Part shown: positions 1-64,000 of the stretch, piece after piece | How positions within the stretch are numbered: the first letter of the stretch is position 1 | Layout: each line of letters opens with the position of its first letter | Origin: a bacterium | GTDB taxonomy: Bacteria; Pseudomonadota; Gammaproteobacteria; Burkholderiales; Thiobacillaceae | NCBI GenBank assembly: GCA_009772925.1 | Contig: WOUQ01000010.1 | Span: 21,279 to 85,278 of the forward strand | Direction of reading: 5' to 3' | DNA length: 64,000 bases | Program-made: the position numbers and the translations under genes | The notes under the pieces: model-generated | The model's input: only the letters and a program-made list of their open reading frames with translations | What the model was told of the DNA's origin: nothing | Database searches by the model: none

Positions 1-317
1 GGCGGCAATTCGCTCAGCTTGCGGTAATTCTCCCGCGCCCGCTCGCGCTGCTCGCGCGTCAACTGGGTCCATGGACGCAGGCGGGAATAGAACACGTCTT
101 TCTGCGCGGCGGACAGGCGCGAGAATTCCCGCGCGAGCTGGCGCAGCTTCACGCGCTGCTCGGCGGGAAGCTGGTTCCAGTCATAGGCGATGGGAGCCAG
201 CGCCGTGCGTTCCTGCACCGAGAGCTGCTCCCAGGTGGGCGTCTCCGCGGCCCGCGCAAGGATCGGCGAGCAGGCGCAGGCGAGGGCCAGGATCAGCGCC
301 GGTAGCCTTGCAGCCAT
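1..317 (-). CDS. DUF3106 domain protein, C-terminus beyond window
   Basis: The reading frame runs off the left edge, so about 105 N-terminal residues are visible and the ORF track misses it. It begins with a hydrophobic signal-like segment (MAARLPALILALACACS...) ending near ARA. A helical region rich in W/L...QR repeats follows (TWEQLSVQERTALAPIAYDW, LPAEQRVKLRQLA, LTREQRERARENY), the pattern of DUF3106 proteins, which are exported and of unknown function. It overlaps the DUF3619 gene by 25 bases and is the third gene of a sigma-factor operon. A periplasmic location is inferred from the signal peptide; the role is unknown. Confidence 0.8.
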   Translation of the reverse strand, partial: MAARLPALILALACACSPILARAAETPTWEQLSVQERTALAPIAYDWNQLPAEQRVKLRQLAREFSRLSAAQKDVFYSRLRPWTQLTREQRERARENYRKLSELP

Positions 318-640
318 GGCGCGAAAACGCGGTCGGCATAGACCCCTGGCGGCAGTTCGCCGGTCAACAGCAGCAGATCGGTATCCACGCCGCTGGCGAG
401 TTCCTGCTTGTGCATATAGGTCCAGCCGGCGAACAGCAGGAGGATCACCAGCAGCCCTGAGATCCATGTGTGCCGCTGGGTCCACGCCAGGGTGCCGCTG
501 CCGCCGCGGATGGGGGTGTCGGCATGCGTCACGGCATGGTGACGCAGCGCACTCAGGCGGGCGACGGTGGCTGCATCCAGCTCGCGTGTGCCGCGATGCA
601 ACGCACGGGTTACAGAGCCGATGATTTCCTGCTCGTTCAC
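293..640 (-). CDS. DUF3619 single-pass membrane protein, possible anti-sigma partner
   Basis: A 115-residue protein. The start is taken as the GTG that overlaps the TGA stop of the upstream sigma gene (GTGA), because the longer ORF frame would lie inside the sigma gene. The N-terminal half is soluble and helical; one membrane helix lies at about residues 59-76 (WISGLLVILLLFAGWTYMH); the C-terminal tail carries LLLTGELPPGVYADRVFAPWL, the conserved part of DUF3619. Size, topology and translational coupling to a sigma factor resemble anti-sigma factors, but that role is inference and no zinc-binding HxxxCxxC motif is present. Confidence 0.8.
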   Translation of the reverse strand: MNEQEIIGSVTRALHRGTRELDAATVARLSALRHHAVTHADTPIRGGSGTLAWTQRHTWISGLLVILLLFAGWTYMHKQELASGVDTDLLLLTGELPPGVYADRVFAPWLQGYRR

Positions 641-1200
641 GGTGAGATACCTTTTATTTTCAGCTTCTCCGCCAGCGCGGCGACGGCGCGGAAACAGTGC
701 GTCTTCACGCTGCCCTCGCTGCAACCCATGGCTTCGGCGGTCTCCGCCACATCGAGTTCCTCCCAATAACGTAACAGAAACGCCTCGCGTTGACGCGCCG
801 GCAGTTCCGATATGGCTGCCTCGATGATCGCCAGCTCCTCGTTGCCCGAGGAGCGTTGTTCCGGCCCGTCCCGCTGTGGTGATTCCAGGTGGCCGGCGAG
901 GGATTCCAGGGTTTCCCCGTGTTCGTCGTCCTTGTCGCGCAGGGGGGAGACCAGGCGCACCCAGAAATCGCGCACGCGGGCACGACGGAAATGGTCGTGG
1001 ATGGCGTTGCGCAGGATGCGCTGGAACAGGAGTGGCAACTGTTCCGGCGGCTTCTCGCGGTATCGTTCGACCAGGCTGAGCATGGCGTTCTGCACGATGT
1101 CCAGGGCATGATGGTGATCCCGCACGGCGTATACCGCCTGCTTGAAGGCGCGGCGCTCGGCGCCGGCGAGAAAGGCATCGATCTCCTGGGGGGAAGCCAC
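637..1200 (-). CDS. RNA polymerase sigma-70 family (ECF-type) factor
   Basis: A 187-residue protein with the two sigma domains of ECF factors. Region 2 is at about residues 17-80, including [18 protein letters not shown] and [18 protein letters not shown]. Region 4 is at about 120-182, with [36 protein letters not shown] as the helix-turn-helix. It would direct RNA polymerase to a specific promoter set. It is the first gene of an operon with DUF3619 and DUF3106 proteins, an arrangement common in betaproteobacteria. It is transcribed divergently from rplU, about 130 bases away. The regulon cannot be told from the sequence. Confidence 0.93.
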
Positions 1201-1262
1201 GCGTGTTTCCGGAGTTGCGGCTCCGCCACTATAGCAATTCGTCGAGCGGGTAGCTCTTTGAT

Positions 1263-1291
1263 TTGCAATGGGATGGGGTTTCCGCTAACAT
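1263..1291 (+). promoter_or_regulatory. candidate sigma-70 promoter of rplU-rpmA
   Basis: TTGCAA and TAACAT hexamers are separated by exactly 17 bases and end 38 bases before the rplU start codon. The -35 matches the TTGACA consensus at four of six positions and the -10 matches TATAAT at four of six. The call rests on the hexamers, their spacing and their position only. Confidence 0.5.
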
Positions 1292-1329
1292 GCCGCGTTT
1301 TCCGGATCGACCCAGTTTTGGAGACAGGC

Positions 1330-1644
1330 ATGTACGCGGTGATCAAGACCGGTGGCAAGCAATACAAGGTGGCCGCTGGCGGCAAACTGAAAGTGGAAAG
1401 CCTTCCCGTGGAAGTGGGCGGCGAGGTGGAAATCAAGGACGTCCTGATGGTGGCCGACGGTGCCGACATCAAGGTGGGCACCCCCATGCTGGCGGGCGCT
1501 TCCGTGAAGGCCACGGTGCTGTCCCACGGCCGCCACGACAAGGTCATGATTTTCAAGATGCGCCGCCGCAAGCACTACCGCAAGACCCAGGGGCATCGTC
1601 AGAACTATACGGAAATCCGCATCGACGGCATCGCCGTTGCGTAA
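1330..1644 (+). CDS. rplU: 50S ribosomal protein L21
   Basis: A 104-residue protein starting [14 protein letters not shown] and containing the L21 signature [28 protein letters not shown]. It binds 23S rRNA (domain VI region) in the large subunit. The ORF track extends it upstream to 889, but that part is antisense to the sigma gene. The ATG at 1330 gives the standard L21 N-terminus and length. It is the first gene of the conserved rplU-rpmA pair, with obgE downstream. Confidence 0.98.
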
Positions 1645-1669
1645 CTCCGCCTGAACGAGGACAACAGAC

Positions 1670-1933
1670 ATGGCACACAAAAAAGCAGGCGGCAGCTCCC
1701 GCAACGGCCGCGAATCCGAATCCAAGCGCCTGGGCGTGAAGCGTTACGGCGGCCAGTTCGTGCCCGCCGGCAACATCCTGGTGCGCCAGCGCGGTACCCA
1801 GTTCCATCCCGGCCTGAATGTGGGCGTGGGCAAGGACTACACCCTGTTCGCCAAGGTGGACGGCGTCGTCGAATTCAGCGTCAAGGGCCCGCACAAGCGC
1901 CGCACCGTCAGCGTGGTGCCCGTCGCCGCCTGA
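1670..1933 (+). CDS. rpmA: 50S ribosomal protein L27
   Basis: An 87-residue protein with the typical start [29 protein letters not shown]. The basic, glycine-rich N-terminal tail reaches the peptidyl-transferase centre. There is no Firmicutes-type N-terminal extension that would need cleavage. It follows rplU by 25 bases, with a GAGGA ribosome-binding site in the gap, and is followed by a strong hairpin terminator. Confidence 0.98.
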
Positions 1934-1952
1934 CCCTCCCGCCGGGAACGAG

Positions 1953-4192
<2,240 letters not shown>

Positions 4193-4237
4193 GATCGCAT
4201 TCCCCCTTTTGGTCAAGGCGGGCGCGGGGGGAAAGCC

Positions 4238-5167
4238 TCAATCCACCAGCGCCCTCGGCAACGGGAAGTTCACGTTTTCCTCGATGCCCGCCAGCGGCAC
4301 CACGGTGCTGGCGCCCAGTTCCCGCAGTCGCGCGACCACCCCTTCGACCAGCACTTCCGGCGCGGAAGCCCCGGCGGTGACGCCGATACGGGACTTACCC
4401 GCGAACCAGGCCTCCTGCAACTGCCCGGCGTTGTCCACCATGTAGGCGTCGAGCCCCATGTTGCGGGCCACTTCCCGCAGGCGGTTGGAGTTGGAGGAAT
4501 TGGGCGAGCCCACCACGATGACCAGGTCGCATTCGGCGGCGAGTTTTTTCACCGCGTCCTGGCGGTTCTGGGTGGCGTAGCAGATGTCGTCCTTCTTGGG
4601 CCCGCGGATGTGGGGGAAGCGGGCCTTGAGGGCCTCCACCATGCGCGCCGCGTCGTCCACCGACAGGGTGGTCTGGGTGACGTAGGCCAGCTTCTCCGGG
4701 TCGGCGACGCGGAGCTTGGCCACATCCGCGATGCCATCGACCAGGTACATGCCGGATTCGGATTGGCCCATGGTGCCTTCCACCTCCGGATGGCCCTTGT
4801 GGCCGATCATGATGATTTCCAGGCCCGCCTCCCGCATCTTCTTCACTTCCACGTGCACCTTGGTGACCAGGGGGCAGGTGGCGTCGAATACCCGCAGGCC
4901 CCGATCTTCGGCTTCCTTGCGCACCGACAGGGGCACGCCGTGAGCGCTGTAGATGAGGGTGGCGCCGCGGGGCACCTCGTTCATTGCCTCGATGAAGACG
5001 GCGCCCTTGGCTTTCAGGTCCTCCACCACGAACTTGTTGTGCACCACTTCGTGACGCACATAGATGGGGGCGCCGAACTTCTTCAGGGCCTGTTCGACGA
5101 TGGCGATGGCGCGGTCGACGCCGGCGCAGAAGCCGCGGGGATTGGCGAGGAGGATGGTGGGTGGCAT
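4238..5167 (-). CDS. ispH: 4-hydroxy-3-methylbut-2-enyl diphosphate reductase
   Basis: A 309-residue iron-sulfur enzyme of the last MEP-pathway step, producing IPP and DMAPP. The three cluster cysteines are visible in [20 protein letters not shown] and [11 protein letters not shown]. The substrate-binding motifs [14 protein letters not shown] and [13 protein letters not shown] are also present. The ATG giving [14 protein letters not shown] was chosen over the upstream TTG of the ORF track because it matches the family N-terminus and avoids overlapping fkpB. It is the last gene of the ribF-ileS-lspA-fkpB-ispH block. Confidence 0.96.
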
Positions 5168-5171
5168 GGGA

Positions 5172-5603
5172 TCACTCGACAGCAAGAATCTTCACCTCGA
5201 ACTCCACCGGCAGGCCGGCGAGGGGATGGTTGAAATCCACCGTCACGGTCTCGTCGCCGATGGCGCGCAGGATCCCGTTCATGGACTGGCCGTTGGGCAG
5301 GTCGAAGGCCATTTGCAGGCCTTCCCGCAATTCGTTTTGCGTCGGGAAGTCGGCGCGGGGCAGGGAGTGCACCAGGGCGGGGTCGGGCAGGCCGAAGGCT
5401 TCGCGGGCATCGAGTTGCCAGGCACGGTGGTCGCCTGGCCGCAGGTCCAGCAGCAGGATCTCCAGACGGCCGTCGATTTCGCCACGGCCCAGGCTGAAGG
5501 TTTCCGGTTCGTCATCGGCAAAGGTATCGACGATCGCCTCGCCCTGGCAGGCCAGTCGGTAGTGCAGGGTGACCCGGGCGCCGGGGCGGATGCCCGGGTT
5601 CAT
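5172..5603 (-). CDS. fkpB: FKBP-type peptidyl-prolyl isomerase (SlpA/FkpB-like)
   Basis: A 143-residue single-domain FKBP of the SlyD/SlpA type: [47 protein letters not shown], a flap insert ([21 protein letters not shown]) and [19 protein letters not shown]. It lacks the histidine-rich metal-binding tail of SlyD. It catalyses proline isomerisation and probably acts as a cytoplasmic folding chaperone. Its position between lspA and ispH is the same as in E. coli. The start overlaps the lspA stop by 4 bases. Confidence 0.93.
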
Positions 5604-6151
5604 GGGTTCTCCTTCTTGCGGAAGCTGTCCAGCACCAGCAGCACCGCCCCCACGGTGATGCCCGCGTCCGCCACGTTGAAGGCGGGCCAGTGCCAGCCGG
5701 CCACGTGGAAATCGAGGAAATCGATGACGTGGCCGTACAGGGCCCGGTCGATGACGTTGCCGACGGCGCCGCCCAGGATCAGGGCCAGGGCCAGGCAGAA
5801 CAGGGGCTGCCCCCTTGTCTTGCGCAGCAGGTACAGAATGAAGACGGCAGCCACCAGGCCCACCGCCATGAAAAACCCCCGCTGCCAGCCGGGTTGGTCG
5901 GCGAGCAGGGAAAAGGCGGCGCCTGGGTTGTGGACGTGGACCAGGTTGAAGAAGCCGGTGAGGCGAATGACGTCCTGGTAGGCGGCGAGGTGGTGCATCA
6001 CGACCACTTTGCTGATCTGGTCCAAGACCAGCACCAGGACCGCGAGCCAGAGCCAGGCGAGGCCGCTTTTCCCCTCGCCCTCTCTCCCAGTTCCTCCCGC
6101 GCCCGCGGGGGAGGGGTGTTCAGGCGTGTTCACGTTGCTCGCCCTCGCCAT
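5600..6151 (-). CDS. lspA: lipoprotein signal peptidase II
   Basis: A 183-residue inner-membrane aspartyl protease that removes prolipoprotein signal peptides. Four membrane helices are evident ([71 protein letters not shown]). The catalytic aspartates lie in GNVIDR and FNVADAGI. The ATG at 6151 gives a long N-terminal tail and a 32-base overlap with ileS; the in-frame GTG at 6133 is an equally possible start. Overlaps with ileS and fkpB indicate one operon. Confidence 0.96.
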
Positions 6152-8885
6152 GCAGATTGCTTACACAACGCCCGCACAGGCCGGGGTGGGCTGCGAGGTT
6201 GCCAACACTCGCGTTCACGTCGGCGCGCACGTGCCAGCAGCGCTCGCATTTCTCGTGGGCCAGGGCGGCGACTTCGACACGGGTGTCGCCGCCGGCCTTC
6301 ACCACCTGCGCGGCGGAGGTGATGAGCACGAAACGCAGGTCGTCGCCCAGGCCGGCAAGCAGGTCGAAGTCGTTGCCGTCGGCATGGAAGGTGACATCGG
6401 CCTGCAGGGAGGAACCGACCTTGCCCTCCACCCGCAGTTCCTCGATGCGCTTCAGGGCCTGGCCGCGCAGTTCCCGCAGGCGGCTCCAGCGGGCCAGCAG
6501 GTTTTCCTCTTGAGCTTGCCTGGGCAGTTCGTGCCAAAGACCCAGGAACACGCTGTCCGACTTGCATTGCAGGGCCCAGATTTCCTCGGCGGTGAAGGAC
6601 AGGATGGGGGCCATGAGCCGGGTCAGCGTATGCAGGATGTGCCACAGGGCGCTTTGCGCGGCTTTGCGCGGACTGCCGTCCTTGGCGGTGGTGTAGAGCC
6701 GGTCCTTGAGGATGTCCAGGTAGAAGGCACCCAGATCCTCGGAGCAGAAGTTGTGCAGCCTCTGCACGGCGGTGTGGAAACTGTAGACCCGGTAATCGGC
6801 CAGGGTGGCTTCCTGCATCTCCCGGGTCAGAGCCAGGGCGTAGCGGTCGATCTCCAGCCACTGGTCCGGCGCCAGCAGGTTGGCCGGGTCGAAGTCGGCG
6901 GTGTTGGCGAGCAGGAAGCGCAGGGTGTTGCGGATGCGCCGGTAGTTGTCCACCGCCCGCTTGAGGATTTCGTCGGAGATGGTGAGCTCGCCGGAATAGT
7001 CGGTGCTGGCCACCCACAGGCGCAGGATGTCGGCGCCGTAAGTATCCATGACCTTCTGTGGGGCGATGACGTTGCCCTTGGACTTGGACATCTTCATGCC
7101 TTTGCCGTCCACCACGAAGCCGTGGGTGAGCAGTGCGGCGTAAGGCGCGTGGCCATCGGTGGCGCAGCCGGTGAGCAGGGACGACTGGAACCAGCCGCGA
7201 TGCTGGTCGGAACCTTCCAGGTAGAGGTCGGCCGGGTGCTTGAGGCCTTCCCGTTCCTTGAGCAGGCAGGCGTGGGTGACGCCGGAGTCGAACCACACGT
7301 CCAGGGTGTCCCGGTTCTTCACGTAGTGTTCCGCGTCGTCGCCGAGCAGTTCCTTCGGGTCCAGGCTGAACCAGGCCTCGATGCCGGCCTGCTCGACCTT
7401 CTTCGCCACGGTCTCCAGCAGCTCCTGGGTGCGCGGATGCAGCTCGCCCGAGGTCTTGTGCACGAAGAAGGGCATGGGCACACCCCAGTTGCGCTGGCGC
7501 GAGACGCACCAGTCCGGGCGGGACTTCATCATGGCTTCCAGGCGGGCGCGGCCCCAGGCGGGGAAGAATTCGGTCTCGTCGACGGCTTTCATCGCCCGGT
7601 CGCGCAGGCCGGCCTTGTCCATGCCGATGAACCACTGCCGCGTGGCGCGGAAGATGATGGGGGTCTTGTGGCGCCAGCAGTGGGGGTAGCTATGCTTGAG
7701 CGGGGCCTGGGCCAGCAGGCGGCCGTTTTCGGTCAGGGCCTGGGTCACCGTCTTGTTACCGGCCCAGATGCTCTGGCCGCCTACCAGGGGTACGTCGGCG
7801 TAGAACTTGCCGTCGTCGCCCACCGGGTTGTCCACCTTGAGGCCGTACTTCTGGCCGGCGATGTAGTCGTCATGGCCATGGCCGGGGGCGATGTGGACCA
7901 GGCCGACACCGGCTTCCAGGGTGACGAAGTCGGCCAGGATCACCGGTACCTGGCGGTCGTAGAAGGGGTGGTGCAGCTTCAGGCCTTCCAGGTTCGCACC
8001 CTTGATCTGGGCGATGGTTTCCACGGTTTCGAAGCCGTAGCGCCGGATCGCGGATTCAGCCAGGTCCCGCGCCAGGATCAGCAGGCCCTTGGGGGTGCGG
8101 ATCAGGTCGTAGACGAAGTCGGGATGCACCGCCACCGCCTGGTTGGCGGGCAGGGTCCAGGGCGTGGTGGTCCAGATCACCGCGTAGGCCGGGCAGTCGC
8201 CCTCGGCAGGCATGCCCAGGCGCCTGGCCAGGTCGGCGCAGTCGGCCACCGGGAAGGCCACGTCGATGGCTGGGGAGGTCTTGTCCTCGTATTCCACTTC
8301 CGCTTCCGCCAGGGCGGAGCCGCAGTCCACGCACCAGTGCACCGGCTTGGCGCCCAGGTAGAGGTGGCCGTTGGCCTGGATCTTGCCCAGTTCCCGGATG
8401 ATGTCCGCCTCGAAGCGGTAATCCATGGTCAGGTAGGGATTGTCCCAGTCGCCCAGCACGCCCAGGCGGATGAAGTCGGTCTTCTGCCGTTCCACCTGGC
8501 TCGCCGCGTATTCCCGGCAGAGCTCGCGGAAGCGGGCCGGCGGTGTGTCCTTGCCGTGGGTCTTCTCCACCTGTAGTTCGATGGGCAGGCCGTGGCAGTC
8601 CCAGCCCGGCACGTAGGGGGCGTCGAAGCCCTCCAGGTTCTTGGTCTTGACGATGATGTCCTTGAGGATCTTGTTCACCGCGTGGCCGATGTGGATGTCG
8701 CCGTTGGCGTAGGGCGGGCCGTCGTGCAGCACCCAGAGCGGCCGGCCCTTGGCGTTGGCGCGCAGCTTTTCGTAGAGCTTCTTCTCCTGCCAGGACTTGA
8801 CCCAGGCCGGTTCCCGCTTGGCCAGGTCGCCGCGCATGGGGAAGGGGGTGTCGGGGAGGTTGAGGGTGTCTTTGTAGTCGGGCAT
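6120..8885 (-). CDS. ileS: isoleucyl-tRNA synthetase
   Basis: A 921-residue class I synthetase. The HIGH motif is in [26 protein letters not shown] in [12 protein letters not shown], and the CP1 editing domain lies between them (LTHGF and [15 protein letters not shown] regions). The C-terminal zinc finger has the pairs CERCW and CGRC. The start [19 protein letters not shown] was chosen; the ORF-track extension to 9086 reads through a repeat element. It overlaps lspA at its 3' end. Upstream lies the repeat element that separates it from ribF. Confidence 0.98.
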
Positions 8886-8933
8886 TTTGGGTTTGCTGCC
8901 TGGATTCAGTGTTGCGGGTACGCAAGCGGTGTT

Positions 8934-9366
8934 TGGCCGGGGGTTGCCCGGCGGCAAGTTACTTTTCTTGCTTGGCCAAGAAAAGTAACCAAAAGAAGGC
9001 CACCCCACTTCGCCGCCCTTCGGGTTCCCTCGCCTGGACGAAAGCTTCGGGCGGCTGCGTAACTCGCTCCTGCGGGGCTCAGACATACTCGCCGAAAGCC
9101 CCCGAAGCTTTCGCCCAGGCGAGGCGGCTCAGAGGGGGACAAACCGTCGCGTACTGACGCCTTTCTCCCTTCTGACGACGCCGGCTGGTGCCCGAATCCA
9201 CGGGGGAAGTCGGCGAGCGTGTTTGAGCCCGTAGGGCGAGTTTGCGAGCCGCCCGTGGATTCGGGCGCCAGCCGGGGATTTCGGCGGAAGCAGGGTGTGC
9301 TTTCTTTGATTACTTTCTTTGCACAAGCAAAGAAAGTAATGCGCCGCCGGGCGCCCCCCCCGGCCA
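8934..9366. repeat. MITE-like element with long terminal inverted repeats, in the ribF-ileS gap
   Basis: The 492-base gap between ileS and ribF holds a symmetric element. Its ends are imperfect inverted repeats of about 75 bases. Each end contains its own palindrome: TTACTTTTCTTG...CAAGAAAAGTAA on the left, ATTACTTTCTTTG...CAAAGAAAGTAAT on the right. Inside are two further near-perfect hairpins: arms 9029-9051 with 9101-9123, and arms 9181-9204 with 9252-9275. No transposase gene is present, and the short ORFs through it look non-coding. This fits a non-autonomous repeat; the exact ends and any target duplication are uncertain. Similar AAGAAAGTAACCAAAGAAG sequences are, from memory, frequent in proteobacterial intergenic DNA. 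Confidence 0.7.
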
Positions 9367-9377
9367 TCAACGCTGAA

Positions 9378-10310
9378 TTACACATTCAACATCTCCCGTG
9401 CCTGCCGCGCATCCTCATCGATCTGCGCGATCAGCGCCTCCAGACTCGGAAACTTGGCTTCATCCCGCAGCTTGTGCAGAAACTCCACTCGCAAATGCCG
9501 CCGGTAAATGGATTGGTCGAAGTTGAACAGATGCACTTCCAGCGTTGGCCGTCCGTTGGTATGCACCGTCGGCCGGGTGCCCAGGCTGGCGACGCCGGGC
9601 CAGTCGGGCTGGCCCAACCCCTGCACGCGCACGGCGAAGATGCCGGTGAGCGGCGGGCGGTTGTGCTTGAGCTGGATGTTGGCGGTGGGATAGCCGATCT
9701 TGCGACCCAGTTGGTCGCCGCCCACGACGCGGCCGGAGATGGAATAGGGCCGGCCCAGCAACTGGGCGGCGGTGGCCATGTCGCCGGCGGCCAAGGCTTC
9801 GCGCACGGCGGTGCTGGAGGCGCGTTGGCCGGCGGCTTCCACCGTGTGCAGGGATTCCGCCTCGAAGCCGTACTTTTCGCCGAGTTGCTTGAGCAGGGCG
9901 AAATCCCCGGCCCGCTTCGCGCCGAAGCGAAAATCATCGCCCACCAGCACGTAGCGGGCGCGCAAGCCCTCGACCAGGATGCGGCGCACGAAGTCCTCGG
10001 CGGACAGGGCCGCGAAGGGTTTGCTGAAGCGGCAGACATGCACGCGGGCCACACCCAGCCCGCGCAGGATTTCCAGTTTCTCGCGCAGGGAGGTCAGGCG
10101 GCTGGGGGCGGAATCCGGCGTAAAGATTTCACGCGGATGCGGTTCGAAGGTCAGCACCGTGGGCGCGCCGCCCACCGAGGCGGAACGGGCGGTGAGTCGG
10201 GCCAGCATGGCCTGATGGCCGAGGTGCACACCGTCGAAATTGCCGATGGTGACGGCGCCGGGGCGTTGCTGCGTATGCGGTTCGCCGAAGCAGCCATGGG
10301 TCATCCGCAT
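9378..10310 (-). CDS. ribF: bifunctional riboflavin kinase / FAD synthetase
   Basis: A 310-residue enzyme that makes FMN and FAD from riboflavin. The N-terminal adenylyltransferase domain has AVTIGNFDGVHLGHQAML (HxGH-like) and VGDDFRFGAKRAGD, then SSTAVREALAAGD. The C-terminal flavokinase domain (from about residue 185) has GRVVGGDQLGRKIGYPTANI and GVASLGTRPTV. The ATG at 10310 was chosen inside a much longer ORF-track frame that runs antisense-like through murJ. It normally adjoins ileS; here the repeat element intervenes. Confidence 0.96.
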   Translation of the reverse strand: MRMTHGCFGEPHTQQRPGAVTIGNFDGVHLGHQAMLARLTARSASVGGAPTVLTFEPHPREIFTPDSAPSRLTSLREKLEILRGLGVARVHVCRFSKPFAALSAEDFVRRILVEGLRARYVLVGDDFRFGAKRAGDFALLKQLGEKYGFEAESLHTVEAAGQRASSTAVREALAAGDMATAAQLLGRPYSISGRVVGGDQLGRKIGYPTANIQLKHNRPPLTGIFAVRVQGLGQPDWPGVASLGTRPTVHTNGRPTLEVHLFNFDQSIYRRHLRVEFLHKLRDEAKFPSLEALIAQIDEDARQAREMLNV

Positions 10311-10366
10311 GATGAGGATATCTCGTTGAAAAAACGTGAATTTTAGCCGCCGGAGGGGGGGGGAGT

Positions 10367-11905
10367 CTATTCGGCGGCGCGGCGTTTGAAGTCGGCGGGA
10401 CGGAAGCCGAGCAGGCCCAGGGTGGCGAAATAGATGAGGATGCCCCCCGCCACCAGGGCGCCGAGATGGAGGATGCGCTGGCTGAAGCCATAAGCCAGCC
10501 AGCGCGCTTCTTCGGTCATGGCGAACCAGAGGAACAGGCCCATGGCGATCAGGCCCAGGCCTAGCTTGCCCAGAAAGGCGCGCCAGCCTGGTTGCGGCTG
10601 GTAGATGCCGAACTGGCGCAATTTGTAATAGAGGATGCCCGCATTCAGGCAGGCGCCCAGACCGATGGCCAGGGCCAGACCCGCATGCTTCAGATGCCAG
10701 ATGAAGGCAAGGTTCATGGCCTGGGTGGCGAGCAGGGTGAGGAGGGCGATCTTCACCGGGGTCTTGATGTTCTGGCGGGCATAGAAGCCCGGCGCCAGCA
10801 CCTTTACCAGGATCAGGCCCAGCAGGCCGACGCTGTAGGCGACCAGGGCGAGGCGGGTCATCTGCACATCGTGGGCGGTGAATTCCCCGTAGAAGAACAG
10901 GGTGGCAATGAGCGGCACGGCGAGGATGCCGAGGGCCACGGCGGCGGGCGCGGCCAGCAGCAGGGTCATGCGCAGGCCCCAGTCGAGCAGTTTCGAGTAC
11001 TGGCCGGTGTCGTTGTCGGCGTAATGCCGGGCCAGGGAGGGCAGCAGGATGGTGCCGAGGGCGGCGCCCAGCAGCCCCGCGGGAAACTCCATGAGACGGT
11101 CGGCGTAGTAGAGCCAGGAGACGCTGCCGGTGTCCAGGAAGGAGGCGAACAGGATGTTGATGAGCAGGCTGATCTGGGCGACGGACACGCCCAGGGCGGC
11201 GGGCAACATGAGCGTGAGGATGCGGCGCATGCCTTCGTCCCGCGGCGCCCAGTCCCAGCGCGGCAGCATGCCCAGGCGCATGAGTGCCGGGATTTGCAGG
11301 GAGAGCTGCAGGATGCCGCCCAGGAAGGCGCCCCAGCCCAGGGCCAGGATGGGCGGGTCGAACCAGGGCGCGGCGACCGCGGCGGCGAGGATCATCGCCA
11401 CGTTGAGCAGCACCGGCGTGAAGGCCGGCACCATGAACCGGCTGAAGGTGTTGAGCACGCCGCCGGCGAGGGAGACCAGGGAAATGAACAGGATGTAGGG
11501 GAAGACGATGCGGGTGAGCTCCACGGTCAGCTCGAATTTGTCGGGCGTGGCCGTGAAGCCGGGGGCGAACACCAGGATGATGAGGGGCGCGCCGAGCACG
11601 CCCAGGGCGGTCACCACGGTCAGGACTACGAACAGTATGGTGGCTACCCGCGCGACCAGCAGGCGGGTGGCGTCCTCGCCTCGCTTGGCCTTGTATTCCG
11701 CCAGGATGGGGACGAAGGCCTGGGAAAAGGCGCCTTCGGCGAACAGCCTGCGCAGTAGGTTGGGCAGCTTGAAGGCGACGAAGAAGGCGTCGGTGGCCAT
11801 GCCGGCGCCGAACGTCCGGGCGATGATGGCGTCGCGCACGAAGCCCAGGATGCGGGACAGCAGGGTCATCGAGCTGACCGCGGCAAGGGCGCGCAGAAGG
11901 TTCAT
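10367..11905 (-). CDS. murJ: lipid II flippase MurJ
   Basis: A 512-residue polytopic membrane protein of the MVF/MOP family that flips lipid II for peptidoglycan synthesis. It starts [35 protein letters not shown], contains [18 protein letters not shown] and has about 14 hydrophobic segments. The central cavity arginine motif is recognisable near the N-terminus (RILGFVRD). The start at 11905 skips 11 ORF-track residues with no membrane character. It lies upstream of ribF on the same strand and is divergent from rpsT. Confidence 0.96.
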
Positions 11906-12010
11906 GGATACAGGGGCCGGGGCGGGATGGTGCGGCATGGTAGCGAATGGCCGCCGGCCCGGATAGTTTTACGCATGCCGGCGCAGCGGACTTGCCCAGG
12001 CTACTGGCGC

Positions 12011-12039
12011 TTGCCTGAACAGGGCGGCACCGGTATGAT
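12011..12039 (+). promoter_or_regulatory. candidate sigma-70 promoter of rpsT
   Basis: TTGCCT and TATGAT separated by exactly 17 bases, ending about 40 bases before the rpsT start. Position, spacing and five-of-six match of the -10 support it. Confidence 0.6.
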
Positions 12040-12079
12040 GCGCGTTTTTCCGAATACCCCCAGATCAAGGAGTTTCCGC

Positions 12080-12343
12080 ATGGCTAACAGCGCACAGGCG
12101 AAAAAACGCGCGCGTCAGGCCGCCGCGCAACGGCTGAGCAACATGGCCCAGCGCTCGGCCTACCGGACCGCGGTGAAGAAAGTCCGCAAGGCCATCGAGG
12201 CGGGCGACAAGGCCGCGGCCCAGGCCGCGCTCAACGAGAACATGGCCGTCATGGACAGCCTGGCCGACAAGAGAATCGTGCACAAGAACAAGGCAGCGCG
12301 GCACAAGAGCCGGCTGTCGGGCGCCATCAAGGCCATGGCCTGA
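12080..12343 (+). CDS. rpsT: 30S ribosomal protein S20
   Basis: An 87-residue, strongly basic, helical protein ([39 protein letters not shown]...[12 protein letters not shown]) that binds 16S rRNA. The ribosome-binding site AAGGAG precedes the ATG. It is monocistronic, divergent from murJ as in related bacteria, and ends at a strong hairpin. Confidence 0.98.
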
Positions 12344-12369
12344 AGCCGGACCTTCCGCTCGCGCACCAG

Positions 12370-12398
12370 CCGCCCGGTTCATCCGGGCGGTTTTGTTT
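12370..12398. terminator. rho-independent terminator after rpsT
   Basis: CCGCCCGG / CCGGGCGG stem with a short loop followed by TTTTGTTTT. It overlaps the last codons of the converging DUF3579 gene, so it mainly serves rpsT. Confidence 0.85.
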
Positions 12399-12735
12399 TC
12401 AGCGCCTCGTCGGCGCACGCCGGCAGCGCGCCGTCCCGCGGGATTTGACGCCCGTCGACGATTTCCAGGTCGTTCTGCCGTGCGAAATCGAGCAGGAAAC
12501 GGAACAGGCGGGTCTCGCGCTGTTCGAGGGCGCGCTGGATCACCACGCAGCGCACGCCCTGGCGGGTGACCGGGCAGACCATGGGGGAATAGCGCAGACG
12601 ATGGTCCGAGCCGACGCAGGAGGCCACCCCGGCCAGGCGTTCCGCCCAGTCGCTGGGGCGAAAGGGTCGTCCCGCGCGGGTCAGGCCGCGTATCACGATC
12701 TCGCCCTGGAATTCGTCATTGCCGGCAGCGCTCAT
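12379..12735 (-). CDS. DUF3579 family protein
   Basis: A 118-residue soluble protein. The conserved DUF3579 core is visible: EIVIRGLTRAGRPFRPSDWAERLAGV, then SPMVCPVTRQGVRCVVIQRALE and FRFLLDFARQNDLEIVDGR. The function is unknown. The start is uncertain. The ORF track begins at 12810, but that region holds the likely ppa promoter (TATAAT at 12793). The ATG giving MSAAGNDEFQGE is preferred, with 12765 as an alternative. It is convergent with rpsT and divergent from ppa. Confidence 0.75.
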   Translation of the reverse strand: MSAAGNDEFQGEIVIRGLTRAGRPFRPSDWAERLAGVASCVGSDHRLRYSPMVCPVTRQGVRCVVIQRALEQRETRLFRFLLDFARQNDLEIVDGRQIPRDGALPACADEALKTKPPG

Positions 12736-12792
12736 GGAACAGCCCGTGGCGGAAATTTGCTGCATTGTAGCAAAAGGGTCGCCAGGCCCCTT

Positions 12793-12798
12793 TATAAT
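12793..12798 (+). promoter_or_regulatory. candidate -10 element of ppa
   Basis: A perfect TATAAT lies 27 bases upstream of the ppa ATG. No good -35 is found at 16-18 bases, so this is a weak call based on the hexamer and its position. Confidence 0.35.
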
Positions 12799-12824
12799 CA
12801 TCCACTTCAACGTCGGAGACGCAC

Positions 12825-13373
12825 ATGAACCTGGATCGAGTCAGCACGGGTGCCAAGGCGCCGGAAGAAATCAACGTCATCATCGAGATCCCGGCGCATT
12901 CGGATCCGGTGAAGTACGAGGTGGATCATGAAACCGGAGCCCTGTTCGTGGACCGTTTCATGATCACCGCCATGCACTACCCCTGCAATTACGGCTACAT
13001 CCCCCACACCCTGTCCAACGACGGCGACCCCTGCGACGTGCTGGTGGTGACCCCCATCCCGCTGATCTCGGGTTCGGTCATCCGCTGCCGGCCTGTGGCC
13101 CTGCTGCGCATGACGGACGAATCCGGCGACGACGCCAAGGTGCTGGCGGTGCCGGTCGACAAGCTGACCAAGCGCTGGGCCTCGGCCAAGGGCCCGCAGG
13201 ACATGCCCGAGGAATTGATGCAGCGCATCGCCCACTTCTTCGAGCACTACAAGGATCTGGACGAGGGCAAGTGGGTGCGCGTCGGTGGCTGGGAGGATGC
13301 CGAGGCAGCGAAGCGCGAAATCCTGTCCAGCATCGCGATGTACAACGCGGCCCCCGAAAAGCCGATGTTCTGA
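12825..13373 (+). CDS. ppa: inorganic pyrophosphatase (family I)
   Basis: A 182-residue soluble enzyme that hydrolyses pyrophosphate to drive biosynthesis. Family I signatures are present: [55 protein letters not shown] (metal-binding aspartates) and DDAKVLAVP, followed by [18 protein letters not shown]. The length is typical of bacterial family I enzymes. A GGAG site precedes the ATG. It reads towards a phosphodiesterase gene 75 bases downstream. Confidence 0.97.
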
Positions 13374-13448
13374 GTCCCGCGCCGGCCGCTTCGGCCGTTG
13401 GCGCGGCGATCTGGCCGCGCCGCCCGCGCGCATGCCGAGAATGGCCCC

Positions 13449-14006
13449 GTGAAGATCTGCATCGTTTCCGACAGCCACGACAACCGCCGTCTGCTCGAGC
13501 ACGCGGCCGAGGACGCCAAGGCGCGCGGGGCGCAGGCCATCCTGCATTGCGGTGACGTGGTGGCGCCCACCACCCTGCGCGTACTGAAGAAGTTCGCGCT
13601 GCCGGTGCATGCGATTCATGGCAACAACACCGGCGATGTCCACGCCATGCACCAGCTCGCCCAGGAACCCGACAGCCCGGTGCGCTACCACGGTCAGGAT
13701 GCCATCCTGCATCTGGGCGGCCGCAGCCTGTTCCTGGTGCACTATCCGCATTACGCGCTGGGCATGGCCCTCACCGGCGACTACGACCTGGTCTGCTGCG
13801 GACATGACCACCGGGCCGGCGTGCGCGCGGTCGCTAATATCAAGGGTGCCACCACCTGGCTGGTGAATCCCGGCACGGTGGGGGGGGTGGGCAAGGAGCC
13901 CACCTACATCCTGGCGGATCTCGAGCGGCTCAGCTTCTCCATCCAGCCGGTGCCCACCGAACAGGGCGAAGCCTGCAACGTGCCGCCCGCCAGCACGCAT
14001 CCCTGA
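13449..14006 (+). CDS. YfcE/MJ0936-type metallophosphoesterase
   Basis: A 185-residue calcineurin-like phosphoesterase. Metal-ligand motifs are in order: IVSDSHDN, HCGDVV, HGNNTGD, LVHYPHYALG and CCGHDHRAG, then LVNPGTVGGVG. Relatives hydrolyse phosphodiesters, but the natural substrate is unknown. The start is taken as GTG (VKICIVSDSHDN) because nearby upstream ATGs are out of frame and the family begins just before the first motif. Its stop codon abuts the stop of the converging DUF3025 gene. Confidence 0.88.
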   Translation: MKICIVSDSHDNRRLLEHAAEDAKARGAQAILHCGDVVAPTTLRVLKKFALPVHAIHGNNTGDVHAMHQLAQEPDSPVRYHGQDAILHLGGRSLFLVHYPHYALGMALTGDYDLVCCGHDHRAGVRAVANIKGATTWLVNPGTVGGVGKEPTYILADLERLSFSIQPVPTEQGEACNVPPASTHP

Positions 14007-14780
14007 TCAGGGCGGCGGGGGCCGGAAGACCGCGCGGTTGTCGTAGAACTCCGGCGCCTCGTTAGCCGCCCACCAGCCCGGTATGCCCAGCACGGGCAGG
14101 GGAAACAGTTGTTTCGGGTCCGCCACCCGCCCTTCCAGCCAGACTCGCGCGACAGCCTCGTCCAGCCAGGCTGGCGCCCCAGCGTCGGCGGGGAGCGCGG
14201 GCGCCGGCACGAACAGGCATTTCGCGGTGATGCCCGGCCAGGGCGCGAGCAGCTTCTCCAGCACGGCGTGGCCGATCAGGAAGGCGCGCGTGTCCTGCCA
14301 GGCCCGCCGATGCGTGACGAAAGCCTCGCGCCAGCGCCGTTGCGCCAGCAGCTCCGCCAGGGCCGGGTCGCAACCCGTCAGCACCAGCCCGCTTTCGTCG
14401 AACAGCGTGGCGGCATCCGCCACCCGGCCACGTTCCCGGCCGGTCTCCAGGTGGCGGCATTGCACCGCGTTCAGCGCCGCCTTGGCGCGCGGAAAGGCGA
14501 GCCAGATGAGGGCGTTCAGCAGATCGTGCCAGTTGTCCCGGCGCGTCGGCACGCAGCCGCTGGCGAGGATGCCGGCCTCGTAATCGACTTGGCCGCAACG
14601 CCGCTCCTGGGTCTGGAATCGGATGGACAGGCCGCGCGCGTTGACGACGCCGGCCCGGCGCGCCAGCTCGTCGAGTTGCTCCAGCGCAGGCCAGCCCGCA
14701 CCGGCCAATGCCCCCGCCCAGGCAGTCAGATGGGCGAACGGCGGCGTCGCCGCGAAATCGTCGCGCCAGTCGCCGCTCAC
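14007..14780 (-). CDS. DUF3025 family protein
   Basis: A 257-residue protein with the DUF3025 signature: LSIRFQTQE, RRDNWHDLLNALIWLAFPRAKAALNAVQ, then a C-terminal region with FLIGHAVLEKLLAPWPGITAKCLFV. The function is unknown; no signal peptide or membrane helix is seen. It overlaps the upstream thioredoxin-like gene by 4 bases (same strand), so the two are probably co-expressed. Confidence 0.85.
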   Translation of the reverse strand: MSGDWRDDFAATPPFAHLTAWAGALAGAGWPALEQLDELARRAGVVNARGLSIRFQTQERRCGQVDYEAGILASGCVPTRRDNWHDLLNALIWLAFPRAKAALNAVQCRHLETGRERGRVADAATLFDESGLVLTGCDPALAELLAQRRWREAFVTHRRAWQDTRAFLIGHAVLEKLLAPWPGITAKCLFVPAPALPADAGAPAWLDEAVARVWLEGRVADPKQLFPLPVLGIPGWWAANEAPEFYDNRAVFRPPPP

Positions 14781-15628
14781 GACCCGAGCGCGGCCAGCCG
14801 CGCCCGGAAGCGCCGCGTCAGGGCGTGTTCCGGGCCGAGCATGCCGAACAGCGCCAGCAGGGCGCGGCGGCCGATGTCGTCGCGGTAGCTCGGCGCCTGC
14901 GCGGCCAAGTCCAGCAGCGACTCCATGGCGCTTTCCGGGTCGTCGTCGAACAGGGCGCGCGCGGCCTGGTTCAGCCGGTATGCCGGTTCCCGCTCGGCCA
15001 GTGTGGAAGCCGCCGCGTCGTCGCGCGCGGCGTCGATCAATTCCAGGTGCGCCAGCAGGGGGGCGACGCCTGCATCGGCGCGCGCGGCCGCGGGCAGCGC
15101 GGCGAGCAGGGCAAGCGCCTCGTCGGGGCGCCCGGCCAGGGTCAGCAGCTTGGCCAGGTCGGTGGCCACCGCCAGGTCTTGCGGATGTTCCACGGCCAGA
15201 CGCGCCAGCATGGCGATGGCTGCCTCGCTGTCGCCGGCCTGGTGCAGGGCGAGGGCGGCCAGTCGCGGTTCTTCCCGTGGGTCGGCGAGAAAGCGGCGCA
15301 GGGCGGTGCGAAAGACGTCCTCCGATTCGGCGCCGTGGATGGTGTGCGCCACTTTTCCGCCGAGAAAGAATTTCACCGTGGGCACGCTGGTGACGCCGAG
15401 GTCGCGCGCCTGGCGGCCCAGCTCGTCGGTGTTCACCATCACCAGCAGGAAGCGGCCGGTGAATTCCGAGGCCAGCTTCACCAGACGCGGCATGAGCAGC
15501 ATGCAGGGACCGGCGCGGGGCGACCAGAAATGCGCCAGCACCAGGCCGCGCGCGGAATTGCCCAGGATCAGCCGGTCGAAATTCTCGGCGCTGGCGTCGA
15601 ACACGAAAGGGGAAAGGGATTCGGACAT
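14777..15628 (-). CDS. CnoX/YbbN-like thioredoxin-TPR co-chaperone
   Basis: A 283-residue protein with an N-terminal thioredoxin fold (about residues 1-110) and a C-terminal TPR-type helical region (about 115-280). The redox site reads WSPRAGPCMLLMPRL, so only the second cysteine of CGPC is present; the cis-proline loop VTSVPTVKFFLGG is intact. This fits the chaperedoxin CnoX (YbbN) family, which protects proteins from oxidative damage rather than acting as a disulfide reductase. It sits two bases after the stop-side end of the HD-GYP gene and is coupled to DUF3025. Confidence 0.85.
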   Translation of the reverse strand: MSESLSPFVFDASAENFDRLILGNSARGLVLAHFWSPRAGPCMLLMPRLVKLASEFTGRFLLVMVNTDELGRQARDLGVTSVPTVKFFLGGKVAHTIHGAESEDVFRTALRRFLADPREEPRLAALALHQAGDSEAAIAMLARLAVEHPQDLAVATDLAKLLTLAGRPDEALALLAALPAAARADAGVAPLLAHLELIDAARDDAAASTLAEREPAYRLNQAARALFDDDPESAMESLLDLAAQAPSYRDDIGRRALLALFGMLGPEHALTRRFRARLAALGS

Positions 15629-15629
15629 G

Positions 15630-16712
15630 TCAGTACCCCCACAGATGACGCCATTCGATGTGCGGCCAGGCCGGGTCTACGCTCAGCGTGCCACGCGGAC
15701 GATGCGCCCGCGTGCCGAGGTCGCGTTCCCGAGGCGGATCGAAGGGACGCCCGCGGCCGTCCATGAAGCTCACGGCGAAGCGGATGAAGCTGTTGCGGCT
15801 GCGCCGCGTGACGCAGGCATGCTCCCGGCTGGCCAGCCGCAGCAGCGTGCCCGGCGGGTACAAGCCCATGCGCCGCAACAGCAGTACCGCGATCTGGTTG
15901 TCGATGAGCCCGCGGCGCGGTCCGTACAACTCGCGCAGGGCATAGCGCATGGCCCGGGGCGGCCGATAGTGCCGTCCGGAAATGCGCGTGACGTAGGCGT
16001 CCACCACGCGCAGGATGCGCGCCGGCAGGCTGATGTGGGCGCCCTCCCTGCCCTCCGGGTAGCCGCTGCCGTCCATGTTTTCGTGATGCTGGCGCACGGC
16101 CTCCAGCCACACCGCGTCGTCGAGGCCCAGCTCGCGCAGGAAGTCGGCCGCGCGTAAGGGATGGGCGATGAGACGAGCGCGCTCGGCCTCGCCGTCGGCG
16201 CCGGCGGAGACGATGCGGGCGGCGTGGATGTCGGGGTCCGTCAGATTCATGGTGAGGGCGGCGCCGGCCAGGCCCAGCCGTTCCTCCTCGCTCAATTCGA
16301 GTTGGTCGGCCACCAGCAGGCAGGTGAACAGCACCAGCAGGGCGTGGTTGATGTCCGGACGCGCCAGGGGCACCAGGCGGGGATAGCCCAGGCAGGCGTC
16401 CGGATGCATGGAGTAGGTCCGCGCCAGTTCCCGGCCGAGTTGGGCCAGCGCCTCGGCGCTCAGCAGTTCCGGCGGGCCGCCCAGCAGGGTGTCCGCTTCG
16501 CCGGCCAGTTGCGCGAGACGGTCCAGGCAGTGGCCGGCTTCCGGCGCCGTGCTCTGCTGGCGGTAGAGGGGACGGCCGATGAGGCGGATGTAATGAGCCT
16601 CGTCGGCGATGAGCGTGTCGGCGCCGGCTACCAGTACGCCGCTGTCGGAGTACAGGTCCCAGGGCAGGGACTGCCCGATCAGGGAAGGGTCGAGTTGGAC
16701 GGGATGCAGCAC
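15630..16712 (-). CDS. degenerate HD-GYP domain protein
   Basis: A 360-residue protein (GTG start chosen; the longer ORF would overlap the divergent gene at 16782). The N-terminal 130 residues lack a clear domain but contain WDLYSDSGVLVAGADT, typical of proteins before HD-GYP. The GYP half is intact: AHPLRAADFLRELG, VRQHHENMDGSGYPEG, LPARILRVVDAYVTRISGR. However, the expected HDIGK metal-binding dyad is replaced by GAALTMNLTDPDIH. It may be a c-di-GMP sensor or an inactive phosphodiesterase. The loss is seen in the sequence; the role is inferred. Confidence 0.82.
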   Translation of the reverse strand: MLHPVQLDPSLIGQSLPWDLYSDSGVLVAGADTLIADEAHYIRLIGRPLYRQQSTAPEAGHCLDRLAQLAGEADTLLGGPPELLSAEALAQLGRELARTYSMHPDACLGYPRLVPLARPDINHALLVLFTCLLVADQLELSEEERLGLAGAALTMNLTDPDIHAARIVSAGADGEAERARLIAHPLRAADFLRELGLDDAVWLEAVRQHHENMDGSGYPEGREGAHISLPARILRVVDAYVTRISGRHYRPPRAMRYALRELYGPRRGLIDNQIAVLLLRRMGLYPPGTLLRLASREHACVTRRSRNSFIRFAVSFMDGRGRPFDPPRERDLGTRAHRPRGTLSVDPAWPHIEWRHLWGY

Positions 16713-16781
16713 GCTATCGGACTTCTGAAGGCGGGATGCCGGGGAGTATGATGCAAGCGACCGACACGTGGGAGCCCCGAC

Positions 16782-17063
16782 ATGACCGTGCACGCGCTGA
16801 ACAACGAGGAAGTCCGCCTACTGCGGGAGGAGCTCGAAATGCTCATGAGCGAGCGGCAGAAGCTGCTGCAGGTGGTGGGCGCCGCCGCCGTGCTGGTGGC
16901 CAATCTGGATTCCGACACCTTGCCGCAGGACCAGGACACCATCGACGCAGCCGAACTGCTGGCCGAGAGCCTCAACGGCCTCAGCGAGGAAAGCCTGAGG
17001 GATGCCCTGGAGGTCGTGCGCGCCGAGTTCGACCCCGATGCCCAGCGCGAGATCGCCAACTGA
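16782..17063 (+). CDS. small coiled-coil hypothetical protein
   Basis: A 93-residue acidic protein not recognised as a known family. Residues about 8-30 (EEVRLLREELEMLMSERQKLLQ) form a probable coiled coil. A short apolar stretch VVGAAAVLVANL and an acidic helical tail follow. It is divergent from the HD-GYP gene, and about 20 bases upstream is a TATGAT. Directly after the stop the last bases recur in tandem (AACTGAGCGCC twice). It could be a small regulatory or cell-division-type coiled-coil factor, but nothing in the sequence decides this. Confidence 0.65.
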   Translation: MTVHALNNEEVRLLREELEMLMSERQKLLQVVGAAAVLVANLDSDTLPQDQDTIDAAELLAESLNGLSEESLRDALEVVRAEFDPDAQREIAN

Positions 17064-17118
17064 GCGCCAACTGAGCGCCGGCTGAGCGGGTCGCCCCGCC
17101 CGGCGGCGAAGGCACGCC

Positions 17119-17946
17119 TCAGTCGGGCCGGCCCAGCAGGCGCACCTCGCGTTGCGGGAAGGGAATGACGATGCCGTCCGCGCGGAAACGTTCCAGGATG
17201 GCCTGATTGAGTTCTCCGGTGGCGGCGTGGAATTCCGCCACCGGCGCCCAGGGCTTGACCGCGATGACCACCCCGGAATCGGCCAGGCTACGCACCTGGA
17301 TCAGCGCTTCCGGATCGTGCAGCAGGCGCGGGTTGGCGGCCAGGATGGCGCGGATCAGCGCCAGCGCCCGGTTCAGGTCGGTGTCGTAGGCCACTCCCAC
17401 CGCCACCTCCAGTTGGCGGATCTCCCCGTAGTTGTGCAGGATCTCGCCGACGATCTTGCGGTTGGGGATGACCACGCGGGAGCGGTCGGGGTGGCTCAGC
17501 ACCGTCTTGAACAGGCTGATCTCCTCGACGCTTCCTTCCTCGCCGACGATGGCGATGTACTCGCCGATGCGGAACGGCCGCGTGAAGATGATGGTGAGGC
17601 CCGCCACCAAGTTGCCCAGCACCCCCTGCATGGCCAGGGCGATGCCGGCGCCGGCCACGCCGAGGCCGGCGATGAGGGGCAGCAGTTCCACGCCCAGGTT
17701 CTGCAGGGCCATGATCAGGAACAGGCCCAGCACCAGCAGGCGCAGCAGGCGCACCAGCAGTTGGCGCACGGGCGCGTCGATGGCCAGTTTCTCCAGCATC
17801 CCCTCCGTCAGCCTGCCCAGCCAGCGGCCGACGAAGAAGCCGACCACCAGGATCAGCAGCGCCACCACCAGTTTGGGGCCGAAGCGGATGGCCAGGTCGA
17901 TGAGGGTGCTCCTGGCCTGGTCGAGGACGACGAATTGATCGTTCAT
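17119..17946 (-). CDS. MscS-family mechanosensitive channel
   Basis: A 275-residue inner-membrane protein like E. coli MscS in length. Three N-terminal helices end in the pore helix LIAGLGVAGAGIALAMQGVLGNLVAGLTIIFTRPFRIGEYI, with its Gly/Ala pattern. The beta domain follows (VEEISLFKTVLSHPDRSRVVIPNRKIVGEILHNY). The start MNDQFVVLDQ was chosen; the ORF-track extension overlaps hypC. It would release osmolytes on hypo-osmotic shock. It follows hypC by only 10 bases on the same strand, an unusual pairing. Confidence 0.93.
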   Translation of the reverse strand: MNDQFVVLDQARSTLIDLAIRFGPKLVVALLILVVGFFVGRWLGRLTEGMLEKLAIDAPVRQLLVRLLRLLVLGLFLIMALQNLGVELLPLIAGLGVAGAGIALAMQGVLGNLVAGLTIIFTRPFRIGEYIAIVGEEGSVEEISLFKTVLSHPDRSRVVIPNRKIVGEILHNYGEIRQLEVAVGVAYDTDLNRALALIRAILAANPRLLHDPEALIQVRSLADSGVVIAVKPWAPVAEFHAATGELNQAILERFRADGIVIPFPQREVRLLGRPD

Positions 17947-17956
17947 GCTGGCGCGC

Positions 17957-18190
17957 TCACGGACTGGCGGGGGTGCCGAGGATCTGGTCGAACAACTCCC
18001 AGGACAGACGGGCATCTTCCGGACTCACCCGACGCACCGCCTGGCCCAGACTGACCATGACGAAATCGCCGATTGCGGGGGGCTCATCCCGCAGCATGAA
18101 CAGGGACACGTCGCGCTCGACGCCGCGCGCCTCGCAATGGGCGGAGAGACCATCGATGGCAGTGATTTGCATGGGGTAGGCTAGGCACAT
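17957..18190 (-). CDS. hypC: HypC/HupF hydrogenase assembly chaperone
   Basis: A 77-residue protein beginning MCLAYPMQI, the HypC N-terminus whose Cys2 binds HypD and the hydrogenase large-subunit precursor during delivery of the Fe(CN)2CO group. The family core GLSAHCEARGVERDVSLFML and GDFVMVSLGQAVRRVSPEDAR is present. The third-to-sixth residues deviate slightly from the usual CLAIPG. The start at 18190 was chosen because the ORF extension is AT-rich intergenic DNA. It is divergent from hupD. HypA, B, D, E and F are not in this window. Confidence 0.9.
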   Translation of the reverse strand: MCLAYPMQITAIDGLSAHCEARGVERDVSLFMLRDEPPAIGDFVMVSLGQAVRRVSPEDARLSWELFDQILGTPASP

Positions 18191-18335
18191 GGGATGAACG
18201 ATTGAAATATTTGATAGAGATGTTAAGTCATTGAATGCAGATGGGTATGTCCGAAATATTGCAGAAATATTGAGCAATATCAATATGTTGAGTAAATAAG
18301 TATATTGTTATTGCTGCATGTGCGAAGTATTCTTC
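18191..18335. promoter_or_regulatory. AT-rich divergent control region between hypC and hupD
   Basis: This 145-base spacer is strikingly AT-rich for this genome. It contains three copies of GAAATATT (near 18204, 18253 and 18264), TATATT at 18301 and an FNR-like box. It must hold the promoters for both hypC and the hydrogenase operon. The exact start sites are not evident from the sequence alone. Confidence 0.7.
18270..18283. promoter_or_regulatory. FNR/Anr-like box upstream of hupD
   Basis: TTGAG-CAAT-ATCAA matches the FNR consensus TTGAT-N4-ATCAA at nine of ten positions. If it sat at -41.5 the start site would be near 18318 and the -10 near 18306 (TGTTAT), which would favour the hupD ATG at 18336. 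Oxygen-responsive control of the hydrogenase operon is inferred. Confidence 0.5.
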
Positions 18336-18815
18336 ATGGCCATGAAAACCCTGGTTCTCGGTATCGGCAACACCCTGCTTAGCGACGAAGGGGTAGGGAT
18401 TCATGTCTTGCAGGCCCTCTCCGCAGGGGCGCCTCTGCCCGAAGACGTCGAGTTGATGGACGGCGGCACCCTGTCGTTCACCCTGGCCGGTCCCATCGAG
18501 GAAGCGGATGCCCTCATCGTCGTCGACGCCGCCCACATCAAGGCCGAACCCGGTGCGTGGCGTCTGTTCGAAGGCGAGGCCATGGATGCCTTTCTGCTCG
18601 GCAACCGCAAGTCCAGCGTGCACGAGGTGGGTCTCACCGACCTGCGCGCCATCGCCATTCTGGCCGGACACTGGCCGGAAAAGCGAGCTCTGCTCGCCAT
18701 CCAGCCGCAGGTGGTGGATTGGGGCGAGGCCCCCACGCCCGCCGTCGCCGAGGCGATTCCGCCCGTGTGCGCGGCCATCCGTGGCCTGATCGAGGGATGG
18801 CGCCATGTCGCTTGA
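18336..18815 (+). CDS. hupD: [NiFe] hydrogenase maturation endopeptidase
   Basis: A 159-residue HybD/HyaD-type protease (MAMKTLVLGIGNTLLSDEGVGIHVLQAL). The nickel ligands are recognisable as the Glu of SDEGVG, the Asp of LIVVDAAH and the His of SSVHEVGL. It cleaves the large-subunit C-terminal peptide after nickel insertion. The ATG at 18336 is preferred, with GAAG upstream; the ORF-track ATG at 18318 has no ribosome-binding site. It is the first gene of the hydrogenase operon and overlaps hupH by 11 bases. Confidence 0.92.
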   Translation: MAMKTLVLGIGNTLLSDEGVGIHVLQALSAGAPLPEDVELMDGGTLSFTLAGPIEEADALIVVDAAHIKAEPGAWRLFEGEAMDAFLLGNRKSSVHEVGLTDLRAIAILAGHWPEKRALLAIQPQVVDWGEAPTPAVAEAIPPVCAAIRGLIEGWRHVA

Positions 18816-19233
18816 GGACATCCGCGTCGTCGTCGACGCCGGCGAATCTTCCCCGTACCGGGCGGACGCGCTGTCCGGCAACGCCCCCGTGCTGCTGCAC
18901 GAGCTCGCCGAACATGTCCGCCAGCTTGTGGCGGCGGGCGAGTCCACCGCCATCGATCTGAACGCGCTGCCCCTCACTCCCGCCGACCTGGACTGGCTCA
19001 AGGCCACTCTGGGCGAGGGCGAGATCAGCGTCACCCTGCATTCCGACGGCGAATCGACGCTGGCGGAAACGGCTTGCCCCGGAATCTGGTGGGTGAACCA
19101 CCATAACGAGCAGGGGCACGTCGTGTCGCGCTTCATCGAGGTCGCCTTTGTGCCCGAGCTGGTCAAGGCGCACCCGGAAGATGTGAAAACAGGATTAGAA
19201 CATCTTGAATCTTTAATTTTTGATCTAAGCTGA
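18805..19233 (+). CDS. hupH: HupH/HyaF-type hydrogenase maturation protein, short form
   Basis: A 142-residue protein containing one HupH C-terminal-type domain: LPLTPADLDWLKATLGEGEISVTL, then AETACPGIWWVNHHNEQGHVVSRFIEVAFVPELVK. Classical HupH/HyaF proteins are about twice as long, with two related halves, so this is a single-domain version. The family is needed for small-subunit maturation, probably at the iron-sulfur cluster stage. It overlaps hupD and precedes the small-subunit gene by 42 bases. Confidence 0.87.
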   Translation: MSLEDIRVVVDAGESSPYRADALSGNAPVLLHELAEHVRQLVAAGESTAIDLNALPLTPADLDWLKATLGEGEISVTLHSDGESTLAETACPGIWWVNHHNEQGHVVSRFIEVAFVPELVKAHPEDVKTGLEHLESLIFDLS

Positions 19234-19275
19234 ATCAGATTCTTCACGTCAGTGTTGGAAGCCAGGAGGCTAAGC

Positions 19276-20367
19276 ATGCAAGGTCCATTGATTGACACCC
19301 TAGCGCGGCAAGGCGTGACCCGCCGCACCTTCTTCAAGTACTGCGCCACGTTGGCATCCCTGATGGCGCTGCCCCCTTCGGCGGGCCGAGCCATGGCGGA
19401 AGCCATGGCAGCGGCGCCGGCGGCGAGCAGGCGGCCCTCGGTGATCTGGTTGCCCTTCCAGGAATGCACGGGTTGTACCGAGTCCATCACCCGGTCGCAC
19501 TCGCCTTCCATCGAGGGTCTGATCTTCGATGCCATCTCCCTGGACTACCAGGAGACGCTGATGGCGGCGGCCGGCCACCAGGCCGAGGAAGCTCTGCACA
19601 ACGCCATGAAGGAAAACGAGGGCAAGTACCTGCTCATCGTCGACGGCTCGGTGCCCCTGGGCCTCGACGGCGCCTATTCCTGCATCGCCGGCAAGACCAA
19701 CCTGGAATCCCTGAAGGAGGCCGCCAAGGGCGCTGCCGCCATCGTTGCCATGGGTTCCTGCGCGGCCTTCGGCGGCATTCCCAAGGCCAACCCCAATCCC
19801 ACCGGGGCGGTGGCGGTGTCCGACATCATCAAGGACAAGCCCATCATCAACATCCCCGGCTGTCCGCCCATTCCCGTGGTCATCACCGGCGTGCTGGCCC
19901 ACTTCCTCACCTTCGGCAGCCTGCCGGAACTGGACAAGCTGGGCCGTCCGAAAGCCTTCTACGGCGAAACCATCCATGACCGCTGCTACCGGCGTCCGTT
20001 CTATGACCAGGGCAAGTTCGCCAAGACCTTCGACGACGAGGGCGCGCGCAAGGGCTGGTGCCTGTTCGAGCTCGGCTGCAAGGGCCCGGTCACCTACAAC
20101 GCGTGTGCCACGGTGAAGTGGAACGGCGGCACATCTTGGCCGGTGGAATCCGGTCACGGCTGCCTGGGCTGCTCCGAGCCCGATTTCTGGGACGGTGGCG
20201 GTTTCTACCGCGCCCTGTCGATGCCCGCGGATCCCCTCAAGATGGCGGCGACGGCTGCGGCGGTGGGTGCGGCGGCCGGCGTGGCGATCACCTTCGCCAA
20301 CCGGGCCAAGAAGAGCTCCGCCAAGGCGGCGCACGAAACCGTGACCCTGGCTGACCTGGAGAAATGA
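19276..20367 (+). CDS. hynS: [NiFe] hydrogenase small subunit, Isp-type
   Basis: A 363-residue precursor. A Tat signal with VTRRTFFKYC lies at residues 15-24. The proximal cluster cysteines are in FQECTGCTES, MGSCAAFGG and IPGCPPIP. The medial and distal cluster ligands are in HDRCYRR, KGWCLFELGCKGPVTYNACATVKWN and GHGCLGCSEPDFWD. A C-terminal hydrophobic anchor follows (LKMAATAAAVGAAAGVAITFANRAKK). It transfers electrons from the NiFe site towards the membrane. The start has an AGGAGG site. It overlaps isp1 by 4 bases; isp genes between the two subunits mark the Isp-type group. Confidence 0.96.
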   Translation: MQGPLIDTLARQGVTRRTFFKYCATLASLMALPPSAGRAMAEAMAAAPAASRRPSVIWLPFQECTGCTESITRSHSPSIEGLIFDAISLDYQETLMAAAGHQAEEALHNAMKENEGKYLLIVDGSVPLGLDGAYSCIAGKTNLESLKEAAKGAAAIVAMGSCAAFGGIPKANPNPTGAVAVSDIIKDKPIINIPGCPPIPVVITGVLAHFLTFGSLPELDKLGRPKAFYGETIHDRCYRRPFYDQGKFAKTFDDEGARKGWCLFELGCKGPVTYNACATVKWNGGTSWPVESGHGCLGCSEPDFWDGGGFYRALSMPADPLKMAATAAAVGAAAGVAITFANRAKKSSAKAAHETVTLADLEK

Positions 20368-21029
20368 TCATGAACGAAATGCAATTCCTGACATGGGTCC
20401 GGGGTCCGGCCCTGGACATCGCCATCGGCATCTTCCTGCTCGGCGTGTTGTGGCGGCTGATCGAGATCTATTCGCTTGGCCGCAAGGTTGATGTGGCGCC
20501 CGGACGTCATCGTGACGGCGCCTCCGGCCTGCACACGGTGTTCCGCCGCTCGGTGCCGCCGCCCGGCATGGTCAAGCGTTCCCCGGTGACCTACATCGGT
20601 GGCTACGTCTTCCACATCGGCCTGGCGATCATCGTCTTCCTGTTTGAGCCGCACATCATCCTCATCCGCGATCTCACCGGGCTGTCCTGGCCGGGTCTGC
20701 CCTCGCAGGTGATCGACCTGGTGTCGGTGATCACCCTCGGCGCCATGCTGGTGGTGCTGGCGGACCGCATCAAGAGTCCGGTGAAGCGCTACCTTAGCAC
20801 CTTCTCGGACTGGTTCACCTGGACCCTGACCTTCCTGCCGGTGCTCACCGGATGGATGGCCGTGCAGCATCTACTGTTGCCCTACACCACCATGCTGGCC
20901 CTGCACATCCTGTCCGTCGAACTGCTGTTGATCGTCCTGCCTTTCACCAAGCTGTTCCATGCCTTCACGGTGTTCGGTTCGCGCTGGTACCTCGGCAAGA
21001 TCAACGGTCATAGGGGAGTCCCTGTATGA
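20364..21029 (+). CDS. isp1: Isp1, b-type cytochrome subunit of hydrogenase
   Basis: A 221-residue membrane protein resembling NarI/DsrM cytochromes. About five hydrophobic helices lie near residues 15-33, 78-96, 115-133, 152-170 and 176-196. Histidines in or near the helices (H84, H169, H181, H199) are candidate haem ligands. It should pass electrons between the hydrogenase and the quinone pool or Isp2. It overlaps the small-subunit stop (ATGA) and the isp2 start (ATGA). A second in-frame ATG two codons in is also possible. Confidence 0.92.
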   Translation: MIMNEMQFLTWVRGPALDIAIGIFLLGVLWRLIEIYSLGRKVDVAPGRHRDGASGLHTVFRRSVPPPGMVKRSPVTYIGGYVFHIGLAIIVFLFEPHIILIRDLTGLSWPGLPSQVIDLVSVITLGAMLVVLADRIKSPVKRYLSTFSDWFTWTLTFLPVLTGWMAVQHLLLPYTTMLALHILSVELLLIVLPFTKLFHAFTVFGSRWYLGKINGHRGVPV

Positions 21030-22288
21030 GCGCCTCACTGCAAAAGGGCATCAACGCCCTCAAGGAAGTCATCGACGCGCCCGTCGCGAGTTATTTCAAC
21101 AGCTGCGTGCATTGCGGCCTCTGCGCCGAGGCCTGTCTGTTCTATCTGGAAACCGGCGACGTTAAATACACGCCGATACACAAGCTGGAACCCCTGCGCC
21201 GCGTGTATGAGCAGGAATACACCTTGCTCGGCCGCCTGGGGAAAATGGTCGGACTCTCAAAGGCGGTGACCGATGACGAGTTGGAAGAGTGGAAGGAACT
21301 GGTCTACGACAGTTGCACCATGTGCGGCCGCTGCTCCATGGTCTGCCCGGTCGGCAACGACATCGTCTACATGGTGCGCAAGCTGCGCGAGGGCATGGCC
21401 GTTTCCGGCCACGCGCCGGACGGCATCAAGGGCGCCACCAAGCGCACGGTCGAGATCGGCGGCCCGATGGGCCTGAAGTGGCCGGCGGTGGCGAACGTCA
21501 TCAAGAAGGCCGAGGCGGCCACCGGCGTCAGCATCAACGTGGACAAGCCGGGCGTCGACTACCTGGTGCTGCTGTCCTCCATGGAGATCGTCAACTATCC
21601 GGAGTACCTGGAAGCCCTGGTGAAGATCTTCAAGAAGGCGGGCATCAGCTTTACCCTCGCCTCGGACGCCTTCGAAGCGACCAACGCAGGCATCCAGATC
21701 GGCGCCTCCGACATCGCCAAGGTCATCGTTTCGCGCATCATCAACTCCGCCGAGAAGCTGGGCGTGAAGTACGTGCTGTCGCCGGAATGCGGCCACGCCT
21801 ACATGGCGATCCGCTGGGAAGGCCCCAACCTCATCGGCCGGCCCTACAAGTTCGAGGTCAGGCACGTCCTCGAAGTGCTGGAAGAACTGCGCCAGAAGGG
21901 TGTGCTGAAGATGAAGGACAAGTTCAAGGAGCCGCTCATCCTGCACGATCCCTGCCAGATCGTGCGCCGCGGCGGCGTCCTGGAAGCGCCGGAACCCCTC
22001 ATCCAGACGGTGGCCGAGAACTATATCCCCATCGTCGACAAGCAGAAGTGGAACTGGTGTTGCGGCGGCGGCGGCGGCGCCTCGGCCATCCATACCGAGG
22101 AAGCCGAAGCCCTGCGCGCCAAGGCCTTCCGCATCAAGAAGCGGCAGATCGAGGAGAGTGGCGTCAACACCATGGTGACCTTCTGCGCCAACTGCCGCAT
22201 CGTGATCGAGGAAGGTTTCGACCACTACGAGATGAACACGCAGTTGCTCGGCTTGACCGAACTGCTTGCCGAACACCTGGAGGACTGA
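21026..22288 (+). CDS. isp2: Isp2, HdrD-like iron-sulfur subunit of hydrogenase
   Basis: A 420-residue cytoplasmic-side protein. Two 4Fe-4S motifs occur at residues 27-37 (CVHCGLCAEAC) and 97-107 (CTMCGRCSMVC). Two CCG-type cysteine-rich domains follow (SPECGHAY..., then CCGGGGGASAIHTEEAE and TFCANC), as in heterodisulfide reductase subunit D and DsrK. Together with Isp1 it forms a membrane module that may reduce quinone or disulfide-like acceptors. It lies 4 bases before the large-subunit gene. Confidence 0.93.
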   Translation: MSASLQKGINALKEVIDAPVASYFNSCVHCGLCAEACLFYLETGDVKYTPIHKLEPLRRVYEQEYTLLGRLGKMVGLSKAVTDDELEEWKELVYDSCTMCGRCSMVCPVGNDIVYMVRKLREGMAVSGHAPDGIKGATKRTVEIGGPMGLKWPAVANVIKKAEAATGVSINVDKPGVDYLVLLSSMEIVNYPEYLEALVKIFKKAGISFTLASDAFEATNAGIQIGASDIAKVIVSRIINSAEKLGVKYVLSPECGHAYMAIRWEGPNLIGRPYKFEVRHVLEVLEELRQKGVLKMKDKFKEPLILHDPCQIVRRGGVLEAPEPLIQTVAENYIPIVDKQKWNWCCGGGGGASAIHTEEAEALRAKAFRIKKRQIEESGVNTMVTFCANCRIVIEEGFDHYEMNTQLLGLTELLAEHLED

Positions 22289-22292
22289 ACAA

Positions 22293-24074
22293 ATGAACGC
22301 ACCCCAACGCATCGTCGTTGATCCCGTCACCCGGATCGAGGGTCACCTGCGCATCGAGGCGGAAACGGACGCATCCGGCAAGATCACGCGGGCTTCCTCC
22401 GCCGGCACCATGGTGCGCGGCATCGAAATCATCCTGCGCGGCCGCGACCCCCGCGACGCCTGGGCCTTCGCCCAGCGCATCTGCGGCGTCTGCACCCTGG
22501 TGCACGGCATGGCCTCCATCCGCTCGGTGGAAGACGCGCTGCATCGCGAGATCCCCAGTTACAGCATCCCGCGCAACGCGGAAATCATCCGCAACCTGAT
22601 GATCGGCGCGCAGTACGTGCACGACCACGTCATGCACTTCTATCACCTGCACGCCCTCGACTGGGTGGACGTGGTGTCGGCCCTGAAGGCCGATCCCAAG
22701 GCCACCTCGGCCTTGGCGCAGAGCATCAGCAACTACTCGAAGTCTTCGCCCGGCTATTTCGCCGACGTGCAGAAGAAGGTGAAGAACTTCGTCGAGCAGG
22801 GCCAGTTGGGCATCTTCGCCAACGCCTACTGGGGCCACCCGGCCTACAAGCTGCCGCCCGAGGCCAACCTGATGGCCGTGGCGCACTATCTGGAGGCCCT
22901 CGCCTGGCAGCGCGACGTGGTCAAGCTGCACGCCATCTTCGGCGGCAAGAACCCCCACCCCAACTTCGTGGTGGGCGGCACGCCCTCGGCGATTTCCGTG
23001 CACACCACCGACGGCCCGGGCAAGCCCCGAGGCGGCCAGGACGGCACGGCGGTCAACATGGTGGGCCTGCAGACCGTGCAGAGCGTTATCAAGCAGATGA
23101 AGGACTTCGTCGATCAGGTCTACATCCCCGACCTGCTGGCTATCGCCTCCTTCTACAAGGACTGGGGCGCCATCGGCAGCTCCGGCGGCAACTACCTGTC
23201 CTTCGGCGACATGCCCGAGAAGGACATCTGGACGCCGGATTCCTTCCTCATCCCGCGCGGTGTCATCCTCGATGGTGACATCAGCAAGGTGCATCCCATC
23301 AACATGGATGACGACGACGAAATCCAGGAATTCGTCAGCCACGCCTGGTACAAGTACCAAGGCGGCGATGACAAGGGCCTGCATCCCTGGAAGGGCGAGA
23401 CCGAGTTCAACTACACCGGTCCCAAGCCGCCGTATGAGCAGCTCGACGTCGATCAGAAGTATTCCTGGCTGAAGTCGCCGCGGTGGAAAGGCAAGCCCAT
23501 GGAGGTCGGCCCGCTGGCGCGTGCCCTCATCATGTACGCCACCGGCAACAAGCAGATGAAGGAACTGGTGGACTACACCCTGAAGACCCTGGACGTGCCG
23601 ATCACCGCCCTGTTCTCCACCCTGGGGCGCACCGCCGCCCGCGGCCTGGAGAGCAAGGTCATCGCCGACGCCATGCAGGGCATGTTCGATAGCCTGATCG
23701 CCAACATCAAGGCCGGCGACGTCAAGACCTTCAACGAGCAGTACTGGGATCCGGCCTCCTGGCCCAAGTCCATGAAGGGTGTCGGCCTGATGGAGGCGCC
23801 GCGCGGCGGTCTGAGCCACTGGATCGTCATCGAGAACGGCCGCATCGACAACTACCAGGCCATCGTGCCGAGTACCTGGAACGCTGGTCCGCGCGACACC
23901 GCCGGCCAGTCCGGTCCCTACGAGGCGTCGCTGCAGCATAACCACGTGCTGCACGATCCCAAGCAACCGCTGGAGATCCTGCGCACCATCCACAGCTACG
24001 ATCCCTGCCTTGCCTGCGCGGTGCACGTGACCGACCCCGAGGGTGAAGAGCTGATCCAAGTGAAAGTGAAGTAA
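22293..24074 (+). CDS. hynL: [NiFe] hydrogenase large subunit
   Basis: A 593-residue catalytic subunit. It starts MNAPQRIVVDPVTRIEGHLRIE. The L1 motif RICGVCTLVHG is near residues 62-72 and the L2 motif DPCLACAVH near 569-577, supplying the four nickel/iron cysteines. The 15 residues after that histidine (VTDPEGEELIQVKVK) are the peptide removed by HupD. GGAG lies upstream of the ATG. The isp1-isp2 insertion between subunits and the Tat signal on the partner indicate a periplasm-facing, membrane-attached enzyme of the Isp (group 1e-like) type. Confidence 0.97.
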   Translation: MNAPQRIVVDPVTRIEGHLRIEAETDASGKITRASSAGTMVRGIEIILRGRDPRDAWAFAQRICGVCTLVHGMASIRSVEDALHREIPSYSIPRNAEIIRNLMIGAQYVHDHVMHFYHLHALDWVDVVSALKADPKATSALAQSISNYSKSSPGYFADVQKKVKNFVEQGQLGIFANAYWGHPAYKLPPEANLMAVAHYLEALAWQRDVVKLHAIFGGKNPHPNFVVGGTPSAISVHTTDGPGKPRGGQDGTAVNMVGLQTVQSVIKQMKDFVDQVYIPDLLAIASFYKDWGAIGSSGGNYLSFGDMPEKDIWTPDSFLIPRGVILDGDISKVHPINMDDDDEIQEFVSHAWYKYQGGDDKGLHPWKGETEFNYTGPKPPYEQLDVDQKYSWLKSPRWKGKPMEVGPLARALIMYATGNKQMKELVDYTLKTLDVPITALFSTLGRTAARGLESKVIADAMQGMFDSLIANIKAGDVKTFNEQYWDPASWPKSMKGVGLMEAPRGGLSHWIVIENGRIDNYQAIVPSTWNAGPRDTAGQSGPYEASLQHNHVLHDPKQPLEILRTIHSYDPCLACAVHVTDPEGEELIQVKVK

Positions 24075-24077
24075 GGC

Positions 24078-24100
24078 GCCCCTTCCTCCCCGGAAGGGGC
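24078..24100 (+). other. strong RNA hairpin between hynL and the small gene
   Basis: GCCCCTTCC / GGAAGGGGC form a perfect 9-base-pair stem with a 5-base loop, starting 4 bases after the hynL stop. No T-run follows; instead the AAAGGAGG ribosome-binding site of the next gene follows directly. It is therefore more likely a processing or stabilising element than a terminator. Confidence 0.6.
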
Positions 24101-24117
24101 AGGAAAGGAGGTGTGAG

Positions 24118-24401
24118 ATGACAAAAAAGTAGTTGTTGCAACACCAGAAGTTGTAAGCAAGACCTACGGTTGGGGCGGGTGGAAGATGCCGATCTTCCAC
24201 CCCAACGACCCCGAATACTGTGAATACGGCTGTCCGATATGCACCCGCGCAAGACGGGGAGTGCCGTGGGCCGTGGCCGTGCAGAAGGCCGAACTCGCCC
24301 TGACCCTGGGCGGCTGCCCCTGGGGCCGCGCGCGCCGTCGCAAGTACGGGGTGACCCCCGATCAACCGATTCCCGTATCTCCTACTGATGGATCGATATA
24401 A
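24118..24401 (+). CDS. small Cys-containing protein with in-frame stop at a slippery site (frameshifted)
   Basis: AAAGGAGG and a 6-base spacer precede an ATG, but the frame stops after four codons (ATG ACA AAA AAG TAG). ACA AAA AAG contains the heptamer A AAA AAG. A -1 slip there reads GTA GTT GTT... without interruption to the stop at 24399. The product would have 94 residues: MTKK, VVVATPEVVSKTYGWGGWK, then MPIFHPNDPEYCEYGCPICTRARRG.... Unshifted, only the part from ATG 24186 (71 residues) could be made. The C...C..C pattern suggests metal binding. An 11-base-pair hairpin (24177-24202) lies downstream. The family is not recognised. Alternatives are a one-base deletion or an assembly error. 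It ends 2 bases before the ATPase operon. Confidence 0.6.
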
Positions 24402-24403
24402 CC

Positions 24404-24721
24404 ATGGACGATCCTCTCAAGCGTTTGTTGGAAGCCGAAGCCCGCGCGCAAAGCCTCATCGAGGCGGCCAGTCACGAACGTCAACGCCTCCTGGACGAAG
24501 CGCTGACCGCCGCGCGCGAGGCCGAGGTGCGTTTCGAGGCCGGGCGAGCCGAGTTGCGCGCCCCCTTCCTGCGCGAGGCCGGCAGCCGCGCCGACCAGGC
24601 CGTGGCCGAACTGTCGCGCAAGTACGAGGAGCGCCAGCGCAACCTGCGCGACATGGCCGCCCGCCACGAACAGGAGGCGATCGACGCCGCCCTGAATCTG
24701 CTGCTCGATCCCGCCCGCTGA
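24404..24721 (+). CDS. V/A-type ATPase peripheral-stalk subunit (G/H-like)
   Basis: A 105-residue, nearly all-helical charged protein (LLEAEARAQSLIEAASHERQRLLDEALTAAREAEVRFEAGRAEL...), predicted as one long coiled coil. Size, composition and position at the head of the ATPase cluster fit the peripheral-stalk subunit that pairs with subunit E (G in eukaryotes, H or NtpF in prokaryotes). The fold-level assignment rests on context and coiled-coil character. It starts 2 bases after the stop of the small frameshifted gene. Confidence 0.75.
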   Translation: MDDPLKRLLEAEARAQSLIEAASHERQRLLDEALTAAREAEVRFEAGRAELRAPFLREAGSRADQAVAELSRKYEERQRNLRDMAARHEQEAIDAALNLLLDPAR

Positions 24722-24758
24722 AGGGTGGGGTCGAGCCTTCTTGCCTGCGGGTAAACCC

Positions 24759-25805
24759 GTGACCGCCTATCTAAATACTCGCGTCAGCCTCTATTCCGGC
24801 CGTCTCTGGCAGCCGGCGGACTTCGAAGCCGTGCTCGCCATCCCCGACGCCGAAATGGCGGATGCCCTCGGCAGCCGCGGGCTGCCCCAACTGTCGGCAG
24901 GCTTCGACCGGCATCAGGACCACCGTTCCCTCGAACAGCGCATCATCGCCGAGTTGCTGAACGAGACCACGGTGCTCATCCGCCCCCTCACCGGTGCCGC
25001 GCGGGCCTTCCTGCTCTATTGGACCGAGCGCTTCGAGGTCAGCAACGTGAAGACCCTGCTGCGCGGCAAGATGACCGGCGAGCGGCCCGCCGCCCTGATC
25101 AACCGGCTCACCCCCATGGGCGCCTTCGGCCGCCTGGACGTGCAGGATCTGGCGCACGCCGAGGATCTCGCCGAACTCCTGCGCCGCCTGGAAGCCGGCC
25201 CCTACGCCGGCATCGTGCGCCAGGCCCGGCGCGCCTTCGAGGAGGGGCAAGACCCCTTCATCCTCGATGCCGCACTCGACCGCGGCTATTACGAAGGTCT
25301 CGCGCGGCGCGCCCAGCCGCTGGAGAACGAGGCGGGCGCCTCCTTCCGCCGCCTCATGGGGACGCTGATCGACCGCATCAACCTGGTGTGGATGCTGCGC
25401 TACCGCTTCAACTACAACCTGCCGCCCGCGCAGGTGTATTACCTGCTGGTGGCCTCGCGCTACAACCTGCCCTCCTCACGCCTGCGCGAACTGGCCGCGC
25501 TGGGCAGCGCGGAGGCGGTGCTCGACGCCCTGCCCGAGCCCCTGCGCGGCATCCTGCGCGACGCCGCCGGCATCGCCGACGTGTTCGCGCGCATGGAGAT
25601 GGATGGTGCCGAGGTGGCCGCCAAGGTGCTGCACTCGGGCGCCGCCGCCATTTCCCGCGCCTTCGCCTATCTGATCCTGCGCGAACGCGATCTGCGTTCC
25701 GTGCGCGCCATCCTGCGGGGCCGTCATCTGGACCTGCCGACGGCGGACATCCGCCTGGCCATGTTCCAGCCCGAGGCCTCCCCAGCCGTCGCGTCACCGC
25801 ACTGA
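24759..25805 (+). CDS. ntpC: V-type ATPase subunit C (AC39/V0d-like)
   Basis: A 348-residue helical protein. Family-like features are AYLNTRVSLYSGRLW at the N-terminus, the repeated V0d-type helical pattern, RLMGTLIDRINLVWMLRYRFNYNLPPAQVYYLL in the middle, and AYLILRERDLRSVRAILRGRHLDLP at the end. It forms the funnel linking the central stalk to the c-ring. The GTG at 24759 was taken as start; the ORF track uses a TTG six codons earlier, and neither has a strong ribosome-binding site. Confidence 0.87.
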   Translation: MTAYLNTRVSLYSGRLWQPADFEAVLAIPDAEMADALGSRGLPQLSAGFDRHQDHRSLEQRIIAELLNETTVLIRPLTGAARAFLLYWTERFEVSNVKTLLRGKMTGERPAALINRLTPMGAFGRLDVQDLAHAEDLAELLRRLEAGPYAGIVRQARRAFEEGQDPFILDAALDRGYYEGLARRAQPLENEAGASFRRLMGTLIDRINLVWMLRYRFNYNLPPAQVYYLLVASRYNLPSSRLRELAALGSAEAVLDALPEPLRGILRDAAGIADVFARMEMDGAEVAAKVLHSGAAAISRAFAYLILRERDLRSVRAILRGRHLDLPTADIRLAMFQPEASPAVASPH

Positions 25806-25879
25806 ATCATGCGCGCGCTGTCACCCACCCCCTTCTCCGCCGCGATCGCCGGCCGGCTTTCGCGACAAAGGAATGCCTG

Positions 25880-27766
25880 ATGTTCCGCGCCGAACCTCTG
25901 GTCCGCATCCGCCTGCTCATGCTGGCTTCCGAGGCGGCCGACGCCGCCCTCGAACTGGCCCGCTTCGGCGTCTTCAGTCCGGCCGCGCACACGCCGCCGG
26001 AACTCGCCGAGAGCCTCGCCGACCCCTACCGGGAGGCCTGGCTGGAGGCCGAGTCGCGTGTCTCCAAGCTGGTCGAGCGTTGCGGCAACATGGGCGAGCT
26101 CATCATCCCCGAGGGCGCCGCCGCCCCCACCCTGGCCGATCTGGATGAACTCAACGCCTGGCTCAAGGGAGTCTGGAATACCTGTCTGTCCGCGCACGAG
26201 GGTGAGGCCCGCATCCAGGAGGAAATCCGCCACCTGGACGCCCTCGAGGACACCCTGACCAAGCTGGAGCGCCTGAACGTCGACCTCGCCCAGTTGCTGC
26301 GTGCCGACGGCCTGCTGGCGGTGAACATCGGCAGCCTGCCGGCCGGCAGCGTCAGGCGGGTGGCGGAAGCCCTGGCCATGACCGGCTCCCTGGTGACCAC
26401 CTTCGACCAGGTCGGCGGCCAGGCCTACACCGTCATCGCCGGTCCGCGCGATCGTCACGACGAGGTGCGCGGCCTGCTCTCCCAGGCGGGCTGGCGTGAA
26501 CTGCCGGTGCCTCCGGAACTGCGCATCCACCCGCAGGCCGCCCGTGCCTGGCTGGCGGAGGAACGTCAACGCGTGGAGGCCATGAACGTGCGCGAATGCG
26601 CCGCCATGGACAACCTGCGCGGGCAATACCGCACCGGCCTGGAGGAAGCGCGCCTGCGTGTCGCCCTCGGCCGCCCCCTGGCAGAAGCGGCGATGGTCGG
26701 TGTGCGCGGGCGCGGCGGACTCGCCGGCCTCGCGGGCTGGGTGCCGCGGCGCCGCGTCGAAGCCTTGAAGACCGCCCTGGAACAACGTTTCCGCGGCCGC
26801 TATTGGCTGGCCATCGAACCCCCCCGGCGCGACGAGGCGGCGCAGGTGCCCTCGCTGGTGCGTTATCCGGTCTGGCTGCAACCCTTCGTGCCGCTGGTCA
26901 AGAGCTATGGCGTGCCGCGCTACGGCGAGTTCGACCCGACCTTGCCCTTCGCCTTCACCTACCTGCTGCTGTTCGGCGCCATGTTCGGCGACATCGGCCA
27001 CGGCGCGGTGATCTTGCTGCTGGCGGCGAGCCTCTACAAGAAGCTGGGCAAGCTGGCCTGGATCGGTGTCGCCGCCGGTGCCGTGTCCATGCTCTTTGGC
27101 CTGCTTTACGGCAGTATCTTCGGCTACGAGGACATCCTTCATCCACTTTGGATGTCGCCCTTGCACCATCCCACGCAGATGCTGACCCTGGCGGTGTCCT
27201 TCGGCGTCGGCTTCATCATCCTTACCCTGCTGGTGAACGCCCGCAACCAGTACACGGCGGGGCATGTGCACGCGGCCCTGTTCGATTCCACCGGCCTCGC
27301 CGGCCTGCTCTTCTACCTGGGCGCGGTGGGCGGCGTGGTCAGCCTGGCGGGCGGCGCCGCCCTCGCCACGCCATCCTGGATCCTGGCCGGCATCGGCATC
27401 ACCATCGTCGCCTTGTTCAAGTGGATCGAGACCCGTGCCAGCCTGGGCGAGCGCGTGCTGGTGACTTCCATCGAGACCCTGGAGACCGGCATCAACCTGT
27501 TCGCCAACACCCTGTCCTTCATGCGCGTGGCGGCCTTCAGCCTGAACCACGTCGCCCTGGCCCTGGCCGTGTTCACCCTCGCCAACGGCATGGGCACGGC
27601 GGGCCACTGGCTGACCATCGTGCTGGGCAACGTGGTGATCATCGTGCTGGAGGGCGGCATCGTCGCCATCCAGGCCCTGCGTCTCATGTATTACGAAGGC
27701 TTCTCCCGCTTCTTCAGCGGGGATGGAACGGAATTCGTGCCCCTGAAACTGGTGGGCGTAAAGTGA
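25880..27766 (+). CDS. ntpI: V-type ATPase subunit I (V0 a subunit)
   Basis: A 628-residue protein. The N-terminal half is cytoplasmic and helical (residues 1-330). The membrane half has about seven or eight helices and begins with the family motif SYGVPRYGEFDPTLPFAFTYLLLFGAMFGDIGHG. The essential arginine of the ion half-channel is in NTLSFMRVAAFSLNHVALA. AAAGGA precedes the ATG at 25880; the ORF-track frame extends far upstream inside ntpC and is not used. It provides the stator side of ion translocation. Confidence 0.94.
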   Translation: MFRAEPLVRIRLLMLASEAADAALELARFGVFSPAAHTPPELAESLADPYREAWLEAESRVSKLVERCGNMGELIIPEGAAAPTLADLDELNAWLKGVWNTCLSAHEGEARIQEEIRHLDALEDTLTKLERLNVDLAQLLRADGLLAVNIGSLPAGSVRRVAEALAMTGSLVTTFDQVGGQAYTVIAGPRDRHDEVRGLLSQAGWRELPVPPELRIHPQAARAWLAEERQRVEAMNVRECAAMDNLRGQYRTGLEEARLRVALGRPLAEAAMVGVRGRGGLAGLAGWVPRRRVEALKTALEQRFRGRYWLAIEPPRRDEAAQVPSLVRYPVWLQPFVPLVKSYGVPRYGEFDPTLPFAFTYLLLFGAMFGDIGHGAVILLLAASLYKKLGKLAWIGVAAGAVSMLFGLLYGSIFGYEDILHPLWMSPLHHPTQMLTLAVSFGVGFIILTLLVNARNQYTAGHVHAALFDSTGLAGLLFYLGAVGGVVSLAGGAALATPSWILAGIGITIVALFKWIETRASLGERVLVTSIETLETGINLFANTLSFMRVAAFSLNHVALALAVFTLANGMGTAGHWLTIVLGNVVIIVLEGGIVAIQALRLMYYEGFSRFFSGDGTEFVPLKLVGVK

Positions 27767-27802
27767 AACGGCGTGACTTGTTTGCGTGACTAGGAGAAAA
27801 AA

Positions 27803-28243
27803 ATGAGCTGGCTGATCGCATTGATGGGACTTTCCGTGGCCGCCACCATCGCGGCGGGCGTCTGGCTGGAGATGAAGCCGCGCCGGCTGCCTTCGCCGCG
27901 CTGGCTGAAGGGGGGCGTGTTCGGGAATTTCCTGGTCTTCGGCTTAGGCTTGGCCGCCTTCCTCTACATGGGCGTCCAGGATGTCATGGCCCAGGAAGCC
28001 GTGGCCACCGGCGGCAGTGGCATCTCCATGGCCGTGGGCCTCGCCCTCATCGGCATCGGTTTGCCGACGGGGCTGGCGGCCATCGGCGCCGGCATCGCCC
28101 TGGGTCCGGTGGGCGCCGCGGCACTGGCGGTGATCGCCGAGAAACCCGAGATGTTCGGCCGCACCCTGATCTACATGGGCCTGGCGGAAGGTATCGCGAT
28201 TTACGGTCTGGTCATGTCCATCCTGCTCCTGGGCAAGCTCTGA
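27803..28243 (+). CDS. ntpK: V-type ATPase subunit K (c-ring)
   Basis: A 146-residue proteolipid with four hydrophobic helices. The second hairpin is canonical: GGSGISMAVGLALIGIGLPTGLAAIGAGIALGPVGAAAL, loop IAEKPEMFGRT, then the helix with the ion-binding glutamate in YMGLAEGIAIYGLVMSILLL. The first hairpin (residues 1-62) has no carboxylate. The glutamate is followed by Gly rather than Ser/Thr, and no sodium-site glutamine is visible, which suggests proton rather than sodium coupling (inference). Confidence 0.93.
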   Translation: MSWLIALMGLSVAATIAAGVWLEMKPRRLPSPRWLKGGVFGNFLVFGLGLAAFLYMGVQDVMAQEAVATGGSGISMAVGLALIGIGLPTGLAAIGAGIALGPVGAAALAVIAEKPEMFGRTLIYMGLAEGIAIYGLVMSILLLGKL

Positions 28244-28252
28244 GGAGATGGC

Positions 28253-28597
28253 GTGAAACCCGACGCGGACAAACCGCTGAGCGGCGGCCGCCTGGTGGTG
28301 CTGGGCAGCGCCGGGCTGACCGAGGGCTTCAGCCTGATCGGCGCCGAGATCCATGCCGACGCCGACGCGGCCAAGGTCGAGGAAGTCCTTGGCCAGCTGG
28401 TGCGTGACGGCAGCGAGGCCCTGGTCCTGCTGGAGTCCAGCCTGGCCCACGCCGGCGGACACTGGCTCAACCGCTTGCGCAACGAGGGCGGCCGCATCGT
28501 CGTGACCGAGCTGCCTTCGTTGTCCACGCCCCGCGACTACGCCCCGGCGGTGGATGAGGTGGTGCGCGCGGTGCTGGGTCCGGAAGCATTGAAATGA
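28253..28597 (+). CDS. ntpG: V-type ATPase subunit F
   Basis: A 114-residue protein with the CheY-like pattern of subunit F: LVVLGSAGLTEGFSLIGAEIHADADAAKVEEVLGQLV, then EALVLLESSLAHAG. It regulates the central stalk. It starts at GTG with GAGGAG just upstream, 9 bases after ntpK. A 137-base spacer with hairpins separates it from ntpE. Confidence 0.85.
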   Translation: MKPDADKPLSGGRLVVLGSAGLTEGFSLIGAEIHADADAAKVEEVLGQLVRDGSEALVLLESSLAHAGGHWLNRLRNEGGRIVVTELPSLSTPRDYAPAVDEVVRAVLGPEALK

Positions 28598-28734
28598 GCC
28601 CACCCCGAAAACCTCGCTGCGCTCGGTTCTCCCCTCGAGGGGCAAGAAAACTCGGTGCGGCCCGTCGTTTTCTTGGGAGGCATGAGCGGAGCAGGCTCGG
28701 GACGCGCGTCCCGGCCTGATTCCCGGAGAGACAC
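28598..28734. other. intergenic spacer with inverted repeats inside the ATPase operon
   Basis: No coding frame. It contains AAGAAAAC / GTTTTCTT with a 15-base loop, CCCCTCGAGGGG and GGGACGCGCGTCCC. It may be a repetitive intergenic sequence or an mRNA processing site between ntpG and ntpE. No clear terminator T-run is seen. Confidence 0.5.
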
Positions 28735-29385
28735 ATGGAAGCAGATGCACAAGTCCTGCAACTTGAACAGGCGCTGATCCGCCAGGCCGAGAGCCTGGCG
28801 CGCGAACAGCGCGAGCGGGCCGAGTCGGGCAAGGCCCGGATCCTGCTGGAAGCCGGCGAGAAGATTCGTCTGGCCGAGGAACGCGAGGTCCTGGCGGCCA
28901 AGGCGGAAGCCGAACGCATCGTGCGGCGGCAGACCCAGGCGGCGGAAACCCGCCTGGCGGCTGAGCTCGATCGGCGGCGCTGGGCCCTCACGGAATCGGT
29001 CCTGTCCGGCGTGCGCGCCGCATTCCAGGCGCTGGTCGCCGACGAAACCCGCTACCACGCGGTGCTCGAACAGTGGCTGGCGGCGGCCGCGCGCGACCTG
29101 CCTGCGGGTGAACTGGTGGCGGAAGTGCGCGCCGCCGACCACACCCGCCTCGCCCCTGCCTGGGTCACGCTGGCCACCCGCGCCGCGCCCGGCCGCAAGG
29201 TGGAACTGGCGACGCATGGTCAGGCCAGCGAAGGCGGCATTCGCGTGCGCCTGGCGGACAATCGGGCGCAACTGGACCAGACCTTCGAGGCGCGCCGCGA
29301 ACGGCTGGCCGACGAGCTGGCACGCGTCGCCATGGCGCGACTGTTCTCCAGCGCCCCCGACCTCGGCACCCTGGTGCACGGATGA
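28735..29385 (+). CDS. ntpE: V-type ATPase subunit E (peripheral stalk)
   Basis: A 216-residue protein. Residues 1-90 are a long charged helix (EADAQVLQLEQALIRQAESLAREQRERAESGKARILLEAGEKIRLAEEREVLAAKAEAERIV). A globular C-terminal domain follows. This is the subunit E architecture, which pairs with the G/H-like subunit in the stator. CGGAGAG precedes the ATG. It is placed between the F and A subunit genes as in other bacterial V-type operons. Confidence 0.87.
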   Translation: MEADAQVLQLEQALIRQAESLAREQRERAESGKARILLEAGEKIRLAEEREVLAAKAEAERIVRRQTQAAETRLAAELDRRRWALTESVLSGVRAAFQALVADETRYHAVLEQWLAAAARDLPAGELVAEVRAADHTRLAPAWVTLATRAAPGRKVELATHGQASEGGIRVRLADNRAQLDQTFEARRERLADELARVAMARLFSSAPDLGTLVHG

Positions 29386-29391
29386 TGTTGG

Positions 29392-29445
29392 GAAATGGGT
29401 AATGGGCAGCGGGCAGTCGGGGTTTTCCCGCTACCCGCTCCCGAC
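29392..29445. repeat. G-rich hexamer repeat pair, ntpE-ntpA spacer
   Basis: Left arm GGGAAATGGGTAATGGGCAGCGGGCAG and right arm TTTTCCCGCTACCCGCTCCC form a degenerate inverted repeat built from GGGNANN units. It is the same type as at 32.66, 38.86 and 46.70 kb. Confidence 0.6.
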
Positions 29446-29457
29446 AAAGGAAAGTAA

Positions 29458-31236
<1,779 letters not shown>

Positions 31237-31261
31237 TGGCCGGCAAGGACAAGGTAAGACC

Positions 31262-32659
31262 ATGAAAAACGTCGAATTTCGTACCGCCAGTTCCGTGCAG
31301 GGCGGCCTCATCGTCATGGGCGGGGTGACCGGCGTTGCCGCCGGCTCCCGCGTGCAGTTGAAGGATCACGCCGGCCGTTTGCGCAACGGCCTGGTGATCC
31401 GCAGCGCCGACGATGCCGTGCTGGTGGAGGTGTTCGAGGGTACCGACGATCTGGACCTGGAACGCACCTGGGTGCGCTTCCTCGACGAGCCCTTCAAGCT
31501 GCCCGTCTCCCGCGACATCCTCGGCCGGGTGTTCAACGGCGCCGGCCTGCCTCGCGACGGCCGCCCGCCGATCATTTCCGCCGACCGCCGCGACGTCAAC
31601 GGCGAGCCCCTGAACCCCGCCGCGCGCGCCTATCCGCGCGAGTTCATCCAGACCGGCATCTCCGCCATCGACGGCATGAACTCGCTGACCCGCGGCCAGA
31701 AGCTGCCGGTGTTCTCCGGCGGCGGCCTGCCGCACAACCGGGTGGCGGCGCAGATCGTGCGCCAGGCCAAGCTGCTGGGCGAGGAATCCTCGGAATTCGT
31801 CGTGGTGTTCGCCGCCTTCGGCGCTTCCAATGCCGACGCCCGCTTCTTCCAGGAGAGCTTCGAGGAATCCGGCGTGCTCAACAAGGTGGTGATGTTCCTC
31901 AACCTGGCCGACGAGCCGGTCATCGAACGCCTGCTCACCCCGCGCGCGGCGCTGACCGCAGCCGAATATCTGGCCTTCGACCTGGACTACCACGTGCTGG
32001 TGGTGATGACCGACATGACCGCCTACGCCGAGGCCCTGCGCGAAGTGGCCGTGCTGCGCGGCGACGTGCCGGCGCGCAAAGGCTATCCCGGCTACCTCTA
32101 CTCCGACCTGGCGGAAATCTACGAACGCGCCGGCCGCATCAAGAACCGGCGCGGCTCCATCACCATGATCCCGGTGCTGTCGATGCCTTCCGACGACATC
32201 ACCCACCCCATCCCCGACCTCACCGGCTACATCACCGAAGGCCAGATCGTGCTGGGTCGGGAACTGGCCAACCAGGGCGTCTATCCGCCGGTCACCGTGC
32301 TGCCCTCGCTGTCTCGCCTGATGAAGGACGGCATCGGCAAGAACTTCACCCGTGAAGACCACCCCCACGTTGCCAGCCAGCTCTTCGCCAGCTACGCCAA
32401 GGCCCTGGAAGTGCGCGGCCTCGCCGCCATCATCGGCGCCGAGGAATTGTCCGACGCCGACCGCCGCTACCTGCAATTCGCCGAAGCCTTCGAACGCCGC
32501 TTCATCGGCCAGGGCGAAGACGAGGACCGCAGCGTCTACGAGACCCTCAACCTGGCCTGGGACCTGCTTTCCATGCTGCCGCCGGAGGCCCTGATCCGGG
32601 TCTCCGAGGAAGAACTGGCCAAGTACCACAAGTGGCAGGCGATGGCGGAGGCGGCATGA
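31262..32659 (+). CDS. ntpB: V-type ATPase regulatory subunit B
   Basis: A 465-residue non-catalytic subunit. The P-loop position reads FSGGGLPHNRVAAQIVRQ, the degenerate form typical of B subunits. MTDMTAYAEALREVAVLRGDVPARKGYPGYLYSDLAEIYERAGRI and TGYITEGQIVLGRELANQGVYPPVTVLPSLSRLMKDGIG are strongly conserved. It starts 25 bases after ntpA. A repeat-bearing spacer of 100 bases follows. Confidence 0.97.
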   Translation: MKNVEFRTASSVQGGLIVMGGVTGVAAGSRVQLKDHAGRLRNGLVIRSADDAVLVEVFEGTDDLDLERTWVRFLDEPFKLPVSRDILGRVFNGAGLPRDGRPPIISADRRDVNGEPLNPAARAYPREFIQTGISAIDGMNSLTRGQKLPVFSGGGLPHNRVAAQIVRQAKLLGEESSEFVVVFAAFGASNADARFFQESFEESGVLNKVVMFLNLADEPVIERLLTPRAALTAAEYLAFDLDYHVLVVMTDMTAYAEALREVAVLRGDVPARKGYPGYLYSDLAEIYERAGRIKNRRGSITMIPVLSMPSDDITHPIPDLTGYITEGQIVLGRELANQGVYPPVTVLPSLSRLMKDGIGKNFTREDHPHVASQLFASYAKALEVRGLAAIIGAEELSDADRRYLQFAEAFERRFIGQGEDEDRSVYETLNLAWDLLSMLPPEALIRVSEEELAKYHKWQAMAEAA

Positions 32660-32661
32660 GG

Positions 32662-32756
32662 CGAGAAAAGGGAAAAGTGAAACGGGAAACGTGTGAAGCG
32701 CCACGCAGCCCGGGGTTTTGCGTTTCCCGTTTCTCGTTTCCCGTTTCCCGGACTCA
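32662..32756. repeat. GGGAAAC-type inverted repeat, ntpB-ntpD spacer
   Basis: Left arm AAAAGGGAAAAGTGAAACGGGAAACGTG and right arm GCGTTTCCCGTTTCTCGTTTCCCGTTTCCCG flank a short GC-rich centre. The two arms pair extensively. It fills almost the whole spacer and belongs to the same dispersed family as 46.70 kb. Confidence 0.65.
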
Positions 32757-32759
32757 ACC

Positions 32760-33386
32760 ATGAAAAAACGCCTCTCCGTCCCCCCCACCAAGAGCGCCCT
32801 CCTGCAGGTCGGCCGCCAGGTCAAGTTCCTGGAACAGGGTCGGGCCATGCTGGAGAAGAAACGAGATCTGCTCACCCGGCTGGTGTACGAGCGCCTGGCC
32901 CAGTACCGGCAGTTGCGTGCCGAGACCGCCAAGGAACTGGCCGAGGCCTACCACTGGCTGGGCATCGTGCAGATGCGCATGGGCGGCCAGATGCTGCGCC
33001 AGGCCTCGGTCGGCCTGTCCCAGGCGGTGGCCCTGCGCGTGGTGGCGCGTTCCAGCGTCGGCGTCGAGTACCCCAGCGTGTCGGCCTCGCCCCTGCCCCT
33101 GCAACCGGTGGGCCTGATGTGGACCGACGTGAGTTTTGACGAGGCGCGCCTGCGCCTGCGGGAACTCACCGTCACCCTGGCCCGTCTAGGCGAAGCGGAA
33201 AACGCCCTGTGGCGTCTTCTGGCGGCGAGCCGCAAGACCCAGAAGCGGGTGAATGCGTTGAAATACAACATCATTCCCCGCTACCAGGCCACGGTGCACC
33301 ACATCCGCGCCGCCCTGGAAGAGGACGAGCGCAACACCCTGTTCCAGATCAAGGTGCTGCGCGCCCGGGCTGAAGCCGCGCCATAG
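32760..33386 (+). CDS. ntpD: V-type ATPase subunit D (central stalk)
   Basis: A 208-residue protein starting MKKRLSVPPTKSALLQVGRQVKFLEQGRAMLEKKRDLLTRLV, the long N-terminal helix of subunit D. The matching C-terminal helix is RKTQKRVNALKYNIIPRYQATVHHIRAALEEDERNTLFQIKVLRARAE. It is the rotor shaft. The ORF-track start at 32718 would translate the repeat, so the ATG at 32760 was used. It is the last ATPase gene. Confidence 0.94.
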   Translation: MKKRLSVPPTKSALLQVGRQVKFLEQGRAMLEKKRDLLTRLVYERLAQYRQLRAETAKELAEAYHWLGIVQMRMGGQMLRQASVGLSQAVALRVVARSSVGVEYPSVSASPLPLQPVGLMWTDVSFDEARLRLRELTVTLARLGEAENALWRLLAASRKTQKRVNALKYNIIPRYQATVHHIRAALEEDERNTLFQIKVLRARAEAAP

Positions 33387-33433
33387 GTCCCTCCGCGTGG
33401 GGGACCCGGTTCCACCACCATCTAGGAGAGACC

Positions 33434-33925
33434 ATGAAACGCCTGATCGCCCTATCCCTGCTGAGCGCGCCCCTGCTGGCCCTGGCCGACGCGCCGGTCA
33501 TCGTCAAGATTCCGCGCCTGACCCTGGAGGCCTCGGAGAAAATCGCCCAGGCCACCGTCGCCGCCTGCCGCAAGCAGGGCATCCAGATCGGCGTCACCGT
33601 GGTGGATCGTAGCGGCGATCCCATGGTGACGCTGCGCGACACCCTGGCGCCGCGCATCACCCTCGAAGTCAGCCGCCAGAAGGCCTTCACCGCGGTCAAT
33701 TTCAACGCGCCGCTGTCCGCCCTGGAAAACCGCTTCACCAAGCCCTTCTCGGTGGGCAAGGTGGATGGCCTGGTGTTCTCCGCCGGCGGCATTCCCATCG
33801 AGGCCGCGGGCAACATCGTTGGCGCCGTCGGCGTGTCCGGCGCCGCCACCGGCGAGCAGGACGAGGCCTGCGCGCGGGAAGGTCTGAAGGCCATCGCCTT
33901 CGAACTGGAGACCGCCAGCCTGTAA
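33434..33925 (+). CDS. GlcG/HbpS-family secreted protein
   Basis: A 163-residue protein with a signal peptide (MKRLIALSLLSAPLLALADA) and one GlcG/HbpS domain: ASEKIAQATVAACRKQGIQIGVTVVDRSGDPMVTLRDTLAP, SRQKAFTAVNF, FSAGGIPIEAAGNIVGAVGVSGAATGEQDEACAREGL. The fold is known from haem-binding HbpS and GlcG. Periplasmic haem or cofactor binding is possible but not shown here. GGAGAG precedes the ATG. It follows ntpD by 47 bases on the same strand, so it may share the transcript. Confidence 0.86.
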   Translation: MKRLIALSLLSAPLLALADAPVIVKIPRLTLEASEKIAQATVAACRKQGIQIGVTVVDRSGDPMVTLRDTLAPRITLEVSRQKAFTAVNFNAPLSALENRFTKPFSVGKVDGLVFSAGGIPIEAAGNIVGAVGVSGAATGEQDEACAREGLKAIAFELETASL

Positions 33926-33975
33926 GCGTCCGCCGTGCGCGCGGACATCCCGCGCGCGCCGGGGTCAGCGGCGCT

Positions 33976-34725
33976 TCAGGGATCGAGTTTCAGGAAGGGC
34001 TGCTGCAGCAATTGCAGGAGCTGCAAAGGCCACTGCGGCAGTTGATAGGCTGGTGCTGGCAGAGCCTGCGGAGGAGGGGGGGACAGGGGCGGAACGGCCT
34101 GCGGCGCCTGGCCCTGATGCGTGGCCGGGTATGCCGAGGTCGGCGCAGATCCGGGTGGAGCTGCATACCCGGGTGGAGCTGCATACCCGGGTGGAGCTGC
34201 ATACCCGGGTGGCGGCGCGTAGCCCGGGGGGGAGGGGTATGCCTGAGCCGGTGCGATCTGCGGCAAGGGCAACGGAAATTGCGGCAGGAACAGCGGATAG
34301 AGCACCGGCGGCGACAGGGCCGGCGTGGTCTTCGGCGGTTCGGCCATCTTTTCCTGGAGCTTCGGTTTCAGGTTGCGCTCCAGGTCCTTCTCCAGTTGCC
34401 GCATCAGGTTGTCCATGTAGTGGCCGCCTTCCCGTTTCATGCGCGCCAGCAGCACCTCCAGCTTGAACGCCAGGTCGGGCGGCAGGCTCACCTCCTCGTC
34501 CTTGAAGGCCGCCAGCACCGAATCCCGCATGTACTGGAAGAGCAGGTTCAATTCGTCCTCGGTGAAGTAGCTGCGCAGCGATCGGCCCAAGTCGGACAGG
34601 GTGGGGCCGCTCGCCGCCTTGTCGCCGCCGTTGGCGGGCGTCTGCGCCAGCGCGGGCGGCGCCAGCGCCAGCGCGGCGGCCAGCAGAGGTGGGGTCAGGC
34701 GGACGATGATGGGAGTCTTATTCAT
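33976..34725 (-). CDS. proline-rich secreted protein with PPGYA repeats
   Basis: A 249-residue protein not assigned to a family. The ATG giving [29 protein letters not shown] begins a clear signal peptide. Residues about 35-125 are helical (LRSYFTEDELNLLFQYMRDSVLAAFKDEEVSLPPDLAFKLEVLLARM, then MRQLEKDLERNLKPKLQEKM). The C-terminal 115 residues are Pro/Ala/Gln-rich with tandem APPGY repeats. It overlaps the stop of the macB-like permease gene by 8 bases and is the last gene of that operon, so an envelope role linked to the transporter is possible. Confidence 0.72.
   Translation of the reverse strand: MNKTPIIVRLTPPLLAAALALAPPALAQTPANGGDKAASGPTLSDLGRSLRSYFTEDELNLLFQYMRDSVLAAFKDEEVSLPPDLAFKLEVLLARMKREGGHYMDNLMRQLEKDLERNLKPKLQEKMAEPPKTTPALSPPVLYPLFLPQFPLPLPQIAPAQAYPSPPGYAPPPGYAAPPGYAAPPGYAAPPGSAPTSAYPATHQGQAPQAVPPLSPPPPQALPAPAYQLPQWPLQLLQLLQQPFLKLDP
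34151..34222. repeat. 18-bp tandem repeat encoding APPGYA
   Basis: Three perfect copies of CCGGGTGGAGCTGCATAC at 34151-34204, followed by a degenerate copy. The unit is a multiple of three, so copy-number change would keep the proline-rich frame open. Confidence 0.9.
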
Positions 34726-35950
34726 AACGCAGGGCCTCGATCGGCGCCATGCGGGATGCCTTGCGCGCCGGGTACCAGCCGAAGAATACCCCCACCACGC
34801 TGGCGGAAGCCACCGCCAGCAGGATGGCCTCGCCGCCGAGGACCACCTGCCAGTCGGCGAAATGCTCCAGGGCCAGGCTGCCGCCGACACCCAGGGCGAT
34901 GCCGACGAGGGCGCCGCCGAGGGAGAGGATCACCGCCTCGGCCAGGAACTGGGTGAGGATGTCGCGCCGCCGCGCGCCGACCGCCAGGCGGATGCCGATC
35001 TCGCGGGTGCGCTCGGTGACCGACACCAGCATGATGTTCATGATGCCGATGCCGCCCACCAGCAGTGATACCGAGGCGACGGCGGCGAGCAGGCCGGACA
35101 GCACCCGCGAGGCGGCCTGCTCCGCCTTGACCACCTCGGACAGGTTGCGGATGTTGAAGTCGTCATCCTGGTCCGGTTGCAGGCGGTGGCGCTGGCGCAG
35201 CAGTTCGCGCACCTGCGCCTCCGCCTCGAGCATGTCGGCGCCGTCGGCCATTTTCACAGTGACCTGACCCACCGTGCGCAGGCGTCCGGGGGGCTGCCAG
35301 AGGATGCGGCCGCGCGCGGTGGACAGCGGGATGAGGACGATGTCGTCCTGGTCGACGCCCTCGGCGTTGCGGCCCTTGGCGTCGAGCAGGCCGACGATGG
35401 TGAAGGGCACGAAGCGCACGCGGATGGCCTGGCCGACCGGATCGGTGCCGCCGAACAGCATCTGCGCCACGGTCTGGCCGACCACCGCCACCTTGGCGGA
35501 CGAGCGCAGGTCGTTCTCGTCGAGGGCGCGGCCGCTGCTCATGCGCCATTCGCGCGCGACCAGAAAGTCGGCGGTGACGCCGTAGATCTGGCTGGGCCAG
35601 TTGAGGTTGCCGTGGATGATCTGCCCGGACCCGCGCAGCGCGGGTGCTGCGGCCAGCACGTAGGGCACCTCGTCCTGGATGGCGCGGGCGTCGGCCTCGG
35701 TCAGGGTGTTGCGGCCCCAGGCGCTGATGCGCACGCCGCTGCTGGTGACGGTGCCGGGCATCACCATCATCAGGTTGGTGCCCAGGCTGCGGAGTTGTTC
35801 GGCGACGGTGCGCTTGGCGCCTTCGCCCACCGCCAGCATGGCGATGACGGCGGCCACGCCGATGATGATGCCCAACGCGGTGAGCAGGCTGCGCAGCTTG
35901 TTGGCGCGCAGGCTGCGCAGGGCGGAACGGCCGGTGTCGAGCAGGTTCAC
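34718..35950 (-). CDS. macB: MacB-type ABC transporter permease
   Basis: A 410-residue FtsX/MacB permease. One N-terminal helix ([31 protein letters not shown]), a large periplasmic domain (about residues 45-280) and three C-terminal helices ([35 protein letters not shown]...) give the usual 4-helix topology. It works with the separate ATPase and the MacA-like adaptor encoded just upstream to move substrates from the periplasm through TolC. The start overlaps the ATPase gene by 4 bases. Unlike E. coli MacB, the ATPase is a separate polypeptide. Confidence 0.93.
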
Positions 35951-36669
35951 GCAGCCTCCGCCAGCATGTCCGCAGCCCGCCGCGGTGCATCCACCTGCCG
36001 GTCTTCCACCAGCCGCCCGTCACGGAACACCAGCACCCTTTTCGCGAAGGCGGCGATATCCGGTTCGTGGGTGACCAGCACGAGGGTGATGCCGGCCTCG
36101 TTGAGTTCCTGGAACAGGGCCATCAGTTCCAGGCTGGTGCGGGTATCGAGGGCGCCGGTGGGCTCGTCGGCGAGGATCAGCGGCGGGTTGTTGACCAGGG
36201 CGCGGGCGATCGCCACCCGCTGTTGCTGCCCGCCGGAAAGCTGCATGGGGCGATGCCCGGCGCGTTCGCCCAGACCCACCCGCGCCAGTTTCTCCAGGGC
36301 GCGGCGGTGGCGTTCGGCGGCCGGCACGCGGGCGTAGAGCAGGGGCAGTTCGACGTTTTCCTGGGCGGTTGCGCGCGGCAGCAGATTGAAGTTCTGGAAC
36401 ACGAAACCCAGCCGCCGGTTGCGCAGTTCCGCCTGACGATCCGGGTCGAGGCCGGTGATCTCCTCGCCATCCAGGCTGTAGCGCCCGGCGCTGGGTACAT
36501 CCAGGCAACCCAGCAGGTTCATGAAGGTGGATTTGCCGGAGCCGGATGGGCCCATGACCGCGACGAATTCGCCGGCTTCGATGCTGAGGCTCACCCCCCG
36601 CAAGGCGGGCACGACGATTTCGCCGATGCGGTATTCCCGGGCCAGGTCGGTGGTTTGGATCAGGGGCAT
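35947..36669 (-). CDS. MacB-type ABC transporter ATPase
   Basis: A 240-residue ATPase of the LolD/MacB class. Walker A is [18 protein letters not shown], the Q-loop region [20 protein letters not shown], the signature [17 protein letters not shown], Walker [12 protein letters not shown], and the switch histidine in VTHEPD. It overlaps the permease gene by 4 bases and energises it. A repeat-bearing gap of 66 bases separates it from the adaptor gene. Confidence 0.95.
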
Positions 36670-36671
36670 GG

Positions 36672-36735
36672 GGTTTCAGGGTTGAGGACCGAGCAATGGC
36701 CTGCTCCACTCGGCACTCAGTCCTCGCTACTCGCC
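36672..36735. repeat. inverted repeat in the macA-macB spacer
   Basis: GAGGACCGAG and the later CTCGGCACTCAGTCCTCG form an imperfect inverted pair that fills the spacer. It is compositionally different from the GGGAAAC family but sits in the same kind of same-strand intergenic position. Confidence 0.45.
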
Positions 36736-38031
36736 CTACATCCCCATGCCGAAGGGCCGGCTGGGCTTGACGGTCTTCTGCACACTGCCTTCCTCCAGGC
36801 CCAGGATGATTTCCTGGCCGGCTTGCAGTTCACCCTTGAGCATCTCGGTGGCCTTGCCGTCGCTGACGCCCAGGCGCACGCTGACCGCGCTTGGTTTGCC
36901 TTCCTTCAGCACCCACACGCGGCCGGGAATGCCGGGGCCTTCCTCGCGGCCGCGCACCTCCAGCTTGACCGGGGTGCCGTCGGCCTGCACCGGGCGGAAG
37001 CGCAGGGCCTCGTTGGGCAGCTTCAGCGCGTCCTGGCGTTCCTCGGTGAGGATGCGGGCGCTGGCGGTCATGCCGGGCAAGAGCTTGAGCTCCGGGTTGT
37101 CGACGCGCGCCATGACGCTGTAGGTGACGACGTTGTTGTTGGTGACCGGGGATTTGCGGATCTGCGTGACCTGGCCGGCGAAGCGCTCGCCGGGGAAGGC
37201 GTCCACGGTGAAGCCCAGCTTCTGGCCGGTGGCGACACGGCCCACGTCGGCCTCGTCCACCGCCACGTTGACCTCCATCTGGCGCAGGTCGCGGGCGATG
37301 GTGAACAGCACCGGCGCCTGGAAGGAGGCGGCCACGGTCTGGCCGACGTCGATGTTGCGACTGATGACCACGCCGTCCACCGGCGAGCGGATGATGGTGC
37401 GGCCCAGGTCGAGGCGCGCCTGTTGCAGTCCCGCCTGGCGCTGCGCCACCTGGGCGCGGGCGCTGCCCACCTGCGCCTGGGTCACCGCCAGGTCGGCGCG
37501 GACCAGGTTCAGTTGTTCCCGCGCGGTGTCCAGCACGGCCTGCGCGCCATCCAGCTCGGCGGCGGAAATGAAGTTTTGCGTCACCAGCGCGCGCTTGCGT
37601 TCGAGGTTGCGCTCGGCGTCGGCCAGGGCGATCTGCGCCTTGCCGACCTCGGCCTGGCGCACCACCAGGTTGCCGCGTGCCACTTCCGCCGCGCTTTCCG
37701 CCGCGCTCAGGTCGGCCTCGGCCTGGACCACGCGGGATGCGAAGGTGTCCGGGTCGAGGCGGGCGATGATCTGGTCCTTCCTCACCTCGCTGTTGAAATC
37801 GACGCGGATTTCCTGGATCTGCCCGGAGATTTGCGAACCCACCTGCACGGTGACCAGGGCGGACAGGGTGCCGCTGGCGGAGACCGCGGCGGAAAGCGGT
37901 CCGCGCTCGATCTTGGCCAGGCGGTAGCGGGGCCCGCTTTCGTTCGACTGCCAGGGCTGCCAGGCATACAGCAGGCTGGCGGTGGCGAACAGGAAAAGGG
38001 CGAACAGTAGCCAGGCGCGGCGGCGGGACAT
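36736..38031 (-). CDS. macA: MacA-like periplasmic adaptor (HlyD family)
   Basis: A 431-residue membrane-fusion protein. An N-terminal signal anchor (RRRAWLLFALFLFATASLLYAW) is followed by GTLSALVTVQVGSQISGQIQEIRVDFNSEVRKDQIIARLD (lipoyl-type half). A long coiled-coil hairpin comes next (VQAEADLSAAESAAEVARGNLVVRQAEVGKAQIALADAERNLERKRAL...), then the second half GRTIIRSPVDGVVISRNIDVGQTV and beta domains. The ATG at 38031 was chosen; the ORF-track start is a TTG four codons earlier. It links the permease to TolC. Confidence 0.92.
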   Translation of the reverse strand: MSRRRAWLLFALFLFATASLLYAWQPWQSNESGPRYRLAKIERGPLSAAVSASGTLSALVTVQVGSQISGQIQEIRVDFNSEVRKDQIIARLDPDTFASRVVQAEADLSAAESAAEVARGNLVVRQAEVGKAQIALADAERNLERKRALVTQNFISAAELDGAQAVLDTAREQLNLVRADLAVTQAQVGSARAQVAQRQAGLQQARLDLGRTIIRSPVDGVVISRNIDVGQTVAASFQAPVLFTIARDLRQMEVNVAVDEADVGRVATGQKLGFTVDAFPGERFAGQVTQIRKSPVTNNNVVTYSVMARVDNPELKLLPGMTASARILTEERQDALKLPNEALRFRPVQADGTPVKLEVRGREEGPGIPGRVWVLKEGKPSAVSVRLGVSDGKATEMLKGELQAGQEIILGLEEGSVQKTVKPSRPFGMGM

Positions 38032-38046
38032 GGTCTTGGGCAAGAG

Positions 38047-38856
38047 TCAGGCCAGGGGGGGACCCCGGAACAAGCGGGCGAGTTCCGCGCCGGGGTCGGC
38101 GGCGCGCATGAAGGCCTCGCCGACCAGGAAGGTATCCACCCGGTTTTCGCGCATCAGGGCCACGTCCGCCGGCGTCAGGATGCCGCTCTCGGTGACCGGG
38201 ATGCGCTCGCCGGCGGCGCGGATGCGCGGCAGCAGGTCCAGGGTGGTGGAGAGCCGGGTCTCGAAGGTGCGCAGGTTGCGGTTGTTGACGCCCATGAGCG
38301 GGGTCCGGAGTTGCAGGGCGGCTTCCAGTTCCGCGCCGTCGTGGCTTTCCACCAGCACCGCCATGCCCAGTGCCAGGGCCAGGTCTTCCAGTTCCCGCAT
38401 CTGCGCCACGCTCAGGGCGGCGACGATGAGCAGGATGCAGTCGGCGCCCATGGCGCGGGCTTCGTAGACCTGGTAGGGGTCGATCATGAAGTCCTTGCGC
38501 AGCACGGGCAGGTCGCAGGCGTCGCGGGCCGCCTTCAGGTAATCGGGGGCGCCCTGGAAATAGTCGCGGTCGGTGAGCACCGACAGGCAGGCGGCGCCAC
38601 CCGTCGCGTAGCTCGCGGCGATCTCGGCGGGGCGGAAGTCCGGCCGGATCACGCCCTTGCTGGGGCTGGCCTTCTTGATCTCGGCGATGACGGCCGGCTC
38701 GCCGGCGGCGATCTTCGCGCGCAGGGCGCCGACGAAATCCCGCGCCGGCGGCATCCATTCGGCGGACTCGCGCAGGGCTTCCATGGGTTCGGACTTCTTT
38801 GCGGCGGCGATCTCCTCGCGTTTGGTGGCGAGGATCTTTTCCAGGATGTCGGACAT
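38047..38856 (-). CDS. trpC: indole-3-glycerol-phosphate synthase
   Basis: A 269-residue TIM-barrel enzyme of tryptophan synthesis. Motifs are [68 protein letters not shown] and [21 protein letters not shown], with [12 protein letters not shown] at the end. No other trp genes are nearby. It reads into the macA-like gene with a 15-base gap. Confidence 0.96.
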
Positions 38857-38857
38857 G

Positions 38858-38901
38858 ATGGGTAGCGGGTAGCGGGTAGTGGGTAGTGGGTAGCGGGCAG
38901 T
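38858..38901. repeat. GGGTAGC/GGGTAGT hexamer-heptamer array, alr-trpC spacer
   Basis: GGGTAGCGGGTAGCGGGTAGTGGGTAGTGGGTAGCGGGCAG, about six seven-base units. It fills the spacer between alr and trpC. Only the G-rich arm is present here. Confidence 0.75.
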
Positions 38902-39972
38902 TCAGGTTTCCTCGATGCGGACGCGGGGAGCCAATGCGGTGAACAGCTCGTAGGCGATGGTGCCGGCGGCGGCGGCCACGCGTTCCGCGGGCAGGCCTTC
39001 GCCCCACAGGGTGACCGGGCTGCCGACGTGGGCGGCGGGCACGCCGGACAGGTCGGCGAACAGCATGTCCATGGACACCCGGCCCAGGGTGCGGGTTTCC
39101 CGGCCGGCCACGAGGATGGGCGTGCCGGTGCCGGCGTGGCGGGGATAGCCGTCGGCGTAGCCGCAGGCCACCACGCCCACCTTCATGTCGCGCTCGGCGA
39201 CATAGGCGGCGCCATAGCCGACGCCTTCCCCCTTGCGCACGAACTGGCTGGCGATGAGCCGGCTTTCCAGGGTCATGGCGGGCAAGAGGCCAAGGTCGGC
39301 GCCGCTCTGTGCCGCGAAGGGCGAGGCACCGTACAGCATGATGCCGGGTCGCGCCCAGTCGCCGTGGGTCTCCGCATGGCGCAGCAGGGCGGCGGAGTTG
39401 GCCAGGCTGACGGGCAGATCCAGTCCGGCGGTGGTTTCGCGGAACAGCGCGAGCTGGGCGGCGACGCTGGCCGGATCGTCGTCGGCGCGGGCGAAGTGGG
39501 TCATGAGGGTGATGCCGCCAACGTGAGGCGCGGCGCGCAGGACCGCCAGGGCGTCCGCCAGGCGTTGCGGCGCCAGGCCCAGGCGATGCATGCCGGTGTC
39601 CACCTTGAGGAAGACGTCCACCTTGTGCTCCAGCCGGGCCTTGGCCAGGATTTCCGCCTGGTCCTGGCGGTGGATTACCGGCCGCAGGCGCAGACGGGCG
39701 ATTTCCGGCAGTTCGTCGGGATGGAAGAAACCTTCCAGCAGGACGATGGGATGGGTGTAGCCCTCGCCGCGCAACTCGGCCGCCTCGTCGATGGAGAGTA
39801 CGGCGAAACCGTCCGCCGCCCGGAAGGCGCGGGCCACCCGGGCCAGGCCGTGGCCATAACCGTTGGCCTTGATCACCGCGAGAATCTTCGCCTTGGGCGC
39901 GGCCGCGCGCGCCAGCCCCAGGTTGTGGGCCAGCGCGGCGCGGTCAATGCGGGCGATCAGGGGGCGGGCCAT
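38902..39972 (-). CDS. alr: alanine racemase
   Basis: A 356-residue PLP enzyme making D-alanine for peptidoglycan. The PLP lysine is in ILAVIKANGYGHGLARVA. The C-terminal half has the catalytic tyrosine region GEGVGYGAAYVAERDMKVGVVACGYADGYPR and SMDMLFADLSGVP. The start is the ATG giving MARPLIARIDRAALAHNL (the ORF track adds a TTG). It lies directly downstream of dnaB, the usual dnaB-alr order. Confidence 0.96.
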   Translation of the reverse strand: MARPLIARIDRAALAHNLGLARAAAPKAKILAVIKANGYGHGLARVARAFRAADGFAVLSIDEAAELRGEGYTHPIVLLEGFFHPDELPEIARLRLRPVIHRQDQAEILAKARLEHKVDVFLKVDTGMHRLGLAPQRLADALAVLRAAPHVGGITLMTHFARADDDPASVAAQLALFRETTAGLDLPVSLANSAALLRHAETHGDWARPGIMLYGASPFAAQSGADLGLLPAMTLESRLIASQFVRKGEGVGYGAAYVAERDMKVGVVACGYADGYPRHAGTGTPILVAGRETRTLGRVSMDMLFADLSGVPAAHVGSPVTLWGEGLPAERVAAAAGTIAYELFTALAPRVRIEET

Positions 39973-39987
39973 CAAGCGATGCGTCGT

Positions 39988-41382
39988 CTACTCGCCATAC
40001 CCGCCAGCCCCCCCGGCGAAGCTCTCGAAGCGGGTGTACTCGCCCAGGAAGGTGAGCCGCACCATGCCGATGGGGCCGTTGCGCTGCTTGCCGATGATGA
40101 TCTCGGCAGTGCCCTTGTCCTGGCTGTCCGGGTTGTAGACCTCGTCGCGGTAGATGAACAGGATGACGTCCGCGTCCTGTTCGATGGCGCCCGATTCACG
40201 CAGGTCGGACATCACCGGCCGCTTGTTGGGGCGTTGTTCCAGCGAGCGGTTCAACTGCGACAGGGCGATGACCGGCACGTGCAGTTCCTTGGCCAGGCCC
40301 TTGAGGGAGCGGGAAATCTCGGAAATCTCCGTGGCCCGGTTCTCGCTCTGGCCGGCGGCGCCGGACATCAGTTGCAGATAGTCGATGACGATCAGGCCCA
40401 GCGGTCGGTCGTTCTGGCATTGCCGCGCCAGACGGCGGGCGCGGGCGCGCACCTCCATGGCGGTGAGGCCCGGCGATTCGTCGATGAAGAAGGGGGTCTC
40501 GTTGAGCCGGCCGAGGGCGTGCGTCAGGCGCGGCCAGTCGTCCTCGCCGATGCGGCCGGTACGCAGCTTGTGCTGGTCCAGGCGGCCGACCGATCCGAGC
40601 ATGCGCATGACCAGCTGGCTGGCCCCCATCTCCATGCTGAATACCGCCACCGACAGGTTGGCGTCCAGGGCCACGTTCTCGGCGATGTTCAGGCTGAAGG
40701 CCGTTTTGCCCATACTCGGCCGGCCGGCGACGATGATCAGGTCGCCCGGCTGCAGGCCCGAGGTCTTGGTGTCCAGGTCGGTGAAGCCGGTGGGCACGCC
40801 GGTGACCTCGCTGGGGTTGTCGCGGTTGTAGAGCTCGTCGATGCGGGTCACCACCTCCATCAGGAGGGGCTGCACGGCCTGGAAGCCCTGGGTGGTCTTG
40901 GCGCCCGCCTCCTTGATCTCGAACACCTTGGCTTCCGCCTCGTCGAGGATCTGGGCGGCGGTGCGGCCGGCGGGACTCAAGGCGGAATCGCTGATCTGCG
41001 CGCCCACTTCCACCAGCTTCCTGAGCACCGAGCGCTCGCGCACGATCTCGGCGTAACGGCGGATGTTGGCGGCGGAGGGCGTGTTCTGCGCGAGGGCGGC
41101 CAGGTAGGAGAGGCCGCCGGCCTGATCGAGCTGCTCGAAGGATTCCAGGGCCTCGGCCACGGTCACCACGTCGGCCGGCTTGTTCTCCTCGATGAGGCGG
41201 ACGATCTGCTTCCAGATGGCCTTGTGGTCGGCGCGGTAGAAGTCCTGCTCGTTGATGAGGTCCGCGACCCGTTCCCAGGCCGTGTTCTCCAGCATGAGGC
41301 CGCCCAGCACGGACTGCTCTGCCTCGACGGAATGAGGCGGCAGCTTGAGGGCGGACAGTTCGGGATCGAAAACGGCGGACAT
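39988..41382 (-). CDS. dnaB: replicative DNA helicase DnaB
   Basis: A 464-residue RecA-type hexameric helicase. The N-terminal domain starts LPPHSVEAEQSVLGGLMLE. A linker follows, then the ATPase domain with Walker A VAGRPSMGKTAFSLNIAENVA, FSMEMGASQLVMRML and IVIDYLQLMSG. The C-terminal region includes LSQLNRSLEQRPNKRPVMSDLRESGAIEQDADVILFIYRDEVYN. No intein is present. The start MSAVFDPELSALK was preferred to the longer ORF. It is separated from rplI by the oppositely oriented FmdE-like gene. Confidence 0.97.
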   Translation of the reverse strand: MSAVFDPELSALKLPPHSVEAEQSVLGGLMLENTAWERVADLINEQDFYRADHKAIWKQIVRLIEENKPADVVTVAEALESFEQLDQAGGLSYLAALAQNTPSAANIRRYAEIVRERSVLRKLVEVGAQISDSALSPAGRTAAQILDEAEAKVFEIKEAGAKTTQGFQAVQPLLMEVVTRIDELYNRDNPSEVTGVPTGFTDLDTKTSGLQPGDLIIVAGRPSMGKTAFSLNIAENVALDANLSVAVFSMEMGASQLVMRMLGSVGRLDQHKLRTGRIGEDDWPRLTHALGRLNETPFFIDESPGLTAMEVRARARRLARQCQNDRPLGLIVIDYLQLMSGAAGQSENRATEISEISRSLKGLAKELHVPVIALSQLNRSLEQRPNKRPVMSDLRESGAIEQDADVILFIYRDEVYNPDSQDKGTAEIIIGKQRNGPIGMVRLTFLGEYTRFESFAGGAGGYGE

Positions 41383-41462
41383 GGGCAGGCTCGGGCGGGG
41401 AAGCGGCATTGTAATTCGGGACGGGGTTGCCGGACACCGCGCCGCAATCCGCGCGCGCGGGC

Positions 41463-41476
41463 TTGCACAAGATCAA
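41463..41476. promoter_or_regulatory. FNR/Anr/Dnr-like box upstream of the FmdE-like gene
   Basis: TTGCA-CAAG-ATCAA matches TTGAT-N4-ATCAA at nine of ten positions. It lies 60 bases before the start codon, almost the same distance as the box before hupD. Anaerobic or NO-linked control is inferred. Confidence 0.5.
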
Positions 41477-41535
41477 GGCGGCAGCCGGGCGATCGCGCTT
41501 GAATCCACGCACCCGCATCCGACCGCGAGCAGAGC

Positions 41536-42144
41536 ATGCACTTTCCCGCCTTCTTCCAGGACATTCCCCTCATCACCCTGCGCGACCCCCTGGCCGCGAT
41601 CCTGGGCGCCGCCACCGACGGCCTCATCGACTACCGCTACGCCGACGTGGTCAAGCTGGCCGGCCATTCCTGCCCGACGGTGGCGGGCGCCTGGCTGATG
41701 GCCCGGCGCGGCTTGCGCGCCCTCTACTGCGACGACCTGCCGGAACGCGGCGGACTGCGCGTGGATTTCCGGGCCGCGCGCGAGGCCGGCACCACCGGCG
41801 TGGTCGGCAACGTGCTGGGCCTGATCACCGGCGCAGCGGGCGAGGAAGGCTTCAAGGGCCTGGGCGGCAGGCAGAGCCGGCGCGACCTGCTGCGCTTCGC
41901 CGTAGAACTGCCCGCCGAGCTGCGCCTCACCCGGCTGGATACGGGCGCCGCGACGCTGCTCGACTACCACCCCGAGCGTGTGCCACCGGCACCGGAGATG
42001 GCCCCGCTGATGGCCCGCGTGGTGGGCGGCGTGGCCGATCCCTGGGAACAGATCGAGTTCGCCCGCCTCTGGCAGGACCGGGTGCGGCGCATCCTGCTGG
42101 AGCACGCCGACGATCCGGAACTGGTGGCGGCGCGGTGCGGCTGA
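41536..42144 (+). CDS. FmdE-like domain protein
   Basis: A 202-residue soluble protein with the FmdE-type core YADVVKLAGHSCPTVAGAWLMARRGLRALY and GTTGVVGNVLGLITGAAGEEGFKGLGGRQSRRDLL. The Cys/His pair in GHSCP is the likely metal or cofactor site. The family is named for formylmethanofuran dehydrogenase subunit E, but bacterial members have no established reaction. It lies alone on the plus strand between rplI and dnaB, with its own FNR-like box and terminator, so it looks inserted into a conserved cluster. Confidence 0.8.
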   Translation: MHFPAFFQDIPLITLRDPLAAILGAATDGLIDYRYADVVKLAGHSCPTVAGAWLMARRGLRALYCDDLPERGGLRVDFRAAREAGTTGVVGNVLGLITGAAGEEGFKGLGGRQSRRDLLRFAVELPAELRLTRLDTGAATLLDYHPERVPPAPEMAPLMARVVGGVADPWEQIEFARLWQDRVRRILLEHADDPELVAARCG

Positions 42145-42160
42145 GTGCCGCGCGGCCAAC

Positions 42161-42187
42161 AAAAAAGGCCGCTTGCGCGGCCTTTTT
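42161..42187. terminator. bidirectional rho-independent terminator
   Basis: AAAAAGGCCGC / GCGGCCTTTTT with a four-base loop; the A-run and T-run make it work in both directions. It serves the FmdE-like gene (plus) and the rpsF-rplI operon (minus). Confidence 0.92.
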
Positions 42188-42205
42188 CGCGGGGGAGGGG
42201 AAGAC

Positions 42206-42655
42206 TCAGGCTTCGGCCACCACGGTGACGGTGATGTCGCAGGTCACGTCGGAATGCAGGGCCAGGGTGATGGGGTATTCGCCCACCATCTTGAACGGGC
42301 CTTCCGGCAGCCGCACTTCGGCCTTGGCGATTTCCACGCCCTGCGCGGAGAGCGCCTGGGCGATGTCGACGTTGGTCACGGAGCCGAACAGGCGGCCGTC
42401 CACGCCTGCCTTCTGGGCGATGGTGACGGTCATGCCGGCGATCTTCTCTGCGCGCGCCTGCGCGGCGGCCAGTTTCTCGCCGGCCAGCTTTTCCAGTTCG
42501 GCCTTGCGCTCGGCGAAGGCGGCGATGTTGACCTTGGTGGCCCGCTTGGCCATGCCCTGGGGAATCAGGAAGTTGCGCGCGTAGCCGTCCTTGACCTTGA
42601 CCACGTCGCCCAGGTTGCCCAGGTTGACCACTTTGTCCATCAGGATGATTTCCAT
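42206..42655 (-). CDS. rplI: 50S ribosomal protein L9
   Basis: A 149-residue protein: N-terminal domain [36 protein letters not shown], a long connecting helix ([30 protein letters not shown]), and a C-terminal domain with [17 protein letters not shown]. It is the last gene of rpsF-priB-rpsR-rplI and ends just before the bidirectional terminator. Confidence 0.98.
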
Positions 42656-42669
42656 GTTCGCGCTCCTGA

Positions 42670-42942
42670 TCAGCTGTTGTGCTTGTCGGTGTAGGGCAGC
42701 AGGGCCAGGAAGCGGGCGCGCTCGATGGCGACCGACAACTGGCGCTGGTAGCGCGCCTTGGTACCGGTGATGCGGGCGGGAATGATCTTGCCCAGCTCGT
42801 TGATGAAGTCCTTCAGGACTTCGACGTCCTTATAATCCACTTCCTTGACCTTCTCGGCGGTGAAGCGGCAGAACTTGCGGCGGCGGAACAGAGCGGCGCC
42901 GTTGGGGTTCTTGGGACGCGGCTTGCGTTTGATGAAAGGCAT
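42670..42942 (-). CDS. rpsR: 30S ribosomal protein S18
   Basis: A 90-residue basic protein: [68 protein letters not shown]. It pairs with S6 on the 30S platform. Its cysteine (KFCRF) is a typical residue of zinc-binding-type S18 N-termini in part only. It lies between priB and rplI with short gaps. Confidence 0.98.
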
Positions 42943-42972
42943 TTTCCAACTCCTAGATCGTTGCGGTTCCGG

Positions 42973-43272
42973 TCAGCCCGGAGCCAGGATTCCAAATTCG
43001 GTCACATGCAGTTCGAGACGGGGGTCGCGCGCGCCCTTGCGGTCGACGAAGCCTTGCAGGTGGAGGTCGGTGCCGGGCTGTACCCTGCCCAGTTCCTCCG
43101 CCACCGGCCCGAAGGCCACCAGCTCCGTCTCCACCGTCACCGGCCGGGTCCGTTTCGCTTCTTCCTGCGTCGAGGTGTGTTGCACCGTGCAGCGCAGGGT
43201 GGCGATACCAGCCGGGGTGCGGCGCGGGCCCGATGTCGCCAGCAGGCGGCCCGTCAGCTCGAACCGGTTCAG
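42973..43272 (-). CDS. priB: primosomal replication protein N (PriB), CTG start
   Basis: A 99-residue OB-fold protein ([80 protein letters not shown]...). It helps PriA restart stalled forks. No ATG/GTG/TTG lies in frame at the family N-terminus. The codon before NRFELTG is CTG and overlaps the rpsF stop as CTGA, the same geometry as the usual ATGA coupling. The ORF-track extension to 43452 is antisense-like sequence inside rpsF. Confidence 0.88.
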
Positions 43273-43646
43273 GCGGCCTCGGCGGCGGGCTCGCTGGCGG
43301 CCTGGGCCAGCAGCAGGTTGCGCGCCTTCTCGCCCTTCATCATCGGCGACGGCGCCGTGACGGCCTCGTCGCGCACCAGGGTCAGGTGGCGGAGGATGGC
43401 GTCGTTGAAGCGGAAGCCGTGCTCCAGTTCGTCCAGGGTTTCCTGGTCGCACTCGATGTTCATGAGGACGTAGTGGGCCTTGTGCATCTTCTGGATGGTG
43501 TAGGCCAGTTGCAGGCGGCCCCAGTCCTCCAGGCGATGGATGTGGCCGTTCTTGGAGGCAATCAGGGACTTGTAGCGCTCGACCATGGCGGGCACCTGCT
43601 CGCTCTGGTCCGGGTGCACGATGAATACGATCTCGTAGTGACGCAT
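43269..43646 (-). CDS. rpsF: 30S ribosomal protein S6
   Basis: A 125-residue protein: [49 protein letters not shown]-type core (here [25 protein letters not shown]) and an Ala/Glu-rich C-terminal tail ending EPAAEAA. It opens the rpsF-priB-rpsR-rplI operon, with AAGGAG before the ATG. Its stop overlaps the priB start. Confidence 0.98.
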
Positions 43647-43702
43647 TGAAACTCCTTGTGGGCTGAGGCCGCCCCCGTGCGCTCGGGGTGCGGCAAGGCG
43701 GG

Positions 43703-43730
43703 AAAAGCCGAGCCCGGCGGACCGGGCTCG
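43703..43730 (-). terminator. probable terminator of the decarboxylase gene
   Basis: CGAGCCCGG / CCGGGCTCG stem; on the minus strand it is followed by GCTTTTCCC. It lies between the decarboxylase stop and the rpsF start. It could also be part of the rpsF leader. Confidence 0.55.
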
Positions 43731-43797
43731 GGGAAGCGCGGAATTCTATTGTGGAATCAGGCGGATAGCAACTGCGTGGAATACCAAGAGGACGTGC

Positions 43798-46032
43798 TCA
43801 CGCCACACAATCCACGAAATACCGCGTGGTGCCGTTGGTCTTGTCCTTGACCAGGCCGTGCACGTCGGTTTCGAAGCCGGGGAATTTCTCGTTGAAGTCG
43901 CGGGTGAACTTCAAATAACGGACGATGGTGGCGTTGAAGCGCTCGCCGGGGATGAGCAGGGGGATGCCGGGCGGGTAGGGGGTGAGCAGGATGGAGGTAA
44001 TGCGGCCTTCCAGGTCGTCGATCTCGACCCGCTCGATGTCGCGGTGGGCCATGCGGGCGAAGGCCTCGGCCGGGCGCATGGCAGGGACCATGTCGGAGAG
44101 GTACATCTCGGTGGTGAGACGGGCGACGTCGTGGCTCTTGTAGACCTGATGGATTTCGCGGCACAGGTCTTTCAGGCCGACCCGCTCGTAGCGCGGGAAC
44201 TTGGCGACGAACTCGGGCATGACGCGCCATAGCGGCTGATTGCGGTCGTAGTCGTCCTTGAACTGCTGCAACTCGGTCACCATGGTGTTCCAGCGGCCCT
44301 TGGTGATGCCGATGGTGAACATGATGAAGAAGGAATAGAGGCCGGTTTTCTCGACGATGACGCCGTGCTCGGCCAGATACTTGGTGAGCACGGCGGCGGG
44401 GATGCCGGAGTCGGCGAAGTCGCCGGTGACGGACAGGCCGGGGGTGATGACCGTGGCCTTGATCGGGTCCAGCAGGTTGAAGCCCTTGGCCAGCTTGCCG
44501 AAACCGTGCCACTTGTCGCCGGTCTTCAGTGTCCAGGCGGCGCGCTCTTCGATGCCTTCCTCGGACAGATCCTTGGGCCCCCAGACCTTGAACCACCAGT
44601 CGCCGCCGAGTTCGGCGTCCACCTTGCGCATGGCGCGGCGGAAGTCGAGCGCCTCGGCGATGGATTCCTCCACCAGGGCGTGGCCGCCGGGTTCCTCCAT
44701 CATCGCCGCCGCCACGTCGCAACTGGCGATGATGGCGTACTGCGGCGAGGTGGAGGTGTGCATGAGGAAGGCTTCGTTGAACACGTCCCGGTCCAGCTTC
44801 CGCGTCTGCGAGTCCTGCACCAGGATCTGCGAGGCCTGCGAGAGTCCGGCCAGCAGCTTGTGCGTGGACTGGGTGGAGAACACCATGGATTCCTTGCAAC
44901 GCGGCCGGTCGGCGCCGATGGCGTGGTAGTCGCCGTAGAAATCATGGAAGCCGGCGTGCGGCAGCCAGGCCTCGTCGAAGTGCAGGGTGTCGATCTTGCC
45001 GTCCAGCATGTCCTTGATTTCCTCCACGTTGTAGAGGATGCCGTCGTAGGTGGACTGGGTGATGGTCAGCACGCGTGGCTTGGCGTCCTTGTTGGCGAAG
45101 GGGTGGTTGGCGATTTTCTTCTGGATGTTCTTCCATTCGAACTCGGATTTGGGGATGGGACCGATGATGCCGAAGTGGTTGCGCGTGGGCATCAGGAACA
45201 CCGGGATGGCGCCGGTCATGATGATGGCGTGCAGTACCGACTTGTGGCAGTTGCGGTCGACCACCACCACGTCGCCGGGGGCGACGGTGGAGTGCCAGAC
45301 GATCTTGTTGGAGGTGGAAGTGCCGTTGGTGACGAAGAACAGGTGGTCGGCGTGGAAGATGCGCGCGGCGTTGCGCTCGCTGGCGGCCACCGGGCCGGTG
45401 TGGTCGAGCAACTGGCCGAGTTCCTCGACGGCGTTGCAGACGTCGGCGCGCAGCATGTTCTCGCCGAAGAACTGGTGGAACATCTGGCCCACCGGGCTTT
45501 TCAGGAAGGCGACGCCGCCGGAATGGCCGGGGCAGTGCCAGGAATAGGAGCCGTCCGCCGCGTAGTGGGTGAGCGCCCGGAAGAAGGGGGGTGGCAGAGA
45601 ATCCAGGTAGGCCTTGGCCTCGCGCACGATGTAGCGCGCCATGAACTCCGGCGTGTCCTCGAACATGTGCAGGAAACCGTGCAGTTCGCGCAGCACGTCG
45701 TTGGGGATGTGCCGGGTGGTGCGCGTCTCGCCATAGAGGAATATGGGGATGTCGGCGTTGCGCAGGCGGATTTCCTTGACGAAGGTACGCAGCTCGGCGA
45801 TGGTCTGCTCGGCCTCCTTGCCGGCGAACTCCTCGTCGTCCACCGACAGGATGAAGGCCGAGGCGCGGCTTTGCTGCTGGGCGAAGGAGGACAGGTCGCC
45901 GTAGCTGGTCACCCCCAGGATCTCCATGCTCTCGTCCTCCAGGGCCTTGGCCAGGGCGCGAATGCCCAAGCCGGAAGCGTTCTCGGAGCGGAAGTCCTCG
46001 TCGATGATGATGACCGGGAAATGAAAGCGCAT
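43798..46032 (-). CDS. Orn/Lys/Arg decarboxylase (PLP, AdiA/LdcC type)
   Basis: A 744-residue protein of the large decameric amino-acid decarboxylases. An N-terminal receiver-like wing domain (about 1-130) is followed by the PLP domain with HFDEAWLPHAGFHDFYGDYHAIG and the Schiff-base lysine in STQSTHKLLAGLSQAS, and a C-terminal domain with LLTPYPPGIPLLIPGERF. Length and motifs match arginine/lysine decarboxylases; the substrate cannot be assigned from motifs alone. It would make polyamine precursors or consume protons. GAGGGG precedes the ATG. It is followed by a hairpin terminator. Confidence 0.92.
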   Translation of the reverse strand: MRFHFPVIIIDEDFRSENASGLGIRALAKALEDESMEILGVTSYGDLSSFAQQQSRASAFILSVDDEEFAGKEAEQTIAELRTFVKEIRLRNADIPIFLYGETRTTRHIPNDVLRELHGFLHMFEDTPEFMARYIVREAKAYLDSLPPPFFRALTHYAADGSYSWHCPGHSGGVAFLKSPVGQMFHQFFGENMLRADVCNAVEELGQLLDHTGPVAASERNAARIFHADHLFFVTNGTSTSNKIVWHSTVAPGDVVVVDRNCHKSVLHAIIMTGAIPVFLMPTRNHFGIIGPIPKSEFEWKNIQKKIANHPFANKDAKPRVLTITQSTYDGILYNVEEIKDMLDGKIDTLHFDEAWLPHAGFHDFYGDYHAIGADRPRCKESMVFSTQSTHKLLAGLSQASQILVQDSQTRKLDRDVFNEAFLMHTSTSPQYAIIASCDVAAAMMEEPGGHALVEESIAEALDFRRAMRKVDAELGGDWWFKVWGPKDLSEEGIEERAAWTLKTGDKWHGFGKLAKGFNLLDPIKATVITPGLSVTGDFADSGIPAAVLTKYLAEHGVIVEKTGLYSFFIMFTIGITKGRWNTMVTELQQFKDDYDRNQPLWRVMPEFVAKFPRYERVGLKDLCREIHQVYKSHDVARLTTEMYLSDMVPAMRPAEAFARMAHRDIERVEIDDLEGRITSILLTPYPPGIPLLIPGERFNATIVRYLKFTRDFNEKFPGFETDVHGLVKDKTNGTTRYFVDCVA

Positions 46033-46127
46033 GGCCCCTCCTCGGGATGGGCGGATTAAGGGAAAAACTGGCGCGGATTATAGGAAGGTGGGCTTGCCGG
46101 TGTGCGATTTCGGCGCGCTTGCGCCCA

Positions 46128-46694
46128 TTAAATCTTGGGAAGCGTTACACCGGTCTGGCCCTGGTACTTGCCGCCCCGATCGCGGTAGGAGGTCTCGCAT
46201 ACCTCGTCGGACTCGAAGAACAGCATCTGCGCCACGCCCTCGTTGGCGTAGATGCGCGCCGGCAGGGGGGTGGTATTGGAGAACTCCAGGGTCACATGGC
46301 CTTCCCACTCGGGTTCAAGCGGGGTGACGTTGACGATGATGCCGCAGCGGGCATAGGTGCTCTTGCCCAGGCAGACGACCAGCACGTTGCGCGGGATGCG
46401 GAAGTACTCGATGGTGCGCGCCAGGGCGAAGGAGTTGGGCGGGATGATGCAGGAGGTGCCCTTCACCTCGACGAAGCTGTTGGGGTCGAAGTGCTTGGGG
46501 TCCACCAGGGTGTGGTTGAGGTTGGTGAATACCTTGAATTCATCGGAACAGCGCACGTCATAGCCGTAGCTGGAGGTGCCGTAGGACACGATCTTGTGGC
46601 CGTTGGATTCCTTGACCTGGCCCGCTTCGAAGGGCTCGATCATGGCGTGTGCCGCCGCCATGCGGCGGATCCACTGGTCGGATTTGATGCTCAT
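46128..46694 (-). CDS. dcd: dCTP deaminase
   Basis: A 188-residue trimeric enzyme converting dCTP to dUTP. Motifs are [103 protein letters not shown] and [15 protein letters not shown], all standard for Dcd. It lies downstream of mrp across a repeat-bearing spacer. Confidence 0.97.
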
Positions 46695-46777
46695 AGTGCG
46701 GGGAACGGGAAATGAGAAACGGGAAACGCACGATACATCAACACGTTTCCCTTTTCCCGTTTCCCTTTTCCCGCCAG
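46695..46777. repeat. GGGAAAC-type inverted repeat, mrp-dcd spacer
   Basis: Left arm GGGGAACGGGAAATGAGAAACGGGAAACGCACG and right arm CGTTTCCCTTTTCCCGTTTCCCTTTTCCCGCC pair over most of their length. It closely resembles the element at 32.66 kb. Confidence 0.7.
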
Positions 46778-46779
46778 GT

Positions 46780-47868
46780 TCAGCTGTTCTGAATCACGAT
46801 GCTGGGGAACTTGGCGGAGTGGTCGACCGCCAGGTCGCCCACCTTCACCGCCACGCGGCGAGCGATCTGCCGGTAGATCTCGGCGACGCGGCTGTTGGGG
46901 TCGGCCACCACGGAGGGCTTGCCGGTGTCGGCATCCTCGCGGATGCGGATGTCCAGGGGCAGGCCGCCCAGGAATTCCACGCCGTAGTCCTTGCACATGC
47001 GCTCGCCGCCGCCCTCGCCGAAGATGCGCTCCTCGTGGCCGCAGTTGGAGCAGATGTGGATGGACATGTTTTCCACCACGCCGAGGATGGGTACACCCAC
47101 TTTCTCGAACATCTTCAGGCCCTTGCGCGCGTCGATGAGGGCGATGTCCTGCGGCGTGGTGACGATGACCGCGCCGGTGACCGGCACGCGTTGCGCCAGG
47201 GTGAGCTGGATGTCGCCGGTGCCGGGCGGCAGGTCCACCACCAGGTAGTCGAGGTCCTTCCACTTGGTATTGTTGAGCAGTTGCTCCAGGGCCTGGGTGA
47301 CCATGGGGCCGCGCCAGACCATGGGCGTTTCCACGTCGATGAGGAAGCCGATGGACATGGCCTGCAGGCCATGGCCAAGCATGGGTTCCAGGTTCTGGCC
47401 GTCGGGGGATTCCGGGCGGCCGTGGATGCCCAGCATGGTGGGCTGCGAGGGACCGTAGATGTCGGCGTCGAGCATGCCCACCTTGGCGCCCTCGGCGGCC
47501 AGGGCCAGGGCCAGGTTCACTGCGGTGGTAGATTTGCCGACGCCGCCCTTGCCGGAGGCGACGGCGATGATGTTCTTGACGCCGGGCACCAGCTTCACGC
47601 CCTTCTGCACGCTGTGCGCCACCACTTTCCAGGTGACGCCGGCGCTGGCGCTCTCGACCCCGGGGACGGTCTTGATCTTGGCCTCGATCATGGCCTGGAT
47701 TTCGCCGGAGACCATTTTCGCCGGATACGGCAGCACCACGTCGAGGCTGACCTTGCCGCCGTCGACCTTGATGTTCTTCGCCGACTTGGTGGTGATGAAG
47801 TCCTTCTGGGTATTGGGATCGATGAGTTCTTTCAGTGCCGCTTGCACTTGCTGTTCGGTAACCGACAT
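46780..47868 (-). CDS. apbC: Mrp/ApbC iron-sulfur cluster carrier ATPase
   Basis: A 362-residue protein. An N-terminal MIP18/DUF59 domain (about 1-90) is followed by a deviant Walker [42 protein letters not shown] and [12 protein letters not shown]. The cluster-binding CxxC is in [13 protein letters not shown]. It delivers 4Fe-4S clusters to target proteins, which in this window include IspH and the hydrogenase subunits. The downstream gap to dcd holds the repeat. Confidence 0.95.
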
Positions 47869-48044
47869 GTGGGGCCTCGATATAGATATGGATGGGTAGG
47901 AAATCTGTTGCCGCGCGGGCGGGCAAGGCGGAGCTTAGATGAAGACGGTGGGCGCGATTTCAAGCCGCCCTTACTTGAGTATTTTGCTCGGAATAAGCCG
48001 GGCTGTGGATAACCCGGATGGGTAGCGGGGGCGCATCGCCCACA

Positions 48045-48896
48045 TCAAGGACAGACGTCCAGGCGACCATCCTTCCAGCAGAGCTTGCGCGGTTTGCCGG
48101 CTGGCTTGCTCGTTGCGGGTTTGCCGGCCGGTGTTGTGGCGGGCGTTTTCAACCCTTTCGTTGCAGGTTTCGCTGCCGGTTTCGCCGCGACGGCTTCCTG
48201 GGAGCCGGGCAGGGGAACGGCTTCCACGGTGGGCAGGGGGGCGGGGGTGACCGTCACGACGGGGGGCTTGCCCGACACGGCGGCTTTCGCCTCCTCGACG
48301 GGGGCTGCGGGGATCGGTGCCGGCACGGAGAGCGTTGGAACGCTTGCCGGAACCGGCGCAGGCTCGGCTGTCGGAGCTGGGGCGGTCACGGGTTGAGCGG
48401 CCTGGATGGCGGGCGTGGCCGGCGGGACTGCGACGACGGGGTGCGCCGGCGTGGAGGGGGTGTCGACGGGGGCAGCGGAAGGCAGCGCTGGCGCGGGCAG
48501 GGGGGCGGGAACAACAGGCTGGATTGGCTTGGATGGCGAGACCTCCGGCACGGGTTCTGGCCTGGGGGCCGCCGCTGGAACTTGGCCGGTCTTGGCATCC
48601 GGGGCAGTGGCCGGTACGGGTGCCGCAACGGGAGGTATGGTGACGGGAGGTATGGTGACGGGAGGTATGGTGACGGGAGGTGCGGCCGGCCGGACAGGCG
48701 GCGGCATGCCCCAGGGCTGAACCGGCCACAACCAGAAGGGGGTCGGGAAGGGCGCCGGGGTGCCGGGGCCGCTCATGGGCACGGGCACCAGCCAGACGGG
48801 GACGACCTGGGGCTGCTGGGCCCAGGCATTGGTCTGGGCGAGAGCGCCCAACAGCGCGCACAGGGCCAGTCTGGAGAAGAGGGAAATGGGCGGCAT
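48045..48896 (-). CDS. Pro/Ala/Val-rich secreted protein with PPVTI repeats
   Basis: A 283-residue low-complexity protein; no family recognised. The ATG at 48896 gives the signal peptide MPPISLFSRLALCALLGALAQTNAWA. The body is Pro/Ala/Val-rich, with three tandem IPPVT units (about residues 75-95) and a lysine-rich end, KPAGKPRKLCWKDGRLDVCP, whose two cysteines could pair. It may span the periplasm or coat the cell. It resembles the 33.98-kb protein in architecture but not in sequence. The ORF-track extension to 49052 overlaps the next gene. Confidence 0.65.
   Translation of the reverse strand: MPPISLFSRLALCALLGALAQTNAWAQQPQVVPVWLVPVPMSGPGTPAPFPTPFWLWPVQPWGMPPPVRPAAPPVTIPPVTIPPVTIPPVAAPVPATAPDAKTGQVPAAAPRPEPVPEVSPSKPIQPVVPAPLPAPALPSAAPVDTPSTPAHPVVAVPPATPAIQAAQPVTAPAPTAEPAPVPASVPTLSVPAPIPAAPVEEAKAAVSGKPPVVTVTPAPLPTVEAVPLPGSQEAVAAKPAAKPATKGLKTPATTPAGKPATSKPAGKPRKLCWKDGRLDVCP
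48631..48682. repeat. 15-bp tandem repeat encoding PPVTI
   Basis: Three perfect copies of GGAGGTATGGTGACG followed by a partial copy, inside the proline-rich gene. The unit is in frame, so copy changes would lengthen or shorten the repeat without a frameshift. Confidence 0.9.
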
Positions 48897-48898
48897 GC

Positions 48899-49264
48899 TT
48901 ATCCGGGTTGCGTGGGCTGATGGGCGACGAGCTTGAATTCCGGCGCTCGGGCGCGCAGGGCGGTGATGATGCGGGCCATGACGCCGGGTTGGTGTTTCAG
49001 GGACACCCAGAGGACATTGCACTTGAGGTTGAGGTCGGCGAACACCACCCATTCCTCATGGCGGGTCAGCACATCGCGGATGATGTGGGTCAGCGCCTCG
49101 ATTTCGGCGGCGGGGCGCTGGTTCAGCCGCGGTGCCAGCATCATGAAGTCGGTATAGGGCCGGCCATCGGCGTCCCGCTTGGGTGCCAGCTTCCACAACG
49201 GCTCGCCGCGATCCCACCGGCCGGGATCACCGGGCAATGTGGTGGCGCGGGCGGCCAGGTGCAT
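48899..49264 (-). CDS. conserved hypothetical protein, possible ACT-like fold
   Basis: A 121-residue soluble protein: MHLAARATTLPGDPGRWDRGEPLWKLAPKRDADGRPYTDFMMLAPRLNQRPAAEIEALTHIIRDVL, then VVFADLNLKCNVLWVSLKHQPGVMARIITALRARAPEFKLVAHQ. The last part, a strand, then GVMARIITAL helix, then strand, is reminiscent of ACT domains, but this is a guess from pattern. It sits between the CBS-domain gene and the proline-rich gene on the same strand with very short gaps. Confidence 0.68.
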   Translation of the reverse strand: MHLAARATTLPGDPGRWDRGEPLWKLAPKRDADGRPYTDFMMLAPRLNQRPAAEIEALTHIIRDVLTRHEEWVVFADLNLKCNVLWVSLKHQPGVMARIITALRARAPEFKLVAHQPTQPG

Positions 49265-49275
49265 CGGTGAAGGGC

Positions 49276-49869
49276 TTATCTGCCGAGCTCGGCGCCCAGC
49301 TCGGCGAAGGTATGGGCGACGCCGGCGGTTTCCAGGGTGGCGCCCAGTTGGCGGCTGATTTGCGAGACCGAGAACATACCGCGCAGGACCTGGCTGCGGT
49401 CCTCGGCGCGGTCCACCACCAGGGCGTGCTGGCGGCCCTGGGTCTTGAGCGTGTGCACGATGTCGCCGACGCGCGCCTTGCGCACGTCCTCCATGCACAG
49501 CACCTCCAGCCTTTCGCGCGGCGTCATGATGTCCTTGACCATCACATCCGCGTGGCGGATGCCCTGGGTCTGCACCACCTGCATCGGCTTCTCGCTGGTC
49601 AGATCGGAGGCGGTGATGAGGCCGAGAATGCTGTTCAGATCGTCCACCACCAGCAGCATGCGCACGCCGCGGTGGATCATCTTGGCGCGGGCAGCCTCGA
49701 TCGTCTCCAGGGGGAAGATGGTGTAGGCGGTGACGACCTTGAAATCGGTCATCACCTCGCTGGCGGCGTTTTCCAGATTGACCCGCTCGGGTAGAACCTG
49801 CCGTGGCTTGTTGAAGGTGGCGCCCTTTTGCAGGGGTGAGGTGGCGAGAGCGCTATAGGCTGCGTTCAT
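49276..49869 (-). CDS. CBS-domain protein
   Basis: A 197-residue protein with two CBS motifs: VMTDFKVVTAYTIFPLETIEAARAKMIHRGVRMLLVVDDLNSILGLITASDLTSEKP and DIMTPRERLEVLCMEDVRKARVGDIVHTLKTQGRQHALVVDRAEDRSQVLRGMFSVSQISRQLG. Such pairs bind adenine nucleotides and act as energy sensors; the partner is unknown. The ATG at 49869 was chosen; the ORF-track extension lies in the gap and rppH. It follows rppH by 19 bases. Confidence 0.88.
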   Translation of the reverse strand: MNAAYSALATSPLQKGATFNKPRQVLPERVNLENAASEVMTDFKVVTAYTIFPLETIEAARAKMIHRGVRMLLVVDDLNSILGLITASDLTSEKPMQVVQTQGIRHADVMVKDIMTPRERLEVLCMEDVRKARVGDIVHTLKTQGRQHALVVDRAEDRSQVLRGMFSVSQISRQLGATLETAGVAHTFAELGAELGR

Positions 49870-49888
49870 GGTGTTGCCTCGCGATGGT

Positions 49889-50431
49889 TCAGGTGTGGCC
49901 GGCGCCGTGGGTGCGGCCGGCCAGTTGGTAGGGGTGGCAGACGCGCGCATGGGCGATGCCGACGGCGAGATAGCGTTCCAGTTCCGCCAGGGCGGAACGA
50001 TAGACTTCACGCTTGAAGTCGACCACGTCCTCGACCGGCGACCAGTAGTCATGCCAGCGCCAGGCATCGAATTCTGGGTGATCGGAAGCGCGCAGGCGGA
50101 CGTTGCAGTCCTGGCCGGTCAGGCGCAGGAGAAACCAGATCTGCTTCTGGCCGCGATAGTGTCCGCGCCACTCTCGGCGCACCCAGTCGCGCGGCACGTC
50201 GTAGCGCAGCCAGTCGCGCGTGCGGCCCAACAGGCGCACGTGCTCTCTGGCCAGACCCACTTCCTCCATGAGTTCCCGATACATCGCCTGTTCGGGGCTC
50301 TCGCCCGGCTTGATCCCGCCTTGCGGGAATTGCCAGGAGTTCTGCCGGACGCGCTTGCCCCAGAACACCTCATTGCGCGCGTTGCAGATGACGATGCCCA
50401 CGTTCGGCCGGTAACCGTCCTTGTCGACCAT
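49889..50431 (-). CDS. rppH: RNA pyrophosphohydrolase
   Basis: A 180-residue Nudix enzyme that removes pyrophosphate from mRNA 5' ends to trigger decay. It has [40 protein letters not shown] and the Nudix box [23 protein letters not shown], then [32 protein letters not shown] and the [32 protein letters not shown] segment typical of RppH. It lies upstream of the CBS gene on the same strand. Confidence 0.96.
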
Positions 50432-50539
50432 GGCCGCCTCGATTCAATACTTGACTGAGGTCGATTTTCCCACCCTTCCGGAACGCATGCAAAGCCGCGA
50501 TGGCCGGCGGCCTGTCCGGAAAACCGCCGGGGGCGCTGC

Positions 50540-51316
50540 TCAGACGATGAAAGCGTTCTCGGAGACTGGATTCCATTGCCGCATGCGCGCGACGAAAGCG
50601 GGAAACTCCAGGCCCAGCAAGGCCTCCAGGCATTCCGCCGAGCGCTCCAAGTGTTCCAGCCGGGTCTCCGGCAGGGGTTTGCGGAAGGCGAAGACGATGA
50701 CGTTGCCCTTTTTCTCGGCGGGCAGTTGCAGGGTGTGCTCGCCGAAGGCGCGCGTGATGCGGTCGTGGTAACGCGGGTAGTAGGCGTCCGACCCCCACAG
50801 GTTGAAGGCCGCGACGCCGCCCGGCCGCAGCATGGCATGGCAGGCGCGATAGAACTCCGGGCTGGCCAGGTCCTCGACGATGCGTTTGGCGTCGTAGCCG
50901 TCCACCAGCAGCACGTCCTGGCTGTCCGGGTGCGCCTGCACGAATGCGGAGCCGTCCTCGGTGCGGACGCTGAGACGCTCGTCATCCTGGGGCAGCAGGA
51001 AGTAGCCGCGGGCGGCGGCCACCACTTCGGCATGGATTTCGAGGGCGGTCAGCCGGCTGGTGGGCAGATGGCGATGGATGTACTTGGCGAGCGAGCCGCC
51101 GCCCAGGCCGATCAGGGCGATGTCGCGCGGCTCCGGCCTGAACAGCAGGAAGGCCAGTATGGCTCGCGTGTATTCCAGTTCCAGGGCGAAGGGGGTCTTC
51201 AGGCGCATGGCGCTTTGCACCGCCGGGCCGCCCAGGTGCAGATAGCGGACGCCGTTGCGCTCGCTGATCTCGACCGTGGCGCGCGCGCGGGCATGCCGGC
51301 GGGAAAGGAAACTCAT
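50540..51316 (-). CDS. spermidine-synthase-like protein (SpeE family)
   Basis: A 258-residue Rossmann protein: DIALIGLGGGSLAKYIHRHLPTSRLTALEIHAEVVAAARGYFLLP, then DVLLVDGYDAKRIVEDLASPEFYRACHAMLRPGGVAAFNLW. This is the SpeE/PABMT fold. The catalytic stretch of true spermidine synthases (usually DSSDP) reads DGYDA, and the N-terminal substrate domain is short, so aminopropyl transfer is doubtful. The ATG at 51316 was chosen. It is divergent from pcm. Confidence 0.82.
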   Translation of the reverse strand: MSFLSRRHARARATVEISERNGVRYLHLGGPAVQSAMRLKTPFALELEYTRAILAFLLFRPEPRDIALIGLGGGSLAKYIHRHLPTSRLTALEIHAEVVAAARGYFLLPQDDERLSVRTEDGSAFVQAHPDSQDVLLVDGYDAKRIVEDLASPEFYRACHAMLRPGGVAAFNLWGSDAYYPRYHDRITRAFGEHTLQLPAEKKGNVIVFAFRKPLPETRLEHLERSAECLEALLGLEFPAFVARMRQWNPVSENAFIV

Positions 51317-51491
51317 GGTGAAGGAAACGGGGTCTGGGGATGGGCTGGCGGATTCTACCCGCGGATTGCGGGACAGGCCTGCCATTGCCGCGCCAGACCG
51401 GGTTCGAGCGGGCCGGCCGGGGAGATGGAGTAAAATGCGGACGACGCGGGATATCCGCCGCAAGCAACCGGTTTACACAAGGATGTGGCCC

Positions 51492-52145
51492 ATGAATATC
51501 GAACAGGCGCGCTTCAACATGGTGGAACAGCAGATCCGGCCCTGGGAAGTGCTCGACCAGAAGGTGCTGGACCTGCTTTTCAAGATCCGTCGCGAGGACT
51601 ACGTGCCCCCCGTCTACCGTTCCCTGGCCTTCGTCGACATGGAAATTCCCATCGGTCACAACGAGGTCATGTGGGCGCCGAAGATCGAGGCGCGGGTGCT
51701 GCAGGCGCTGCATGTCGGCTCGCACGAGCGCGTGCTGGAAGTGGGCACCGGCAGCGGCTACTTCACCGCCCTGCTGGCCAGCCAGGCGGGCGTGGTGGTG
51801 ACGGTCGAACTGCATGCCGACCTGAAGGAACAGGCGGAGCAGAAGTTTCGCGCGCATGGGCTCACCAACATCCAGACCCGCCTCGGCGACGCGGCGCGCG
51901 ATTGGGCCGAGGACGGCGCCTTCGATGTCATCGTCCTCACCGGCTCCTCGCCTCTGCTGCCGGCGGCGTACTTGCAGCGCCTGAACCCGGGTGGGCGCCT
52001 GTTCGCGCCGCTGGGTGAGGGGCCCATCATGTCCGCCAGCCTGGTTCACCTGACGGCGGCCGGCACGCACCGCACCGACCGGCTGTTCGAAACCCGCGTG
52101 CAACCCCTGCGGCATGCGCTGGAGCCGGAGCGCTTCTCGTTCTGA
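51492..52145 (+). CDS. pcm: protein-L-isoaspartate O-methyltransferase
   Basis: A 217-residue SAM enzyme that repairs isoaspartyl residues. It has MNIEQARFNMVEQQIRPWEVLDQKVLDLLFKIRREDYVPPVYRSLAFVDMEIPIGHNEVMWAPKI, the SAM-binding motif VLEVGTGSGYFTALLAS and LNPGGRLFAPLG. The ATG at 51492 matches the family; GAGATGGAG and TAAAAT lie upstream. It is the first gene of the pcm-rhodanese-tolC set common in betaproteobacteria. Confidence 0.94.
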   Translation: MNIEQARFNMVEQQIRPWEVLDQKVLDLLFKIRREDYVPPVYRSLAFVDMEIPIGHNEVMWAPKIEARVLQALHVGSHERVLEVGTGSGYFTALLASQAGVVVTVELHADLKEQAEQKFRAHGLTNIQTRLGDAARDWAEDGAFDVIVLTGSSPLLPAAYLQRLNPGGRLFAPLGEGPIMSASLVHLTAAGTHRTDRLFETRVQPLRHALEPERFSF

Positions 52146-52147
52146 GC

Positions 52148-52471
52148 ATGCGCCATCTGCACCCGCGCGAACTCAAGGCCTGGCTGGACGATCCGCACAG
52201 GGACAACCCCCATTTGCTGGACGTGCGGGAACCCTGGGAGTTCGAACGCTGCCATATCGAAGGCTCGGAACTCCTGCCCATGTCGGGCATTCCCAGCCGC
52301 TTCGGCCAGCTCGATCCGGGACGCGAGACGGTGGTGATCTGTCATCATGGCGTGCGCAGCTTCCATGTCGCGCGTTTCCTGGAGCACAACGGTTTCACCG
52401 AGGTGATCAACCTGACGGGGGGCGTCGATGCCTGGGCCAAGGAAGTCGATCCCCACATGCCTTTGTACTGA
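52148..52471 (+). CDS. rhodanese-type sulfurtransferase
   Basis: A 107-residue single rhodanese domain. The substrate-pocket motifs are LLDVREPWEFERCHIEGSELLPM and the active-site loop VVICHHGVRSFHVARFLEHNGF, with the catalytic Cys after VVI. It could transfer sulfane sulfur to thiols or cyanide; the partner is unknown. It starts 2 bases after pcm and ends 1 base before tolC, so the three genes are tightly linked. Confidence 0.93.
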   Translation: MRHLHPRELKAWLDDPHRDNPHLLDVREPWEFERCHIEGSELLPMSGIPSRFGQLDPGRETVVICHHGVRSFHVARFLEHNGFTEVINLTGGVDAWAKEVDPHMPLY

Positions 52472-52472
52472 G

Positions 52473-53798
52473 ATGAAGATGCCACGCACCCTCCTCACCG
52501 CCCTTGCGCTTGCCGCCGGCACCTTGCTGGTCACCCCGGTGGCGGTCGGCGCGAACCTGGGCGAGGTCTACAACCTGGCCCGGAGCAATGACGCCAAGCT
52601 CGCCGCGGCCCGCGAGGCCTATCGGGCGAATCTCGAGAAACTGCCGCAGGGCAAGGCGGGTCTGCTGCCCAACCTGACCCTGACGGCGAGCTATCTGGAT
52701 ACCCGCGCGGATGCCAGCCCGGGCGTGGTGACCAACACCGAGCCTTATGGCTACCGCCTGCTGCTCGTGCAGCCGCTGTATCGCAAGCAGAACCTTGAGG
52801 CCTATGAACAGGCCAGGATCCAGCAGTTGCTGGGGGAACAGCAACTGCGCCTGGCCGAACAGGAACTCTTGCTGCGCAGCGCCACCGCCTATTTCGAGGT
52901 GTTGCAGGCCGAGGACAACGTCACCAGCGTGCAGGCCCAGAAAACGGCTTTCGCGGAACAGCTGGCGCAGGCGCGCAAGAGCTTCGAGGTGGGCGCCGCC
53001 ACCATCACCGACACACACGAGGCGCAGGCCCGCTTCGATCTGACCACTTCCCAGGAAATCGCCGCGCTGAATGACCTGGAAATCAAGCGGCGCGCCCTGG
53101 AAAAGATCATCGGTGCCGAGGCCCCGCGTCTGGCCAGACTCGCCGAGGGCGTGGCCATGCCCCTGCCGGAGCCGGCCAACATGGAGACCTGGGTCAAGCA
53201 GGCCGAGGAGGACAGTCTCGGCGTCGCGAGCTTCCGTTCCGGCCTCGAACTGGCCCGGCGCGAGGTGCAACGGCAGCGCGGCGGTTATCTGCCCACCCTG
53301 GACCTGCAGGCAAGCTACGCCGACAACCGCAATGCCTCCACCAACATCATCGGCACCAATATCGATACCAAGATCAGCCAGATCGGCGTGGTGCTGGGCT
53401 GGAACCTGTTCGAGGGCGGCGCCACCGACTCGCGCGTGCGGGAGGCGGTTGCCAACCAGGAAAGGGCCCGCTACGACCTCGAGGACGCGCGCCGCCAGTC
53501 CCGTCTGGACGCGCGCCAGGGCTTCCTCGGGGTGATGTCCGGCGATGCACAGACGCGCGCTCTCGGGCAGGCCCTGGTGTCCAGCGAGGCGCAACTCAAG
53601 TCCACCAAGCTCGGCCTGGAGGTGGGCGTGCGTACGCGGGTCGACCTGCTGAACGCCCAGCAGCAGTACTTCTCCACCCAGCGCGATCTCTCCGCCGCGC
53701 GCTACCGTACCGTGCTGTCCGGCCTGCAGCTCAAGGCCGCCGCCGGCATCCTCGGCGAGCACGACGTGAAAGCGGTCGACGCGCTGCTGCGCGAATAA
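52473..53798 (+). CDS. tolC: TolC-family outer-membrane efflux protein
   Basis: A 441-residue precursor with the signal MKMPRTLLTALALAAGTLLVTPVAVGANLGEVYNLA. Two outer-membrane-factor repeats of long helices follow (ARSNDAKLAAAREAYRANLEKLPQGKAGLLPNLTLTASY; EQLAQARKSFEVGAATITDTHEAQARFD; VLGWNLFEGGATDSRVREA; STKLGLEVGVRTRVDLLNAQQQYFSTQRDL). It forms the trimeric outer-membrane channel for efflux or type I secretion, and could serve the MacAB-like set at 34-38 kb. GAG precedes the ATG at 52473. Confidence 0.95.
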   Translation: MKMPRTLLTALALAAGTLLVTPVAVGANLGEVYNLARSNDAKLAAAREAYRANLEKLPQGKAGLLPNLTLTASYLDTRADASPGVVTNTEPYGYRLLLVQPLYRKQNLEAYEQARIQQLLGEQQLRLAEQELLLRSATAYFEVLQAEDNVTSVQAQKTAFAEQLAQARKSFEVGAATITDTHEAQARFDLTTSQEIAALNDLEIKRRALEKIIGAEAPRLARLAEGVAMPLPEPANMETWVKQAEEDSLGVASFRSGLELARREVQRQRGGYLPTLDLQASYADNRNASTNIIGTNIDTKISQIGVVLGWNLFEGGATDSRVREAVANQERARYDLEDARRQSRLDARQGFLGVMSGDAQTRALGQALVSSEAQLKSTKLGLEVGVRTRVDLLNAQQQYFSTQRDLSAARYRTVLSGLQLKAAAGILGEHDVKAVDALLRE

Positions 53799-53821
53799 GG
53801 CTTTTCTACCCGGGGTATTGC

Positions 53822-55096
53822 TCAGTCCAGGCGGTTCTCGGGGATGGCACCGTCCAGGGCCGCCTCGATGAGAGCCATCACCCGTCGCGTGGCGCCACGG
53901 TTATCCGCGCTGAAGCACAGGCCCGCCGCCGCCATCGCCGCGCGCCGTTCGGGGGAGCGCCGCAGTTCCGCCACCGCCGCGACGAGGTCGTCCACATCGT
54001 GCACGCGCCGGGCGCAGCCCGCTGCCACCGCCTGGTCCGCGGCGTCGAGGAAATTCCATGTATGCGGACCGATGAGGGCCGGGCATCCCGCCGCCGCCGC
54101 CTCGATCAGGTTCTGTCCACCGAAGGGCAGCAGGCTGCCGCCGACATAGGCGAGATCGGCGGTGGCGTAATAGGCGGCCAGTTCGCCCATGCTGTCGCCG
54201 AGGAAGACACGGATATGCTCGGTCGCCATGTCCGGGGCACCGCGCCGCGCCCAGGGCAGCCCGCGTTGCCCGATCATGCGCGCCACTTCCTCGAAGCGTT
54301 GCGGATGGCGCGGCACAATCACCAGCAGACCATCTTCCAGGCCAAACCGCTCCAGCGCGTCCAGCAACAGCGCCTCCTCGCCATCCCGCGTACTGGCCGC
54401 CAGGAAGACGAAGCGGCCGGCGAACAGGCGGCGCAGGACCTCGGCTTTTTTGACAGTGTCCTCCGGCGGCGTGACGTCGAACTTCACGTTGCCGGTGACC
54501 TCGATGTGGGCGCCGCCCAGGGCCGCGAGGCGCGCCTCGTCGTCGGCGGTCTGCGCGGCGATGGCGTATAGGCTGGACAGCGCCGGGCGGACGAGGCGCG
54601 CGATGCGCCCGTAGCCCCGCGCGGATTTCTCCGACAGCCGCGCATTGACCAGCAGGACGGGGATGCCCAGGCGCGCGCAGGCCTCAAACAGATTGGGCCA
54701 GATCTCCGTCTCCATGACCACGCACAGGCTGGGCTGCGTTCGCGCGAGGAAGAGGCGCACCAGGGGTGGGAAGTCATAGGCCAGATAGGTTTGCGTCACG
54801 CGCTCCGCGAAAAGCTCGCGGCCAGTGGCGCGCCCGGTGGGCGTGATGTGGCTGAGCAGGATTTCATGGTCCGGGTAACGGGCAAGCAGCGCCTTTACCA
54901 GCGGTTCCGCCGCCCGCGTTTCTCCGACGGAAACGGCGTGCACCAGGATGCGCGGCCGCGCGCCCCGCCTCGGCCCCCAGCCCAGCCGCTCGCGCCAATG
55001 CCGCAAATAGTCCGGCTGGCGCAGGGCGCGCCAGACCAGGTAGAGAAACAGAAAGGGCAGGGCGAACAGCCAGGCCGCCGAGTACAGCAGTCGCAT
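53822..55096 (-). CDS. waaA: Kdo transferase (3-deoxy-D-manno-octulosonic acid transferase)
   Basis: A 424-residue membrane-anchored GT30 enzyme adding Kdo to lipid A. An N-terminal anchor (MRLLYSAAWLFALPFLFLYLVWRALR) precedes GARPRILVHAVSVGETRAAEPLVKALLARYP (catalytic Glu), ILLSHITPTGRATG and METEIWPNLFEACARLGIPVLLVNARLSEKSARGY. The C-terminal motifs include AASTRDGEEALLLDA, VPRHPQRFEEVA and GGSLLPFGGQNLIEAAAAGCPALIGPHTWNF. The ATG at 55096 was chosen over the ORF-track start in the AT-richer gap. It is convergent with tolC. Confidence 0.96.
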   Translation of the reverse strand: MRLLYSAAWLFALPFLFLYLVWRALRQPDYLRHWRERLGWGPRRGARPRILVHAVSVGETRAAEPLVKALLARYPDHEILLSHITPTGRATGRELFAERVTQTYLAYDFPPLVRLFLARTQPSLCVVMETEIWPNLFEACARLGIPVLLVNARLSEKSARGYGRIARLVRPALSSLYAIAAQTADDEARLAALGGAHIEVTGNVKFDVTPPEDTVKKAEVLRRLFAGRFVFLAASTRDGEEALLLDALERFGLEDGLLVIVPRHPQRFEEVARMIGQRGLPWARRGAPDMATEHIRVFLGDSMGELAAYYATADLAYVGGSLLPFGGQNLIEAAAAGCPALIGPHTWNFLDAADQAVAAGCARRVHDVDDLVAAVAELRRSPERRAAMAAAGLCFSADNRGATRRVMALIEAALDGAIPENRLD

Positions 55097-55333
55097 TCGT
55101 GAATTGTAGCGGCGGGGCGGAGCTTGGCCAGGGCGATAAGATTTGCAACTCAAGAAGTGGTGGAGCAGGGACGTGGTTATTTCTGTAAATTTGCACCACT
55201 TAATTCGTTCCAAATTTATGTGACACGGCATGTTTTAGAGAATGAATCGTATTCATCGCGAGCCAGGAAGGCGCTTACTGTGCCCAGTACCTGTTCTACA
55301 AGGCTACAAAGCTCACGTCATCAACGTTATCTT

Positions 55334-55519
55334 GTCCAGTTCGGCCCCCTCTATTTCCGCCCTGCCGAAGTGGAGGCCCTGCAGGGGGGCTCCATCAAGG
55401 CCAAGCTTGGCTGGACTCGGACGAGTCCTCTTCGACGAAATGGTCGCCCAAATGGTGTGCGAAGACCTAAAATTCTCCGAGCCTACGAACTGATCAACAA
55501 GAAGCTTTGCTACAAGGCA
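55334..55519 (+). pseudogene. gmd: remnant of gmd (GDP-mannose 4,6-dehydratase), 3' end only
   Basis: Two adjoining frames together resemble the Gmd C-terminus. FGPLYFRPAEVEALQGGSIKAK-LGWTRT is in one frame; LFDEMVAQMVCEDLKFSEPTN is in the next; then YELINKKLCYK returns to the first frame. Intact Gmd proteins end in a similar order (YFRPxEV...GDxxKAxxxLGWxPxxxFxELVxEMVxxDL). At least two frameshifts are needed and the rest of the gene is absent. The resemblance is judged by eye. Confidence 0.6.
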
Positions 55520-55740
55520 ATGACCGCATTGAGTAAGCCCATTGAATGCAACGCAAAGATTTTCATTGCGGGGCATCGCGGCTGGGTGGGCTCCGCCTTG
55601 GTGCGTTGCCTAACCTGCACGCGCAGAGCATCGGGAAGAAGTGTCCCATCGAACTCGACCGCAGCAAATCGGATGGAGCACTGCACAAGCTGGTCGACGC
55701 TGACTTGCTCCGGTTTGGCCCCGGCGACTATGTATCGCGT
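55520..55740 (+). pseudogene. fcl: remnant of fcl/wcaG (GDP-L-fucose synthase), internally deleted
   Basis: ATG at 55520 opens MTALSKPIECNAKIFIAGHRGWVGSALVRCL, which matches the fucose synthase N-terminus (xKIFVAGHRGMVGSAIVR). The frame then breaks. In another frame SIGKKCPIELDRSKSDGALHKLVDADLL resembles its C-terminal segment (GxIxFDTSKPDGTPRKLLDVSRL). About 230 residues between the two are missing. It lies directly after the gmd remnant, the normal gmd-fcl order. No functional product is expected. Confidence 0.62.
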
Positions 55741-55850
55741 TGTGCACTGGCCTGGCCCGCATTTGCGTCGACCTAGCATACGTGCATGACTCGCTCCGCC
55801 TTGGCTGCGACCGGCCTTGCAAACGACATCGAACCGAAAGGAATCCGACG

Positions 55851-58004
55851 GTGAAACAGGTTTTAGTCAGCGGCGGAGCGGTCCGCCTCGAAGACGTGCC
55901 GGCGCCAATGGTCGAAGCGGGCACAGTGCTGATCCAGATGGATCACTCGTGCATCTCGATCGGCACCGAGATGTCGGGTGTCAAATCGACCGGCCTGCCG
56001 CTTTGGAAGCGCGCGCTGCGGCAGCCGCAACACGTCCGGAAAGTTGTCGACATGGTCCTCGCCGACGGACTGATGGCGACCCGCCGCCTCGTCCAGGAGC
56101 GTCTGTCGGTCGAGCTGCCGACCGGTTACTCCGGCGCCGGCGTGGTCGTCGAGGTTGGCGCCGGCGTCGACGAGTTCGCGCCGGGCGACCGCGTCGCCTG
56201 CGCCGGCGCGCAGTGCGCCTTCCACGCCGAAGTCGTGCGCGTGCCGAAGAACCTCGTCGTGCCGATCCCGGAGAACGTCGGCTTCGACGAGGCCTCGTCG
56301 GTCGCCCTTGGCGCCATTGCGCTGCAGGGCGTCCGCCGCGCGCAGCCGACGCTCGGCGAGACCTTCGTCGTCATCGGCCTGGGCATCCTCGGCCAGCTCA
56401 CCGTGCAGCTCCTGCGCGCCAACGGCTGCCGCGTCATCGGCGTCGATCTCGATCGCTCGCGCATCGCGCTCGCCGCCCGCCACGGCATGAACTACGGCGT
56501 GCACCCCGACGACACCGACGACGTGCGGCAGGTCGCCCGCATCACCGGCGGCGCCGGCGCCGACGGCGTCGTCATCACCGCCGCCGGGCCGTCCGACGCG
56601 ATCGTCTCGGCAGCCTTCCGCATGTGCCGCAAAAAGGCGCGCGTGGTGCTGGTCGGCGACGTCGGGCTCGACCTGCAACGTGCCGACTTCTACGTCAAGG
56701 AACTCGACTTCCTGATCTCGACCTCCTACGGCCCCGGCCGCTACGACGCACAGTACGAGGAAGGCGGGCTCGACTACCCGCTCGCCTACGTGCGCTGGAC
56801 CGAGGGCCGCAACATGGCCGAGTACCTGCGCCTGATCGCCGACGGCGCCGTCGATCTCAAGCCACTGATCGCCGCCGTGCACCCGATCGACCAGGTCGAC
56901 GCCGCCTACCGCTCGCTGCAGGGCGGCACCGAGAAACCGCTGATGGTGCTGCTGTCGTATCCGCAGCGAATCGTCGGCCCGGTGCACCGCGTCGAGCTCG
57001 CGCCAGCGGTGTCGCGCGTCGCCAGCGAGGTGATCCGCATCGGGCTGATCGGCGCTGGCGGCTTCGCCAAGGGCATGCACCTGCCCAATCTGATGGAGAT
57101 GCAGGCCGACTTCCGCCTGCGCGCGGTGGCCAGCCGCACCGGCCACAACGCCACCGCCACCGGCAAGCGCTTCGGCGCGGAATACGCCACCACCGACTAC
57201 CGCGAGGTACTCGCCGACCAGGACATCGACGCGGTGATCGTCGCCACCCGCCACGACTCGCACGGCCGGCTGGCGCTCGAAGCGCTCGCCGCCGGCAAGC
57301 ACGTGCTGCTCGAGAAGCCGCTGTCGCTCGAGGAAGACGAGCTGCGCGCGATCGAGGACTTCTACGCGAAGGGCAAGGGCCCCAAGCCTGTGCTGCTGAC
57401 CGGCTTCAACCGCCGCTTCTCGCCGTACGCGCAACGCATCGCCGCACGCATCGCCGCGCGCAGCAACCCGATGATCCTCAACTACCGCATGAACGCCGGC
57501 TACATCCCGCTCGACCACTGGGTCCACGGCCCCGAGGGCGGCGGTCGCAACCGCGGCGAGGCCTGCCACATCTACGACCTTTTCACCTTCCTCACCGGCG
57601 CGCGCGTCGACCGCATCGAGGCGATGGCGATCCGCCCGGCGACCGGCTATTACGCGGCGAGCGACAACTTCGTCGCGACGCTGTCCTTCGCCGACGGCTC
57701 GCTCGCGACGCTGACGTACACGGCGCTGGGGGCCACCGAGTACCCCAAGGAGCGACTCGACGTCTTCGTCGACGGCACGGTGATCTCGCTCGACGACTAC
57801 CGCAGCCTGACGGTTGCCGGCAGCAAAGAGAAGCCGCTCGCCACGCGCGCTGCCGACAAGGGGCAGAAGGAAGAGCTGCTGGCCTTCGCCCGCGCGATCA
57901 AGGGGCAGGCCGAGTGGCCGATTCCGCTGTGGCAGCAGGTGCAGGCGACGCGCATCAGCTTCGACGTCGAGAATTTGATATCTCGTGTAACGCGCTGTGG
58001 GTAG
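55851..58004 (+). CDS. two-domain oxidoreductase: MDR dehydrogenase plus Gfo/Idh/MocA
   Basis: A 717-residue fusion. Residues 1-350 are a zinc-type medium-chain dehydrogenase/threonine-dehydrogenase-like domain (LPTGYSGAGVVVEVGAGVDEFAPGDRVACAGAQ, ETFVVIGLGILGQLTVQLLRANGCRVIGVDLD), apparently with few of the structural zinc cysteines. From about 395 follows a Gfo/Idh/MocA domain (IRIGLIGAGGFAKGMHLPNL, HVLLEKPLSLEEDELRAI, GEACHIYDLFTFLTG). Such fusions are typical of exopolysaccharide loci with AsnB and heparinase-like proteins. The sugar substrate is unknown. The start is GTG with AAAGGA upstream. Confidence 0.88.
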   Translation: MKQVLVSGGAVRLEDVPAPMVEAGTVLIQMDHSCISIGTEMSGVKSTGLPLWKRALRQPQHVRKVVDMVLADGLMATRRLVQERLSVELPTGYSGAGVVVEVGAGVDEFAPGDRVACAGAQCAFHAEVVRVPKNLVVPIPENVGFDEASSVALGAIALQGVRRAQPTLGETFVVIGLGILGQLTVQLLRANGCRVIGVDLDRSRIALAARHGMNYGVHPDDTDDVRQVARITGGAGADGVVITAAGPSDAIVSAAFRMCRKKARVVLVGDVGLDLQRADFYVKELDFLISTSYGPGRYDAQYEEGGLDYPLAYVRWTEGRNMAEYLRLIADGAVDLKPLIAAVHPIDQVDAAYRSLQGGTEKPLMVLLSYPQRIVGPVHRVELAPAVSRVASEVIRIGLIGAGGFAKGMHLPNLMEMQADFRLRAVASRTGHNATATGKRFGAEYATTDYREVLADQDIDAVIVATRHDSHGRLALEALAAGKHVLLEKPLSLEEDELRAIEDFYAKGKGPKPVLLTGFNRRFSPYAQRIAARIAARSNPMILNYRMNAGYIPLDHWVHGPEGGGRNRGEACHIYDLFTFLTGARVDRIEAMAIRPATGYYAASDNFVATLSFADGSLATLTYTALGATEYPKERLDVFVDGTVISLDDYRSLTVAGSKEKPLATRAADKGQKEELLAFARAIKGQAEWPIPLWQQVQATRISFDVENLISRVTRCG

Positions 58005-58058
58005 TTGCACTTTTTCATTACACGACAGATCAGCAATTATCAAGATTAGGAGAAGCAG

Positions 58059-58820
58059 TTGGAACTCAATGACGAAGTGCGCGCATTCTGGGAGCAAGGC
58101 CCTTGCGGTAGCGGCGAGGTGATCGTTGGCGACCGGCAGCCGCTGACCCTAGAGTGGTTTGAGCAGATCGAGGAGCATCGCTACCGCGTCGAGCCATTCA
58201 TTCATTCAGTCGCCCAGTTTTCCCGACATCACGGCAAGAAGATTCTTGAGGTTGGTGTGGGCGCTGGCACCGATCACCTGCAGTGGGCGCGTTCTGGCGC
58301 CAAATGCCACGGCGTCGATCTGACGGCGGCAGCGATTGCGACGACTCAGGCGCGATTCGCGCTCTACGGATTTTCGTCTGAGCTGCAACGCCTCGATGCC
58401 GAATCACTCCCTTTTCCCGATGATTCTTTCGACATCGTCTATTCGTGGGGTGTAATCCATCACTCGGAAAAACCGGAACTGATCATTGACGAGATCAGGC
58501 GAGTTCTCAAACCCGGAGGAAGGTTCATCGGCATGCTGTACGGGCGGCGTTCGCCACTCGTCTTCAAATTTTGGGTTAAGCATGCGCTACTCAAGGGAAA
58601 GCCTTGGCTCAGTTTTTCGGATGTTGTTTGGGACAAGGTCGAAAGTGTCGGGACCAAGGCTTATACCGAAGGTGAACTCCGGTCGCTGTTTGGGAAATTC
58701 GGCAGTACAGAGACAATCCCCCTGATCACCACCTACGACACCGACCACTGGCCCCGCTGGATCAGCAAGTTCTTTCCGGACTCGTGGGGTTGGTTCATCG
58801 GTATTCGAGCAACCAAGTAA
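58059..58820 (+). CDS. class I SAM-dependent methyltransferase
   Basis: A 253-residue protein. The SAM motif is KILEVGVGAGTDHLQWARSGAKCHGVDLTAAAI, with DAESLPFPDDSFDIVYSWGVIHHSEKPELIIDEIRRVLKPGGRFIGMLYGRR following. It probably methylates a sugar or lipid-linked intermediate. The start is TTG with AGGAG upstream; no ATG is in frame nearby. The gene looks clearly less GC-rich than its neighbours. Its stop overlaps the asnB start by one base (TAATG). Confidence 0.88.
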   Translation: MELNDEVRAFWEQGPCGSGEVIVGDRQPLTLEWFEQIEEHRYRVEPFIHSVAQFSRHHGKKILEVGVGAGTDHLQWARSGAKCHGVDLTAAAIATTQARFALYGFSSELQRLDAESLPFPDDSFDIVYSWGVIHHSEKPELIIDEIRRVLKPGGRFIGMLYGRRSPLVFKFWVKHALLKGKPWLSFSDVVWDKVESVGTKAYTEGELRSLFGKFGSTETIPLITTYDTDHWPRWISKFFPDSWGWFIGIRATK

Positions 58821-60721
58821 TGTGCGGTATCGCCGGCGTCCTCGCCCTGCAGGACGGCACCTTCCAGGCCACTGAGCAGTTCGTCGCGACGATGCGTGAC
58901 ACGATGGCCCACCGCGGCCCCGACGGCTGCGGCGTCTGGGTGTCGGAAGACGGCCGCGTCGGCCTCGGCCACCGTCGGCTGTCGATCATCGACCTGTCGG
59001 ACGCCGCCGCGCAGCCGATGGAGAACGAGGACGGCAGCCTGCGCGTGGTGTTCAACGGCGAGATCTACAACCACGCCGAGATCCGCCGCGAACTCGAAGC
59101 GCTCGGCGGCCACCGCTGGAAGACCGACCACTCCGACACCGAGGTCATTCTGCACGCCTTCGAGCAGTGGGGCATCGCCTGCCTGCAGCGTTTCCGCGGC
59201 ATGTTCGCCATCGCGCTGTGGGACGCGCGCAAGCGCGAGTTGTGGTTAATCCGCGACCGCATGGGCGTCAAGCCGCTGTACTACAGCGTGCACCACGGGC
59301 GGCTGACCTTCGCCTCGGAAATCAAGGCGCTGCTCACCGACCCCGAGCAGCCGCGCGCCGTCAACGAGGAAGCGCTGCTGCACTACCTGTCCTTCCTCGC
59401 CACGCCGGCGCCCGACACGCTGTTCGCCGGCATCCGCAAGCTGCCCTGCGCCAGCTGGCTGCGCATCGACGCCGCCGGCGCGCTGCACGAGGAGCGCTAC
59501 TGGGACCCGCTCGACAACCCGTTGCCGCTGGCCGACGCCAGTGACGACGAAATCGCCGCGAAGATACTCGCCGAGCTGAAGGTCGCCGTGCGTCTGCGCA
59601 AGGTCAGCGACGTGCCGGTCGGCGTCTTCCTCTCCGGCGGCATCGACTCGAGCACCAACGCGGCGCTGTTCTCGGAAGGCCCGGGCGAACGCGTGCGCAC
59701 CTTCTCGATCGGCTACGCCGGCGAGTACGCCAGCTACCAGAACGAGCTGCACTACGCGAAACGCGTCGCCGACGAAGTCGGCGCCGAGTACCACGAGAAG
59801 CTGCTGACCGTAGACGACCTGCTCGGCTTCCTGCCCGAGATGATCCGCCTGCAGGATGAGCCGATCGCCGACCCGGTGTGCTTCCCGGTCTATTTCGTCT
59901 CCAAGCTGGCGCGCGACAACGGCGTCATCGTCTGCCAGGTCGGCGAGGGCGCCGACGAACTGTTCTGGGGCTACCCCGGCTGGAAGACCGCGCTGCGCCT
60001 GCAGCGCTACAACGAACTGCCGATCCCCGCCATCTTCAAGAAGCTCGGCCTCGCAGTGATGCGCCTCTTCGGCAAGGAGCGCAACTTCTCCTACGAATGG
60101 CTGCGCCGCGGCGCCGCCGGATTGCCGGTGTTCTGGGGCGGTGCCGAGGCTTTTACGGAAACGCACAAGCACCGCCTGTTGTCGCCGCGCCTGCGCCGCA
60201 AGCTCGCGGGCAAGACTTCGTGGGAAGCGATTGCACCGATCCGCGAACGCTTCGAGCGAAAGGCGCGCGATCCCTCGTGGCTCAACTGGATGAGCTACCT
60301 GGACCTCAACCTGCGGCTGCCCGAACTCCTGCTGATGCGCGTCGACAAGATGAGCATGGGGGTGAGCCTCGAAGGTCGCGTGCCCTTCCTCGACCACAAG
60401 CTCGTCGAGCTGGCGATGAGCATTCCGGAGGCGACCAAGACGCGGAACGGCACGCTCAAGCACATCCTCAAGAAGGCGGTGCGCGGCGTCATCCCCGACG
60501 AGATCATCGACCGGCCCAAGCAGGGCTTCGGCGTGCCGATCCACGAGTGGTTCCTCGACCGCCTGGGCGCCGAGATCCGCAGCGAGCTCGATGCCTTCTG
60601 CGCGCAGACCGACTTCTTCGACCGCGACGAGGTGTTCCGCCTGATCGACGAGCGCAAGGCGGCGCAGGTCTGGTATCTGTTCAATTTCGCCTTGTGGTGG
60701 AAGGCGTACATCCGTGCTTGA
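58820..60721 (+). CDS. asnB: asparagine synthase (glutamine-hydrolysing) family amidotransferase
   Basis: A 633-residue protein. The N-terminal glutaminase starts MCGIAGVLALQ, giving the catalytic Cys2 after Met removal, with AHRGPDGCGVWV and VFNGEIYNHAEIRRELEALG. The C-terminal synthetase domain has the PP-loop FLSGGIDSSTNAALFSEG and LLMRVDKMSMGVSLEGRVPFLDHKLVELAM. In polysaccharide loci such proteins often amidate uronic acid or other groups rather than making free asparagine, so the substrate is open. The ORF-track upstream extension is in the methyltransferase. Confidence 0.92.
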   Translation: MCGIAGVLALQDGTFQATEQFVATMRDTMAHRGPDGCGVWVSEDGRVGLGHRRLSIIDLSDAAAQPMENEDGSLRVVFNGEIYNHAEIRRELEALGGHRWKTDHSDTEVILHAFEQWGIACLQRFRGMFAIALWDARKRELWLIRDRMGVKPLYYSVHHGRLTFASEIKALLTDPEQPRAVNEEALLHYLSFLATPAPDTLFAGIRKLPCASWLRIDAAGALHEERYWDPLDNPLPLADASDDEIAAKILAELKVAVRLRKVSDVPVGVFLSGGIDSSTNAALFSEGPGERVRTFSIGYAGEYASYQNELHYAKRVADEVGAEYHEKLLTVDDLLGFLPEMIRLQDEPIADPVCFPVYFVSKLARDNGVIVCQVGEGADELFWGYPGWKTALRLQRYNELPIPAIFKKLGLAVMRLFGKERNFSYEWLRRGAAGLPVFWGGAEAFTETHKHRLLSPRLRRKLAGKTSWEAIAPIRERFERKARDPSWLNWMSYLDLNLRLPELLLMRVDKMSMGVSLEGRVPFLDHKLVELAMSIPEATKTRNGTLKHILKKAVRGVIPDEIIDRPKQGFGVPIHEWFLDRLGAEIRSELDAFCAQTDFFDRDEVFRLIDERKAAQVWYLFNFALWWKAYIRA

Positions 60722-61529
60722 AAACACCTACGGTATTGCCAAGCGATTCGGTTTTGTCGCTGGCGTGATCGACAGACTGCAACCTGATCGCGTCCTCGAC
60801 ATCGGTTGCGGCACCGGCACTAACCTGACCAAGCCGCTGGCCGAGCGCTTCCCCTGTACCACCTTCGTCGGGATGGACAGCGATCCGGCGAGCGTTGACT
60901 TCGCCAATCGCGAGGATTGCCCGGCCAACGCCCGCTTCCATCTCGATGGTGAGCTGTCTGACCCCGGTTATTTCGATCTGGTGATTGCCTCAGAAGTTAT
61001 CGAACATGTCGAGGACCCTGATGCCTTCCTTGCCTTCCTGCGCGAGCGGCTCACTCCAGGCGGCATGTTGTTGCTGACTTTGCCGAATGGTCTCGGCCCC
61101 TTCGAGCTAGCCTCGCTCGCCGAAACGCTTATGCACCTGACAGGGATCTACGCTGTTCTGCGCTGGATCAAGCGACGGTTGCGCGGGCAGGCGATCGCAA
61201 CCACCGCGGCAGATACGCTCGCGATCAGCCCCCACATCAATTTTTTCAGCCTCCGGAGCATCCGTTCAGCCATAGCATTTGCCGGGTTCGAAATAGTCGA
61301 GTCGCGCCCACGAACACTGCTATGCGGGTTCGGCTTCGACCAGCTATTAACGTCTTCACGCATGATCAAGTGGAACACCGAAGTGGCTGACCGCGTACCG
61401 ATGTCATTCGCAAGCGCTTGGATGTTCTTGCTCAAACCAGCCGCGCCCGCGTCCGCAGAGGCGTATCACCGCGGCGCCTATGCGCAGCTTCGCCGCTTTC
61501 TTAATGAGAAGCGCTGGCATCTGCGATGA
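60714..61529 (+). CDS. class I SAM-dependent methyltransferase (second)
   Basis: A 271-residue protein starting at GTG (VLENTYGIAKRFGFVAGVIDRL), which overlaps asnB by 8 bases. The SAM motif is RVLDIGCGTGTNLTKPLAERFPCTTFVGMDSDPASV, followed by YFDLVIASEVIEHVEDPDAFLAFLRERLTPGGMLLLTLPNG. The C-terminal part has a hydrophobic stretch (FASAWMFLLKP). The acceptor is unknown. It overlaps the flippase gene by 4 bases. Composition is less GC-rich than asnB. Confidence 0.87.
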   Translation: MLENTYGIAKRFGFVAGVIDRLQPDRVLDIGCGTGTNLTKPLAERFPCTTFVGMDSDPASVDFANREDCPANARFHLDGELSDPGYFDLVIASEVIEHVEDPDAFLAFLRERLTPGGMLLLTLPNGLGPFELASLAETLMHLTGIYAVLRWIKRRLRGQAIATTAADTLAISPHINFFSLRSIRSAIAFAGFEIVESRPRTLLCGFGFDQLLTSSRMIKWNTEVADRVPMSFASAWMFLLKPAAPASAEAYHRGAYAQLRRFLNEKRWHLR

Positions 61530-62722
61530 GAGCGTTCGCCCAAGTATTTTCCTTCGACTTGATCTCTAAGGTGCTGCTGGGTGGACTTGGAATCGTCCTG
61601 ATCCGCTACATGCCGTCTGGCGAGTATGCAACCTACACCCTGCTCCTCTCACTGGTCGCGTTCGCCACACAGGGCGTCTCGGCCACCTTCAACCGCCTTT
61701 ACATCCTGACCGGCGGGAAGGGCGGATCCGGGGACGCGTGGCCGGCGCTGGGTCTGCAAGGCATGCTGATCGGTTTGTTGGCGATACTCGGACTGCCCTT
61801 GATAGGCACGCTGGGTGTCGGTTACGGACTGGCGTTGGCGCTCGTCCTCGCGAATTGCGCCTCGGAGTTCGCCAAGACCTGTTACCAGCGAGAACTTGCG
61901 TTTGCCCGTTTCTCGCTGATCGAAGTCTCCCGCTCGGCACTGTTCGTCGCCATCGCCTTGCTGCTGATCTGGCAATACGGCGACGGCGTCACCGCCTACG
62001 CGGTTCTCGGTGTGCAAGCCGCCTCGCTGCTGTTCGTCGCCTGGTTCGCCCTGCGCGGGCGACTCGCCGGTTCGGCGGCAAGCGTTGCGGGAAGCGTACG
62101 GTACGCCCGGCGCTTTGCAGACCGGAAGTACTTCGGCTTGTTCGCTTACTTCTTCGTCGTTGGCCTTTTCACGCAGGCCGATATCTTCATGCTGAAGATC
62201 GTCGGCGACGAACTGATGCTGGCGACCTACGGCTCCGCGTTTCGCTACTACAGCATCCTGTCGCTGGCACTCGGTGCCGTTCATGTCGTGCTGTTGCCGA
62301 TGATCCAGCGTGCCGGCGGAGCCGCCGACCTGCTGGCGATCCTGGCTCGCCACCGTCGGCTCCTGCTGTTGTTCGCCACCGGCACCGCATTGGCTGCCTG
62401 GCTGTCCGGTTGGCTCATCCCGTGGATCGATGCTGGCAAGTATCCGCAGGCGACCGCGACCTTCCGCGTACTGTGCATCTCGGCGGTCATTTCCTTCGCG
62501 TTCAGCCCGCACGCCAACCTGCTCCTGCGCTACGAAGCATTCCGTTTTCTGGCGCTGGCCATCGTTGCCGCGCTGGTCGCCCACGTCGCTCTGTGCCTCT
62601 TGTTGATCCCGTCCTACGGCGCCGTCGGTGCGGCGATTTCGACAGCCGTTTCCGCCGCGCTGGCCAACGCGGCTTTCTACCTGCGTGCGCACCGGCTCAC
62701 GCTCCGGGACGCGACGGCATGA
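61526..62722 (+). CDS. Wzx-type polysaccharide flippase
   Basis: A 398-residue membrane protein of the MOP superfamily (MRAFAQVFSFDLISKVLLGGLGIVLIRYMPSGEYATYTLLLSLVAFATQG...), with about 11-12 hydrophobic segments. It should move lipid-linked repeat units across the inner membrane. It is slightly shorter than many Wzx proteins. It overlaps the methyltransferase gene (ATGA), showing one operon. Confidence 0.87.
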   Translation: MRAFAQVFSFDLISKVLLGGLGIVLIRYMPSGEYATYTLLLSLVAFATQGVSATFNRLYILTGGKGGSGDAWPALGLQGMLIGLLAILGLPLIGTLGVGYGLALALVLANCASEFAKTCYQRELAFARFSLIEVSRSALFVAIALLLIWQYGDGVTAYAVLGVQAASLLFVAWFALRGRLAGSAASVAGSVRYARRFADRKYFGLFAYFFVVGLFTQADIFMLKIVGDELMLATYGSAFRYYSILSLALGAVHVVLLPMIQRAGGAADLLAILARHRRLLLLFATGTALAAWLSGWLIPWIDAGKYPQATATFRVLCISAVISFAFSPHANLLLRYEAFRFLALAIVAALVAHVALCLLLIPSYGAVGAAISTAVSAALANAAFYLRAHRLTLRDATA

Positions 62723-62780
62723 CACGGAACCACGATTGCCAACGCCAGCGCCTGCCGGCGATCGACGGCGCCGCCTGCCG

Positions 62781-64000
62781 ATGACAGCTCTCGCCCTGCC
62801 GATCCGTGCCCTGCGCCGAGCAAGGCGCGAACTGCGTCACCTCTTCGTGCGCCTGCGTGACCACCGGCAGCCGACCTTCGTCGCCGCCGGCGCGGCTCTC
62901 CCCGCGCACGCCCGCTTCGCCTTCCTCGACGGCAACTTCGTCGGCGCGCTTGCCGCCGACTTTCCGGAGTTCCCGGATGTCTTGCGGCAGCAGGCCGCCG
63001 ACGCACTCGAACACCGCTTCGACCTGCTCGGCTCCGGGCCGACGCTGGTCGCCCACGGTGTGCACTGCCACGGCGTCGAGGGCATCGTCTACGCGATGTC
63101 GCAGCCGGTGCACGCCGACCGGGCAGGGAACTGGCTCGCAGGGCGCATCAACGCCGCCAACCTCGCTGAGGCACAGCGCCTGTGGCGCCTCGTCGATGCT
63201 GGCTACGTGCCGATCGACTGGCAACTCGATTTCAAGTCCGGCTACCGCTGGCGTGAGGTCTGCTGGCACCGCGACATCCGCTTCGCTCATCGCACCGGCG
63301 TTGATATCAAGGTGCCGTGGGAGCTGGCGCGCTGCCAGCACTTGCCGGCGCTGGCACTCGCCTGCCACTTTGCGGCTGCGGGACATGCAGCCTATCTTGC
63401 GCCGCAGGTCTATGCCCGCGAATTGCGCAACCAAGCGCTCGACTTCCTCGCCGCCAACCCGCCTGGCTTCGGCGTGAACTGGGCCTGCGCGATGGACATC
63501 GCGATCCGCGCCGCCAACCTGCTGCTGGCGCGCGACATCGCGCTGGCCGCCGGCATACGCTTCGACGCCGAGTTCGAGGCCGCCTTCGCGGCGGCGATGC
63601 GCGCGCACGGGCGGCACATCGTCGCCAACCTCGAGTGGGCACCGCGTCACCGCGGCAACCATTACCTCGCCGACATTGCCGGGCTGGCCTTCGTCGCCGC
63701 TTGGCTGCCGTGCGACGCCGAAGTCGACGCCTGGCTGGCCTTCGCGGCGCAAGAACTGATCGCCGAAATCGACTACCAGTTTCACGCCGACGGCAGCAAC
63801 TTCGAGGCCTCGGTCTGCTACCACCGGCTATCCGCCGAGACCGTGCTGTGGACCGCCGCGCTGCTCGCCGCCCTGCCGCCGGAGAAGAAGGCCGCGCTGC
63901 AGCGGCCGCAGCGCCACCGGGCGCTGCCGCGCCTGCGCGCCGCGGCGCAGCCACTCCACGCGCTGCCCGGGGGCGGCGGCGAGTCGCCGCTGCGCGCCCG
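62781..64000 (+). CDS. heparinase II/III-like protein, C-terminus beyond window
   Basis: The frame is open from ATG 62781 to the window edge (about 406 residues) and is missing from the ORF track. The N-terminal alpha/alpha-toroid typical of heparinase II/III and alginate-lyase-like proteins is visible: HRFDLLGSGPT, VPWELARCQHLPALALA, NLEWAPRHRGNHYLADIAGLAFVAAWLP and QFHADGSNFEASVCYHRLSAETVL (the N...YH catalytic-type region). It is probably exported or acts on the locus polysaccharide. A short gap of 58 bases follows the flippase. Confidence 0.88.
   Translation, partial: MTALALPIRALRRARRELRHLFVRLRDHRQPTFVAAGAALPAHARFAFLDGNFVGALAADFPEFPDVLRQQAADALEHRFDLLGSGPTLVAHGVHCHGVEGIVYAMSQPVHADRAGNWLAGRINAANLAEAQRLWRLVDAGYVPIDWQLDFKSGYRWREVCWHRDIRFAHRTGVDIKVPWELARCQHLPALALACHFAAAGHAAYLAPQVYARELRNQALDFLAANPPGFGVNWACAMDIAIRAANLLLARDIALAAGIRFDAEFEAAFAAAMRAHGRHIVANLEWAPRHRGNHYLADIAGLAFVAAWLPCDAEVDAWLAFAAQELIAEIDYQFHADGSNFEASVCYHRLSAETVLWTAALLAALPPEKKAALQRPQRHRALPRLRAAAQPLHALPGGGGESPLRA

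Follow-up and report, generated by a model that had tools for sequence, protein, structure and literature searches.

The small gene directly behind hynL in the 64,000-nt window (the whole stretch of DNA analysed, from genome G000) looks like the site of a lineage-specific frame break, possibly rescued by ribosomal slippage, and not like an established programmed frameshift. Its start codon opens a frame of four codons that ends at the slippery heptamer A AAA AAG and an immediate stop; a −1 slip at the heptamer leads into a conserved frame with four invariant cysteines. The break is shared with one other species and is derived, the frames of all other homologues are open, the gene has been lost repeatedly in the genus, and the downstream frame bears the marks of purifying selection. 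The best single explanation is that the frame of a non-essential small gene was broken in the ancestor of two species and is rescued by low-level −1 slippage. We hold this reading tentatively, as one that could well be wrong, with internal initiation and simple decay as its serious rivals.

The start region and its locus

The small gene is preceded by an Isp-type hynSL hydrogenase cluster, HycI-HupH-hynS-isp1-isp2-hynL (Table 1). An apparent V/A-type ATPase operon (24404-31236) lies directly after the hydrogenase cluster, with a HupE-like gene between the two in G036. From 24104 to 24132 the forward strand reads AAAGGAGG TGTGAG ATG ACA AAA AAG TAG, which bears out the sequence-only reading of a near-ideal Shine-Dalgarno (SD) sequence, a 6-base spacer, an ATG and a heptamer in the correct phase. 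A −1 slip at the heptamer joins MTKK to the open frame through the junction KKVVVATPEVVSK and yields, as that reading held, an uninterrupted 94-aa protein (MTKKVVVATPEVVSKTYGWGGWKMPIFHPND...) that stops at 24399-24401. In the −1 frame the open stretch begins only at 24117, after a TGA at 24114; its 19 upstream codons, said to lack a start codon of their own, do so if counted from the codon after the heptamer. Stimulation of −1 shifts by an SD acts from about 10–14 nt upstream of a heptamer. The present SD had been placed about 10 bases upstream; it is indeed close, at a measured distance of 11 nt, although it is also the initiation SD.

Two simple ways around the break were rejected. A non-ATG start in the −1 frame would have to lie between TGA 24114 and ATG 24186, where there is no ATG, GTG or TTG, nor CTG, ATT, ATA or ATC. 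An intact duplicate elsewhere in the genome is ruled out by a single match for the small gene, which is thus single-copy in G000.

The predicted fold of 24074-24118 (−25.0 kcal/mol) pairs 4/5 SD bases; this pairing is also found in G015 and is less clear in others. Because the SD is paired with the hairpin past hynL, translation of the small gene would be coupled to that of hynL, as far as the folding of a single sequence suggests. The GC-rich hairpin itself (24075-24111), able to sequester the SD of the next gene, has a similar counterpart with altered stem bases in congeners, that is, genomes of the same genus (CCCCTTCC/GGAAGGGG against CCCCTCCC/GGGAGGGG). A perfect 11-bp hairpin also occurs inside the coding region at 24177-24202 (GGGTGGAAGAT-GCCG-ATCTTCCACCC), where it contains the internal ATG, and G015 has a similar one.

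Table 1. Features in and around the start of the small gene (window coordinates).
Feature	Position	Strand	Details
hynL, [NiFe] hydrogenase large subunit	22281-24074	+	PF00374, 3e-234; immediately upstream of the small gene
Intergenic leader, hynL to small gene	24075-24117	+	GC-rich hairpin just past the hynL stop pairs with the SD (predicted fold)
Shine-Dalgarno AAAGGAGG	24104-24111	+	6 nt before ATG 24118, 11 nt before the heptamer; SD:anti-SD duplex −12.9 kcal/mol
Downstream (−1) frame, conserved small Cys4 protein	24117-24401	+	core YGWGGWKMPIFHPNDPEYCEYGCPICTRAR...GGCPWGRARRRKYGVTPDQP
Zero-frame mini-ORF ATG ACA AAA AAG TAG (MTKK-stop)	24118-24132	+	ATG 24118-24120, TAG 24130-24132
Slippery heptamer A AAA AAG	24123-24129	+	in phase with ATG 24118
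Probable degenerate ~18-nt tandem duplication (GTAGTTGTT-GCAACACCA / GAAGTTGTAAGCAAGACC)	24129-24164	+	variable N-terminal tail
Possible internal start ATG 24186, 71 aa	24186-24401	+	complete universal core

Relatives, ancestral frame and losses

Homologues were sought in 199 relatives and a GTDB contig set, and two weak matches (G047, L016; G059:C142, L017) were left out of the homologue set. A class-wide search (369 genomes) added no member, only a single weak and partial match. The same start was found in one other copy, in the betaproteobacterial MAG G020 (VGVT01000047.1), which has an identical ATGACAAAAAAGTAG and whose mini-ORF, leader and A6 run are identical to those of G000 (L003/L018/L032). 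G020 is the nearest congener, with 95.06% DNA identity between the loci over 18.6 kb and a synonymous divergence of 0.10-0.21 in neighbouring genes (about 12-16% in the operon); by this divergence the two are separate lineages at about species level. Because separate lineages carry the same bases, a shared assembly error is implausible. Homopolymers are error-prone and the genomes are drafts, but the run has only six A, it recurs in an independent MAG of another species, and the net difference from relatives is +11 nt and not one base. The suggestion of a sequencing or assembly error in the A-run is thereby effectively excluded.

Eight further genomes carry the gene behind hynL, and in each of them the start is in frame with the core and there is neither A AAA AAG nor an early stop. 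These are the congeners G006, G007, G011 (where hynL and the small gene are on separate contigs), G015, G016, G019 and G022, together with G036 from another genus. Homologues outside the hynL context (G014, G059, G005, Syntrophaceae, Desulfobacterales, Planctomycetes) are also open. The heptamer followed by a stop, which the sequence-only reading had proposed to look for in homologues, is present in G020 alone among those examined; the others are uninterrupted and have no slippery site, a result that the same reading had named in advance as one that would refute it. Most congeners with an intact gene retain the leader GGAGGTGTGA(A/G/C)ATG. The intact congener genes thus resemble the window gene in locus, in most cases in SD, and in protein sequence (about 71-80% identity), but differ in an ATG in frame with the core and in lacking both A AAA AAG and the early TAG. 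Since all other homologues are uninterrupted, the open frame is ancestral and the break is derived.

A hynL-like match is present in 21/23 genomes of the genus, and the sequence behind the hynL C-terminus was read in 17 other congeners. Seven of these have an intact small gene, eight have no recognisable copy there (G002, G003, G004, G009, G010, G014, G018 and G021), and two have relics. The relics, in G012 (L015) and G008, are fragments for the C-terminal part only (LGGGPWGRARRRN... and a GRARR/REYGVGPAQ remnant). From the absent copies and the relics it follows that the gene is dispensable and has been repeatedly lost. The degenerate remnants between hynL and the ATPase operon (L091 in G012, L101 in G008) apparently record two separate losses.

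The sequence-only reading had also considered a recent one-base deletion. A mutation is supported, but it predates the G000/G020 split, and its net effect relative to relatives is +11 nt. From the ATG to the AAG codon that lies two codons ahead of the conserved Tyr there are 38 nt in the window, against 27 nt (counted by hand) to the matching AAG/AGG codon in G015 and G022. For the break, a net +11-nt change in a poorly conserved N-terminal tail is therefore a better description than a simple one-base deletion. A candidate origin is the ~18-nt duplication: when one copy is shuffled, only 0.015% of the shuffles align as well as the two real units do (p about 1.5e-4). The +11 nt may have arisen through this duplication together with a one-base loss. 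A one-base loss in an early A7 run automatically gives both A AAA AAG and a frame that can be restored by a −1 shift, so the heptamer and the frame break need not be independent coincidences.

Constraint on the downstream frame and the four-cysteine family

The G000 and G020 copies of the 282-nt downstream frame differ by nine changes, five synonymous and four nonsynonymous, with no stop and no indel. About 35-46 changes would be expected without constraint, and the synonymous rate in the flanking genes predicts about 35 (P 2e-7); for nonsynonymous changes in the −1 frame, about 26-34 would be expected under neutrality. A comparison of nonsynonymous with synonymous sites gives a Fisher p of 3e-6 with the two flanking genes and 2e-10 with all seven genes, while the synonymous excess within the small gene alone is marginal (p = 0.056). 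Low change extends to the region ahead of the core: the 69 nt before the internal ATG 24186 have one change against 8.5-11 expected, and the leader and heptamer (24075-24146) have none against 8.9-11.6. The 138-nt identical run in which the leader and heptamer lie (24009-24146) ranks no higher than seventh by length over the 18.6 kb. Measured against intact homologues, the core has an omega of 0.11-0.20, in the same range as among intact copies. The downstream frame is thus still under purifying selection, although with two genomes and few events a low local rate or recombination could contribute.

An alignment of 18 homologues shows invariant C35, C39, C42 and C67 in the family pattern C-x3-C-P-x-C ... 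G-G-C-x-W-G-R-A-R-x2-K-x2-V, and every invariant residue, these cysteines included, is kept in the window copy. This retention and the purifying selection on the frame indicate that the product is probably still made. The cysteines suggest a putative metal-binding (Zn or Fe-S) role. The window protein has no Pfam match at E <= 0.001 and no NCBIfam match at 0.1, and the best Pfam match among the 18 members (0.0099) is implausible. A sequence search of the PDB matched no family (best E 0.63), and a fold search of the PDB gave no match, with a mediocre AlphaFold model (pLDDT 67.5). The window copy and its homologues (24117-24401, L003-L014, L018-L031) make up an undescribed small family, CxxxCPxC...GGC[PW]WGRAR, found behind Isp-type hynL in this genus and in G036 and in other contexts in Desulfobacterales, Syntrophaceae and Planctomycetes.

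Slippage and its rivals

In the slippage explanation, a change in the dispensable N-terminal tail would have broken the frame in the common ancestor of the two species, at A AAA AAG and 11 nt behind the gene's own SD. A minority of the ribosomes that have just initiated at ATG 24118 would move back by one base and go on to produce the 94-aa protein, and this low-level output would be enough to maintain selection on the conserved core. The simplest route to the product is a −1 slip assisted by the initiation SD; we infer that slippage, and not an internal start, is its source, and that production is low and unregulated. Among bacterial heptamers A_AAA_AAG ranks with the most slip-prone, slipping at about 0.3% in E. 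coli when no stimulator is present, and −1 frameshifting can be stimulated by an SD upstream (PMC4066793). A downstream structure is not found at every bacterial frameshift site (PMC4066793); the predicted fold here shows no stem-loop or pseudoknot at 5-9 nt past the heptamer. Pairing near 24133 is weak, and the strong hairpin does not begin until about 38 nt or more beyond the heptamer. Adjacent genes a few bases apart encode tRNA-Lys(ttt) and tRNA-Lys(ctt) (L041/L042, G000:C22:78881-79032), so that AAG is not left to slip-prone decoding by a sole tRNA-Lys(UUU). The tRNA-Lys(CUU) is expected to reduce slippage at AAG without precluding it (PMC4066793, PMC5009743). Compensatory frameshifting and 'savior' indels are documented (PMC5009743), and the small gene shares with them a derived, putatively correctable in part, indel in an A-rich stretch of a gene under selection; it differs in a run of only six A, in a GC-rich genome and in a rescue that is putative. 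At a fraction of a percent, slippage might be insufficient to have an effect, and with two genomes and nine changes low divergence or recombination could mimic the constraint.

Core conservation is accounted for equally well by internal initiation, in which MTKK-stop would be translated and terminated and a functional 71-aa product would begin at ATG 24186. Planctomycete homologues begin at MFDPEFC, at about the same place, from which it follows that the YGWGGWK extension is not universal, and an SD-like stretch precedes the internal ATG (duplex −8.0 kcal/mol). This ATG is, however, buried in an 11-bp GC-rich hairpin (fold about −29 kcal/mol), 53 nt past the stop. Moreover, all proteobacterial-type and Desulfobacterales/Syntrophaceae relatives retain the Y-x-W-x-G-W-K block that precedes this ATG, and the window copy has it intact. 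We regard an internal start as unlikely, though a real contender. Ordinary decay, with a recent pseudogene and a heptamer left over from an indel in an A-rich stretch, is similarly unlikely and has to be taken just as seriously. The break is limited to one lineage, and the gene is dispensable in relatives, being unrecognisable behind hynL in 8/17 other congeners and fragmentary in G012 and G008; under published criteria, a frame break found in no more than one or two genera counts as a pseudogene or hypothetical pseudogene (PMC3711429). Against decay, the relaxed selection expected of a broken frame is not seen, within few events in total: the nine changes fall well below the neutral 35-46, without a stop or indel and with all invariant residues in place.

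Programmed −1 frameshifting very early in the gene, regulating output with the initiation SD doubling as stimulator, is a further rival; such early frameshifting was among the three options of the sequence-only reading. The site resembles the dnaX-type −1 frameshift in heptamer, phase and approximate SD distance, and 24009-24146 is identical in two species. Unlike dnaX, it has no close downstream stem-loop, its stop comes right after the heptamer at codons 3-4, its SD is the gene's own initiation SD, it is confined to two genomes, and it sits in a genome with tRNA-Lys(CUU). The host's own dnaX gene lacks A AAA AAG. The +1 frameshift of prfB likewise combines an early stop and a close upstream SD with a full product that is made only through a change of frame, but here the shift is −1, there is no release-factor autoregulation, and the arrangement is not widely conserved. 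Published criteria for a programmed frameshift ask for a conserved site in five or more members (PMC3711429); with two members of one genus and a site that is absent from all other homologues, the present case is not a programmed frameshift by these criteria, and we consider one highly improbable. The more specific idea that one SD has two jobs, starting translation and stimulating a −1 slip at codons 3-4 that sets the output of a hydrogenase-operon protein, is improbable too; the initiation-proximal frameshift fixed in a two-species lineage that it entails is part of the same reading and equally doubtful.

If the gene is decaying, the mutation is an ordinary one, and the case cautions against taking every in-phase heptamer for recoding. 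If slippage rescues it, the locus would be a natural, evolutionarily recent frame break, tolerated because of its position at a slippery run beside a strong SD; it would be a straightforward setting in which to ask whether an SD used for initiation can stimulate frameshifting a few codons later. The analysis also draws attention to the undescribed four-cysteine family behind Isp-type hydrogenases in this genus.
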